The notes below the pieces were generated by a model. It saw nothing but the letters and a program-made list of their open reading frames with translations, had not been told where the DNA came from and ran no database searches. Below, one piece after another: positions 1 through 64,000 of a DNA stretch of 64,000 nucleotides. The stretch is from Scleroderma bovista. Taxonomy: Eukaryota > Basidiomycota > Agaricomycetes > Boletales > Sclerodermataceae. Position numbers and translations under genes: made by a program. The DNA lies in NCBI GenBank assembly GCA_037178675.1, contig JAYMGJ010000015.1, positions 46,291 through 110,290 of the forward strand, written 5' to 3'. Each line of letters starts with the position of its first letter. The first letter of the stretch is position 1.

Positions 1-2515
1 GCTTCCGGAGAATGAAATCGATGTCTTCACCGCCACCTGTTTTCGGGAACTGCAACCCATACTCTACTCCATCGTCCACGCGACGTGTAATGAGGTTTGC
101 AGTCACTCCCCACGGCATATCCGCTTCATCTGACATTTTTTCGGCGATATTCCAAAAGTAGGTAACGCCAGCGAGATGAACTGCAGTTTTGAATACGGTA
201 TCTGCTGGGGGGAAGTGCACGTTCCCAACGAATCCGGCTGCCTTGGGATGTTTACGAATAGCATTTTCAACCTCTTGAAGAAGATTTTCCTCTGGTATGA
301 CGTCGTCGTCGAGAAAGACGACCCACTCTGCGGTGGATTCCCTCATACCCCTGTTGCGTGCGGCGGAGGCCCCCAGGTTCTCGGTATTGATGCGAATACG
401 AACATCGGTCCGATGAACATACTTCTTCTCCAGTTCACATATCGACGGGGACAGTGGATCATCGATGATGACGATAAACATCACCGTACATGTCGACGAT
501 GGTTGAAGGCCTAGAATACGATCCAGAAGAGGGAGTTGTACACGATAGCTTGGGATGACCACGTCAATTGTCAACCGTCTCTGAGCAGCTGGGCACTGCA
601 GCAGCAGCCACTTTTCAGTGGTGACTGTTGCTTTGTCCAGCGGTTCAAAAGTCCAGCCATTGGCGTGCTGTTTAGTGTACCGTGCAGTGAGGGATCCACC
701 GATTCCATTAGAAATTCGGGAGGGAAACACGAGGGAGCAATTCCAACGACGGTAAAGCTGGTAGAGGAAGGGATCGCCATCCTGATTGATGAAATTGTCG
801 GGTATGACATTTCCCGCGAAAATGTCCATGTGGGTGCGATGTATGATCGGGAATGTGGGCATGCCGGGGAAAGTGATATCCGTGAACGCAACGCACCCGA
901 AACCGTGGGGAACATTTTCACGTTTAGATATTTCCGCAAACAGGTTGTGGGCGTCCCTCATCCAACCCTCGTCCTTCACAGTGACATCATCACCCATCAG
1001 TACGAAGTAATTGCATCCGTCCTGCCAAGCTCGCTGTGCGCACCGACGCCAAATAGCGCATACATGTCCGCGTGGTTGGTCGCATATCTCGACGACGACG
1101 TTGACTATATTCTTTGATAACAGGACGGCCTCAGCGACGTTTATCCCGTTCTCGTCACGCCTCCTGAGAAAAGCGTCATCCTCGTCGATGGCAAGGTACA
1201 CCTTGAGTTCAAAGCGGAGACCACCCATTTGATGGGTGTCACGCCAGGTGGTGCGTTCGAGAGATTCAGCGAATGTACCGAGAGCGGATAAGCACTGAGT
1301 GGGAGGATCTGACCCGCGAGAGGTGATGGGAAGGAGTACTGCAAATGTAATGTATCCATGGGCCAAGTTAACCAGTTGACTGTATTGGAGTTTTTGCAAC
1401 GTAGAGACGCGTTCCTCATCGGTCGTATCAGATACTGTCTCCTGCATCTCGCGGCTGATCCATACCGCAGTCCTCTTCATTCCCTCGTCTAGAGATATCT
1501 TCGGGGACCAATGAAGTGTTCGTCTCACGAATTCATTGTCAGAGTTCCGAGCTGAAACACCGACCTGTCGAGAACTGCGATTATGGTCGAACGTGATATG
1601 CTCCATTTGAAGGCCTGCACATCGGCTTGCAACCTCAGCTAGATGATCGATGGTGACGGCTTGGTCCGACCCAACGTTGATCGGCGTCCGACAGGTGGAC
1701 TCGAGGAGTAACAAGACAGCATCGACGCAGTCATCAATGTAGAGGAAGCTGCGCCGCTGCTTTCCATCTCCCCAAATCTCTAGCGTCGCAGTAGACTTCG
1801 CCAACATTTGCGCCGCGAGTGCCTTGCGTAGCATAGCAGCCGGAGCCTTTTCACGACCGTTCATCCACGCACCGCGAGGGCCATACACATTGTGGAAGCG
1901 CGCAATGTGGACAGCCATATCAGATGCGCCGCGTAAGAGGAGCAACTCAGAGGAAAGTTTCTCCAGGCCGTAAAGACCCTGGGGGTTGGGTACATCGCCA
2001 CGCCAAGTGTCATCTTCCTTCAGGTAAACGTCTGCATGTGAATTTTCTTGCAAAGAAACGGGGTACACGCAAGCGGAGGAGGCGTAGAAGAATGTGTGGA
2101 CACCTGCATCAAGGGACACAGATAACACGTTCTGTGTCATGGTCGCATTTTCCCGATAAATGATATGATCATTATCTTCATGGATAATTCCCATGCCACC
2201 CATAGTGGCCGCAAAGTGGAGGACAACATCGACTCCTCGGACCGCGCGCTCGCAGAATGCAAGGTCACACAAGTTCCCGACAAGGATTTCAGTGCAGATG
2301 GGCTCAGTGAATGCAGATGATGGACTGATATCCACAACACGAACGAAATCTCCACGATCAAAGAGTGCTTTTGCCACGTGAGAGCCCTTTAAGAAGTAGC
2401 ACCGTATGTCTCGCAGTGCTCCATGAAAGGAAGTAAGGCTACTCACAATGAAACCGTGACCACCAGTGACCAGGTATCTTGCAGTCACAGGGGGCCCATC
2501 CTTATTATCGGGCAT
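1..2515 (-). CDS. GDP-mannose 3,5-epimerase-like / double glycosyltransferase fusion protein (3' end outside window)
   Basis: Two exons are visible: 2515-2447 (ATG at 2515, 23 codons, ending in the Rossmann motif GGHGFI) and 2386-1, separated by a 60-nt intron (GTGAGT donor; the acceptor ends AAAG). The second exon stays open to the window edge, so at least about 818 residues are coded and the C-terminus is missing. Residues 1-340 are an extended short-chain dehydrogenase/epimerase: NAD-binding GGxGFI at 18-23, an active-site YGLEK (Tyr162/Lys166), and stretches such as AATMGGMG, RFHNVYGP and EKAPAA that resemble plant GDP-mannose 3,5-epimerases. Residues about 350-620 look like a GT-A type glycosyltransferase domain (VLMGDDV as DxD-like site). 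From about 650 a second GT2-like domain begins (VVIPSYR, then LDDDV near 716). Inference: it makes or modifies a nucleotide sugar and transfers it, probably for a cell-surface glycan. The epimerase assignment is firm; the substrate is unknown. Confidence 0.85.
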   Translation of the reverse strand, partial: MPDNKDGPPVTARYLVTGGHGFIVSSLTSFHGALRDIRCYFLKGSHVAKALFDRGDFVRVVDISPSSAFTEPICTEILVGNLCDLAFCERAVRGVDVVLHFAATMGGMGIIHEDNDHIIYRENATMTQNVLSVSLDAGVHTFFYASSACVYPVSLQENSHADVYLKEDDTWRGDVPNPQGLYGLEKLSSELLLLRGASDMAVHIARFHNVYGPRGAWMNGREKAPAAMLRKALAAQMLAKSTATLEIWGDGKQRRSFLYIDDCVDAVLLLLESTCRTPINVGSDQAVTIDHLAEVASRCAGLQMEHITFDHNRSSRQVGVSARNSDNEFVRRTLHWSPKISLDEGMKRTAVWISREMQETVSDTTDEERVSTLQKLQYSQLVNLAHGYITFAVLLPITSRGSDPPTQCLSALGTFAESLERTTWRDTHQMGGLRFELKVYLAIDEDDAFLRRRDENGINVAEAVLLSKNIVNVVVEICDQPRGHVCAIWRRCAQRAWQDGCNYFVLMGDDVTVKDEGWMRDAHNLFAEISKRENVPHGFGCVAFTDITFPGMPTFPIIHRTHMDIFAGNVIPDNFINQDGDPFLYQLYRRWNCSLVFPSRISNGIGGSLTARYTKQHANGWTFEPLDKATVTTEKWLLLQCPAAQRRLTIDVVIPSYRVQLPLLDRILGLQPSSTCTVMFIVIIDDPLSPSICELEKKYVHRTDVRIRINTENLGASAARNRGMRESTAEWVVFLDDDVIPEENLLQEVENAIRKHPKAAGFVGNVHFPPADTVFKTAVHLAGVTYFWNIAEKMSDEADMPWGVTANLITRRVDDGVEYGLQFPKTGGGEDIDFILRK

Positions 2516-4320
2516 TATTACCGGAAGTTCGATACGTTCTGTGGACGATTAGCGTTTCGTACAACATATGTGACAGGAAAACGAACAGTTGTAGACTGTA
2601 CTGTGCGGTCGGCGATCTTTGCGTTGTGATTGGAACTAATAACTGAGCAGAAGGACCGTCAGTGGGGACAGGGACGAGAAACGTGATTTGTGATAACTAG
2701 GGACTAAATACGGTTTGCGAGTGGCTAAGCATAGAATTCCAGAATATGCTAGGGCGTTGGAGCTTTCCGCATAAATGACCATCGACTCCACACTGCGCCA
2801 AATGTCGTTAGAATATCATCATTCCATGACATGATGAGACGAAAAAAGTGGAAAACCCAGTGTCGATGTACAGCATTAAAATACGCACGGTTGGTGTTTG
2901 GAGTGGCACCCACTCTTTCAGAAACAATTACGATGTCATGCATTTTACGATGCTAGTTTAGACGGCTAGCAGGTGTTGTGCTCCAGGTCCAAACTGCCTG
3001 TAATTCGGACGATCGGAAGACCAAGTTTGTGTGAACGACGATCATCATTACATAATGACATCACGTGCGTCGCACCGGTCCGATCTGGTTGGGGATTGCG
3101 GACTATCTCCCTTCAAATTTTGAGGGTTGCCTACGGGAGACTGGGTATATACCATCGCGGGCCTCAAGCCTCGCCCAGACCCTCGACTTGTATTGGACTA
3201 ATTCTGTCGACAGACTCATCACATGGCGTGAGTCTCGTAACCTAGCTTATCCTCCAATAGCATCGTTCTAACAGACAACCTTTTGAGGCTACAATGATAT
3301 CACTCTTACGCCCCGCCTGGGAGCAACGCGATCGCAGATGCGACCCGCAGTCTTGATATGTATGATGTATGTATCTTGCGACGCAAAAGTTGGGTGTTTA
3401 CTTGCGTATCACAAGCACCGCATGGGTACTAGAGTGGGGAATAGTATGAGCTGGACTGCTGGCCGTGGTGAGCTCCCACATATCCTCACCAACCGTGCCA
3501 TTTGCAGCAGACCTTTGACAAGGTGGTGATTATCGCGTGCTCGATTCTCCAACGAGCTGGACTCATCACGACTAGCGGTATCACCAATTCTCAACTTACT
3601 TGTACGTCATGATGCAGATCTCGTCATGGAAGATATGACTACCGTCTTCGAGATCTGTCGTACCCGACACTTCTTCCTACCGTCCGATCGGCGTCCCATA
3701 TGTGTTTGTCCTCAGATTCATATGAAAGCAATGTACTGGACTGTTTACGCACTCGTTATCGGACTCGCTTCGCATCTCGAGGTCTTGTCTTATAGTGGAT
3801 ATAGAGCTGTGATTCGATGATCAGTTGTCTTTTCGTGTTTGCATGGATCCCCAGTTTGATTTAGACGAAGGACTCTCGACCTTCCGAGTACTATGTAAGA
3901 CATATTGACGTCGAAAGTAGCGGATACCGTACATAAGACCCACGAAAACCGCTTTATGCATACTACTGTCTTGTAACGTCGAAGTAGTACATATGCGTCC
4001 ATACGATCGATCGATCAACTGCTGCGGGACGATCACCATCATTGCAACTTGATCTTGATCCGCGGAAGCAAAAAAAATCCTCCAGTCACAGCATTTGGGA
4101 TAGAGTGCATAGCAACAACGAAAAGGCAGTGCATGTATTTAAGAAATACAGCCAGTATGGCAGTTGAAATCTGATTGCACCTTTTCACCCCCCACCCCCC
4201 CTCCTTTTTCTGGCCGAGACCAAAAGCTAGACGACAAAAAACAGATAGACGGATAGACGAAGCGCGAGGAAAGGAAAAGAAAAAGAAAAGAGAAAGAAAG
4301 AGAGGACGACACGAGGTACG
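2516..4320. other. Intergenic region without a supported gene
   Basis: This 1.8-kb stretch lies upstream of the fusion gene and downstream of the DUF6593 gene. Short open frames occur on both strands but overlap one another and show no family resemblance. A strongly purine-rich tract lies at about 4258-4310 on the + strand. It falls just beyond the stop codon of the DUF6593 gene, so as a C/T-rich tract it is probably part of that gene's 3' UTR. I see no tRNA, repeat or clear promoter element. Confidence 0.5.
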
Positions 4321-5025
4321 TTATACCGTGCTCCGCCTCTGCGAATTTCTCCGTTCGCCCTCGACACAGACGAATGTCACAAGGACATCTCCCGTAATCG
4401 TCAATCCGTGCGGTGTGAGATGGATAAGACCCGGATTTAACCTCGACGAAGGTGTGTATGTGGCTGCTGGAGCCTGTTTGCTGTCGTTGCTTGCCATCTA
4501 CGATACGGCGTACACGTTGCATAGGTGGATATGGAGAAACGGCACGGGCGGCAATCACAGTGAGTGGGCGAGAGTGCACAGAGGTGAGGGCGGGATTAGT
4601 CGGTAAGCTTATCGCAGATGAAAGTGAGGTGATAGCTCACCAGTGATGATCCGTTCTCGAAGGACCATTTATACGCCTGCCCATTGAGGGCTGTAAATGT
4701 CCTCGACCTGCGCACCCACCTCAATTCAGTCCCAATCGCTCATTCAGTGCAAAGCCAATCGAACATACGATCCCCATAGTTTACTCCTTGCAATGAACAG
4801 TTCATGGCCGTGTACCATGACGGTGCCGGGGCGACCAGACTGCCACGAGATACGGCCCAGTTCTACCTGAGTCTGTCCATCAGGTGAGACTTTTGATACG
4901 GTTGTAGTGAGCGTTCCCGAGACTGAATAGTTGTTGGTAGCAGTTTCGATTCGATAGACCATCCGCCCTTCTGGTGAGAGGAGAGCGGTATTGAAGGGAC
5001 TATCGAGAGCGAGCGAAAAGTTCAT
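4321..5025 (-). CDS. DUF6593 domain-containing protein
   Basis: A 170-residue protein is assembled from three exons: 5025-4769, 4719-4641 and 4497-4321. The introns are 49 nt (GTATGT...GAG) and 143 nt (GTGAGC...GTAG), and both joins keep the frame. The order of motifs fits DUF6593, a small family common in Agaricomycetes: an N-terminal strand-rich part with VYRIET, a middle VELGRISW, then RTFTALNGQAYKW, and the C-terminal VTFVCVEGERR that corresponds to the family's conserved vTFvyvEklRR ending. The length is normal for the family. Function is unknown; members are small soluble beta-rich proteins without a signal peptide. The start ATG at 5025 begins directly with family-like sequence. The last intron is longer than its neighbours and is the least certain part of the model. 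Confidence 0.8.
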
Positions 5026-5589
5026 GTCGACTGAGATATGCTGTGGGTGGGTAATCCTTTTGTGTGGGTGTGTGATGTTTGTATTGCGGGAAATGGGCGC
5101 GGACAGTGTACGGCCGTAAGATGTGTCCGTTCGGTTTTCACCAGCATATTAGAGTTGTGGTCCCTCGAAGTGCCGGGTTCTACCGTGGTTGGGCGCCCAC
5201 ATGTCCCTGGAGAATTGTAGCCAGAACAATTCAGCGATATTATGGTGTGGTCTGTCGGGCTGCCCGCTGTGTGCTGCGTTGACGATAGGATGGTAGGCCA
5301 GGATGACCTTGCTCTGAAACCAAGTGTACGGGTCCTCGAGAGGCAGTGTGTGATCTGCAAGCCGATTGGCTAGTGGGTGTCTGATTACTCTTTTTGGACA
5401 CGGTATTCTGACGAATTGCCGGGTTGAATTACAAGTACAACAATAAACAATGCCCTATCCTACACCCTCTAGAAATACAACGAGTCCATCCATCCCGAGC
5501 ATTATTATAAGAGATATACTCATGCTCAGCATAGGACTATCTGTGCAGCGATAAGTGTCTGTAGTTAGTTTATGGCTTACAAACCAACC

Positions 5590-6288
5590 TCATATGTCGT
5601 CGACGCTGATCATCGTCGACAGGCTGCTCCGTCTGTACGTCCGGGGTGACCCATCACCGCGACAAGGGGGAACACTCCGCCTCCCACATCTCCCCGCGAA
5701 ATTATTGCTGCGGTTCAACAGCATCCCAGCGACAACCTTTAAGCGCGCTTCGTGATCCTGAGCAGCTACCCTCTGTGCGGTCCTCTGCCGGAGGAGTGCA
5801 TCGAGTGAAGACGTCCGTGGTAATCTGACAATGGGATTGGGAGATGAGTGAGAGGCTACGCGCGTCCGTGGTGTGCGGGGAAGCTCGCCTCCTCCCGAAA
5901 CAGCAGGGTTGGCCAGTTGAGGGACTGGCACGACGTTGATGTCATCAAATGGGTCCTCCGAGGGGAATGCCATTGTGAGAGGCTGGGCAGTGGACGTACG
6001 CAGCGGGCGGGAGTCAGCGATGGGCATCATGGGAAGCTGACGCCTCGGTGCGGGGGCAGGGGAAGAAGGGAGTGACACAGGGGCAGTGCGCCAGGCAGTT
6101 TTGGGACCATGTCCGGAGGACCGTCTGTCGGTGGACATATACATGTTGTCGATTACCACGCCAGCGTAAGTGTACGAAGATTGTGGGGACTGGTGACCAA
6201 GATGTGATGCTCTAGAATACGAAGACAGCAATGGGAGACCAGAGAATGTGCCGTGGATGGTATGAATGGAGAAAGACGGAACAGACAT
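5590..6288 (-). CDS. Uncharacterised 232-residue protein, Ser/Pro/Arg-rich
   Basis: A single uninterrupted frame ends at 5590. The frame stays open far upstream, but the ATG at 6288 is the likely start: a TATAAAAA box lies about 81-88 nt before it, followed by a C/T-rich stretch typical of a fungal transcription start, and the translation upstream of this ATG looks like translated leader. The protein has no recognised domain. It is rich in Ser, Pro and Arg and has an internal DPFDDINVVPVP segment and a C-terminal part with a possible short helix (RTSSLDALLRQRTAQRVAAQ). Composition suggests a mostly disordered protein, perhaps regulatory. The same strand carries the DUF6593 gene 565 bp downstream. 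I do not recognise the family. Confidence 0.55.
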   Translation of the reverse strand: MSVPSFSIHTIHGTFSGLPLLSSYSRASHLGHQSPQSSYTYAGVVIDNMYMSTDRRSSGHGPKTAWRTAPVSLPSSPAPAPRRQLPMMPIADSRPLRTSTAQPLTMAFPSEDPFDDINVVPVPQLANPAVSGGGELPRTPRTRVASHSSPNPIVRLPRTSSLDALLRQRTAQRVAAQDHEARLKVVAGMLLNRSNNFAGRCGRRSVPPCRGDGSPRTYRRSSLSTMISVDDI

Positions 6289-6368
6289 GGTAGTACAGAC
6301 GACGACGAAGAAAACAACGACCAGCGATGGGATGGGACGAGTCCTGGAGAGAAAGAGGTGAGGTTGGA

Positions 6369-6376
6369 TTTTTATA
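6369..6376 (-). promoter_or_regulatory. TATA box of the 5590-6288 gene
   Basis: TATAAAAA is read on the minus strand about 81-88 nt upstream of the ATG at 6288 and is followed by a pyrimidine-rich leader (ACCTCACCTCTTTCTCTCC). This spacing is usual for fungal TATA-containing promoters and supports the chosen start codon. Confidence 0.55.
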
Positions 6377-9300
6377 AGCAAGGCACTAAACACAAGAATA
6401 TATTTCCCTTTTAGGAAACAATGGGCCCTGTTGTCTAGACTTGTCTTTTGTTCAAGCATCGAATCTTGGGTGTGGAAACGTGGACTCAGCTCGCCGTCGT
6501 CTCTTCCAACAACAACAGTGCCCTCCCCTACTACAATCGTTTGGGAAGCAGGGCGGTTATCAGGTATCGCCCCAAGCCTCAACGCTGATGCAACGTGGTC
6601 CTCTGCTAGTAGTCCAATTCCAATCTTCTTTGCCACATCCAGAGACAAGACTGTTGATCTGAGTTCCAACGTAAGATAAGGACCACGATATCTCGGCCGT
6701 GCTATTGCATCGGAAAACTGATCAACTCTGCATCACAAATCGGTGTATCCTTCCAACACCGGACGTGCGCTGGCACTGGAGTATCATCAAGTATTGCTCG
6801 TTCAACTCTTTTGATAAAGCGGCTGCGTTTTTGGTTCCACATCAAAACAATAATTCACTTAAATCAATTCTAAGTACAATGAACAAGTTGTGCATTACCC
6901 CGTCTCGTCAGCAGCGCAAGCCCTGTTATAATTATGCCATACCATCCACTGATGCCTCGTGTATTGGGCCTTCGATCTCCGAGCTCACCGCCGTACTAAT
7001 CCAGTGACTCCGTTGCATCTAAGTGGGCATTTTATCATGTCGTGATATGGTAGAATCCAAACCCTGTGGTTCTTCTGCGCTAATGCAACCACATCAGACC
7101 GCATCCTCCCACCCTACTGATGTCACCGCTTCCAAAACGATGGATAATCCGGCCATGGTCCACGACACAATGGGAATCCGCAAGGCATAGCAGCTGCAAG
7201 TGCATCCCGCCCATTGAATACCGAGGATCAGTGTGTCGGTCCTGACCCTGAATTCTTCACGAAACACATGAACTTCATCTTCACGTTATCCACTTACTTG
7301 TATTTCTTTTGGAACCACCTCAAAAGGCTTAAAAGGCCGCTTTCATCGAAACGAAACGCTTGGCGGGGTGTGGTCGTCGGCGTTGAAGTGGCCCTGACGC
7401 TCTCGTGAACAAAAGTCCGATCGAATGTGCACGGTGATACACCAGGTCGCCCGCCAGCTGCCGCATGAATCTGTGATGCTTGTTTTCACCAGCTAAAACG
7501 ATAAAGAAACTTTCGTCCGGTCTAGACTCTGTACCTGTGGTCTTCCTGCACAAGCATCTGCCCATTTCGTCCGTCCGTCGTCTAAATTTCAAAACGCCAC
7601 GCCTTGCGGATTGAATAGCGGTGATGGCCATACGGCTCCAAACCTCCAGGTCAGCGGAACCTTGATCGACACCTCGTTGTCGAAGTTCATTGTAACGGTT
7701 AGCCTGTGTAACCCTGTTCGACTCTCATAACAGAGCAAACAAGGCGTACATACGCCGTATGCTATGTAACTGTGTATGTATTTCTTACTTGCTGTGCGAA
7801 TCTTGATACCTCTTGGCATACACGTGTTAGAACTCCCGAGTCTGGCACCGAGTCTAGAATCCCGAACATCATGAACAGGTCAGCATCGGCCCTGAGGCTT
7901 GCATCATGATATCAGAATCATGATACATACATATCTAATCTTTGCCATGATCAGTGCGCAAGGCCGCCCGCAAGCCCCCGCAAATGAATAGGTAGTACAT
8001 ACATATTCCTTGCCGGGAACAAGGAGCGCCTAGTTAGTGTCGAGGAGTCAAAAATGCCCTTCCATCCCCCGTGCTGGCTTTCTACCTCGCCGCACCTTAT
8101 AGCTAAGGAGGGATGGCAAGGTTATTTCAGTTCCAACCTTTGCCATCGAGCCTATGCAGTAGTATCGTACCAATAGTCATGCAATGCCACTCATCTTTCC
8201 TGGGTAGTAAGAATAAAAACAGTTGAACTAATCTTTGCAAGAAAAACCCGCCGAGTTCTGACTCACGAGCTGACTTGGTAGGAGGCTGGTATGCTACAAA
8301 TCTCAAGCTGAAGGGATTTGCGGGAAGTGCGGAGGTGTATCTTCATGTGATTAACACCCTATCATTTGGGTAGGGAAAAGTAATTTGCATATTATCGCCA
8401 TGATCGTACTTTGTAGCCAGGCGACACGACAACTGAAGTCTGAGGTCGACTGGATCCTGAACCATTCAGTGTATTGCAACAGTCTCGGGTGAAAATTCGA
8501 AGCGCGACTGTTCAGCATTCCATAGTCTCTGAGGACTGTGCGGAATTATACCAAACAGCTCATCGAGCCCATGAACTTGTGGAAGGGAGCCATGTGAACG
8601 TGGGAGGAAGCTTCGGGGAGTCTTCGGGGACAAATTGAGAAGATGGAATACACTCATACGACATCAAAATAGTGTTGATTGCATCCCGAAGCAGTGAAGA
8701 GAAGTCACACCACCTAATACCTCCCCAGTTCAATACAACCCCACTCGTTGGCGCTCATTTGTATTTTATCTCCTCGGCGCTTCTCTCGAAGTCTGGTCAG
8801 AGTTATTCCTCGCTGGCTCGACGAAATTAGCGGTTCGTCTGTGCACATAATGTCTCATGCTCATGGCACGTCGGGTTTCATCTCCGTCGGCATATAGTAG
8901 TATTCCATGTGGAAGACCTCCGATCCACCGATATTTGATTGCGGTCTTCGTGGGTGGCGACACATACACCTGTGAACTTCGTGTACCGTCTTGTAATTTG
9001 CGCTCAATGGACATTCGGGATGTTTCGACACGCGTGCAACGGATGCACAGTCCTCGGCCCAAGTACAGGTTTCCTTCACAACGCATTATTATATAGGGAA
9101 GTTATTGCTCACCCTCCCAGTTTCCAGATGACCTCTCTCACGACGGCCGGCCCGCTGTAAGATATATTTGTGTCGGAAGCTCAGATCCGGTCTCCCTCTC
9201 CTTCATCCAGGGGTGCCACTAGTATTGACCGCTATCCATTACCCATGAAATTCACCCACGAGCCATCATATCACCAAGGCATGCTATGCTGGAACACACC

Positions 9301-12300
9301 AACCCACTTCAAAAAAAATACACACTTTTCCTGGCAGTTGGCGGTTCAGCATCCCGCGGTATCCAACGAGTCCGCCGCGGTCAGTATCTGGCTTAAGAGC
9401 TTCAACGTGACTTGAAACTGACAGGCACAGATTGCTCTATTTCTTTACTCAGAGCTGCGGATTTCCCGTGGCCTTGTACTCTCGGCCACTATATAGCGAT
9501 TTCTGCGAATCGATGAAAAGTCTGATATTCATGCACTAGCAACTCCATAGATGACAAAGAACCGCACAAAATGCCCAATTCGAACGGAATCCTCTCGGCG
9601 CATAATGTTCGGTAGCTTCTCTGCGGATTCCTTTCTGTTACATTCATTTAAGTTACTTAAGAGAAAGTTCATTTAATAGCGTAGACAAGTGGCAGTTCAT
9701 CGCCAGTGCCACAAAGTCAAGCTGTAAAATCCTCGGGCTCCAGAAACCAACAAGAACAAAGTCGAGAATTATATGCCTCCACGAAGCCGGGCATTCCTTT
9801 TAGTCTGTGAAATACGGACATAGGAGCAATGTAATGCTTTGTCTCCAGGAGATCCAAGGAAAACAAGGATGTGAAGGGTAGTTAAACATTTTTCCTTTGG
9901 AAAATTGATGATGCACCTTCGTGGCTGGCGAAGATACTAGTTCAGCCCCGAATGATCTCAAATGGGCCACTGGAGGGCCGTTCAGTTTCCGCAAGGAGAT
10001 ACATGCACGCTGTAACCTGACGAAAAATGGTGGCCTTGTGAACTACCGCCAACGAAGCCAGATCCGCAATCTCCAATCTAGTAAGCCCTTCGGTCGGTCA
10101 TGCAAGACCGCCGGGGGAATGTCCGATTATGCTCCAAGACTCGCCGGAGTCCTTACCCAGGGGAAGAGTATTATCGACAGTCGTTACTAGTAGTAAAGTC
10201 GTACCTAAGGTTCCGCTTAGATTTGCACTAGTACTAGGAGTTCAAATCAGCACACGACTGTAGAGTGGTAAACATGGACAATTACGCTCATGCTGCATTG
10301 CTACATACTTAATCATCTCGATACACCTTTACGCTGTAACTTCCCTGACGGGTCCACGGACCCCTGGAGATCACATTAGCCAACAGATGGGTCCACGTGT
10401 CCACAATATAGGTAAGCAGTGCCTCTGCGGTAGCCCTTCAGACTTTCAGGCCCATTCGCATCACAATTTTCCCAATTGATCTCCGCGAGGAATGGCTGGC
10501 CATATCTGCAAATGCCACGAGAAAATTGTCAAGGAAACATATTCCGTTAGGCTCTTAAGGCGTGATGAATGGTGTAAATTGGACTCGATAGATTTGTCGT
10601 TCGTGCGTTCCTTTAGTTAAGATCAAGATACGGATGTAAATCAACAAAGAAAATAAGCTAGGTGTGACAGCGAGAGTGATCGAGTGGCGTTGAGCCAAGC
10701 TTCTTACAAGTCTCGCATACAATTATAACAGACTGGTGCTGTTGCTCGCGTAATAGACTCGGCGGCACAGTACAGCGCCAGCTCCTTCCTTCAACGTCTC
10801 ATTGCTTCTTGTTGGCAAGTGGGGCACATGCTATTAATATTAGGCGCTAAACGTGGCGTGAGTGATGTATCATGAATGAAATGTGAACGACAAACAATAT
10901 TGTTGAGGGTATTGGCGGCTGTGGTTTTTACGTTGCAGGAAAAAAGGTATAGCAGAAATTACGCAGGCGCAAAATTGCGATGAGAGGTTAAATAGCGTGG
11001 CAGGACATCATAGGCCAGGAAAAGCATTAAAGAAACGGTAATGAAAGGGGGTAATGAAACTCAGCATCATCATCATACGTTGACCAGAAGCAATCGGCGA
11101 CATACTACTGCCAGCAGGTTTGTTTGCACTTGGGAGGTGTGCAATCCGGCGGATGGTTTGGGCTAAACTTGCAGTTCCGATTGTCGCACACGATCTGAAC
11201 CACAGCGTCAACAGTGGTCGGGAGACTCTTTACTAGGCTGCACGAACCAGCTCATCAGGCTGTGGAGCGGTCAGCTTCGGGCGTCACCGTCGACGGGATA
11301 ATACACTTACCAAAGTAAAGGCGTGTCCACAAGCTAAGTATACGTTACGGACACTGGCGGAGGACAACACTGCTGAGAAACGAAGATGGTGCTGGCGCTG
11401 GGGAAGGGACTCACTGTCTCCAGCGGCACATCGTGATTATGATGTGGAAAGCAACGAAGCGTTGAGAAGGTGTGCAAGCTGAGGAGCAGGACGGAGGATA
11501 CGCGTCATCCGACCGCCCTTTTATTGGGTTTGGAACGAGATCTGCGAGTCGATTGCATGCAACAGATCGCGTCTCCGAAGTCCAATGTAACCAACGGAAC
11601 AGATTGACCTTGCTAAATTTGTCGAGAAAACAAGAAACCTTGACTGAATTGATAGAATTTTTCGGAATGCGTGTTCGAGGAAGTTTGATCGTAAAAAGGA
11701 ACGAGGAGCCGAGAGGTCGAAAGGTAGATACTACTTTCTTCCCATCACACCGCAGTTCCACTCATCGAGAATTAGTTTCGGCGATGTGACACCGATATGG
11801 ATAAACGACGACCGCGAGAACAATGAGCACTTACAAAAAACGGGAGTAGTAACCCTGGGTGGTCTAGTCAGTACGCATCAGGGGATGAAGGACGAAGGGT
11901 GCATATTATGGAAATTAACTGGAAGAGATGATCACGGCGGACTTGCTATGTCGTTAACTCGATGACTACCCTGCATGGAGGGGGCCGTTGGACTGCCACA
12001 ACCATTCTCATAGAGTGATCAGTTGCGCTCAACGGTCACTACGTCTAAGCCGAGGTCCGGAGTTAGTCAAGGCTGGTGGCTGGAGGCTGACTAATCAAAA
12101 ATACATGTTCTTGGACGCCGTGTTGACGCCGTGGCAAACAGGTTCCTGGCAGGTAGAACTTGCAGCCCGAGAAGAAACGGAAAATTTACTACGGTTTGTC
12201 TCACACGTAACGTATAGCACGAAGTTAATCTCCATGCTTAGGATGCCCTTGAGCTCGTTCTTTCAATAGCCGAAATGGAGGAGGATATTAGTAGAACATC

Positions 12301-13083
12301 TCGGAAGGCGGAAAAACACCATCAGATACAGATACCCCCGGGCGCGATCTGCCCAGTATGGTGAAGCTGGAGAGACTCATACGTCTACTCAGGCACCTCG
12401 ATCCGGACACCACGATCGCACGCGTGATCAGAGAAACTGGCTGGTAATCGAATGAATCTGCTTGATTGATTCAACAAATGCTAACAAGCAGCCTTGGACA
12501 TATCAAGGAAGAGACCAAGGCAATGATAGTAAAATAGCGGGCTCGAGCGAAAAAGGAGAGGGCCAAGTCACGCAGGGATCAATCGGAACAGGGGAATGGA
12601 CCTGTGTCGGTGTCCAGACATGCAGGTTGTTACTGCGACTCCGGGAACAGCTCAGCTGTGCAAGAGGGTCACTGTTGTTTGCATAGATGCTCTCCAGAAT
12701 CGACCATTACTGACGTAGGTAACATCTATAAGTATTTCTTTTGTGTATTCAATTCGACAAGTGGTAGATAATATTCAATTCGGCGAATAGTCTGGCTGCC
12801 GATCATTCACTCACGGACAGACACTTGTGTGTCTCTCGCTGCGCATCGGCACTATGAATGAGGCGGGGCGGGTACATTTATTTATTAGACTTGTTCGACT
12901 TGAGTATTGCAGTTGCCCAGAATGCAGTCGACTTCCATATTGGGACTGATGTGGCAGACATGTTACAAGTTGATTGTTGACTTTGAGTATGTAAGTGAAA
13001 CGCGTTCATTTCAGTGTCTTTCCCCGCAACCGCTAACGCAATTTGTGATCGTGTGGACGACGATCTCACGATAAGACCTTCAC
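6377..13083. other. 6.7-kb stretch without a supported gene
   Basis: No open frame here exceeds about 116 codons, the frames on the two strands overlap, and none shows a recognisable domain or a consistent exon chain. I saw no terminal repeats, transposase or reverse transcriptase motifs and no tRNA B-box. It may hold UTRs, non-coding transcripts, strongly decayed elements or genes made of very short exons that cannot be recognised by eye. A weak candidate is the 63-codon minus-strand frame at 8466-8657; I could not extend it. Confidence 0.4.
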
Positions 13084-14950
13084 ATGTCCCTGTACACGCC
13101 GGTATTTCCAGGACAGCATGACAACAACACGTCAGTTCGGGACACCAAAAACTACGTAGATCTCTTGCGCAATATCCACTTGTTTCTCTCTACCCAAGGA
13201 GAAATGCTAGCGCCACCATCCAGACCCAGTTCACCCAATTTTGAAGAGAAGGTGTCTCAGCTCAAGGAGAACATCCGCGAGGCGTTCCTAGATGCCAAAG
13301 GTGAACCAGCCAACGGTATGTGGACGCAGCTGAGCGAGCAGCTGAAAATGGAAAGCATGAGAGGGGGAGCTGGTCCAGCTTCCACGACGGACGGTCAAGT
13401 GGCCGTTGAGCAAGAGGTGGAGTGGATCTTGCCGGAAACGGAGCAGGAGTGGTTTGAATGGGAGGCGAAGAGGGAGCAGGAAAAATGTTTGAAGAAGAAG
13501 GCGTCGATACCGATGCAGCAAGATTATGATACCGCCCCGCTAGCCGCGGATCAACCTGAACTCACGAATTCGATCCCAACACGTCAGATGGCCGTCCCCG
13601 AACAGGGTGCATCTAATGTCTCACCCTCGACCATTCTCCGGGCAAAGGAAAAAGTCAAGAAATGGCAAGCAACAATTGTCCCGAACTCAACATCCATACC
13701 TCACCTTCAATACTCTCAGAGTCAGACACCGAAGGAAAGAGTCAGTGGCGCAGGTGTGAAGGGCAAGGCTCCGGCTTTGGCCAAGGGTAGTTCGTCGTTG
13801 AACTTCCCCGTTGTGAAACGTGCCGCCGGCACAGCTCACAACAACAAGGGAAAAGGACCCCCCGTTGGGCACTCTACTTCCAACAATCGCGTTGCCGTCG
13901 GAGACTTGACGGCGTCTCACATCATACCAAGCACTATTGTCCACAGCGGAAATGCGGAACTAGCTAGTTCAAATGCATCCCATAAAGCTTCCCTCACAGT
14001 CAGTGCTAAACCGAAGATTAATGACTTTCCTGAAACGGTGGGATGGTTTAAGTCAACTTCACTTGTCAAATCTAACCACCGTTCTTTCTTTCCCCCTTCA
14101 GTCGTTCCTCCCGCCGTCTTTTCCATCCCAGTTGTATACTTCTACCCCACCCCCTCGAAAAGAACTAGGGAAATCCATTCGTGCAAAACCACGACCGATC
14201 CTGCCAAATCCGCCACCCTCTTCCACACCGCCCCCACTGACACCCTCCGAGCCGGTATGTATACGGGAAAAACCCTGTCTAGTCAACCCGCCATCCTCTC
14301 AAGCGCCGCAATTTGATTCTCCGCAGGTACACAAACACCCTAAGCCTTTCCCGCCGGATGACCCGATTGATCTCCCTGTCACGCCGACAAAGGAACTGGC
14401 CGGCCCATCAATCCAGCATTCAAGAGTGTCCCCGCCACCTGGCTTTACGGAAAAACTAGTTGCCGTGGCATCTGCTCCAGAAGATGCGAATGTCCATACA
14501 CTTTCAAGTGAGGAGTATCCTGTATCCGCGGACCCCGCATTGCACCCCCTTGGAATGGCGGTGGCTTCTCCCGCTCAGGGCCTTGAGGGTGACGGAGCCG
14601 AGAAAAAACCATCGCCCACAAAATCATATTTTTCTTCGCATGCCGCATCGCCGTCTCTTTCCCCGGTGCCAACTCGAAACCTGCTGTTGCAGTCTCCTGA
14701 GAGCCCAGTATTTTCATTCACACAGGATAACAATAATAACTTTCGGCCACTGTACACATCTACTCAGGACGGGGCGAAACGGCCTCTTGGTCCAACGAGT
14801 AGCGGCATCTTTGGGATGGGCTATAGTTCCCAGTTCGACATTGAGAAGCATGTAGACCGCGTCAGCGAGTTGTTGGAGAGGGACGTGGACTTTGATAGTT
14901 GGCTGCGGGACGTAAATACATTGGACGGAGTTGAAACGAGAGATGTATGA
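13084..14950 (+). CDS. Uncharacterised Pro/Ser-rich protein
   Basis: The first exon runs 13084-14037, then a 64-nt intron (GTGGGA donor, TCTAAC branch-like site, CCCTTCAG acceptor at 14101), then 14102-14950; the join is phase 0 and gives about 600 residues. A second possible intron of 72 nt at 14255-14326 (GTATGT...CCGCAG) would remove 24 codons without changing the frame, so both forms are possible. The N-terminus (about 1-90) looks folded and helical, with KNYVDLLRNIHLF and EEKVSQLKENIREAFLDA. The remainder is low-complexity and rich in Pro, Ser and Thr, ending in an acidic helix-like tail (HVDRVSELLERDVDFDSWL). No family is recognised. It ends 231 bp before the shugoshin start, on the same strand. 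Confidence 0.65.
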
Positions 14951-15181
14951 CTATCGTGCGATGTCTGTACATACTATTCTTCCCTTAGTTATGAGTATTC
15001 TACAATATAATTGAGCCAGAACGGGCAGCCTCAAAGACCAGATCAAATGAAATGAAAGTTGCATTCTTGACCACGTGACCTCCGTTCGATATCAGCGCGT
15101 GTGCGGAATTGACAAGCCAACACCACACAGCGGACAGCCACTCGTGGTGCTACTGCCACACCCACGGCGACGTCGCTCACG

Positions 15182-17173
15182 ATGAGCAGACGAGACTCAA
15201 AAGTCTCCCTTAACAACAGGCAGAACGATGCCTTGACAGAGTTTGAGAACTGTGAGTCTCTTCCCCGTGTGTCCAACCGAGCCTTGTGGCCAACTAGAAG
15301 TTCGGTGGCAGTCAAGAAGAAATTCCTTCTCGCAAACAAGCATATTACGAAGTGAGTCCAGATCTACATGTCTCGACACTAGACACAACCTGACCTGCGG
15401 TAGACTTAATTCTACGCTCAGTGTTCGGATAGAAGAGCTCCAAGCACAAATATCAACGCTCTATGTTGAGAATCTCAGACTTAGAGCTTCCGAGATTGCA
15501 CTCGCCGCACAGCTAAAGAAGGAGCAAGAAAAGTCGCGGAAAATTCTTGCAGATGCAGAAGCGGCGGTAAGGCCCCCTGCCCGTGACATGTATTCTGACA
15601 CTCATTCCCCTGTCAAGACATCGAACCTTTCTAAACATCTCGGATTGTTGAGGCAGTCATTCGGCACACCTTGTGGTCCTTCCCCAAAGTCGGAGAGCCA
15701 TCCCGTACCCAGGATTCGTCGTCCTGTTGTCGATCCAAATACTTCGCCTATGATACCACGACTCTCGCGTGCTCCGAATATACCGGGGATCAATGAAGAC
15801 GATGAGTTACCGTCAGAGGAGGAAGGCATGGGCAGTGCAAACCCAGCAGGTCTCACAGGATATCGGTCTGCGCGAGACAGACCTAAGGCATCAACGTTGC
15901 CTGTGCTTACTCGGGTTGCATCGCCTCCACCGTTACCTATGCCTTTACACGTAAACTTAACGGAGAAAGGGGCATCAACCAAGCGCAAGAGTAGGAGACA
16001 GAGTGGCTTATTATCTGTAAACACTAACGTCGCTTCATCGACGGAATCGGAACGAGGCGAAGGGTTGATACCTCCGCGTGCCGCTAGCCCTGCCTTTGGG
16101 TCTCCTATTCGAAGGGAGGCAGGACTCGCTGAGGATGATGAAGAAAGGAGGGTGGATAGTATGCAGGACAGTGGTTCAGTCCTTGTGGATGACAATGATT
16201 ATATTGTAAGGCAGCGGAAAGAGAAGAAGGAGAAAAAGTCAAAGCAAGTGGATCGGGAGACTACTCCAGATGAGATCGACGGCGCTACGACATCGAGGGC
16301 AAGAGAGAGGAAGAGGCGCCGTGATGAAGAAGTACCTGGACTCAAGGACGTCACGAACTCGCCAAGAAGCCGTGTTAGTTTGCCACCATTAGATACCAAT
16401 ACCGCTGGTACGTTGACTAATTTGTTTCCATCTCCACGATGTTGACTGTTCGCCTCGGTAGATCGTGATCGGCAGCGTACACCGGATAGCGAGGGAGCCA
16501 CACCATCGTCTGCTGCGACCTCAGTGGCCACTTCGCGCATCTTCTTGTCGACGCCGATGACCACTCCTGCAACTACACCTCAAGCATCGCAGCTGTCTTC
16601 TCCCCGCTGCTCTAGCCCCATTCCGCCAGCACCCACGTCTGAGGCGGACAGTATGACAATAAGCGCCCGCGAGAGAAGAACACGGAAGAGCGTCAATTAT
16701 GCTGAGCCAAAGTTAAACACGTGAGTACGAGTTTATGTGAACTCCATTATTACTTACATTCTTTCTCTAGCAAGATGCGCAAGCCCGACCCTGTACCACC
16801 CCCGTCTGTCACCTCCGCTCCCAAAAAGCGTGTATCGGCCAGCTTGCCACGAGTCCACGAATCAGAACCTCAATCATCGACCGCCGTATCTCCTTACTTA
16901 AGTGCGTCCACCCAGAAACCTCCACCTTCATCGAGCTCTTCATCCAACTCGTCATCTGTTAAGCGTAAAAAATCTCGGTCATCTTTACCAGTTGACGAGG
17001 ACGATGATAGCGATGGCACACATGCAGATGCCGAGTATGGTTACAGTTCTGCAAATTGGATGGACACCGATAGCCGGCACCGGAGCACTCAGAACGGTGT
17101 ACCAAGTGGTAGCAGTAACCTCCGCAGAACGCCCGAGTCAGACGAGACACGACGCCACAGCTTTGCTGTATAA
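15182..17173 (+). CDS. SGO1: Shugoshin (centromeric cohesin protector)
   Basis: Five exons (15182-15251, 15312-15351, 15404-16407, 16462-16720, 16771-17173) join in frame to about 591 residues. The N-terminus (MSRRDSKVSL..., FKKKFLLANKHI, then a coiled coil with SVRIEELQAQISTLYVENL) is the shugoshin N-terminal domain, which forms the parallel coiled coil that binds PP2A. The C-terminal motif RKSVNYAEPKLNTKMRKP (about residues 444-462, spanning the last intron) is the shugoshin basic motif that reads phosphorylated histone H2A. The long middle is Ser/Pro-rich and disordered, as usual. Known role of the family: recruits PP2A to protect centromeric cohesin and senses tension in mitosis and meiosis. 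Both diagnostic ends are present and the exon joins support each other, so the call is firm. I cannot tell an SGO1 from an SGO2 type by eye. Confidence 0.92.
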
Positions 17174-19041
17174 CGACTTTTTATGACCCCCCACCCTATT
17201 GCGGTGTTGTTTCGTAGGATTATTCTATACTATTTGACAAGAGTAGGAACACATTCGACATGCCACTCATACCGTACAGAGCAAATACCATCATATAACA
17301 GTTCCTTGTAATTATATACACTTTCCTCTGATCCATATATCTGATGAAGGTGCATGACGACTAGTCATAAGCGATTGCAGGGTATAAGTGAAAGAAATTG
17401 CCTGTCGCCATTCCCGTACATGAGCTTGGACTGTAACATTCAATGCATTCTTGTCACAGGTACAGGTATTATCCACCATGCCTGAAGCCATATTTTTAGG
17501 TACTTGTTCATAATGTAAGGTCATACTCAGTAATGTTTGGGGGACTGACAGCACCTCCGAGGCTATATAAATGCAGGTAGGAGGGTCAAATTCATACACC
17601 GAACCAACCGAATGGCTACGCACATATGAAACGGCCAAGAAGTACAGAAGAACGTATACCGTCCTGTCTCTTTACATGCTTGCAAAAGTGCCTCTAAATC
17701 AATTATTTCTCCTGCAGTAATACCCTCATAAGATTACGATTCGAGTCGGCAATGAACTGATAGACATACCTATGGGGATTCCCCAGACTTGTAGTGAAGG
17801 GTAGTAACGCGTCACATGGCCACCCATTCAATACACTTGCCGGATGAAGAGGTACACCTGGCAACGGCGGGCACCTCTGCAGGTATATTTAACGTGGTGC
17901 GTCAACAAATGTACAGTCAGGGAAGAGGGTCGTAAGGCTGGCTAGATGCGATGGCAGCAAAATGGTTGTGCCTAAAAACGATCATCTCGTGAGCCCAGTT
18001 GTCGTTTCCCCCGGTTGTGAGATATTCTCAGTACACACGGTACGTTTCATATCTTCGCTCTGTTCAATTCCGGCACTCAAAAAAGGGTTCCGGAATTTTA
18101 AAATTCGACGGTAATTGAAAGATGCCACGGGCTTCTAATTTCTCTGCACCTCGGCCTGTCAGAAATAATATTTCCTTTCGATTGAGCTGGCGTAGTATTT
18201 CTGGATGAAACACGTGAGGGGAGGTATCCCCCAGTCTAAATGCTGCGCCTCAAGGTCGGCGACACTGAACATGTGGGGGCTCCACGGATCGTAGGGTAGC
18301 TGTGTGGCACGAATGCTAAGGGAGAAAACTTACTATGTATTCCGAGCTTGATACGGGTATGATCGCTCTCACTGTGACCATTGTTCTCCGTCGGAGGCTG
18401 ACGCCGCTGGAGTCCTGCGAATGGTCGAGGAGTTACAGTTCAGCTCAACAGCGAGAGCCAACGCAAGGACTTGCTTGTTATAAAAGATATTGTGCTCCTC
18501 TAAGTCCTATCCTACTGGGACCCGGACAGTGTATTCTACGGAGAAATAAACTCATCAGTGAACGTACATCATTCTGGGGGAGCTACTCGTACAATATAGA
18601 CCGAAATCGTCCTTCACACAGAGGGTACTCTGTGTTTGAATGTGGGCTACCATTTTTTTTATCAGAGCGATGGACACAAGAAAGCAAGGACTGTAGCGTA
18701 CCTTGGATGGGAACTGCAGTGGCCTGGGATTTATTAATAGCTTTGCACCCTGCCACGTAAACCAGCAGAGCGACACACCAATTCAAACACACTGGAACTT
18801 CTTCCAATGCTTAGCTGCTGCCTCCATTGCCAGGTCCTCTGGTATGGCATTAAATCTACACAAATATTATTTGCACCTGAATTGGCATGCACAAAGTGGA
18901 GGCGGAAAGGAGGGCTGAAGATGCCCACAGGAATTGTCTAAATTAGGACATCTGAAGATGTTGGGTCTGACGTATTACCGCCTACAATGAAAATTAGTCT
19001 GTGAGACGCTCATTGAACCCGAAAAGAGCTGCCTGAGGTGG
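17174..19041. other. Intergenic region without a supported gene
   Basis: This 1.9-kb stretch separates the convergent shugoshin and HET genes. A 141-codon + frame at 18335-18760 overlaps minus-strand frames of similar quality and has no recognisable domain, so I do not call it. No repeat or RNA gene is visible. Confidence 0.4.
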
Positions 19042-21264
19042 TTATGCCAGTAACACAACACTTTCTTCTAACTCCAAACCAACCTTCAGCCAGGCTGCTT
19101 CAACAATGACACCTACACCAACTCGCTCTCGGATTCGAAGATCATCACGTGCCTGCTGTACTGCCATAACATGCAACATGCAACCATGATAACGCTTCCC
19201 CCAAAATTCCTCATCATAAATGCCTTGTGTTCCACTCGTACACCGAGAGAGCACGATGAACTCGACAGGTGAGGGTATCGAGGACGGCAGGATTATTCTT
19301 CCAATACACTTTGAAAATGAAAAACTCACACCAACCGGAAATATCTGAAAGACTGTGTAGACTTCGGGTTTACCCCCGCTTTGCTCCACGCCACTTAATG
19401 GTATTACTTGGAAGCGGGCGCACCGAGTACGGAAGATAAGGGTGCCTGCAGGGGGTGAGAACCCCACGTCTGCGTCGCTTGCATAACCCACGGGAGCAAT
19501 ATAACGCGGCGGGGGGATTTCTTCCGGATCATTAGTCCTATTGATTCTGACTCCAGGAATCTTTGGAATGTCAAGTTGAACAACTTCACCATCTTCAGTC
19601 ACCATGTACCAAGTAGGGACGAGTGATTCAATGCTACCTGCGTGGAAGGTGGGAAAGGGCATCTCGACTCGACTCAACTGCGCCTCATTGTTGTAGTTCA
19701 CGGCCCCTTTCCATCCGGCCCAAGACCACGTAGGCCAGTGAGAGTGCTCTAGGTCGGTGATCCTGCGTCGAGGGTAACAAGCTACACCGAGCTCGGGCTG
19801 CCATAACAACGCGTAGTCCAGGTTCGTTATCCACATACAAAACCAGAACGATTTCTTTGGATCTCTGTCAGTTGCCCCGAATCCTTCAGCCAGAGAATTC
19901 GTGAGCGCAGTCATGGCCGCTACGATATCTGATTCTTGGGTGAGGCGACGTTGCATATATTGCTTAACTTGTGTTGCGTATGTCCGGACATCATATGAAG
20001 GTCGAAGGAACATGTCCATGGCAATAGATAGCTGGGGAGCGAGGGGAGGCCGGACGGCCGGACTCTCAGCGATGACATCCTCACACCAGACCTCTTTTAT
20101 ACACTCGAAATACACCTGATCTTTAGTGAAGATGACCCGGCGGCGGGAGAGCACTAGTTCTTGGAAAGTCCAGCCCCGTGTGTTCCAGGACGACTGTGTG
20201 GCTGACTGTTTGACCGATGGAAGTGGCAAGGCAAGGTGAAGGCCGTGAATTACTTCTATGTGCTGTTGACATGTTCGTGATCCTGCCGTTAGGCCAGGAA
20301 GTCCAGCACGCGCACTGTCTCCACCTGCAGCGCAGATCGTAAATGTGGCCCTACTATAGATGAGGCCCATGATATGAATCTGGTCGGCCTTGTCCTCCAA
20401 ACTGTCCTGGATTATGCATAGGGCATCGATCCACAGGTACTGTTCACCTAATTGTTGAACGAGCCGAATTGAATCGGCAATCGTTGCTGGCAAAATAGAA
20501 TTATCGAGTCCGTCTGGACTGCCACGTGCGGTCACGTTCGCTCTAGTCGTCCAGTAGCTATCCCCAGGGCCACCCCAGACGTAGCTTAGGGCTACGTAGC
20601 GGCAGTTCGGCAGGGCTGGCACAAGGGCCATCTGCACCACATCCACCATTCGCACGAAGCCCGGTAAACCCTCGTCTTTTGCCCTCCACCATATCGACTC
20701 GCATGTGTCTCCATGTTCAAATTCACAGAGATGGATCCATCTCTTGATCATCCCGACGTCTACCACATCTTTCATCCTACGGCCATGAAAGCCCCTCTTT
20801 CTCGAGACCTTGTGCGCATCTTCCTCCATAAGCTGGATGGCGAGAGATAGGTCTGCCGAAGCATTCATAAGGCTGGAGCAGGCCTCCCACGGGCGATCTG
20901 ATGGAATGATATTAAGACGATGACAGCACTTCCGTTCTGCGCGTTTTCGGTGTAAATGTATATATCCATAACGAGAAGCAGTGAGCGAGCACTTGATCCC
21001 TTGCAGATCAATGTTGGGATGGTCGTCGAGACGCCATTGACGGCGTACGAGAGTAGAGATCAGGCGACATAAGACACAGTGGTCGCTTTTCTTTATGATG
21101 TCGATAAGAAAACCCAGAGATGTCACGTTTTCCTCGAGCCCATCACGAAGAATCCGTTTGATATTGATCATAACACAAGTTGCGCAGTAGGATGCTGGGG
21201 GATCGGATACCCCGTTGTTCGCCTTGAAGCGGAACAGAGAGCGAAGCTGTTGTTCCAGAGGCAT
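19042..21264 (-). CDS. HET-domain protein (heterokaryon incompatibility type)
   Basis: A single-exon frame of 740 residues from ATG 21264. An upstream TTG at 21273 extends the open frame but is not a plausible start. The HET domain lies at roughly 223-380: YVALSYVWGG, then YLWIDALCIIQDS, QIHIMGLIYSRATFTICAAGG and GLPGL, followed by WNTRGWTFQE. These are the three conserved HET blocks. Upstream lies a Cys-rich N-terminal part (CATC near 27-30, CVLC near 63-66) that may bind metal. HET proteins trigger cell death when incompatible fungal cells fuse; in basidiomycetes many such genes exist and most have no demonstrated function. Nothing looks broken. Its inducer or partner cannot be read from the sequence. 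Confidence 0.88.
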   Translation of the reverse strand: MPLEQQLRSLFRFKANNGVSDPPASYCATCVMINIKRILRDGLEENVTSLGFLIDIIKKSDHCVLCRLISTLVRRQWRLDDHPNIDLQGIKCSLTASRYGYIHLHRKRAERKCCHRLNIIPSDRPWEACSSLMNASADLSLAIQLMEEDAHKVSRKRGFHGRRMKDVVDVGMIKRWIHLCEFEHGDTCESIWWRAKDEGLPGFVRMVDVVQMALVPALPNCRYVALSYVWGGPGDSYWTTRANVTARGSPDGLDNSILPATIADSIRLVQQLGEQYLWIDALCIIQDSLEDKADQIHIMGLIYSRATFTICAAGGDSARAGLPGLTAGSRTCQQHIEVIHGLHLALPLPSVKQSATQSSWNTRGWTFQELVLSRRRVIFTKDQVYFECIKEVWCEDVIAESPAVRPPLAPQLSIAMDMFLRPSYDVRTYATQVKQYMQRRLTQESDIVAAMTALTNSLAEGFGATDRDPKKSFWFCMWITNLDYALLWQPELGVACYPRRRITDLEHSHWPTWSWAGWKGAVNYNNEAQLSRVEMPFPTFHAGSIESLVPTWYMVTEDGEVVQLDIPKIPGVRINRTNDPEEIPPPRYIAPVGYASDADVGFSPPAGTLIFRTRCARFQVIPLSGVEQSGGKPEVYTVFQIFPVGVSFSFSKCIGRIILPSSIPSPVEFIVLSRCTSGTQGIYDEEFWGKRYHGCMLHVMAVQQARDDLRIRERVGVGVIVEAAWLKVGLELEESVVLLA

Positions 21265-21919
21265 ACTTTGCAAAGTTAGTCAGGGCCAAAACCTCAAAGG
21301 TGGGTGGTTCCCAGACTCCTACTCACTCACCCAGGAAGTCGGCGTGAATGGGAGTACAAGGACGAGTAGTTGAGCTATGGTAGTGCTACCAATTTCTTTG
21401 TGTCGGGGAGAAACGATAGAGACCAAAGCCAATGGGTCTCGAAAAGGTGAGGGAACACGCCTACACCAAGGGGTACACACTTACATATAGTGTTGCCGCA
21501 GAGGTGAGCTGAGGCGAAGGGCCGAAGTGGCAGTTCAGTGCCACCCCGAATCGTCGAACTTGGGAACGAGTCGGCAATTATCTCAGCCAATCAGAGCATC
21601 GCGCCAGATCGCACCTTCCAGTAAAATTATGCAGCAGGATTACTAGCTAGAACAACACATTGTGTATGTTTGTACAAGTCACGAAGTCGTTCCATACAAA
21701 CTTATTTTGCGGCGCTCAACCGTTGAAGCTTGGCAAACGTATCAAGCCCGTGGCTTTCAACATATGGAATGCGAAAACATCCACCGCGCACAGGCTCTCA
21801 TGTCGTTGGCAAGGACGGTCGTTGACGAATGGGGGCACTCTCAGGCTTGACTGTCCTGGTGCTGGTTGTGCTGGTGGAGTCATTGGCGTCCGCAGACGCC
21901 GGATGGTCTGAGCATGTAG

Positions 21920-22260
21920 AACAACACTGAAACAGTGAGTCGCCGGGTGTGAAAAACCCTGAGCAACAAGACGAACCTTGTGCCGTACGACATTCCCTGC
22001 AGCGTCGGGCCCCTTCTTCGCTCGGAAGACCTATAAGTTGGATCCAACAATGTTAGCACCAGGTGGAGGGTCGGCGAGTTCCCAGGTACCTGCGCGCTTC
22101 AGGGTGTCGAGTTCCTCTCGAATGCCTCTCGCTCGTGTTGATTAACTTCGCACGGCGTGCGTTTCAACACGTTCAGCAGATAAGTTGGTATGGTCGGGAC
22201 TCGTGGTGGTGGTCGCCATCGCAGGCTCTATAGGAAGGTGCCTGAGGTGCCAATGGTTGG
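21920..22260 (-). mobile_element. Ty1/copia reverse transcriptase relic
   Basis: On the minus strand from about 22123 to 21930 the translation resembles the start of a copia reverse transcriptase: REELDTLKRAGTWEL, PPGANIVGS, then VFRAKK, GNVVRHKVRLVAQGF. The usual KW before VFRAKK is replaced by residues followed by a stop codon, and similarity fades after LVAQGFSH. The sequence up to about 22260 could be the decayed upstream part. No LTR was recognised. It is a dead fragment of an old insertion. Confidence 0.75.
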
Positions 22261-22587
22261 TGGCAGTCATCATCTTTGTGCCAATGTAGGTGGTCAACAT
22301 CACCGTCGCCATAAGGATGGCACTTACCGAGTCCGTCACTGGTGGTAGCCTTATATACCTGGTGGAAAGAGATGGGCTAGATAAACACGAGATGACACAT
22401 ATATATAGTAGTAGCATAAACCGTAGTAGGACTTGGATCGCTATTAAAGGCACCAGCATCTGTTGCTCTGGGGACTTAAACAACTTTGCATTGCACTCCA
22501 CCCATCTCCACCCTTTCGCCGCATTCTTAACTTTCATATCTCACTTGCCGGTTGATGACTGTAGCTGAGGGTGTCTAAGAAGCTTGG

Positions 22588-23409
22588 TTAAAGCATCCCA
22601 CAGCCAATGTGGGACATTAGCCTGTCAAATTTGGTTCGACGATTGGGGTTTCCTGCACGTTTCAGATGATAACCCATCACATAGGCATCCAAGTCCTCGT
22701 CACTAAGGTTGACAATAGACTGGTGATTATGTAGGAGGGGTAGGCCTCGCTGTTGAGTATGCCTTAGCATTAAATGCTGGATAGGAATCCATAAAGTTGG
22801 CCTGCTCACCTCCCCAGGAGGCTGTAGTTGACCATCAGGGGTGCGGAACGGAATAATTTAGAATGCACGTTCATTCCCACTTCCGCATGACAAGTTGTAA
22901 GACTAAAATTGCATATGGCACATAAAAGTGTATGGTTCAAATGAGCCACGAGTGACCTACCTGGTATGACACTATTCCACCAGTTCATCAAGGCGAGCCA
23001 TGAGACGATGTTCCATAGCATCAAGCCGATGTTCCATAGCTTCCAGCCGAGCATTGACCGGCGAAATAGCATCAGTCACAGCCCGAGTTACGATTGCACG
23101 AATATCATCTTGATGGAGTGTGAATGCTGCTGCATGAATCACTTGATGTTCGTAGATTTTCGCCTTCACTAAATCGTCTTCCTTGACTTTTGGTTGGGAA
23201 GAACGACTAGCTGTGGCTTGTGACAAGGCAAATGAGTACCTTTTCAGTACCATGGGACATGACTCACGAGTATGTCGATAACTTTCATGAACACGAGCAG
23301 CCAGGCGCATGGCATCCATAACGTCTTGTACATTGGGAGGGTCAGAGGGCTGTGCTGGAGTGCTAATATTGTTGCCAACAGACAGGGAGGGGACTATAAC
23401 ATGGGACAT
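22588..23409 (-). pseudogene. Mug135-like gene, probably damaged
   Basis: The first exon (23409 to about 22980) codes a protein ending in a short coiled coil (ARLEAMEHRLDAMEHRL). A second exon of about 75 nt (acceptor near 22903, ends before GTGAGC near 22810) gives SYNLSCGSGNERAF, a stop codon, then IIPFRTPDGQLQPPGE. A third exon ends at 22588 with the C-terminal block GLPLLHNHQSIVNLSDEDLD ... YHLKRAG ... SHIGCGML. This order, an N-terminal coiled coil, then an xxPF segment and a final AxGC-like motif, is that of basidiomycete proteins related to S. pombe Mug135, whose function is poorly known. The in-frame TAA inside the second exon, and a stop just before the only good donor of the first exon, suggest a pseudogene, though an unusual splice could still avoid them. 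The family assignment is from recall. Confidence 0.5.
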
Positions 23410-23629
23410 GGCTGGGAATTAATACGGTATAGCCAGGCTCCTTCCTGGCAGGCTCTACTTCGAGTGTGATTACATAAGGATCGGCGGTGTTTGAACTCGG
23501 GAACCGACTGCGTCGGCAGAAACCTTGCTTAGTATGTCGTACTGTCGCCAAATTGTATAATTCTTAACTACACTGTAATAGGCTACTAATCCTAGTCTAA
23601 GATAATTGGTCGCATAATACAAATGGTGG

Positions 23630-23870
23630 TGGTCGTTCGAGTCGTCGGCGTCGGCGTCGTCGTGCAGATGTTGGTGCTGTCATCGTCATCGTCGTCGCCA
23701 CTGTCATCCCACGTTGGCGTTGGCGTTGGCGTCGTGTCGTTGTAGCACTGGCCCCATCTGCGTCACCTCGTCATCGTCGTGCTAGAGTGGACGTGCCGTC
23801 GTCGGCGTCGTCTCGCCGTGGCATTTGCCATGGGCGTCACGTCGTCGTCGTCTTCGTCGTGCGAGTAAGA
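23630..23870. repeat. GTC/GTTGGC-rich simple-sequence region
   Basis: The + strand is dominated by GTC, GTT and GGCGTT steps (for example CGTCGTCGTC and GTTGGCGTTGGCGTTGG). It looks like a compound trinucleotide/hexanucleotide microsatellite, with no exact long array. No coding frame here is convincing. Confidence 0.6.
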
Positions 23871-24139
23871 TAATGGCCACAAACTTACGGAGACAAGCCG
23901 TATTTCGGGGCTGTGTTTGAGGAATATGCGTTTCTCGTCTTTTGACCAGTCGATGTTGGGCTTGAGAGGCTCTGGGATAATGGACGACCGTCATCGGGGG
24001 AGGTCTGCGGGGAGTCTGCAGAGGGCTGACAGAGGCTCAGAGGCAGCATGCTGGAGGTAACGAGGAGGATTTGCCGACGGGCAGCCGAGAAAATGAAAAT
24101 TCAGGGCCAGCCGAGTACTACGGTCCGGTGCGGATGGTT

Positions 24140-24195
24140 GGTCTCTTAGATTATAGATAGGTTTCCCACAACAAAAAAAACCTATCTAAGAGACC
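24140..24195. repeat. Short interrupted inverted repeat
   Basis: GGTCTCTTAG ... GATAGGTTT on the left is repeated inverted as AAACCTATCTAAGAGACC on the right. The left arm has six extra bases in the middle, and the loop contains a run of A. It could be a small foldback insertion or a hairpin in a transcript. It lies about 620 bp beyond the PRP4 stop codon. Confidence 0.55.
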
Positions 24196-24811
24196 TGTGC
24201 AGCACCTTAGGCATCTCCCCCCATGTACCAGTGGTGGTAGTCTGAACGGAACGACAATTGCTAGGGAACTCCCTAGGGGTCGGAAGGGCTCCATGATTTT
24301 TCGCTTCTTATCTTCGAGTAGAAAGCAGAGGCCCCAACAAGGCCACAGATTAATACCTCTACCTCGAAGTCACATTCATTAACAATCGAGTTCGTGAACC
24401 CGCTCTGTTTACTAAATTGTAAGCTACTCTATTGTCCAAGGGTCTGGAGTAAATGCAGCTTACCCCAAATAGGTTGATTGGTTGTTGTTCACACTGTCTT
24501 CAAAGGCATCTGCATTCCAAATTATTTTCACGACTCACTCGCCACGAGTCTGGTATCCAGAGTAATTCGCTGCTGGAAGTGTCCAAAGAATCCTCAGAGG
24601 TCAAACACAAGCAGGAAGCTCGAACCCCTTGTCCAAAGCGAGTGCGACCACTTTCTATGATGTGCCATTCGAATGCAGCATTCCACACAAATGAGGGGAT
24701 TTCATCACTAATCGAAGAAATAAGAAAGGGGATACTACTAGTAAAAATACATGAGCGTGAAAACTGCAGCGAAAATAGAAGCGCAAGCCGCAGGGCTAAC
24801 CGGAGTTACCA

Positions 24812-27505
<2,694 letters not shown>

Positions 27506-28231
27506 TCTTCCTTGAGTGTAAAATTTGGGTTACGGAGCACCGCACGAGAGGAAAAAACGACACAGCACTAGTAGATAAGTGTAAAGGTGGAAAGAAAGAA
27601 AAGAAAAAGACGTCACTTGGTCGAATTGGTCGATGGATGGGTTTGTGATGCGGTCGACAGTCGAGGATGAGTCACGCAAAGAAAATCGCCGAGGGTCCGT
27701 GCGTCATCCATGATTATATAATACAACCGATTACGTTTCAAGTTTCAACATAATGGGGGACACTATCTGGTGATGGGTCCGCCTTTAGTAGTGGCGAGCT
27801 TGCATGGTTCGTAGAATATATACTATGTTGAGGCTGAATAATATAACAAAGCTGCTCACCTCCCTGTCTTGTGTGTCCGCTGGCTTAAGTCTTTACACTC
27901 GCCGTCGCGGATATCGTTCATAAATACTAATTCGCGCTCGTAATCTTCCTGTAAATTTCCCGGGATCCAGTGATGAAGTATCAATAAGATAACTGATGCA
28001 GTACGGACAGGAATGATGTAACTTGTCCAGACGAATACATGGAAACAAGAGCTACAAGGTAAGACATGGCCAGGTGACCAGCATTATACAGGTTAGGGCC
28101 GTAAATACAAAGCCGTCGAACTTGAAAAAGAAATAAAACGCGATACAGTAAGTGGAACCAACGTCAAGTGCATAATAGTATGAACAGTATATGCGATGGT
28201 CCTCAATTATTTGTCCAGCAAAGAGAAGCAA
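27506..28231. other. Intergenic region without a supported gene
   Basis: About 0.7 kb between the PRP4 start and the 3' end of the next minus-strand gene. It should contain the PRP4 promoter and the downstream UTR of the neighbour. No TATA box at a convincing distance and no repeat is visible. Confidence 0.4.
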
Positions 28232-30993
28232 TTATTCACCATCGAAAAGAGATATCGGCCGGTCCAGCGGTGCCGGCGACTGCGACCTCAAGTCTCCGAC
28301 ACCGGCGGCACCCAGATCTCCTTCCCCCATCTCACCTTCTCCTCCCCTCTGCCTAGTTCTGCCGCCATCACCGTCGCCATTGACACCGTCTATATTCCTC
28401 TCCCTCTCCCTGTCTCTGTCTCCTTCAGCATCCCTCCTAGAACGCTGCCGATGCGATGGTTGCGACATTTGCGATCGTATCGGCGGTTCAGGATAAACCA
28501 CTCCCATGGGAACAGGCGATGCCTCGTAATCCCCACCACCAGCCCTCGATGCGCCGCCCCGGCGGGACGACTCCATCCTGTCCTGCGGGACAGATGCAGC
28601 CCCTGTAGGCGTCCCAGACCTGTGGGAAGGTGCGTATGGGTTAAACGACGGCGGTTGTTGGTAATGGTGGTGGTGGTAGTGTCGATATGGGTGCGGTAGG
28701 ACGGGTGGCTGGGTTTGGCGTTCGTGTTGGCTTTGGTGTTGGTGTTGGTGTTCGCGTTGGCGTTGACGCTGGGAATTGGAAGACGCATTACGAGCTTGAT
28801 CTTGGGTATCCTCATCCCGTGGAAGTGGGCGGTTCGCAGATTCAGGACTGAGAAGCTCAGGGTGTGCGACTGTGCCGTGTGAGGCGGGTGAGACGGCGCT
28901 TGATGCGGAGTCGGTCTTTTTTTTCGTTGTGGTGTATCGTTTGAGGTTCAAGGAGCAGTAGCAGCAGCAGCAGGTTCATACCAGGCGAATGGATGCGTTG
29001 GATCGAGTAAGTGGGGTGTCGGAGAAGTAACAAATATAAAATACAAAATCTAGCCTACCGGTGATTCGACGACAATGTCGGGTATGGTTGCACTCGACGA
29101 TTCGCGCTGACGCATCCTCGGGCGTTGGTTAGAGTCCCTCTCGTGCTCCGGCGGCGGATATTGAAGTTGTGCTGTCGGTTCTGTAGGTACCGGTGTATGC
29201 CGTCCACCTACATCGGCATAAGGAGGAGGTCGGGCATAGAACTGATAGTGCTGCGGATGATAGTGGGAAGCAGGTGGGAGTGTCTGACAGATACAGCTTG
29301 TTAAAACAATCGACACTTTCATTTCAGAAACAACTTACATTGGAACGCGACTGGCTCCTCGTCGGTGTCGCCGTAGAAACGACGTCTGGGTCCGCTCTCC
29401 ACTGCTCGACAAGACTCTCCCTACTTGGGTACATAGGTCGATCCGTCCGTGGAGCAGGACGTGTAGACTGACTTCCGGCTCTTTCCCGTCCGGAAAACTC
29501 ATGCCTCAGCGGCGTTGCAGTAGCCCGTCTACTGGGCGCCATTACTAAGTCATACTGGGACACATTTTCTGAGGCCCTTGATGCAACAGATGAAGGTTGG
29601 ACAGGGGCGTACATAGGTGGTTGATACGCGTAGTCCCGAGACCGGACTGGGGGGTATGAGTCAGGATTGGAAGGGTTGGTATGCCTTCCTTCTCTACCAT
29701 CTTGTAGCTCAGTGGCAGTGGTGCTGGGTGAGGCGGCTATGCGTACAGAGAGCGTATGCGGGGCAGGAATGGTGATATACTCAGTCCGAGGATCAGCCGT
29801 GGGTATCCAACCCTCAGGCGGGGGCGGGTGCTGCATGACATTTCCTGGGCTGACAGGGATAGGACGGATGATTTCTGGCCCATCGGCATTCGACTCTGGG
29901 GACGGTGTGCGCCGTTCGTGAGAGGGAGAGCGGATAGGGATGGGTGTAACGAGCGTTGGGATGGGCGGTGGAGGTGCGTGTCGTGCAGTGTCGAACGTAC
30001 GTACAGGTGGCGCAGACCCTGGGCGCATGCTACAAACGAACGGGGTCTGCATGGGTATGAGCAATAGGCATGGCATTGGCTATGACGTACTGCTGCGAAC
30101 GGCTGGAAACGCGCCAACGAGGCTGGGGTGGATCAGGGCGTACAGCTTCAGTTGCTTCGGGCCCTTGCTCGCCGTTTGCTTGTTCACTATCGTCGGCATC
30201 GGTGGTTTCGTCTGAGAAGGCGAACCGGCGGGACAGGCTTGGCAGTGATTCTTCGGGTTCCCGCAGTGTCCTAGCCTCCTGAAAGCCCATCCTGCGACCC
30301 TTACTCAACCCTTCCTGATACCCCTCTCGGCGGCCTTCTTCACGTGCAAGCATGACGAGCTTCTCTTCTTGGAGTTTCCGGGCTTTGGTCCGGGCTCTCG
30401 CGGCATCCGCCTCTGCCTCATTTCGCTGAACAGAAACTTGGTTAATGATATCCTGTGCGCGAAAGATCTCCTTCTGTGCATTTTCGAGTTGAAGCTTGTA
30501 TAACTTGAGTTCCTCGCGTAATCGGGCCGCCTCCTGGTCAGAGCGATCTTTAGACTCGGTCGTGGATTTCAACCTGCTAAAGTATTCAAGAGCTCTGCGT
30601 TCGGCAGCGTTCGCACGACTCGTTTCCGTTTCGAGACGGTCATTCGCCACGGCGAGAAGTGAGTTGACCTCTCTAACTTCTTCGTCGCGGGAAATGAGGC
30701 GTGCAAGTAAGTGACTGCTCGAGCCCTCTGTCGTGTGCGAGCGATGCCGTGAGGCCGACTTCGACCTGCGACGATGGGCACTGTGATTTGGGTGGGCATT
30801 TGCAGTGGATTTCAGATAGCTAGGTAGACTCGACGAAGGGGATGATGCACCAGATTCGAGATCGGGAGGGTGCTCATGCGCTATGTTCGCCCTGTCATTG
30901 TCAAGTACATAATGTGAGGGAAGTCTAAGTCATGTACACTCGACTGAGCAAGGGTGCTTACCTTTGGTCATCGTTGAGGTCCCCCGACAACAT
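28232..30993 (-). CDS. Coiled-coil, low-complexity protein of unknown function
   Basis: Exons 30993-30962, 30891-30091, 30029-29339 and 29283 to about 29067 join in frame (donors GTAAGC, GTACGT, GTAAGT). Residues about 60-230 form a long charged coiled coil (LLARLISRDEEVREVNSLLA, LREELKLYKLQLENAQKEI) followed by a Gly/Arg-rich segment with EEGRREGYQEG. The rest is Pro/Ser/Tyr/His-rich and disordered. A further exon at about 28916-28232 (Gln/His-rich, then Arg/Asp/Gly-rich) joins in phase 0 only if a purine-rich AAAAG acceptor is used, so it may instead be a separate gene or a 3' UTR. The coiled-coil core resembles a conserved basidiomycete hypothetical protein, but I know no function. The ATG at 30993 is chosen because it gives a short first exon with a clean donor. 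Confidence 0.6.
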
Positions 30994-35337
<4,344 letters not shown>

Positions 35338-38300
35338 TCCTTGCCCACCATCCAACTGATTTGTGCTTTATCTAGATCAAACCCAACTGCGTTCCTGTTG
35401 TACTCCGTCTCCGTCTCCCCGACCCCCCATTACTCGATGATGATTTCATATCTCAGGCTTGATGCACGGAGGACACGTTGCCTGCTGGACTCTGGACTCT
35501 TTTTCTCTCCTTTCATTGATCGGATGTCTACCGTATTACCCATACACACTCCCCCAGTGACTCGAGTTACAAATTCCCGACTTTTGATTGGTTCTTTCCA
35601 ACCTGGGCTTCCGATATATCTCCTGCGCCAGCCACGTGTTTAACCCGCTCGCCCCGTTCTTTCTCGCCCGCTTATTACACGAATTCCTTTTTCCCCAGTC
35701 TTGACATAGATGCGAAAATAGTACTAAGAGATGCAAAGGTGTAGAATTGATCTGGCAAGTACATAGTGTAGTCGTCGTTTGTATAGTTGATCAACTTTCC
35801 GAATCTGTAGGCAGTCTTTAGCTGTACCTTCCCCCGTCTTATGTAGTTGAAAAATATGACACGAATCGTACTATTAGTTCTCCCAAATTTTGGCATAGTT
35901 CGGAAATGACTAGCTGGTCGCAGAAAACATCATATGTACCTTGTGGACCTCCGGATCGTGCGGCACTAAAAGCCAAAATTTAGTCATCGATTAGCTAGGT
36001 GCCTCTCTAAACGCACGGGAATGATAGCAACCTGTTCCTGTTTCATTGTTCCCGTCACATTTCGGAGTGGTAACTGATGCAAAAGGCTATAGTAGGTGAT
36101 ATGCGTAAGGGGTTTTCACCTCATTGGTTCCTTCATTCACTTCCTATACTGTTTACCCTTCTCGGAGGGAGAAGAAAGCCGATTATGACCCGTACACAGT
36201 AAGGCCTGCCGCAGCTGCGTGCCAAGTACTCATCCATGAACACTATCAATATTTGGGATCAAAACTCCCCTCGACTGATCACGCGCACAGCGTCACACAA
36301 GTTAGCTCCTGAAATCTGACAGACCAAAGTCGGAAGGAGACATGCCATTGCTGGCAAGACTCGGACGTGACACGCAATCAAAACACGAGGCGCGGAGACA
36401 GCAAGTGGCACGGAGCCGGGGGCTGGAACTATGCACACAATTCATACATGGTGCCACCGTCACCGCACCCCTGGCCAACCAGTGCCTTTCCCCGGCGTAG
36501 CAACGCACGCAGCGTCACAGTGTTACTACCCTGCTGACACGGACGATGCTTCAGGGTGCCCCCCTAACCTTTTCACATCATTTTTCGTTTCATCTCGCTG
36601 TACATGTTGCAAACGGTGTCACCCTATCGTATATATAGAGTTTACATTGCAGTGCACTGTTTGCCAATCACGCTTTGTCTTTGCCAGCTGTCTTGTTGTG
36701 AAGGTACTGCCTTGACCTACACTGGCTCGCTTTGCGGTGATACCATAGAGTGAGTCGTGCTGGGTAGTGCTTGGCGTCGGGAGGATTCATTGCATGAGGG
36801 CATCGTCATACCATGGTACATAGAGGCGAGCGAATGCAGTGTACTCGAAGATAGAGCTCAGGAACACTAGGTGTCGACCTAAACTCCAGGCACATCAATG
36901 CCTCGTCTGGACACGTTGCAAGCCTGAGCATCAATAGATTAACTTTCGATCAAATGCATCTCCAGACCAAGTAGGAAGTGAAAGGTGACCTGGGATACCG
37001 TCATGATACGTATATGATATACAGCCCAGCCCAAGACATCTTGTCTCCGTGCTGCTGGATCCTGTGCTGGCATGCGACCGCGGTAGTTATATAGTAGCAT
37101 CATACCCGTGAACTCGGAGCGCACAGGCTGCAGTGCATCGCATTTCCTACATATGTACTCCTCAGAACTATGATTGAGTTGAACAGGCGTGCCTGTAGAC
37201 TCATCATGGCGATGGACCCGGGCCAGGGTGAGCGCTTGAGCTCTGAATCGGAAGGGGGGGAGGGTCTAGACGACGTGAACAGACATGCGCAGGCCAGATC
37301 AGCCACAGGCAAACTATCAGAGTAGACATACGTATGTACGTACGTACACGACGCCGCTCCGAACCTACGGCCTCGATGAATAGGGAAAGTGCGTCTTTTT
37401 CGGTCCTCACGAAGGGGTTCAATCGAGAAGCCGACAGAGACTACTAGGGGCACGATCAACGGGTCTAATCAGCCTTATATGCACTAGCGGACCGAGTAGT
37501 GTGTATTGGAATTACTTAGCCCCCGCAACAAGGCACAGCTGATAAGTTATCCAAACGCCCGAGAATCAGGGCACTATACTATGCCTGCGTTCGACTCCTT
37601 ATTGGAATTGGGCCAACCCATGATTGGGCCTCCGAAGAAATCAGAAAATGCTCAGCGGGCCTAATCTTCCGAACGACGCTCGCAGGCGGCACTGTACTAC
37701 CACAGGCAGGGTTGCGCTAATCACGCACACCGGTGACCGGAACCTCCTGTGCGAACAAAGAATGATGGTAGGTACATCTCGTGCGCAGAGGTGCACAGGA
37801 ATACTATTGAAACGGAAGGTCATGGATTGACGGATAAGGGAATACATATCATAGGTGGGGAAAGGGACAAAGCTCCCCGCGCTGGCTTGGCGATGCGAAG
37901 TTGCGGGCATAAGACGCCGTTTCGGAGAGCGTCAATCGACTCTCTGTGGGTACCTTGGATTATTAAGGCGTGAACACGAGTGGCTGGTTGAACTTTGATC
38001 AAAAAAAGCCGCTGGTCGGACACAGGACAAGTAAGTTATATTCCAAATTCCTTCGGACCGATTCATGTTCCGAAGACATTGCAAAACTTGGCAGACAGTT
38101 TGTACGTAGGTAAGAAATGCGATGTGGGGTGGGGGGCACGGCTCGATCACAGCCAACGCACTGAATCACAGGCACAGCCTGGGGCGATACGCAATTCGGA
38201 AATTTAGTGACCCACAAAAAGCAGTTGGTTGAATTTGCGCAGATCAGGTCCAGGTCCGAAGACGCACCGACAATCGCTACTCTTCGCCGAGCCAGGCACG

Positions 38301-39628
38301 ACTAAACTTTATCGTCGCATTCTGCGTCCGTACGCGGAAGAAGAATGAAATGTTGGGTTTTGCTGGTAGTTTCTGAGAGGCGGGTGTTTCCGAATCTGCA
38401 ATGGAGATACTTACCCACATTCACTGGACATGACACCTGGATACACAAGAACTTTTTTCTGTATTGCGACATGTGCTGATGGATGTAGTTTTGCTGGTCT
38501 AGAATGGACTCATATAACGGGGGCACTTTGATGATCAGTGATGGGGACAACTATGTCACATATCCCAACAACTGCAGAAGGCAAAAATGTGCCTTAGTAG
38601 ATGCAGTGCTCGCTCGCCCCTGCTCAGGGCTCGAGCCTCGAGACCACGATCAGAAACCCAGCGCGCGCGCGCTGTCATAAGTGTACGTACATGGATGCTG
38701 ATTCCATGCCGGGTCGAGTCGCCATATGCCCGGTGTGACATTTCTTCGTTCCAAAGTTGGCATTTGCCGGGTCGGCCGTTGAACTCTCGGCGACTAGGCT
38801 TGACAGGAATCGATGGCAAGGACTGGCGCCTGGAGGTATCGACCAGCCTGTAGCATCCATTTCTCCGCCCAATCGCCCCAGCATGGTCCCTGAGCGGCAC
38901 GAAAATGGGAAAAGTACGCCGCCCATATGTAACGCAATGTTACGAGAAGCCGTCATGAAAGGACTTCACGGATCAGGATATAGTAGGACATGCTTTTGTC
39001 TGTCAAGCCACGCATTGGCCGGGGACAGTAAACCATGCCAACAGCCGCCAGCGCTGGCATTAGCCCCAAACTGTGCCATCACTAACCAAGTTTGTGAGCC
39101 GTCAATCAGCAGTTGGCTGAACCAGTGTCTTCGTTGCAGCCTCTGCCAAGCCCTCATGTAGGCATCGCGGGAGATTTGTGGGCTCTTGCGGCGTTGGGAA
39201 GCCGCCGATGGGGTCTGGACTTCAGGGCTGTGGACGAATCTCACGATGGATGAGCTTGCCTCCGAGGCTTGCACAAGACCTCCGAGCAGAGCGCGAGAGC
39301 GAAGGCGGACGTCGTCTGGTGCGGGCAAGTGTGCGCTCGCACTGGTGGCCAGAGATTTTTTTTTTTTTCTTACGCCGCTGTCGGTGGGTGAGATGAAGTC
39401 TGATCCGGAGAGTCCAGACTGGCTGGGCGTGACGGGGTTGTGTGATGCGTGACGGCTATCTGGGATCAGCCGGTGCCGTGATGGTGCACGTTCCTGACCC
39501 GAGCAGCTGGATCCACGCGAATCCAAAGTCCGACGAGTGCAGCCGTGCCTTAATTGAGAGCGTCTGTGCCAGGCACCCCATATTAGAAAGTCTCGTTCCT
39601 TCTTTTTTCTCTCGCTCTCTGCCGCTCC
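35338..39628. other. 4.3-kb stretch without a supported gene
   Basis: Many short frames occur on both strands. The longest is a 186-codon minus frame at 38966-39526; it overlaps good-looking + frames, lies in the GC-rich region just upstream of the transcription factor gene, and has no recognisable domain. I treat these as chance. The region also holds a TACG/GTAC palindromic simple repeat near 37325-37350 and a GCGCGCGC run near 38660. Much of it is probably the promoter and 5' leader of the C2H2 gene. Confidence 0.4.
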
Positions 39629-41750
39629 ATGGACGACTCAAAAGCTGCTCCTCCTGGGCTCGACAGATCCGTCGCAGAAACAGGCTCGGACTCCCCTCGC
39701 AGCCAGCACAACACCGACGCTGCAGAGACATCCCCCGGCGATACCACCAACATGGCCCTCGTCGCCCCCAACAACCCCACCATCCTCGCTGCGGGCCCTG
39801 GCCCTGGTGCGGGCGTGAACAAACGCTACAGACCCGCGCCTGCAAAGACCTTCCAGTGCAGAGGCTATGGCGACTGTCGCATGGTCTTCAGCCGAAGTGA
39901 ACATCTCGCCAGGCACATTAGGTAGGCTTGTCCCTCTTCTGCCCTCCCCCCGTCGATCTCACCTTGTCCCGTTCAGGAAACACACCGGCGAACGCCCCTT
40001 TACTTGCCACTGCTCAAAACAGTTCTCCCGCCTCGACAACCTCCGCCAGCACGCACAGACCGTCCATGCCGACAAGCAGGACCAGAACGAACGCATGATG
40101 CGCGACCTCACCTCCCTCCACGCCTCCATGGCCGCCGCGAACAAGGTCGGCCAGTCGGGCAGGAGCAAGCGTGGCCAGGCCGCCCTCAACGCCGCCGCCG
40201 TCATCGCCGCTTCCTCATCGGCTGCCGACCCCGCCATCCACACCCTCGACGCCGTCAAGGAGGAGGACATGGCACACTCAATCCACTACCGCCCAGGCAC
40301 GAGCACGGGCTACGAAGGTACCGACACCCTCATGTACAACGACTGGAGTGCCGACGCGGGTGGAGGTGGGACCCATCCGCATCCGCGGCCTGCTAACAAC
40401 CATTCCTTTCGTGACTCCAGCCAGTCCTTTCGTGCCCCCCCAACATCTTCTTCCGCGTTCTTCGGCCAACACAGCTCCCAGTCCTTTCTCCCCCTCCCCG
40501 CCAGTGCCTCCCCATTCAACTTCAGTGTCCCCCCAACACGGGATGGCAGGCCTGGATCTAGCAGCAGCCGTCCAACAACTGCAGGTGCACCAAATCCAGA
40601 ATCATCATCCGCATCACATGCTCGAACGCTCCCGCCACTCGCAGCAGTCGTCTCCGCATCCATCCCCACCACACCATCCCAACAACAACCACCATCAGCA
40701 GTACAATCACAGCACGTACTTCCCCTACCAGGCGCATTCGCCAGACGACCTCACACCACAGGTCGCCCAGGAACAGCTCCAGCATCCTTCTTTGTCCCAT
40801 CAAAACCTGCTTACGCTGGAGGACCTGGACTGGTCCATCAATCAGAGCTTTCCCTTCCACCATATGGACGTAGCGCAGAACTGGCTGCAGCAGCAGCAGC
40901 GGCAGCAGCAGCCACCCCTTACCACCACCACACCTCATTCGAGGGCGAGCCTCCATCACCTACCGCAGCTGCCTACGACTCACCGTTTTCCTTCAACCCA
41001 CCTCCGCCAGTCCCCGAATCAACACCAGCCATCCCACGTAAACGCCCCTTCTCCGGACTCGACCTTGATGACGCGTCCCCATCCATCCGTCGAGACCTCC
41101 TTCCCCCAGGATCATCTTCAGGACTTGGCGACTACGAGTACGGCTCAGAATCCCGCCCTCAGTCTCGACGCCTCTCCGTCCTGGAACTCTGCAATGACAC
41201 CGATGTCGATGCAGGAGTACGACCATTTCTATCGGGCCCAGCAGCACCAGGCAATCCCGGATCAGCTTCGAGACCAACTACCTCTTCCGGACTCTGCACA
41301 TCCGCATCTGCTCTCGCACTCGTCGATCGATCTCCACCCACACCAAGCCCAGCTCTACTCCCTGGACCTCAGGCGGCAGCAGCTGCTCCAGCTTCAGCAG
41401 CAGCGCCAGCAGCAGCCCAGACGTCCTTCGCTGGAGGGCGACTATCTCCAAGCGTTAGGCGGGAACCAACTGCATCACCCTCACCCGCATACCCAACAGC
41501 AGCAGCAGGAGGCGTTCTACGAGCCATACCCGGTCCGGACGCAGCTGCATCCCCACCCTCTCGCGGTTCACTATCGTCGAGGCGAGGAGACTCGCAGTCT
41601 CAGCACCAGCTCCAACAACAGCACCTCCAGTACGGGTCCCCCCAACAACAACAGCAACATGGCGGGCAGCAGCAGCAGCAACAGCAGCAGCGGGATACAC
41701 GATCCCCCGTCGCTAATGCATATCCCCCCGCTGTTGGAATGAAGGTCTAG
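39629..41750 (+). CDS. C2H2 zinc-finger transcription factor
   Basis: Exon 39629-39921, a 55-nt intron (GTAGGC...GTTCAG), then 39977-41750, giving 688 residues. Two tandem zinc fingers occupy about 75-128: the first C77-x5-C83 ... H96-x3-H100, the second C108-x-C110 ... H123-x4-H128, joined by the classic HTGERPF linker. [13 protein letters not shown] and [15 protein letters not shown] are typical of fungal stress/nutrient regulators. The intron splits the first finger. The rest is disordered with Ala, Gln and Ser/Pro runs and conserved-looking islands [11 protein letters not shown] and [11 protein letters not shown], the latter seen in related basidiomycete factors. It should bind DNA in the nucleus; targets are unknown. 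A second long frame overlaps most of the second exon. Confidence 0.88.
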
Positions 41751-42805
41751 CATATACTGGCTTTCCCTTGTGTTCTACTTTTAATTAATTACGTTTTCGT
41801 TTTTTTTTCTCTCTCCCTGTTTATCTTGGGGTCGGACATACAAGTTTACGCATGTGTGATATCGGTATGGATACTAGTCACCCCCGTCGCAAATCGTGCT
41901 TTTGGTATTCTCCCTTTTTTTTTTCTTGTTTTGTTCTACATAATTGCTTTCCTCCTGGCCCCCGTCCGCGTCCGTAATTTGAAACAAAACTTTTATGTAC
42001 TTAGTGCTTGTACTGTCATCTTTTTTTTTTTTTTTTTTACTTATTAAAAGCTGATCGTATACCGTATACCATATCACATCCTACGATATCGTATGTTTGG
42101 GGATATCGACGCAAAACGGACTGAAGTACTTTGCGACTTCAAATTCTGCTATGTATTTGGTTTGCAAATTGGACTTGGATATAAGTGTAAAAAAAAATAA
42201 GAATTTGCGGGATGTCGTGCGCATTGTGACACATAGTACATTCGAGCTGAAGCGGCCGGGGACTGGGTAAATTGACCGATGACGATATCATTGAAATAGC
42301 TCAGGTACAAGCCTGGCACCCGTAGTACGGTACATACATATATGACGGCGAAGCCAAGGTAGTATGTAATAAAGGGAGAAGCGAACATGTACCATATTGG
42401 CTGATTGGCAGTACAGGGTATTGTGAGAGTGGCGCATCAATGGCAATGGCGATCGACAAGGTGACGACGGCGAAGATGGTAGTACTGTCGACTCAAGGGA
42501 ACACGGCTGATTGGAGGGGGTCAGTGTGTGCGTCAACTCAACACCAGAGACAAAGAATCAGGAACTTACCACCTGTGTTGAGTCATCTTACTTGATGATG
42601 CCGTTAAGTTGGATGAAGTTGAATGTGCTTTTCGGCTAGAAATGACATATCTTTGTGACCCTTACTACGGCATCACCGTATCAGTTGACCGCACTGCCAG
42701 TGCATATGTACAACCGAAGAAAACCAACCTGATTGTACCACCACAACAACGCGTATTGTCGCCAATTTATTTAGAGGAGGTATGGATACTACCTACAATT
42801 GACTC
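41751..42805. other. Intergenic region, T-rich
   Basis: About 1 kb between two genes on the + strand. The first 300 bp contain several long T runs, including 18 T in a row near 42021-42038, probably within or after the 3' UTR of the transcription factor. No gene is supported. Confidence 0.45.
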
Positions 42806-45225
42806 ATGATCATGGTCGAGATTGACATGCACTTGTGCAGCATGCGCCTGATCAACGTAAAGGCCTTTCTTGAAAGGGAGGAATTGATCAAAGAGGGAAA
42901 GCGAGTTGACCGTCAAGCCAAAGTGCTCGAGTTCGCTGACGACGAAGTAACAAAGTATGCGATCTTATCCCATCGGTGGACCGAGCAAGAAGTGGATTAT
43001 ACCGAGATGGCCGAGCTCGCAAAGATGGACGAGGAGGAGAGAACCGAAATTCGCCAGCGTGATGGCTATCGCAAGATCCTCCAGAGCTGCGAGCAGGCGC
43101 AGAAGGACGGGTACAAGTGGCTGTGGGTCGACACTTGCTGTATCGACAAGCAAAGCAGCGCAGAGCTATCGGAGGCCATCAATTCCATGTACCGGTGGTA
43201 CGAAAACTCAAGGATATGCTACGCGCACCTCTACGACGTCGACTATTCATCCTTTCCCATTTTGAGGGACCATAGAAGGCATCCCAAGTCGAACGGCTGG
43301 CCGGAATGGTTCTCGCGTGGGTGGACACTGCAGGAGATGATAGCGCCGAGGGACGTCCAGTTCTTCAACAAGGATTGGCATCCCATCGGTGACAAAAGGG
43401 TGCATGCGCGTACTTTATCAAGAATCACTGGAGTTCCACAGCACATACTGACGGAAGGACTTTCGTCAAACCGTCCGTGCGTTGCCCAAATCATGTCATG
43501 GGCTGCCGATCGGACGACGACTCGAGTAGAGGACAGGGCTTACTCTCTGATGGGTCTGTTGGACGTGAATATGCCGATGTTGTATGGGGAAGGGAAGAAG
43601 GCATTTCATCGCCTTCAGCTGGAGATCATCCGCATGTCGAATGACCAAAGCATCTTTGCGTGGGGTTGCCACAAAACATATGTGCGGACTGGCAGTATCC
43701 TTGCGGACGACCCGAGCTTCTTCTGGGATTGTGGTCAGATGGAACTGATGGATCAAGACAAATTCATTCAATGTCTCAAAGAACGCGGTGTCCCAAGAAA
43801 AGAGCTCCCTTCGATTGAGGACGATCGATTCAGCACATTCCCCATCACGAATCGTGGCATCCACATTTGGCTGTTCCTCCGTCCCGACGTTAGCTCTGAC
43901 GAGTTAGTCTTCCAAGCCCTGCTGCCATGCCAATTTCGTCCGTCGGGTCCACCGACACCAGTGGCCATCGATGTGGCTTTGTGGGACTCCAATTACTATC
44001 GATATGGGAGGTCTTTGCGTCATGAATGGGGACGTCTACAATTATGTCGAGTCTATCTCAGATATCAAGACACGGTGCTGCATTGCAACTCCACATTCGA
44101 GATCGATGACAGTGCGATCACCGAGAATCATTTCTTCCTCTCGTCTAGTACATGGCCAGTTGGATTGATCACAGGGAACACAGTCACTCTGAGCATCACA
44201 GATCCCCTTTGCATCAAGCACTATTCTTGCAGTCGATATCGATTCACAGTGGGGTTTGGACAATGCTTTGGCAAGAACTGGATCCATGCTGGTGTTTGCG
44301 ACGCATCTGGAACAATGGCTTGGAACATCTATGACTTGATGCTGAAGCGAGTGCGTGCACTGACCATGGATTTTGGACCTGCAAGCCGTCAAGTCCGCAT
44401 TTTTCAAACCCGTCTCCATTTATCGGCGTGGATCCTGCAGGTGTCTTGTGTCGTGTGGGAGAGCCCAAGGATATGTGGAGTTAAGCTTGAAATATTTCAG
44501 GATTTCGATCTTAGTAATGTATCGGGTGGATGGACAGGCTTCGACGTTGATGTAAGTAGATTCTTTTTTGTGCATGCAGCATTACCATTTCATTTGCCAT
44601 TGTTTATACAGGGAACAGACGATCCCGACCGTGACTGGCGGGGTCTCATGATACCTTATTGTCCGATTAAGCAGGGTAGCTATGAGCTACTTGTGGATGG
44701 GGTCTCTATGAAGTTCTCATACTCCACACTTAATGACATAAAGGTGAGTACACGTACCTTTCATACACTGTTTGAGTCTTACGAGACCAGCTGGGGGACT
44801 ATGGTCACTTTACGGACTCCGAGTCCTTCTGCCGCGAAGGAAACCTCTTTACTGACCTCAAGTCACGTTTTTTAAAGACGAACATCACCCCAAGGCAGCA
44901 CAAAATATCTGGAAGGTATGGGTACCAGACAACGAACGACGTTGTGACAGTGGATAACGACCACCGTGACCTTGGTTCCATCAAATTATACAAACCACTT
45001 GGCCTTTCGCTTCCGAGCAACGACGACTTCAAATCATTGTTGGTTTCATTCTCTACTCGACTCGCCAACAGATATCTCGTCACACGGGTCATAGAATGTC
45101 CCCTTAACACTCACCAGCATGATTCAGGCATAAGGTGTTACAGCTTTGCAAAGCCATTTGTTTGGCACCGAAATGAAGGCGCTGGCTCTGTGCTGAGTAG
45201 CGTGGCAAGACGAAACGCAGGGTGA
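42806..45225 (+). CDS. HET-domain protein, HET-E/HET-D-like N-terminus
   Basis: Exons 42806-44551, 44612-44743 and 44878-45225 join in frame (introns of 60 and 134 nt, donors GTAAGT and GTGAGT). The final exon is inferred from an open frame that continues in phase, and its acceptor (TTTTTTAAAG) is weak. The protein has about 740 residues. The HET domain lies at about 50-200: YAILSHRWTEQEV, YKWLWVDTCCIDKQSS, AINSMYRWY, then WFSRGWTLQEMIAPR, with the later RVEDRAYSLMGLLDVNMPMLYGEG. This is the form found at the N-terminus of HET-E-like incompatibility proteins, but no NACHT or WD40 repeats follow. The C-terminal 450 residues are not recognised. The Met at 42842 (MRLINVKAF) matches the usual start of such proteins better than 42806. 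Confidence 0.85.
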
Positions 45226-46201
45226 CCAAGCGAGAATTAATGATGTGGATGACGTGGAGGTTTTTTTTTTCTTCATCCGTTATTCTATGGGTAGTGGATT
45301 TGGCTGTTCGTCCAGTTCTTGCACAATATTGTATCTACCGAGGGTATGCACACTACACATAGCACTAAACCATTCTGTTTGTCGCTCACGTTATATTCAC
45401 CTCCACGAACGCACCTCCGACTGAGGCAAAGAGATAACCTACTAACAGAATGATGTCGTATTCTCTACCCGGAACAAAATACGCTCACTCACTTACCTAC
45501 AAGACTCCACCCGCACAGCGGAGTTCCAGTGTGGACACAATGTGCTGGGAATGTGCGAGCGCAGAGCCACTTATTGTAGGGTTCGTTGTACCCGAACCGG
45601 TGCTGCCTGCAGACGACGGTGAGCACCTGGTCGTCTAGTTCCGAGTGTCGAGGGCCAGCCTCGCAGAGCACTGTATGCATGGCTTGTGCAGTATCTGTGT
45701 GTGCGACCTGTACAAAGAGTCGCTAGTGGCCTATGGATAATCAGGCTGCGTTGACGAGGGGACGAGTGGCGCCGTGCATATACGCACTACATTCACGTGG
45801 ACGGACCGTGGCTGCAGAGTGTCTAGGCGGGAACGGTGTGACATGGTACTGTGTCAATGAAACGGCGAGTCAAAGATGGCCAATCTAGAGACGCCGTTAC
45901 ACGAGAGATGAAGGAACTTCGATTCGAGCCAAGTGTGACAGAGCACAACAATAGGATTCAAAAAAAAAAAAAGCACGAGGAAAACTACTGTACACAGAGA
46001 CGAGATATAAGTACAAAATCAAACTGATCACTTGTTGTCTTGATCGCGGGGCGACGCGTAAGCCATTAACAATCCAGGAATGGTGCACGAGCCAGTGGGT
46101 CAACAGAGATCATCGAAGAGACGCAGACCAAAACGCGAGACAACAGACGACGCTCACGATACTCTTACATTCCCCCCTTCAAAGTTCGTCGTCATAACTT
46201 T
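45226..46201. other. Intergenic region without a supported gene
   Basis: About 1 kb between the HET gene and the Ty3 remnant. Only short conflicting frames and a 13-A run near 45960 are seen. If the Ty3 element once had a 3' LTR it should lie here, but I could not recognise one. Confidence 0.4.
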
Positions 46202-47071
46202 TCACTTCTTCGGGTCTTTTTCCGTGTCCTTTCCTTTATCCGCTTCAACTGACGGCTCCGTTTCCGTATCAATTTCTCCTTCTGCATCTTCTTCGGCACT
46301 CGCACTCATTGGTTCATTCAACATCTCGAGATCTTCGTCGGTTAGAATGGGCTGATCGAGGACGGAGGATTGGGGGATCATAGGGGGTAAGGCGGACAGA
46401 AAAGGAGCATGACTGGGACCCACTACTGGAGTAGGGGTGGAAGAAGATTGACTGGGTCCTGTCAACGTTCCTGATACAGTCGGAGTAACCGCAATGGGAG
46501 TCGGAAATGCATCCGTTGATGTACCTCTAGCAGGGGTTTGAGTTTCGAAGAGGGTTGGAAGACGGTGGGTCCCGTCAGCGACGGGTCCCCGCGCCAGATT
46601 ACGAGCGGCGCGTTTCGCCTTTCGAGTTTTGAACCCTCTGGTCATGGATGCATGTTGCCTGGTGACACGAGCACCTGACTCCCATAACAAACCGGTTAGA
46701 ATGGCTTGTTGATTCTCCATAAGTTGTCCTTCTCCTGGACCGCCAAAACCAGTTGGTTGTTCCTCTGAGACAGGGTGACAAGTGCCCAAATATTCTCTGG
46801 CATCTGGGGGCGTCGTGATTTCATTAAGTGTGGGGACACCTGGGTCTGCAAACTGTGTGGTGGAGTTCGGGTGGTCTAATTCATACGCATGGCGGAACTC
46901 CAAGTAACCATATGGCAGAAGGTGCCGACGAAGAGAATTGTCGTATTCGAAGAAAGACCGGACCTGCTCCCAGTGCATACCATAGATTTTGACGCCATTC
47001 AAACACAATACATGGACAATGAACCACAATGGCCTGGAAGGGCAAATACAAGGGTCTGGAAGTGGGTTCAT
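46202..47071 (-). CDS. Extra ORF downstream of a Ty3/gypsy pol remnant
   Basis: A frame of 289 residues from ATG 47071, overlapping the stop codon of the pol fragment by 4 nt on the same strand. The first 150 residues look folded (VLCLNGVKIYGMHWEQVRSF, FRHAYELDHPNSTTQFAD, then HPVSEEQPTGFGGPGEGQL). The C-terminal half is Pro/Thr-rich and ends in a Glu/Asp-rich tail. It is not gag, env or chromodomain by any motif I know. The tight coupling to the pol end suggests it belongs to the retroelement, as a third ORF. It could also be a host gene family captured by or neighbouring such elements. Confidence 0.5.
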   Translation of the reverse strand: MNPLPDPCICPSRPLWFIVHVLCLNGVKIYGMHWEQVRSFFEYDNSLRRHLLPYGYLEFRHAYELDHPNSTTQFADPGVPTLNEITTPPDAREYLGTCHPVSEEQPTGFGGPGEGQLMENQQAILTGLLWESGARVTRQHASMTRGFKTRKAKRAARNLARGPVADGTHRLPTLFETQTPARGTSTDAFPTPIAVTPTVSGTLTGPSQSSSTPTPVVGPSHAPFLSALPPMIPQSSVLDQPILTDEDLEMLNEPMSASAEEDAEGEIDTETEPSVEADKGKDTEKDPKK

Positions 47072-47690
47072 TGTGAATAATGAGATATTAGACAAAGAGG
47101 GATTGATAGGAAAGGATGGGGGAGTGCAACGGTTGGATTTGCGATGTGTTGAGGGATTGAGGGAAGAAAGAAAATGACAAGAAGGGCAGGGGCACCATAT
47201 AAATGTGTTTGCTGATGCAACTGGTACCTCTGGGTGTTCTGTTGTTTCCTTGCCTGACCATCGATCCTGTGGATCCTCTCAGGGTGCTTGTAAATCTGAA
47301 AATCTTTCATGCCCAGAAATTTTAAATACTTGCCTAATGCTGTTGATCCTTTGAGATTGAGGTGTGGAACCCAAGTCTGGTCACCTGAAGACCATTCGAC
47401 TTTGAATTCAAGATCTGTGTTGCTCCCTTGATGAGTAAGGATGCAATTAATCATCCACTCACCATTGGAACCTCCCAGTTCTGGGATTTGTTCGTTTCGA
47501 CAACCAGGGAAAAGGTGGTCATCGTTTGGGATGTGAATTCGTAGAAGAGAAGCATGGAATACATTGTGTAATACACCACACTGCTTGAGTGAGTCTGGTA
47601 AGTTCACACGGTAGGAACTATTACCAAAATTTTCGGTAATCAAATAATGACCAATGAACTTTGGAAACAATTTCCTAGAAGTCCCATGCT
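47068..47690 (-). mobile_element. Ty3/gypsy polyprotein C-terminal remnant
   Basis: The frame from about 47690 to 47068 gives the end of a gypsy integrase region: KLFPKFIGHYLI, GNSSYRVNLPDSLKQ, LHNVFHASLLRIHIPNDDHLF, then a chromo-like module (DLEFKVEWSSGDQTWVPHLN, LGKYLKFLG). Upstream of about 47690 the similarity stops abruptly, so the integrase core, RT and protease are missing. The tail from about residue 150 is low-complexity. It is a 5'-truncated remnant, transcribed leftwards, with an extra ORF directly after it. Confidence 0.85.
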
Positions 47691-48214
47691 CAAGTCATAC
47701 GTTGTCACGCACCAAACGTGTTTGGTACTGTGGACATGGAGAAAGTTAGCCGATGAAACTAATGCAAAGAACACACCCAAGATCTGTTGAAAGATTGTTC
47801 CGACTTGAGGGATACAGACAGCCCTCGCTATCCATATCACACAAAGTCAAGACTATCCTTATGCGAAGAATGGATACAAGCTCGTCGTAGCCATCTATCG
47901 CACAAGAATGACTATCCTGATGCAAGAGATGAATGCCAACACTGACAGTCATCACTCGCACAAGAACCATCAAGAAGCAGAAAGAATCCAATGAATAATG
48001 ATCTTTTTGGTATGAGGAAGGAGTGCAGCCTTCTGCAGTCCAACTCCCATACCAGAAGAACCAAAGAAGCAGAAGAAACGATTGAGAAACAAAGGAGAAA
48101 GAGAAGAATCGTTTTTAGCGCCCAAATGTCAAATTTAGGCACCCAGTGCTGGCATTCCGATATTTTGAATAGCTCCGCCGTTTTTGAAGCTATCAGGCAT
48201 GTGACTATACCATC

Positions 48215-48712
48215 ATGGAGCCTAGACCATGGTCTATCTGCCTGTCAAGTTCCGACGTAAATCCGATTATTTCCCACGGAGATATTCCACCCGCAATCCA
48301 GACACCCGCTTCATCAGTCACTATGGAGTCCGCATTTTCTCTGGAACAATTCTCCACTATTGCAGCAGACCTCAACTATGTCCTGCTCTTGGGACAGCCT
48401 CTCCCTGAGCTCCTGTGCACTGCCTGGCACATATCTTCCCAGCCTGCTCCCTCAGTCCCTCTCATTCTCGGTCAGCGCGTTCTCCTCGTCAGTCCTGCGT
48501 CACACACGTACTTTGGTCGCCTCAAGTCTATCGTTAGACTTGAAGATTCATACCTGGTCGTCTTTGTGTCTCCTGAGTCCTCTGCATATGGTCCTTTCAT
48601 CCCAGAGTCATGTCACATCCATCTTCCTCCGTCATTCATCTCGCTTCCCTGGACATGTCAAATCTGCTACTCACGTTTCACTTCCCTGCTATCCCGCAAC
48701 AAACAGAGATGA
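48215..48712 (+). CDS. Uncharacterised 165-residue protein
   Basis: A single open frame with ATG 48215; a second ATG at 48323 is also possible. The middle is hydrophobic and beta-like (LILGQRVLLVSPASHTYFGR, DSYLVVFVSPESS), and the end is Cys/Arg-containing (WTCQICYSRF). No family is recognised. It lies between retroelement debris and a repeat-rich region, so it may belong to an element, or be a chance frame in a pyrimidine-rich stretch. Confidence that it is expressed is low. Confidence 0.3.
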   Translation: MEPRPWSICLSSSDVNPIISHGDIPPAIQTPASSVTMESAFSLEQFSTIAADLNYVLLLGQPLPELLCTAWHISSQPAPSVPLILGQRVLLVSPASHTYFGRLKSIVRLEDSYLVVFVSPESSAYGPFIPESCHIHLPPSFISLPWTCQICYSRFTSLLSRNKQR

Positions 48713-49475
48713 AACAGTGCTCTAGAACCCTTCTTAGGAGCCCTTATAGAGTACAGAACCTTCCCCTTACTGCTCAAGGGAAGACTGCTCTTGGGGAGCA
48801 CCAACTTTTGTGTTTTTGTCCTACAGAAGCTCAACCCAAGGGATTTGTGACACTCTGTGACCAACTGTTACTCTTCTAGACATTCCAGGCCCCCTGACAC
48901 TGCTCTTCTGGTCGGATCAATTCTCTTATTATCCCCCAGCCACTCCCATCAGTGGCACTGCTTCAGAAGCTCATCTCCAGATCTAAAGTTCAATTAAACA
49001 CAGGTTGTACTTCCCTTCTGTCTGAGTCACACAGAGTCACACTGGCTCACTCTGACTCACCCTGCTGCGCATTATTCATCCCCTCTTGGCATTACTAATC
49101 CCCATTACTCCCCTTACCAATCACTTACCAATCACCCTTCAAATCATGCTTATTATGCTGCTTATCAATTCATGACTCATGCCCCTATGATTCATATGCA
49201 TTATGTCATCGCATATGCTCATTTAGCTTCGATCTACTCATCCCATGCTTTCCCCCCCTCTCTTTTGGGCCCCATGCAATGATTTTTCCATATTCTTGGT
49301 TGTGCACCCCTTTTTACCTATGTTTTTGCTCATTCCCTTGGCTCAGCAGCTTGTTCAGGCTCTCCCCATCGATGACTCAGCCTGATTACACTGCTTATCA
49401 ATCGCTTACCAATTTCTTACCAATCTCTTACCAAGCACTTAGTCATTTGTGCTTACAGGGCCACAGCCCCTCCTG

Positions 49476-49530
49476 TATATAAACCAGCAGCCAAAGGCTG
49501 CAAGGAAGTGTCTGCTTCCCCCTCAATAAA
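49476..49530 (+). other. LTR-like promoter/polyadenylation pair
   Basis: TATATAAA at 49476-49483 is followed 41 nt later by CAATAAA (49524-49530), with a small hairpin (GCAGCCAAAGGCTGC) between them. Such close TATA and AATAAA signals are typical of the U3-R part of fungal LTRs. The surrounding 48.9-50.0 kb has no open gene and is rich in short direct repeats. I could not find TG...CA ends, a primer-binding site or a partner LTR, so this is a suggestion only. Confidence 0.25.
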
Positions 49531-50113
49531 GCGACCACATTCACTCTCCCTCACTGTTTATAAGCTCCATCTCTGTCTTTGGACTTGTAGGTCACCCAGT
49601 GCTGGCCTAAAGCTCCATTATTGTTGTTTGTCAGATATACTTGATATCTGATCAGTTCTCTAGGCTCAAGCGCAGTCTAGCTCATCTGTCCACTCTATCC
49701 CATCACTGTCCATCGCATTCTTGAAGCAGGAACTGTCCCCTTGCTTCCCCTCTGCTCCATCACTGCTATTACACCCCTGTCATCAATCCATCATCACTGC
49801 TTAACCCCAGGACTCTTCCTAACCACTGTGGTAGGCTGAAGAGGAGTCAATACCATCCCCAGTCGCATCTATTCCCCATCACAAGCCCTTCCCTTCCCTC
49901 CTGCACCTTACCTGAAGGCTTGCAGCACATCCCCCCTGTGGAGATCATATACCAGAACTGCAGAGGAATACCACCACTCGCTTTTGTTGTCATTGGGTGT
50001 TGGTTGTTGGTTGTTCTGACCTCTTCCCTCACTTAGACGCACAGCGAGCATACCTACGTAAATAGACATCAGTGTAAAAATGGATTAAATCAGACTGACT
50101 TTGCTTGGCGCCT

Positions 50114-50163
50114 GCATCCTTTTTTACTAGGCAGGCTGCAGTCCTGCCTAATAAAAAAGCATC
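50114..50163. repeat. Short palindromic insertion flanked by GCATC
   Basis: Arms of 16 bp (TTTTTTACTAGGCAGG and CCTGCCTAATAAAAAA, one mismatch) are separated by a 7-nt loop. The unit is flanked on both sides by GCATC (50114-50118 and 50159-50163), which could be a 5-bp target duplication. Confidence 0.6.
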
Positions 50164-50164
50164 G

Positions 50165-50480
50165 ACAGGGTGGGACCCAATTGTCAAGGATGGCGCCCTG
50201 GAGTTGAGCAGTGAGAGAGTCAAGACTCATTAGTGGGAACAATAGTGGAAGGGTGGCATTATGTTGGATTGGACTTGCCTTTGGACAACCTTCCCAGTCC
50301 ATTCAACACTCCAAGAGAAATCACCCTGCATAGTAAACAAAGACATGAGAGGGTGAGGCCCCATTACCAAGGAGGATGGTGCCCTGGAAGTGAGCAGTGA
50401 GAGGGTAAGATCGTGGAAGAACAGGCCTTGACTTGAATTGAACTTACCTGCAGGCAACCTTCCCAATCCATCGAGCAACC
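50165..50480. repeat. Imperfect direct repeat of about 120 bp
   Basis: A block at about 50185-50310 (GGATGGCGCCCTGGAGTTGA, GCAGTGAGAG, later CAACCTTCCCAGTCCATT) returns at about 50375-50475 with substitutions and small gaps. It appears to be an old tandem duplication. Confidence 0.6.
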
Positions 50481-50606
50481 GCACGTCCCATTCAATCCCC
50501 TCTATTGACACTCCAAGTGGAATCACCAACTCCTCGATGTGGTAGAGCAGAGGATGTGAGGTGTGGAAAGATCAATAATCGAGTCATCAAGGTTTAAGCA
50601 AATGAG

Positions 50607-52420
50607 GTGAGGTGTGGAAAAAAAAACTTGATAAATCAACAACAATGTTTGGCTATATTTGTCAGGTACTCAACAAGGCTTCAGCAAATGTTTGAGAGAG
50701 CACGTGATCAACTGGTGTCAGCTCAAGACCACTTCTGCAAGCTGCTCTCTACATCTGCCACATGCCCACTCTTTCTTGCTCTGCTGTGTACAAGACAAAC
50801 TGCCAAAAAGTCCGCAGATGGAACTGCAAATTGTATCTCCATCCCAGAGCTGCACGGAAATGCAAGAGCAGCAGGCACTTGGCCAGTAATGCCAACTATT
50901 CGTGTCCCTCCCCTCCGATGGCGCATGGATAAGGTAACAGCTGTGAAGCTGCCCAAGATACTGGTAAGTACATTTTTCTCTTGATTTTCCCCCAGGACTA
51001 AGATATACTAGTTTTGTTATCTGTGCCAGGATGGCAGCTTCCTCTAATGCAATGACTGCCTGCGCACTATGTGTTTGAAATGCATTCAGGTCCCTGAAGA
51101 GCATCAGGCCACCCTCGTAGAAGATGACGTACATTTCCAGTGCATTTCTTGCCACTGGCTCCTTATCCAGCGGCAAAAAGTATGCAGACCATATGCAGTG
51201 TGTGGCTTCGTTTCTTGTCTAGTTAACTGGTATAAACCTCCTACAGGGATTTACAAAGGATAATGTTCTGATACTCCCCACATTCCTTCCCATGTCTGGA
51301 AGGTTTGAGTTAGGGACTTGCGGCCACATCTTTTCACCCACTGTTCTTCTCATCCATTTCTATCTCTTGTCAATCACCTCCATGTTCCATGCCAGAATAA
51401 TTCACCAGAGTCTTTCAGACTATTTCCCCCCACGGCGGCCTTGACACGCTTGATGTACCATTCGACCTTGGTACAGATGAGGCAGCCACAGAGTATACCC
51501 GCCGTGCCACATACTCGATAGAGGGCCTTAGGCAGGATTATGAGTATGTTTTGATTATTCTCACTGACCACAGCAATGCGGATAGGGGGGATTTATTTGT
51601 TGGTGCCAATAGGTCTGGCTGTAGTGCAGCTGCTCGCATTGACAATGTAGGTCTCCAAAGTCTTTTTTAATTCATGGGACTAACTATTCTTGGAGTTCCT
51701 TGATAGCCTTTTCCAACCTTTCAAAAAATTCATCCCAAATAGCTTTATGTACATCACTGTCTGTGGTTCTGTCGTCAGCCAAAGAGAATCATTTAATTTG
51801 CTGCGCGACAGCCTAGCAAAGTAAGTAAGCAATAGTTTCTCATTTGCTAACTTATTGCATTTTATCTAGGTTTCAAGTATCCAATGCCCTGGCATTTGAC
51901 GCTCCCTGTCTACAGATGCGCAACATTGCAGAACTTTTGATGCACGTCATGAAATTGATCGTCATCCACGGATTCATATTTACGGTTGCCCTTGAGCATG
52001 TGTTGAAGGAGTCAACAACACTTGGAATGCACACCGGCATTGTGCACTTTTTTCTGGGAAATTCTGGTGATGGGAAGAGCATATTTCAGGTCACTAAATA
52101 TGTGTGGATGCACTGGGACTGCCAGCCATGGGGACAGCCCCTGCCAATACAATGCCCCCCAGTGTGGGTAGGGAATAGCATGGGTGGCACCCATGCTATT
52201 CCCTAAGTGTGGGGCTCTTCAGAAATGGCTGTCAGTGCAGCATAGGGATGGATCGTACTCCTTTGAGTGTGGGTACAGGCGCTGTGGGTATGACGGGGAT
52301 AACCGCAAGATGCTGACCCATTTGTGGAGGGTTAAGTGCCCTGAAGGAGCTGTCATGATAAAGTGCCATGGTAGCCACGGTGCATGGATGCAGCAGTCAG
52401 TAATGGGTGAAGATTCATAG
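50607..52420 (+). pseudogene. Decayed member of a Cys/His-containing basidiomycete gene family
   Basis: Several + frame pieces line up in order but are separated by stops and frame changes: a Cys-rich piece (about 51050-51180; CLRTMCLKCIQVPEE, then FQCISCHWLL), an acidic piece (about 51450-51650; VPFDLGTDEAATEYTRRATY, YEYVLIILTDHSNADRGDLF), a hydrophobic piece (about 51870-52150; HVMKLIVIHGFI, LGMHTGIVHFFL, then WGQPLPIQCP) and a second Cys-rich end (52206-52420; KCGALQKWLS, FECGYRRCGY, CPEGAVMIKCHGSHGAWM). The final pair CPPV/KCG would form one zinc-binding knuckle, but it is interrupted by a 45-nt insertion (37-nt palindrome plus duplicated 8-mer) and a one-base change in a C run. I recall similar proteins as a multicopy family in Agaricomycetes; function unknown. 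This copy is not functional. Confidence 0.5.
52161..52213. mobile_element. 37-bp palindromic insertion with 8-bp target duplication
   Basis: An 18-bp arm (TAGGGAATAGCATGGGTG), one G, and the exact inverted arm occupy 52169-52205. The same 8-mer AGTGTGGG sits immediately on each side (52161-52168 and 52206-52213). Perfect arms plus a matching 8-bp duplication look like insertion of a very small foldback element; 8 bp is the duplication size of hAT-type transposons. It interrupts a coding region. Confidence 0.75.
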
Positions 52421-52738
52421 TTTTACTCTCATATGTTCACTCTACATTTGCGACTATGTAAACCCTTTTTTTCTGCAATTAATTTAGCTGCACGTAAACT
52501 TGGTACTACAGATTGAATGGCCACGCCTATGACAATCTTTGTGACAACAAAAATGAATATACAGGTCACAAACCTGGAGTCACCTGATGCGCATCGCGTG
52601 ACAGTTGAAACTTGATGGTGTGGCAGTGGCATTCCTCTCTCAATAAATTCCTAAGTAATATTGCATCTAGCAATGGATCCCTGGACCATGGTTTTCACTA
52701 AGATACTTGCAGATCATCAAGAGGCTTACATCAAATGA

Positions 52739-54022
52739 ATGGGAGACGACAAGGCTAGGGCACAGATCCTCAGGGATTGTCACAAGGAAATTCTGGATGC
52801 TAGCCAGGACCACCCATCCATCACCCTGCTGGATCATCTACAAATGGTGAGTACTGAGTATATTGACATCTACTTCGTATTTTCCTGACTTACCTTGTTC
52901 AATCCCAAGGCAATCAGGAAGGAGTACCTCAGACATCTTGCTGATTCTGATCAGGAAGATGAGGAGTCAGCCATTGATGCCAGTGAGGACAAAAGACACC
53001 ACATGAAAATATCCACAGAAGAACATGAACAAGCCACTTGTCCACAGAAGGTGGGGGATTACAGGAGACCGTGGGATGCCTTCCGAGCTGCCTGTAAACT
53101 TTTCAAGGACGAACTGGATGCCCTCGACAAAGCCTCCAGAGACCAGACTGATAAGTCGATGTTTGGGAAGAGAACGAAAACCACGCACGAGTGGTTCGAG
53201 GGGCTTTCCAAGGAGAAGAAGAGGGAAGCAGAGTTGGCTGCTGACAAGTGGAATCAGGAGGGCACACCAAAGCACCAGCAAGTTGTGTCAGTGTCTCATT
53301 GTCCATTCATATTTTATCTTCACACTTCTATTTTTCTAGTTATCGGAAAAAAAATATCAAACACATGTCAACCGAATTTTTATCATTGCTTAAATGTACA
53401 ATGGGAGTCCATGTGGTCATGTTGATTGGCTATGAGAAAGGGGAAAGTGTGGTGACCAATATGTGCATAAAGTCTTCTCTTTGCCACACAATTTGCTTAT
53501 TCAAATTCTTTGTATTAAGCTTGGAGGCTGAGCCCCCCAATTGTCAGTCCAAACCTTTTTCAAAGCACTCAAATGAGGCCAAGACCAGGGCAGCGGGAGG
53601 TGCAGATCTCATAGTGACCTATCTGCCACATCACAGTGTGTTGCATTTTGTACAGATATTTCTTTGCTAATGCAACCTACACAGAGTCAGACAAAAGTGG
53701 AAAGTCATTGGGTGAGGAAGAAGTCATACCTGACATCCCCTTGGATCGTTCAGGCAATCCAAGGCTCCCAGATCAATTGGGACTGAAGCTGAAAATGCAA
53801 CAGCTCCTTGTATGGGATATATTTAAGAAGGCCTATGGTGAGTTCACCTTGATCAACATGCACTTGATATGCATTGAGATAATCTTTTAGTGAAATTTAC
53901 TAAATCCTTGAGGGTCTCGGTTCCTTGGCTACTGCTTGCCAAGGATCCCGAAGAGTACATCAATTCTGACTGCTACCCTGAGGGATTCCTCATCCGAGAT
54001 CCCTCCAAACTCACCAAGATTA
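52739..54022 (+). pseudogene. 5' half of an unknown gene split by a Tc1/mariner-type element
   Basis: Apparent exons: 52739-52846, 52910 to about 53281, about 53341-53460, about 53660-53838 and 53889-54022, with usual introns (GTGAGT donors). The protein is charged (EYLRHLADSDQEDEESA), has PWDAFRAACKLFKDELDALD and WFEGLSKEKKREAELAADKW, then a hydrophobic patch (TMGVHVVMLIGYEKGESVV) and PRLPDQLGLKLKMQQLLVWD. The reading frame runs straight into the transposon at 54021-54022 (TA) and continues at 57018 on the other side. An in-frame TGA at 52736-52738 precedes the chosen ATG. The family seems to be multicopy in Agaricomycetes and its function is unknown; I infer that this copy is inactivated by the insertion. 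Confidence 0.6.
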
Positions 54023-54098
54023 CAGCTGTTTGCAAAAGATCGTGGAAAACGCGAAAACCAAATTCACCTGGCGGTAAGGACCCCAGAGGTAGCCCTAG
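54023..54098 (+). repeat. Left terminal inverted repeat of the transposon
   Basis: 76 bp starting CAGCTGTTTGCAAAAGATCG and ending at GGTAGCCCTAG. It matches the right end with three substitutions. The transposase presumably binds here. Confidence 0.95.
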
Positions 54099-54147
54099 AC
54101 ACACTTAGTAATAGTTTGTACTAGTCTTTCCTTCCTTGTCGTCTACC

Positions 54148-55674
54148 ATGTCACAGTCTCCTCCTCCTGGGGACAATGATGACCTGCAGTCTTTCTCTGT
54201 TTCATTGACGGTCTACTTGAAAGTCAAGAAAACAACACGTGGAAAGATGACGTCCAAGGAAGAGAAGTCCACCAAAATGAAGGAGCTTCTTTTCGCGCTC
54301 GATGATTCAAACTACCTCGAGTTTTTGCATAGTATCCTCCTCAAGCATGGACTGGAAAACTATCAAGTTTCTGACAAGAAGCACTTTCCGCTCAAGTATA
54401 TTCCACCCAAGACAAAAGGGTTTTTCTTCTTTCTTCGTCACACTTCAAGTGCAAATGGCTAACTCTCCCTGTAGGCAACGGACAAGTGATGCAATTGACG
54501 TTGATAACCTCAATGACTACAGAGAAATGGTGAAAAAAATTTCTGACAACCATCCGCCTGTTGTGAAGATCTTTGTTGATATGCGACACATCGAGAAGCT
54601 GCCTCGAGTCTCACAGGGCTCCGAGGATGACTCAGAACCCACCACTGATGGTGGTGCAGTACGTACAGTTACAGGTCATGGAATAATGCTAACATTTACA
54701 TTCACAGGGAACATCCTGTCATCCAAAGAAGGCTGATCTTGACAATCGCCTTGCTCGATGGCGCTTGAAGTTGGAAAAGGCCTACAAGAACGAGCATGAC
54801 GAAGGGCTCACGTATGTCGGCCCCCTTGGAGCAATCCCCTTGACACCTGCAATGATCCACGACTGGTGTCTGGCACTCGTAAGTCCTTGAATCACGACAT
54901 CTATTCATAAACTGATGATATTGCTAGGAGGATGGCCTGGCAACAATTGCTGTCCCACCGAACATTCCATCATTCAACCCCGCAAACAAAGCCCCAGTCC
55001 TCAACCCTGCACGCAAGGTTGCAACTCATTCACCGTCCCCCTCTGTTGATGTCAACTCTTTGACATCAGTCCTTTTATTGCAGACACTCGGTCAATCAGG
55101 TCTTCTTCAAGCTGCAGGCCAACCAATGGTACCTCAAACTCCACCTCGGGCTCAGGAAGCTCAGGTTGCCTCATCACCACCTGTCCCCTCTCCAACTCAA
55201 ATAGCACGCTATCTCCGGTATGCCGAGACAAACCTTGGTGTGAAGTATGCATCGTCATACAAGGCTGCCCTTGAAATGCATGGATTTGGGCCCAACATTC
55301 TCCCAGAGGTTGATGCCAAAGCCCTTTCTGATCTTGGTATCCCAGCAGGTGACGTGATCCGCCTGAAGAAAGGCAGCACAGCATGGTGGAATGGACCTAA
55401 TGCAAAGCGCAAGTGAAGCAACACATCAGCATCAGTCCCATTGGTCCCCGAGACTCAGGAGCCGCCTGCCAAGAAGCGAGTATCATACAACAAGCGGTAT
55501 CATGATGGAGGTGGCTGTCGTTTCAGTGGCCTTCCAATGCGAAAGGATGATGATGATGGGTTTGGGCCAGTAGATCGTGACTATGACCTTCTCTACTTCT
55601 GCGATACACAGAAACAGTGGCTCCCTGTTCCAGCTGGGTACATTATTGACAAGGAGGAGCCACAAGTGGATTAG
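54148..55674 (+). CDS. Transposon-borne SAM-like domain protein (in-frame TGA at 55414)
   Basis: Exons 54148-54419, 54475-54658, 54708-54878 and from 54928 join in frame; the first donor (GTTTTT) is weak, the others are GTACGT and GTAAGT. The protein has an N-terminal charged part (SLTVYLKVKKTTRGKMTSKE), an acidic middle, a LTPAMIHDWCLAL segment and, at about residues 305-371, a SAM-like helical domain (IARYLRYAETNLGVKYASSY, LSDLGIPAGDVIRLKKG, then WWNGPNAKRK). An in-frame TGA at 55414-55416 ends it at 371 residues. The same frame stays open for 86 more codons, with a conserved-looking tail (RVSYNKRYHDGGGCRFSG, YFCDTQKQWLPVPAGYII). SAM domains usually mediate protein-protein or RNA binding. 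It lies entirely inside the transposon ends, so I infer an accessory protein of the element; the TGA may have truncated this copy. Confidence 0.65.
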
Positions 55675-55806
55675 AAGTAGTCACATTGTTGCACTCTTTT
55701 TTTACTTCATGTCATACTAGTAGTTGCCACGAACACATGTTGAACCACGCAGAACAGAATGTGTGCACTAAATTTCACATAGACGATAGTACATATGTAG
55801 CTAGGT

Positions 55807-56860
55807 TTAGACAATGTACCCCGATGCCTTGTCTGGTGTGATGCTATGACACGCGTGAACAATGGACATAAGAGGTGGGTTAGTATGGGAGTGACGGCGG
55901 AGGTAAGCTTTGATGGCTGAAAAAGCTTGTTCAATCGGATTATAGTCTGGCGAGTAAGCAGGGAGATAAATGAGTTTGCAAACTAGGAAGTCAGTGTGAT
56001 CATTGTTGTGTTCAGAAGGGCAACTGTAACTTACGATTTTCCTCCTCAACTAAACGGCGAACTTCGTCACCATGGTGGATGCGGCAGTTATCCATAACAA
56101 GGACACTGCGAGGGCCAGGGTAGGAGTTTGTGAATGGCATCTACATTCGAATCATCCATCAACAAAATCAGTAAAGTGAAGCTCTTGAACTCACCACTTG
56201 GTCTTTGAGGAACTTGACAAATTGTTCTGTGTCGACTGGACCCTCTATGATGTCATAGGCAATGATTCCATCGAGTGTGAGGACTGGGATGATGGAATAA
56301 CGTGTCCCATGGATGAAGCGCCTCCGAGTGATGCAGCGAATGCCCCGTTTTGAGCGTCCAAATCTCCTGAATACCGTACGTTCATCTTTTGCAGCCTCAT
56401 CAATGAACATCAGCATGTTCGCGTCAGGAACCTCTTCAGCAATCTGATTCATATACAGTGCCCGCGATAATTGATTCCGTTCATAGGCACGAGCAGAGAC
56501 CATCTTGTGAGTAACACCAAGCTGCTTGAGGGTGTGAGAGAGGGTTGAAAGAGTGGTCTGAACATTGCGTTTGAGCTGCAGCTCCTCCAGTAATTCATCA
56601 AGGTAAATTGATCTCCGATGGTTGATGATAGCAGACAGGAAGGCATAGTCAGCTTGATTGAGGGCACGAGGGCGACCCACTGTGCACAAGTACTTGTAAG
56701 GATTTGAGACAGTGCCAAGTCGTTGATACTGGCCAAGAACATTGTAAACAAGTGTTTTTTTGATACCGAGCAAGTGACAGATATCTTTGACAGGATATCC
56801 CTCACGATAGAGGAATGGGATACGAGCCTTCAGGTCCTCTGAGGCGCCTTTGCGAGGCAT
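55807..56860 (-). CDS. Tc1/mariner-type DD-E transposase
   Basis: Three exons (56860-56195, 56140-56035, 55982-55807) with clean GTGAGT/TAG and GTAAGT/TAG introns give 315 residues with no stop or frameshift. The N-terminus holds two helix-turn-helix regions (GYPVKDICHLLGIKKTLVYN and LDELLEELQLKRNVQTTLS) for binding the inverted repeats. The catalytic acids are the Asp of MFIDEAAKDE, the Asp of VLVMDNCRIHHG and the Glu of YSPDYNPIEQAFSAIK, about 35 residues apart in the spliced protein. It should cut and paste the element at TA sites. It is transcribed from just inside the right terminal repeat, towards the accessory gene. The exon model is well supported because the joins rebuild the catalytic core. 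Confidence 0.92.
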
Positions 56861-56941
56861 GGGCAGGACGTTGTGGAAGGTGGGAAAGCCAGCCCGTACT
56901 GTAATTGTAGGACTAGTACAGATTACTAATAATAATGACTA

Positions 56942-57017
56942 CTAGGGCTACCTCTGGGGTCCTTCCCGCCAGGTGAATTTGGTTTTCGTGTTTTCCGCGA
57001 TCTTTTGCAAACAGCTG
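56942..57017 (-). repeat. Right terminal inverted repeat of the transposon
   Basis: Inverted copy of the left end, 76 bp with three substitutions, followed by the TA duplicate at 57018-57019. The transposase start codon lies 82 bp inside it. Confidence 0.95.
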
Positions 57018-58099
57018 TAACGTTGACAAACTCTGGCATCACTGGGATGAAAGAGAGAAGAAGAAGAAGGTTATATTACAGTTCATCAAGGCTAAGGCCA
57101 AAGATATGCCAGACACTGCCAAGGACAAGCCTAGGCGCTGTCAGCATAAGAGAATTTATGTCGATGTTGACAGTTCCTCAGACAACAGTGGCAATGATGA
57201 TGAATCAAACGAGGAAAGTGACCACAGTTCATCACACCCTGCTAATAGTCCCTTCCGCACACCCGGGTCTGCAAGTGGCTGGCCTTTGTGCCCTAAGCCA
57301 AGGCCCACCAAGCAGGCTAGGAAAGGTGAACCCAGGAGCCCAGCAGCTGAGGGGGGCAATTGGCCTACATTTCTCCATGGTCTTTGCCAGGATCCACACT
57401 ATGTGGTACTCATGGAGAAGATGTTCCACCTGCCGATCCAGGTAGGTATCATTTTCTAACGCATTACATACCTGACTAATTTTGGCTGTAGGAACTGATC
57501 TCGAGTCACCCCCTGCACTCCCAATTTGGGCTGCATGGACCTGGGGTCAGACATATCTCCCAGAAGAAATCCATACTTCTGTGGAGGCTTTCCAGGTTGC
57601 CCTCAGGCAGCTCAAGGAGTTTCCATGGAAGTCTCGCAAGTATGGCACATGCATTGTCTTGGGACTTGGCCTCCTCATTCGCGACTGCTGGAGTGTACAG
57701 GAGTTGGAGGAACCAGGGGATGGGGAGCAGAGGACTGCCCCCACTTACTTATATTCATCATTACTTGGTGTGCAGAAGTTGGAGTTTGTCTTTGCAGAGG
57801 TGGATGTGATGAGCGTGAGGTTGGACATGGAGCTATCCAGCCAAACAGGTGAGGGAAATGGAGGCAACAACACAGTGGACATGAGCAGACCAGAGGGGCA
57901 GAATGAAGAAGTGGGGGAGCAGGACACACAAGAAGAAGAGTGGACTGCCCAGGTGGAGAAGCAGAAGGAGGAGGAGGAGAAAAGACAAAGAGAGCAGGCA
58001 AATGCTGAGAAGAGGAGGCAGGAGGATGCACCTAAGGTGAGAGACGTGGTTGAGGAGGAGAGGTCGGTGCAAGCAAAGCGCAAGAAGTGCAAGGTATGA
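57018..58099 (+). pseudogene. 3' half of the gene split by the transposon
   Basis: Directly after the right TA the frame continues with VDKLWHHWDEREKKKK, then an acidic Ser-rich part (VDVDSSSDNSGNDDESNEES). After an intron at about 57440-57492 (GTAGGT...TGTAG) comes a well-formed segment (PALPIWAAWTWGQTYLPEE, VEAFQVALRQLKEFPWKSRK) and a Glu/Lys/Arg-rich coiled coil ending at 58099. The intron join does not keep the frame of the preceding exon, so either another splice form is used or this half carries an extra indel. It belongs to the same gene as 52739-54022. Without its promoter and start it is presumably dead. Function unknown. Confidence 0.55.
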
Positions 58100-59162
58100 A
58101 ATCCCTCTCCCATCACTTCTGCCTCCACCCCCACCGAGCAAGATGAACTGCAACGACGAATGGACTGGGCCAGCAAAACGCAAAAAGACCTCGCAAACGA
58201 ACAAAGACAGCCCGTCCAAAAACACCAGGTCCTCAAAGCACCCGTGCAAGCTCACCAAGAGGGCATGGGGTTCGTTTTAGTCTTGTTGAAAGTACTCGTA
58301 ACTATCATATCTACTAGCATTGAATTCTTATGACAATTACTCGGACATCTGCAACCTAGTTAACTGTTCGACATGGCAATGGATTTCTTTGCATATTGAG
58401 ATTTCCCCACTATATTCAAATGTAAGCATTGATTTTCTGTAGATTTTATAATGAATATTATGGTCAAATTAATGAGAATTAGCAGAACAGGTGGCCGGGG
58501 TAACAATCCAATTTGGGCAAAACACGGCCGACACCACATTTGCAAGCTGAAACCTGGGCGTGGCCGGCTGGAAGTGGGTTTAGAAGAGCAAATATATTTG
58601 ATCCATTGTTATCCCAAATTATTACTTGAATTATGTGAAGCTGTCAAGGTTTTGATTAAGTCCTTTGAAGGGTGTATCCCCATTTGCACAGGGTAGATAA
58701 GGTTCCACAGATAAGGTTCTATGGCACCACCCTTTCCCCATTTGTCATGCAGATAAGGTTCCATAGATAAGGTTCTAATCTGAACATTTGCAGCAAGGTT
58801 TACTTTATCCGTATCTAGCCAATAGAAACTTGTCTGTTCCTGTGTGAACAAAGTGCTGGCCTCATACAGAAGGGCTGAATGTGGCTGTCCCATCATCTGC
58901 GTTCCGTACAGCAGGGTTGAATGCGGCTGTCCCATTGTTTGCAGTCCGTACAGCAGGAATGAATGTGGCCATTCCCTGCCCTGCATACTGCACAGCTAGT
59001 GTGCATGCAGCTGTTTCGTGGTTGCGATCCCTACAGTAAGCTGGGACCGGCTGCTCCAGGTCTGCAGCCTGTACATCCAGACCTATGTACTGCTATAATA
59101 TTTAAATAGTTGAATTTCTGGCTTCCATCCCCAGTCCCCTCCCATTTTCACCACTACACTCA
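58100..59162. other. Repeat-island spacer without a supported gene
   Basis: About 1 kb with only short frames. A diverged direct repeat (AGATAAGGTTC(C/T)A) occurs three or four times near 58690-58770, and (CAGCAGG)-type units recur near 58865-59000 (TGAATG(T/C)GGC...GTCC), apparently decayed tandem repeats. Confidence 0.45.
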
Positions 59163-59607
59163 ATGTCTCAGATTTCTCTATTCTTGTCAGACCTTGCTGC
59201 ACAGCTGGAGGCCACCCGTTCCCTTGTAGACACAAATGATGCCCTGCAAATGAACATATTGAATGATCTGTTAGCCAGTGATCCAGGTATGGATATTGCG
59301 GTACTTACTGTGTGGATACTAATAGATGCTAGCTTTTATTGGTGCAGCAGACCATCTCCATATGGAGCCTCCTCCCATCCTATCAATTGTGCCTGCCCTT
59401 TACCCCTGTCCATTTGTCATGGGGTGTGCAATGTCATTTGAAGGGAATGTACAGGTGATCTGTGCTCATTTGCACCAACATGGAATTATCTACAATGACC
59501 ATGAGTCCATCACATGTCCATATATGGGCTGCACCAAGGAAATATTGTGGAAGAATATTCCTCACCACATCAAAGAATGCCATTTGCACATTCGTTGGAC
59601 TAATTAG
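59163..59607 (+). CDS. Small zinc-finger-like protein
   Basis: Exons 59163-59286 and 59348-59607 (61-nt intron, GTATGG...GTGCAG) give 127 residues. The N-terminus is a short helix (SLFLSDLAAQLEATRSLVDT). The C-terminus contains CPYMGCTKEILWKNIPHHIKECH, a Cys-x4-Cys ... His ... His arrangement like a degenerate C2H2 finger, preceded by QVICAHLHQHGI. Small single-finger proteins of this kind are frequent in Agaricomycetes genomes; their role is unknown. The frame is intact despite the decayed surroundings. It could be a functional gene or a recent copy carried by a mobile element. Confidence 0.55.
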
Positions 59608-59989
59608 CATGCGGCTCAGTAAGTCACATAATCTTTGGCTGCAGAAAACCTGTATGAATATTATTTTCAGAAGGAAATAAATTTGTTACTTACTTTCTTG
59701 CATCATTCATGTGTGTAACATAGTACTATTTATTTCTATGATGACATATGGTACTGCTACACAATGTCATCAATAAATGTGAGTTCTGTGGATGTCTCAG
59801 TTCATGATGTTGATCAAACAGCCCTCCCAATGATTTTATTTCTCCCTGACTAACCTGATTTTGCCATGATACTATTTATCGGCCTATACTAGCTTTACAG
59901 AGGTTGAGGAAAAAAATAAACTCTGCCCTCTCCTGGGTTTACAATGCTTGTCTCCTTTCAGCCAGTACTAATTTTGCAATACCCCATTA

Positions 59990-62440
59990 ATATTACAGGT
60001 TAAATAAAATTTTCATTGACCCAACCTGTCCCACCTTTGTGAATCTTGTCATTGGCTGGCCCTGGTTTTGCAATACACCAACATATTTTCCACTCAACTG
60101 GCCTATCCCACATTCCGCAACAAAAACCATCTATTGGCTGGGACTGGTTTTGCAATACATCCATTGGCCAACACTAGCTTTACAGGCCTCAATTAAACTT
60201 CCAGTCCTCTGGCCAGTGCCATCCTACATGCCTCAATAAAATTTTTGATGCTCCAGCCTGTCCCATTTTTGCGGGTCTTATCATCATCTGGCTGACCCTT
60301 GTTCTGCAATACAGCTATGAATTTCCACTCAACCAGCCTACCCAGTTTTACAGAGACCTATCAGCTGGTCCCAGTTTGGCAATATTCTATTGATTTTGGA
60401 GGCAGTGGGCCTATCATGGTTTTACAATGTTAGCATCACTCGGCCAGTACCAGCCTTACAGGCCACAATTAAACTTCTAGTCGTCCAGCCTGTTCCACCT
60501 TTGTGAGTCATGTGTGATGTCGGCCAGTCCTCCATTTACAGGCCTCAATGAAATTTCCAGTGCTCTGGCCTGTCCTACCTTTGCAAGTCCTATGATCTGC
60601 CAGTTGGCCCTAGTTCTGCAGGATGGTATTGAGTTTTCACTCAACCGGCCTACCCCAGTTTTACAATAGGAGCCATTTATCAGCTGGTTCCAGATTTTCA
60701 GTCAGCCAGCCTGTCCTGGTTTTACAGTGTGACCATCCATCAGCCAATACCAGCCTTGCGGGACTCGATTAAACTTTCAGTCCTCTGGCCTGTCCCACCT
60801 TTGTGACCTGTGTGCACTATTGGCCGATCCCCATTTACACACCTCAATTACATTGCTCCAGCCTGTCCTACCTTTGCGAGTGTTATCATCTGCCAGCCGG
60901 CCCTAGTTCTACAGTGCAGTATTGAATTTTCACTGAACTGGCTGACCCCAGCTTTACAATGGCATCCACTTATTGGCCGGTGCCAGTTCTGCAATTTTCT
61001 CTTGATTTTTCAGTCAGCCAGCCTGTCCTGGTTTTACAGTGTGTCCATCCATTGGCCAGTACTAGGCTTACAGGACTCCATTAAACTTTCAGTCCTCTGG
61101 CCTGTCCCACCTTTGTGACCTGTGTGCACTATTGGCCGATCCCCATTTACACACCTCAATTACATTGCTCCAGCCTGTCCTACCTTTGCGAGTGTTATCA
61201 TCTGCCAGCCGGCCCTAGTTCTACAGTGCAGTATTGAATTTTCACTGAACTGGCTGACCCCAGCTTTACAATGGCATCCACTTATTGGCCGGTGCCAGTT
61301 CTGCAATTTTCTCTTGATTTTTCAGTCAGCCAGCCTGTCCTGGTTTTACAGTGTGTCCATCCATTGGCCAGTACTAGGCTTACAGGACTCAATTAAACTT
61401 TCAGTCCTCTGGCCTGTCCCACCTTTATGACCTGTGTGCGCGATCGGCCAGTCCCCATTTACACACCTCAATTACATTGCTCCAGCCTGTCCTACCTTTG
61501 TGAGTGTTATCATCTGCCAGCCGGCCCTAGTTCTACAGTGCAGTATTGAATTTTCACTGAACTGGCTGACCCCAGCTTTACAATGGCATCCACTTATCGG
61601 CTGGTGCCAGTTCTGCAATCTCCTCTTGATTTTTCAGTCAGCTGGCCTGTCCTGGTTTTACAGTGTGTCCATCCATCGGCCTGTACCAGCTTTACCAGAC
61701 TCAATGAAACTTTCCAGTCCTCTGGCCTGTCCCACCTTTGTGACCTGTGTGCACTGTTGGCTGGTCTCTATTTACACACCTCAATTATATTTGCATTGCT
61801 CCGGCCTGTCCTACCTTTGTGAGTGCTATCATCTGCCGGCTGGCCCTAGTTCTGCAATGCAGTATTGAATTCTCAGTGAACCAGCCGACCCCAGCTTTAC
61901 AATGACACCCACTGGCCAGTGCCAGTTCTGCAATCTTCTCGTGGTTTTTCAGTCAGCCAGCCTGTCCTGGTTTTACAATGTGACCAACCATTGGCCAGTA
62001 CCATCTTTACAGGGCTCTATTGAATTTCCAGACCTCCGGCCTGTCCCATCTTTGCGAACCTTGTGCACTGTCGGCTGGTCTCAGCCTTACAGGCCTTCAT
62101 AAAATTTCCACTGCTCTGGCCTGTCCCAACCTTGCAAGTCCTGCCATCTGTTGGCCGGCCCTAGTGCTACAATTGTCACTCCCCCAGCCTACCCCAATTT
62201 TACAATAACAACCACACATCAGCCTGTCCCAGCTTTGCAATACTCCATTGATTTGAGTGAGCCAGCCTATCCTGGTTTTACAATGGTAGCATCCATCGGC
62301 TGGTACTAGCCTTAAAGGCTTCAATAAAATTCTCAGTGCTCCAGCCTGACCTAGTTTTACATTCCTTCGGCTGGCACCAGCTAGTCCCACCTTTACAAAT
62401 AAATGTACATGTTGGATGTCCCACTTTTGCAAGGGTTTGT
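59990..62440. repeat. Higher-order tandem satellite, 312-bp unit of four about 78-bp subunits
   Basis: The motif CC(T/A)GTCC..(C/T)TTTACA recurs roughly every 39 bp across 2.4 kb. Four different subunits of about 78 bp form a 312-bp higher-order unit. Units starting at 60810 and 61122 are almost identical, the unit from 61434 is close, and those towards both ends of the array are increasingly diverged. Because 312 is divisible by three, a frame repeats in each unit, but it is closed by a stop every unit and is not a plausible gene. Confidence 0.9.
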
Positions 62441-63440
62441 GACTGAACTATCTGGTGGTCGAACCACTTAGTCGTACTCAAGTTCCTCTCCCTCAGTATC
62501 ATGTGCAATTACCATGGAGTGAGCGCCATGTCCTAGATGAGAATGGTATCCCCTATGGGGGAAATCCTCCAGAGTATAGTACCTTGACGCTAGAACCAAG
62601 GGATGGATGTATGATTTCTAATTTCAGAAGCGTGATCTTGCGAAGAGCCCACTTGGCAAGCTGGGTCTTCTCAGTTTCCAGCTTGATGGCCACAGTCTGG
62701 CCAGATATCCAATCCACCAACGACCTAGATATGTGGAGTAAATGAGCCTTGCTATATCGTGTTAGCCACCTGTCAGTGAACGCACACAACTACCCCGTAT
62801 GTGCTCAACCCCATCTCCCTGACGAGTTTCCACCACTTCTGCACATGGAACACCATCCCAAGGGACGACATGAATATTGTTCTACAGTATATCAGTCCTC
62901 GCCAGGCTCTCCACTGAACAGAGGCTGAGCCTACTTCTTCATGCTAGGCTGTGCGAGCTGGTTCGCCTTCTGGCAAACACGTGATCAACCATGGTCCATG
63001 GTCTCTGGGTTGCCTGACACAACCAACTGTGGAGGAATGATTTGGGCTGTTTTCCATGAGGAAGATGGATGGGAAGACGGTGCTATCCAACTGTGTATTC
63101 CTTTGAGACTCTGACATTGCCGATATATGTTAACACGCTTACCTCACGTGGTTTATGGTGCACTCAGCAGGTTTCAGCAGTCGCTCAAAACAATGGCTGT
63201 GCTTCCTACCCAAGGATGGTCGGTCCCCTGGTGGGACACAGTGAAACAGGGTGAGCAGTTAGATTGCCATCCAAATCAGCGTCATCTCATCATTGACACT
63301 GAGCAAACATCACATAACATTGCCTGGTGGCATCCTCCCAGGCTGCCCGCCCTGCCTCTGAATTTTTCCGATTACCCTCACCAACCACTGAAAACACTTA
63401 CGAGCTGCATATAATCACAGAGTGCATAGTATTGACATAG
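62441..63440 (+). other. Possible decayed gene after the satellite
   Basis: Two open pieces on the + strand look protein-like: about 62455-62745 (PWSERHVLDENGIPYGG, NPPEYSTLTLEPRDG) and 63127-63414 (WSVPWWDTVKQGEQLDCHP, HLIIDTEQTSHNIAWW). Between them stops occur in all frames. Neither begins at a convincing ATG and I do not recognise a family. A multi-exon gene cannot be excluded. Confidence 0.25.
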
Positions 63441-64000
63441 CATAGATATAAAAAGAAACCATGTACATAAAGGGAGAATCCTGGCCACCGTGTTGATCAC
63501 ATCATCGTCGTGGTTGTGGTCATACTGGTCACCTGCATCAGATTGTCTGAGTCATCGTCATCGTCGCTGACACTACTGTGGCTTGTCACTGTCGTCAGCA
63601 TTCTCCCTGTACATCGCCACCATGGCACTGGCCACTTGCATCCATGTCTCACCACCGGCTTATTGTAAAGCTTCCTCACTCAATATAGGGGGAAAAGCGC
63701 GTCGACCATGTGGAAGGGTTGTTAGTACAAGTCTTTGCGGAACCGCGGAGCACAGATGCGCATTCTGAGACCCAAGAGTCACACCTGTCGAGAGAGGTCA
63801 GTATGGCGTACTAGGTACGCGACACAAAAATGGCCGGAAAAGTGCGGGAAACACCAGACTGCCAGGTGACTGCCAGCCATATGAGTGGGTGCAGGAGGCG
63901 GCGGAGAGCGTCGTGATGGAAGAGCACATGAACGGGAACGTTCCGGAGGTCGACAGGAAGGCCATGTCAGGCGGAGAACTGGTGATGAAAGCTTATGGTG
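63441..64000. other. Right edge without a supported gene
   Basis: Short frames only. A CATCGTCATCGTCG-type trinucleotide run near 63545-63570 is the only visible structure. A + frame that runs off the edge from about 63790 is open but too short to judge. Confidence 0.4.

What the first reader, a model, noticed from the sequence alone, without database searches (positions are those of the whole stretch)
54023..57017. Two-gene Tc1/mariner-type transposon with a SAM-domain accessory gene
Seen: 76-bp inverted repeats, exact TA duplication, intact spliced DD-E transposase, and a second spliced gene tail-to-tail with it, filling the element. Known: Tc1/mariner elements normally carry only the transposase. 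Inference: the SAM-domain protein, of a type I recall as multicopy in Agaricomycetes, is an accessory factor of the element (regulation, targeting or RNA binding), and its copies elsewhere may mark an undescribed element family.
Basis: partly seen in the sequence, partly recalled or inferred. Interest (0 to 1): 0.88.

Follow-up and report, generated by a model that had tools for sequence, protein, structure and literature searches.

The report
Two-gene Tc1/mariner transposons with PB1-SAM partner
A jumping gene in this mushroom-type fungus carries, besides its usual cutting enzyme, a second protein built from two known self-assembly modules, and the same pairing recurs in many distantly related elements of the same genome, so the second protein is probably a working part of a little-known class of two-gene transposons.

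Summary
The finding holds and is wider than stated. Window 54023-57017 is a Tc1/mariner-type element: inverted ends identical at 73 of 76 bases, TA duplication in a TTAA target, an uninterrupted spliced DD35E transposase and a convergent second gene. Two more full-length copies (97% DNA identity) carry both genes; paralogous empty sites were found for two of the three. Five own-genome searches list 41 places encoding the second protein; 36 lie tail-to-tail beside a transposase match, including families whose transposases are about 30% identical. Divergence of the two genes is correlated across ten families (Mantel r 0.88). Predicted folds of homologues show a PB1 domain, a conserved middle motif and a SAM domain. 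So it is not a chance passenger but the conserved second gene of a transposon clade; the papers I could search list no description of it. In the window copy the second gene has an in-frame TGA at codon 342 of 427, just after the SAM domain. Limits: all linkage comes from one genome; in other Agaricomycetes only homologous proteins were seen, not their neighbourhoods. The function, assembly or recruitment partner of the transposase, is inferred.

The parts
54023..57017 (.). Complete two-gene Tc1/mariner-type element (2995 bp)
   Evidence: paralogous empty site
54021..54022 (.). left TA target duplication (target TTAA)
57018..57019 (.). right TA target duplication
54023..54098 (+). left terminal inverted repeat, 73 of 76 identical to the right one
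56942..57017 (-). right terminal inverted repeat
54148..54395 (+). second gene, exon 1 (start of PB1-like domain)
54475..54658 (+). second gene, exon 2 (rest of PB1-like domain, to about 54583)
54708..54878 (+). second gene, exon 3 (middle motif begins about 54804)
54928..55017 (+). second gene, exon 4 (PPNIPSF end of middle motif); may continue without the next intron
55084..55674 (+). second gene, exon 5: SAM domain and C-terminal part
55189..55389 (+). SAM-like domain of the second gene (approximate)
55414..55416 (+). in-frame TGA in the second gene of this copy (CGA in copy C258)
56195..56860 (-). transposase exon 1 (HTH and first catalytic D)
56035..56140 (-). transposase exon 2 (second catalytic D)
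55807..55982 (-). transposase exon 3 (catalytic E; DD35E)

Best explanation
The window holds one member of a clade of two-gene Tc1/mariner-type DNA transposons. One gene is a DD35E transposase that cuts at the inverted ends and inserts at TTAA with duplication of TA. The other, convergent with it, encodes a PB1 / middle motif / SAM protein that has been inherited together with the transposase through deep divergences. I propose that the second protein is a transposition partner: PB1 and SAM domains make homo- or hetero-oligomers, so the protein would assemble on the transposase or the element ends and help bring the two ends together, recruit the transposase or place it in chromatin, much as the second protein of Harbinger-type elements is thought to do (recalled). 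Shown: structure of the element, mobility as a unit, gene pairing in one genome, co-divergence, rough constraint between families, predicted folds. Inferred: that the protein oligomerises, that it touches transposase or DNA, and that transposition needs it.
For: Three full-length copies, each with both genes. Joined flanks of two copies match uninterrupted paralogous sites: C457 over 309 bases and C383 for the window copy, C300 and C294 for copy C733. 36 of 41 second-protein places lie tail-to-tail with a transposase match. SAM-like model from 8 families: among 1507 control ORFs its only hit is the element's own gene; a left-out family was recovered for 7 of 8, not for A. Profile comparison of A-type with B-type proteins: probability 96.1, E 3.7e-9, at the middle motif. 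Same PB1-middle-SAM order in both predicted folds. Mantel r 0.88, p 0.0001, ten families. pN/pS window against C19: second gene 0.33 over 421 codons, transposase 0.39 over 311 codons. Family B element on C426: 3102 bp, ends 79 of 80 identical; three other B copies 98-99% identical over the stretch held.
Against: No biochemical or expression evidence. Linkage seen in one genome only. Some transposase places show no second gene: C353 (full exon 1), C673 (degenerate, 220 residues in pieces), C504 and C743 (192 residues each), C458 (a fragment) and several shorter fragments; C722 is cut by the contig end (against 11, 25, 26, 86, 87). Three second-gene places have no detected transposase and no explanation: C32, C476 and C233 at 35 kb. 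Synonymous sites are near saturation against C19 and C233, and among the three recent A copies pN/pS is 0.58-1.42, no sign of selection at short range. None of the three A copies has both genes uninterrupted. Family A's SAM domain is not reached by sequence models of the other groups.
Confidence: 0.6

Rival explanations
1. The second protein is an anti-silencing factor: its PB1 and SAM domains displace or sequester host silencing machinery, protecting the element from methylation-driven decay rather than acting in transposition.
For: 61 of 73 transitions among the three A copies are CpG to TpG or CpA, so the host does erode these copies; other fungal DNA transposons carry TET/JBP genes that are proposed to counter methylation (Kojima 2025, PMC12730594, abstract and passages).
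Against: The end domains look like interaction modules and no enzyme fold was recognised, though the middle part was not folded alone. Decay is visible in spite of the gene.
Confidence: 0.2
2. The second protein is a regulator that limits transposition, for example by co-polymerising with the transposase.
For: Oligomerisation domains and low copy numbers (3 full-length A copies; 4 B copies) fit a brake.
Against: A brake is not expected to be kept across such deep divergence unless it serves the element; not directly tested.
Confidence: 0.12
3. Passenger gene: a host SAM-domain gene captured once by a Tc1/mariner element and carried along.
For: Many other transposons capture host genes (recalled).
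Against: Pairing and convergent order are kept in three deep groups of transposases about 30% identical, with correlated divergence and rough constraint.
Confidence: 0.05
4. Two neighbouring genes of host origin trapped between unrelated repeats in one place.
For: None found.
Against: Three dispersed full-length copies with TA duplications, and empty sites for two of them.
Confidence: 0.01

Closest known systems
Tc1/mariner superfamily (Sleeping Beauty, DD34E/Tc1; DD35E/Traveler)
   Same: HTH plus DDE_3 transposase, TIRs, TA duplication; best solved relative is Sleeping Beauty (E 7.2e-5); DD35E spacing as in Traveler
   Different: 2.98-3.10 kb with two convergent genes, against 1.3-2.4 kb and one transposase gene (PMC7093834, passages); spliced; TTAA context
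Ciliate Tec and TBE elements
   Same: Tc1/mariner-type transposons with more than one ORF (PMC7325037, passage)
   Different: Tec carries a site-specific recombinase in its second ORF; no PB1 or SAM gene is mentioned in the passage
PIF/Harbinger-type two-ORF elements (PHIS: NuwaI, NuwaII)
   Same: DDE transposase plus a second protein conserved across the group (PMC4482050, passages)
   Different: Second protein has a Myb/SANT domain; different transposase superfamily
Fungal DNA transposons with TET/JBP, or IS3EU with alpha-kinase
   Same: Fungal DNA transposons with a conserved extra gene (PMC12730594, abstract and passages)
   Different: Enzymatic cargo, other superfamilies; the words Tc1 and mariner do not occur in that main text
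MarorTcMar-18 of Marasmius oreades
   Same: Agaricomycete Mariner-type family of 3,972 bp with a newly inserted 1,120-bp relative lacking protein domains (PMC9674265, passages); similar sizes
   Different: Coding content not given in what I read; relation untested

Membership tests
Tc1/mariner superfamily | TA target-site duplication | tested here: met
   TA on both sides in C15, C733, C258, C19, C426; paralogous empty sites for C15 and C733, known by alignment span, not read base by base
Tc1/mariner superfamily | terminal inverted repeats | tested here: met
   73 of 76; B element 79 of 80
Tc1/mariner superfamily | DDE/D transposase with N-terminal HTH | tested here: met
   DDE_3 96 bits against a cut-off of 28.6; HTH_23 22 bits, below its cut-off of 24.6; D, D, E columns conserved in an 11-sequence alignment, one row with N at the second D
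Tc1/mariner superfamily | single transposase gene, 1.3-2.4 kb (usual, not strictly defining) | tested here: not met
   two genes, 2995 bp
Tc1/mariner superfamily | place in the transposase phylogeny | not tested
   no tree with reference families was built
DD35E/Traveler | 35 residues between second D and E | tested here: met
DD35E/Traveler | single ORF element of about 1.5 kb | tested here: not met
piggyBac | 4-bp TTAA duplication | tested here: not met
   TTAA target but only TA duplicated
SAM domain (second gene) | Pfam SAM model above cut-off | tested here: not met
   none at cut-off; SAM_EPH 19.5 bits against 27 for family B
SAM domain (second gene) | SAM fold | tested here: met
PB1 domain (second gene) | PB1 fold | tested here: met
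PB1/SAM polymers | formation of oligomers or filaments | not testable with these tools
   needs protein work
Harbinger-like two-gene elements | Myb/SANT second protein | tested here: inconclusive
   no Myb model listed for 6 proteins scanned, but weak or fold-level similarity not excluded

The most novel reading that the evidence does not exclude
A whole clade of Agaricomycete Tc1/mariner-type transposons uses an obligate, self-polymerising PB1-SAM protein as a transpososome scaffold, so that transposition in this clade is a two-protein reaction governed by filament or condensate assembly, unlike the single-protein reaction of Sleeping Beauty or Mos1.
Probability: 0.3. Interest if true: 0.86.

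Novelty: new variant of a known kind. Interest (0 to 1): 0.73.

Why it matters
Tc1/mariner elements are the textbook one-protein transposons, which is often given as the reason why they work in so many hosts (recalled). A clade that keeps a second, PB1-SAM gene through deep divergence would raise the question why these elements need a partner, give a natural two-component Tc1/mariner system to study, and suggest that many multicopy 'SAM domain-containing' or hypothetical proteins in Boletales annotations are transposon genes rather than host genes.

Tried and rejected
Passenger gene and chance neighbourhood: rejected by the 36 of 41 pairing and by co-divergence. Read as a TTAA-duplicating (piggyBac-type) element: rejected, only TA is duplicated. 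Solo host SAM genes: 5 of 41 second-gene places have no transposase match beside them; C373 (80.5 kb) and C542 are truncated copies of the C19 element including its terminal repeat; C32, C476 and C233 (35 kb) are unexplained.

Family A was not recovered by the SAM model when A was left out, nor by the models of the two other groups; its link to B rests on the middle-motif profile match and the folds. The eight seeds of that model come from the loci it was then run on, so those hits are partly circular; the left-out runs are the fairer test. In one search the SAM stretch of family D was only 19 residues long and the C233 transposase piece 142 residues, so those two rows are weak. Foldseek alone gave no PDB match at E 0.001 or better for either model; the fold statements rest on VIA-align. 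Pfam found no PB1 or SAM at its cut-offs.

Other species: neighbourhoods could not be read. One scan of viral contigs, with the transposase, gave nothing; three searches with alignments could not be run. Comparing by eye the contig lengths of second-gene hits and transposase hits (120 of 330 listed) showed no coincidence. The third protein search scored only the best 7995 candidates and found 29 proteins. Muszewska 2017 (PMC5751038) is not held and was not read. Passages of PMC10799480 and PMC7386202 were read and held nothing on a second gene of this kind.

Full report
What is there. The element runs from 54023 to 57017, flanked by TA on each side inside a TTAA target. Its ends are inverted repeats with 73 of 76 identical positions. 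On the minus strand a transposase of 315 aa is spliced from 56195-56860, 56035-56140 and 55807-55982 without a stop. It scores 96 bits for DDE_3 (cut-off 28.6) and 22 bits for HTH_23 (below its cut-off of 24.6); D154, D239 and E275 give DD35E. Its best match among solved structures is Sleeping Beauty, E 7.2e-5. On the plus strand, tail to tail with it and 132 bp away, lies a second gene of five exons, 427 codons. In this copy codon 342 is TGA; copy C733 has it too and a further stop in exon 2, while C258 has CGA there and a 10-base deletion further on. A homologue from Pisolithus reads arginine at that place (P0001), so TGA is probably CpG decay. The stop falls just after the SAM domain.

It moves as a unit. 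The own genome (51.8 Mb, 850 contigs) holds three full-length copies at about 97% identity, on C15 (the window), C733 and C258, with different flanks. Joining the flanks of the window copy gives an open frame across the site, and this joined sequence matches C457 over 309 bases at 94% and C383 over its whole length at 90% without the element. The joined flanks of C733 match C300 (94%, whole length) and C294 (95%, 294 bases). A related element on C19, 2979 bp, has both genes, 30-bp exact ends and the same TTAA context. Four shorter elements of 1.06-1.28 kb and one of 3.1 kb have ends 97-100% identical to the C19 ends over 30 bp, with no match to either gene in the protein comparison.

The pairing is general in this genome. 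Five searches with second proteins of different families list 41 places when rows of one place are joined by hand. In 36 a transposase match lies beside it in convergent orientation. This count includes C595, where only the last 40 residues are next to the transposase and the rest lies 20 kb away, and weak pairs such as C684 and C151. The five without are C373 at 80.5 kb, C542, C32, C476 and C233 at 35 kb. The reverse count: of 37 places where matches joined by hand cover about 200 residues or more of the 315-residue transposase, 32 have the second gene; C157 keeps a 25-residue remnant, C458 is a fragment, C722 is cut by the contig end, and C353 and C673 have none detected. Shorter matches were not counted; among them C504 and C743 (192 residues each) and several small fragments show no second gene. 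The genome searches score only the best candidates, so absence and totals are not final.

The second genes are related to each other. Families fall into three groups: A (C15, C19, C233), B-C-D (C426, C472, C69) and E-F-G-H (C354, C582, C535, C536). A SAM-like model from eight seeds, themselves taken from these loci, hits an ORF in 23 of 28 places scanned; the misses are L067 (cut by the contig end), L013 and L050 (gene lost or a remnant) and L040 and L042 (N-terminal fragments). In 1507 control ORFs from the window and nine other loci its only hit was the window's own gene. Leaving one family out, the model still found that family in 7 of 8 cases; family A was not found. Group B-C-D finds members of E, G and H at 6e-5 to 2e-3, not F. 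A and B are joined by a profile match, probability 96.1, E 3.7e-9, over 50 columns of the middle motif. Identities of transposases and of SAM stretches across ten families are correlated, Mantel r 0.88, p 0.0001, as expected if both genes descended together.

Selection. Between window and C19, pN/pS is 0.33 for the second gene and 0.39 for the transposase; against C233 it is 0.56 and 0.45. Synonymous change is near saturation, so these are rough, but both genes look similarly constrained. Among the three recent copies no constraint is visible (0.58-1.42), and 61 of 73 transitions are at CpG, with 7 transversions, so these copies are decaying.

Who has it. Of 47 relatives of the window's second protein, 39 carry an organism name: 38 are from Pisolithus, Paxillus, Scleroderma, Boletus or Chiua (Boletales, order recalled) and one from Ganoderma. 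Of 29 proteins found with the mixed profile, the seven named ones are from Pisolithus, Leucogyrophana, Paxillus, Suillus and Pholiota molesta. Relatives of the transposase at about 50% identity occur in Mycena, Lyophyllum and Armillaria among others. The window's genome is therefore probably from Boletales, an inference. I could not see whether transposase and second gene are neighbours in those species; that is the main gap.

Known or not. Tc1/mariner elements are described as generally 1.3-2.4 kb with one transposase (PMC7093834, passages). Ciliate Tec and TBE have extra ORFs (PMC7325037, passages). DNA transposons with a second gene are known in other superfamilies (PMC4482050, passages; PMC12730594, abstract and passages). 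Nine searches for a SAM or PB1 gene, a second ORF or DD35E in fungal Tc1/mariner elements showed no such report among the titles and abstract starts listed: 1 of 1 listed; 20 of 20; 15 of 29; 4 of 5; 10 of 102; 12 of 136; 12 of 15; 10 of 81; 10 of 22. Most subscription papers and Repbase are not in that library.

Verdict. I hold the claim 'conserved second gene of a Tc1/mariner-type clade' at about 0.93, and the mechanism 'partner in assembly or recruitment of the transposase' at about 0.5. The figure of 0.6 given for the best explanation covers both.

Noticed in passing
window 54023-57017 with its copies on C733 and C258: 61 of 73 transitions among the three copies are CpG to TpG or CpA, with 7 transversions: methylation-type decay.
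   Followed up: partly
window 53773-54022 and 57020-57269: The element sits inside a gene that is itself multicopy: the joined flanks match eight further places in the genome. What that gene is was not worked out.
   Followed up: no
L014, L016-L019 (C254, C532, C406, C494, C503): Elements of 1.06-1.28 kb and one of 3.1 kb whose ends match the C19 family's 30-bp ends at 97-100%, with no detected coding match: non-autonomous derivatives.
   Followed up: partly
own genome, pattern TTACAGCNNTTTGCAAAAG: 38 of 40 matches keep T before the TA (the pattern allowed one mismatch in all, so this count is biased), and five insertions checked read TTA...TAA; the clade seems to prefer TTAA while duplicating only TA.
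   Followed up: partly
C595:65302-86707: Second gene split: its last 40 residues lie beside the transposase, the rest 20 kb away on the other strand, a rearrangement after insertion.
   Followed up: no
C32:30000-30611, C476:44465-44755, C233:35419-35775: Second-gene relatives without a detected transposase; C32 is open over 232 codons. Truncated elements or retained host copies.
   Followed up: no
C353:26905-27729 and C673:8506-9251: Transposases without a detected second gene; C353 has a full exon 1, 72% like family E, and is the clearest candidate for a transposase-only element; C673 is degenerate.
   Followed up: no
P0001, residues 400-448: The A-type model has an extra C-terminal beta domain that the B-type model lacks; the window copy's TGA removes it.
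   Followed up: no
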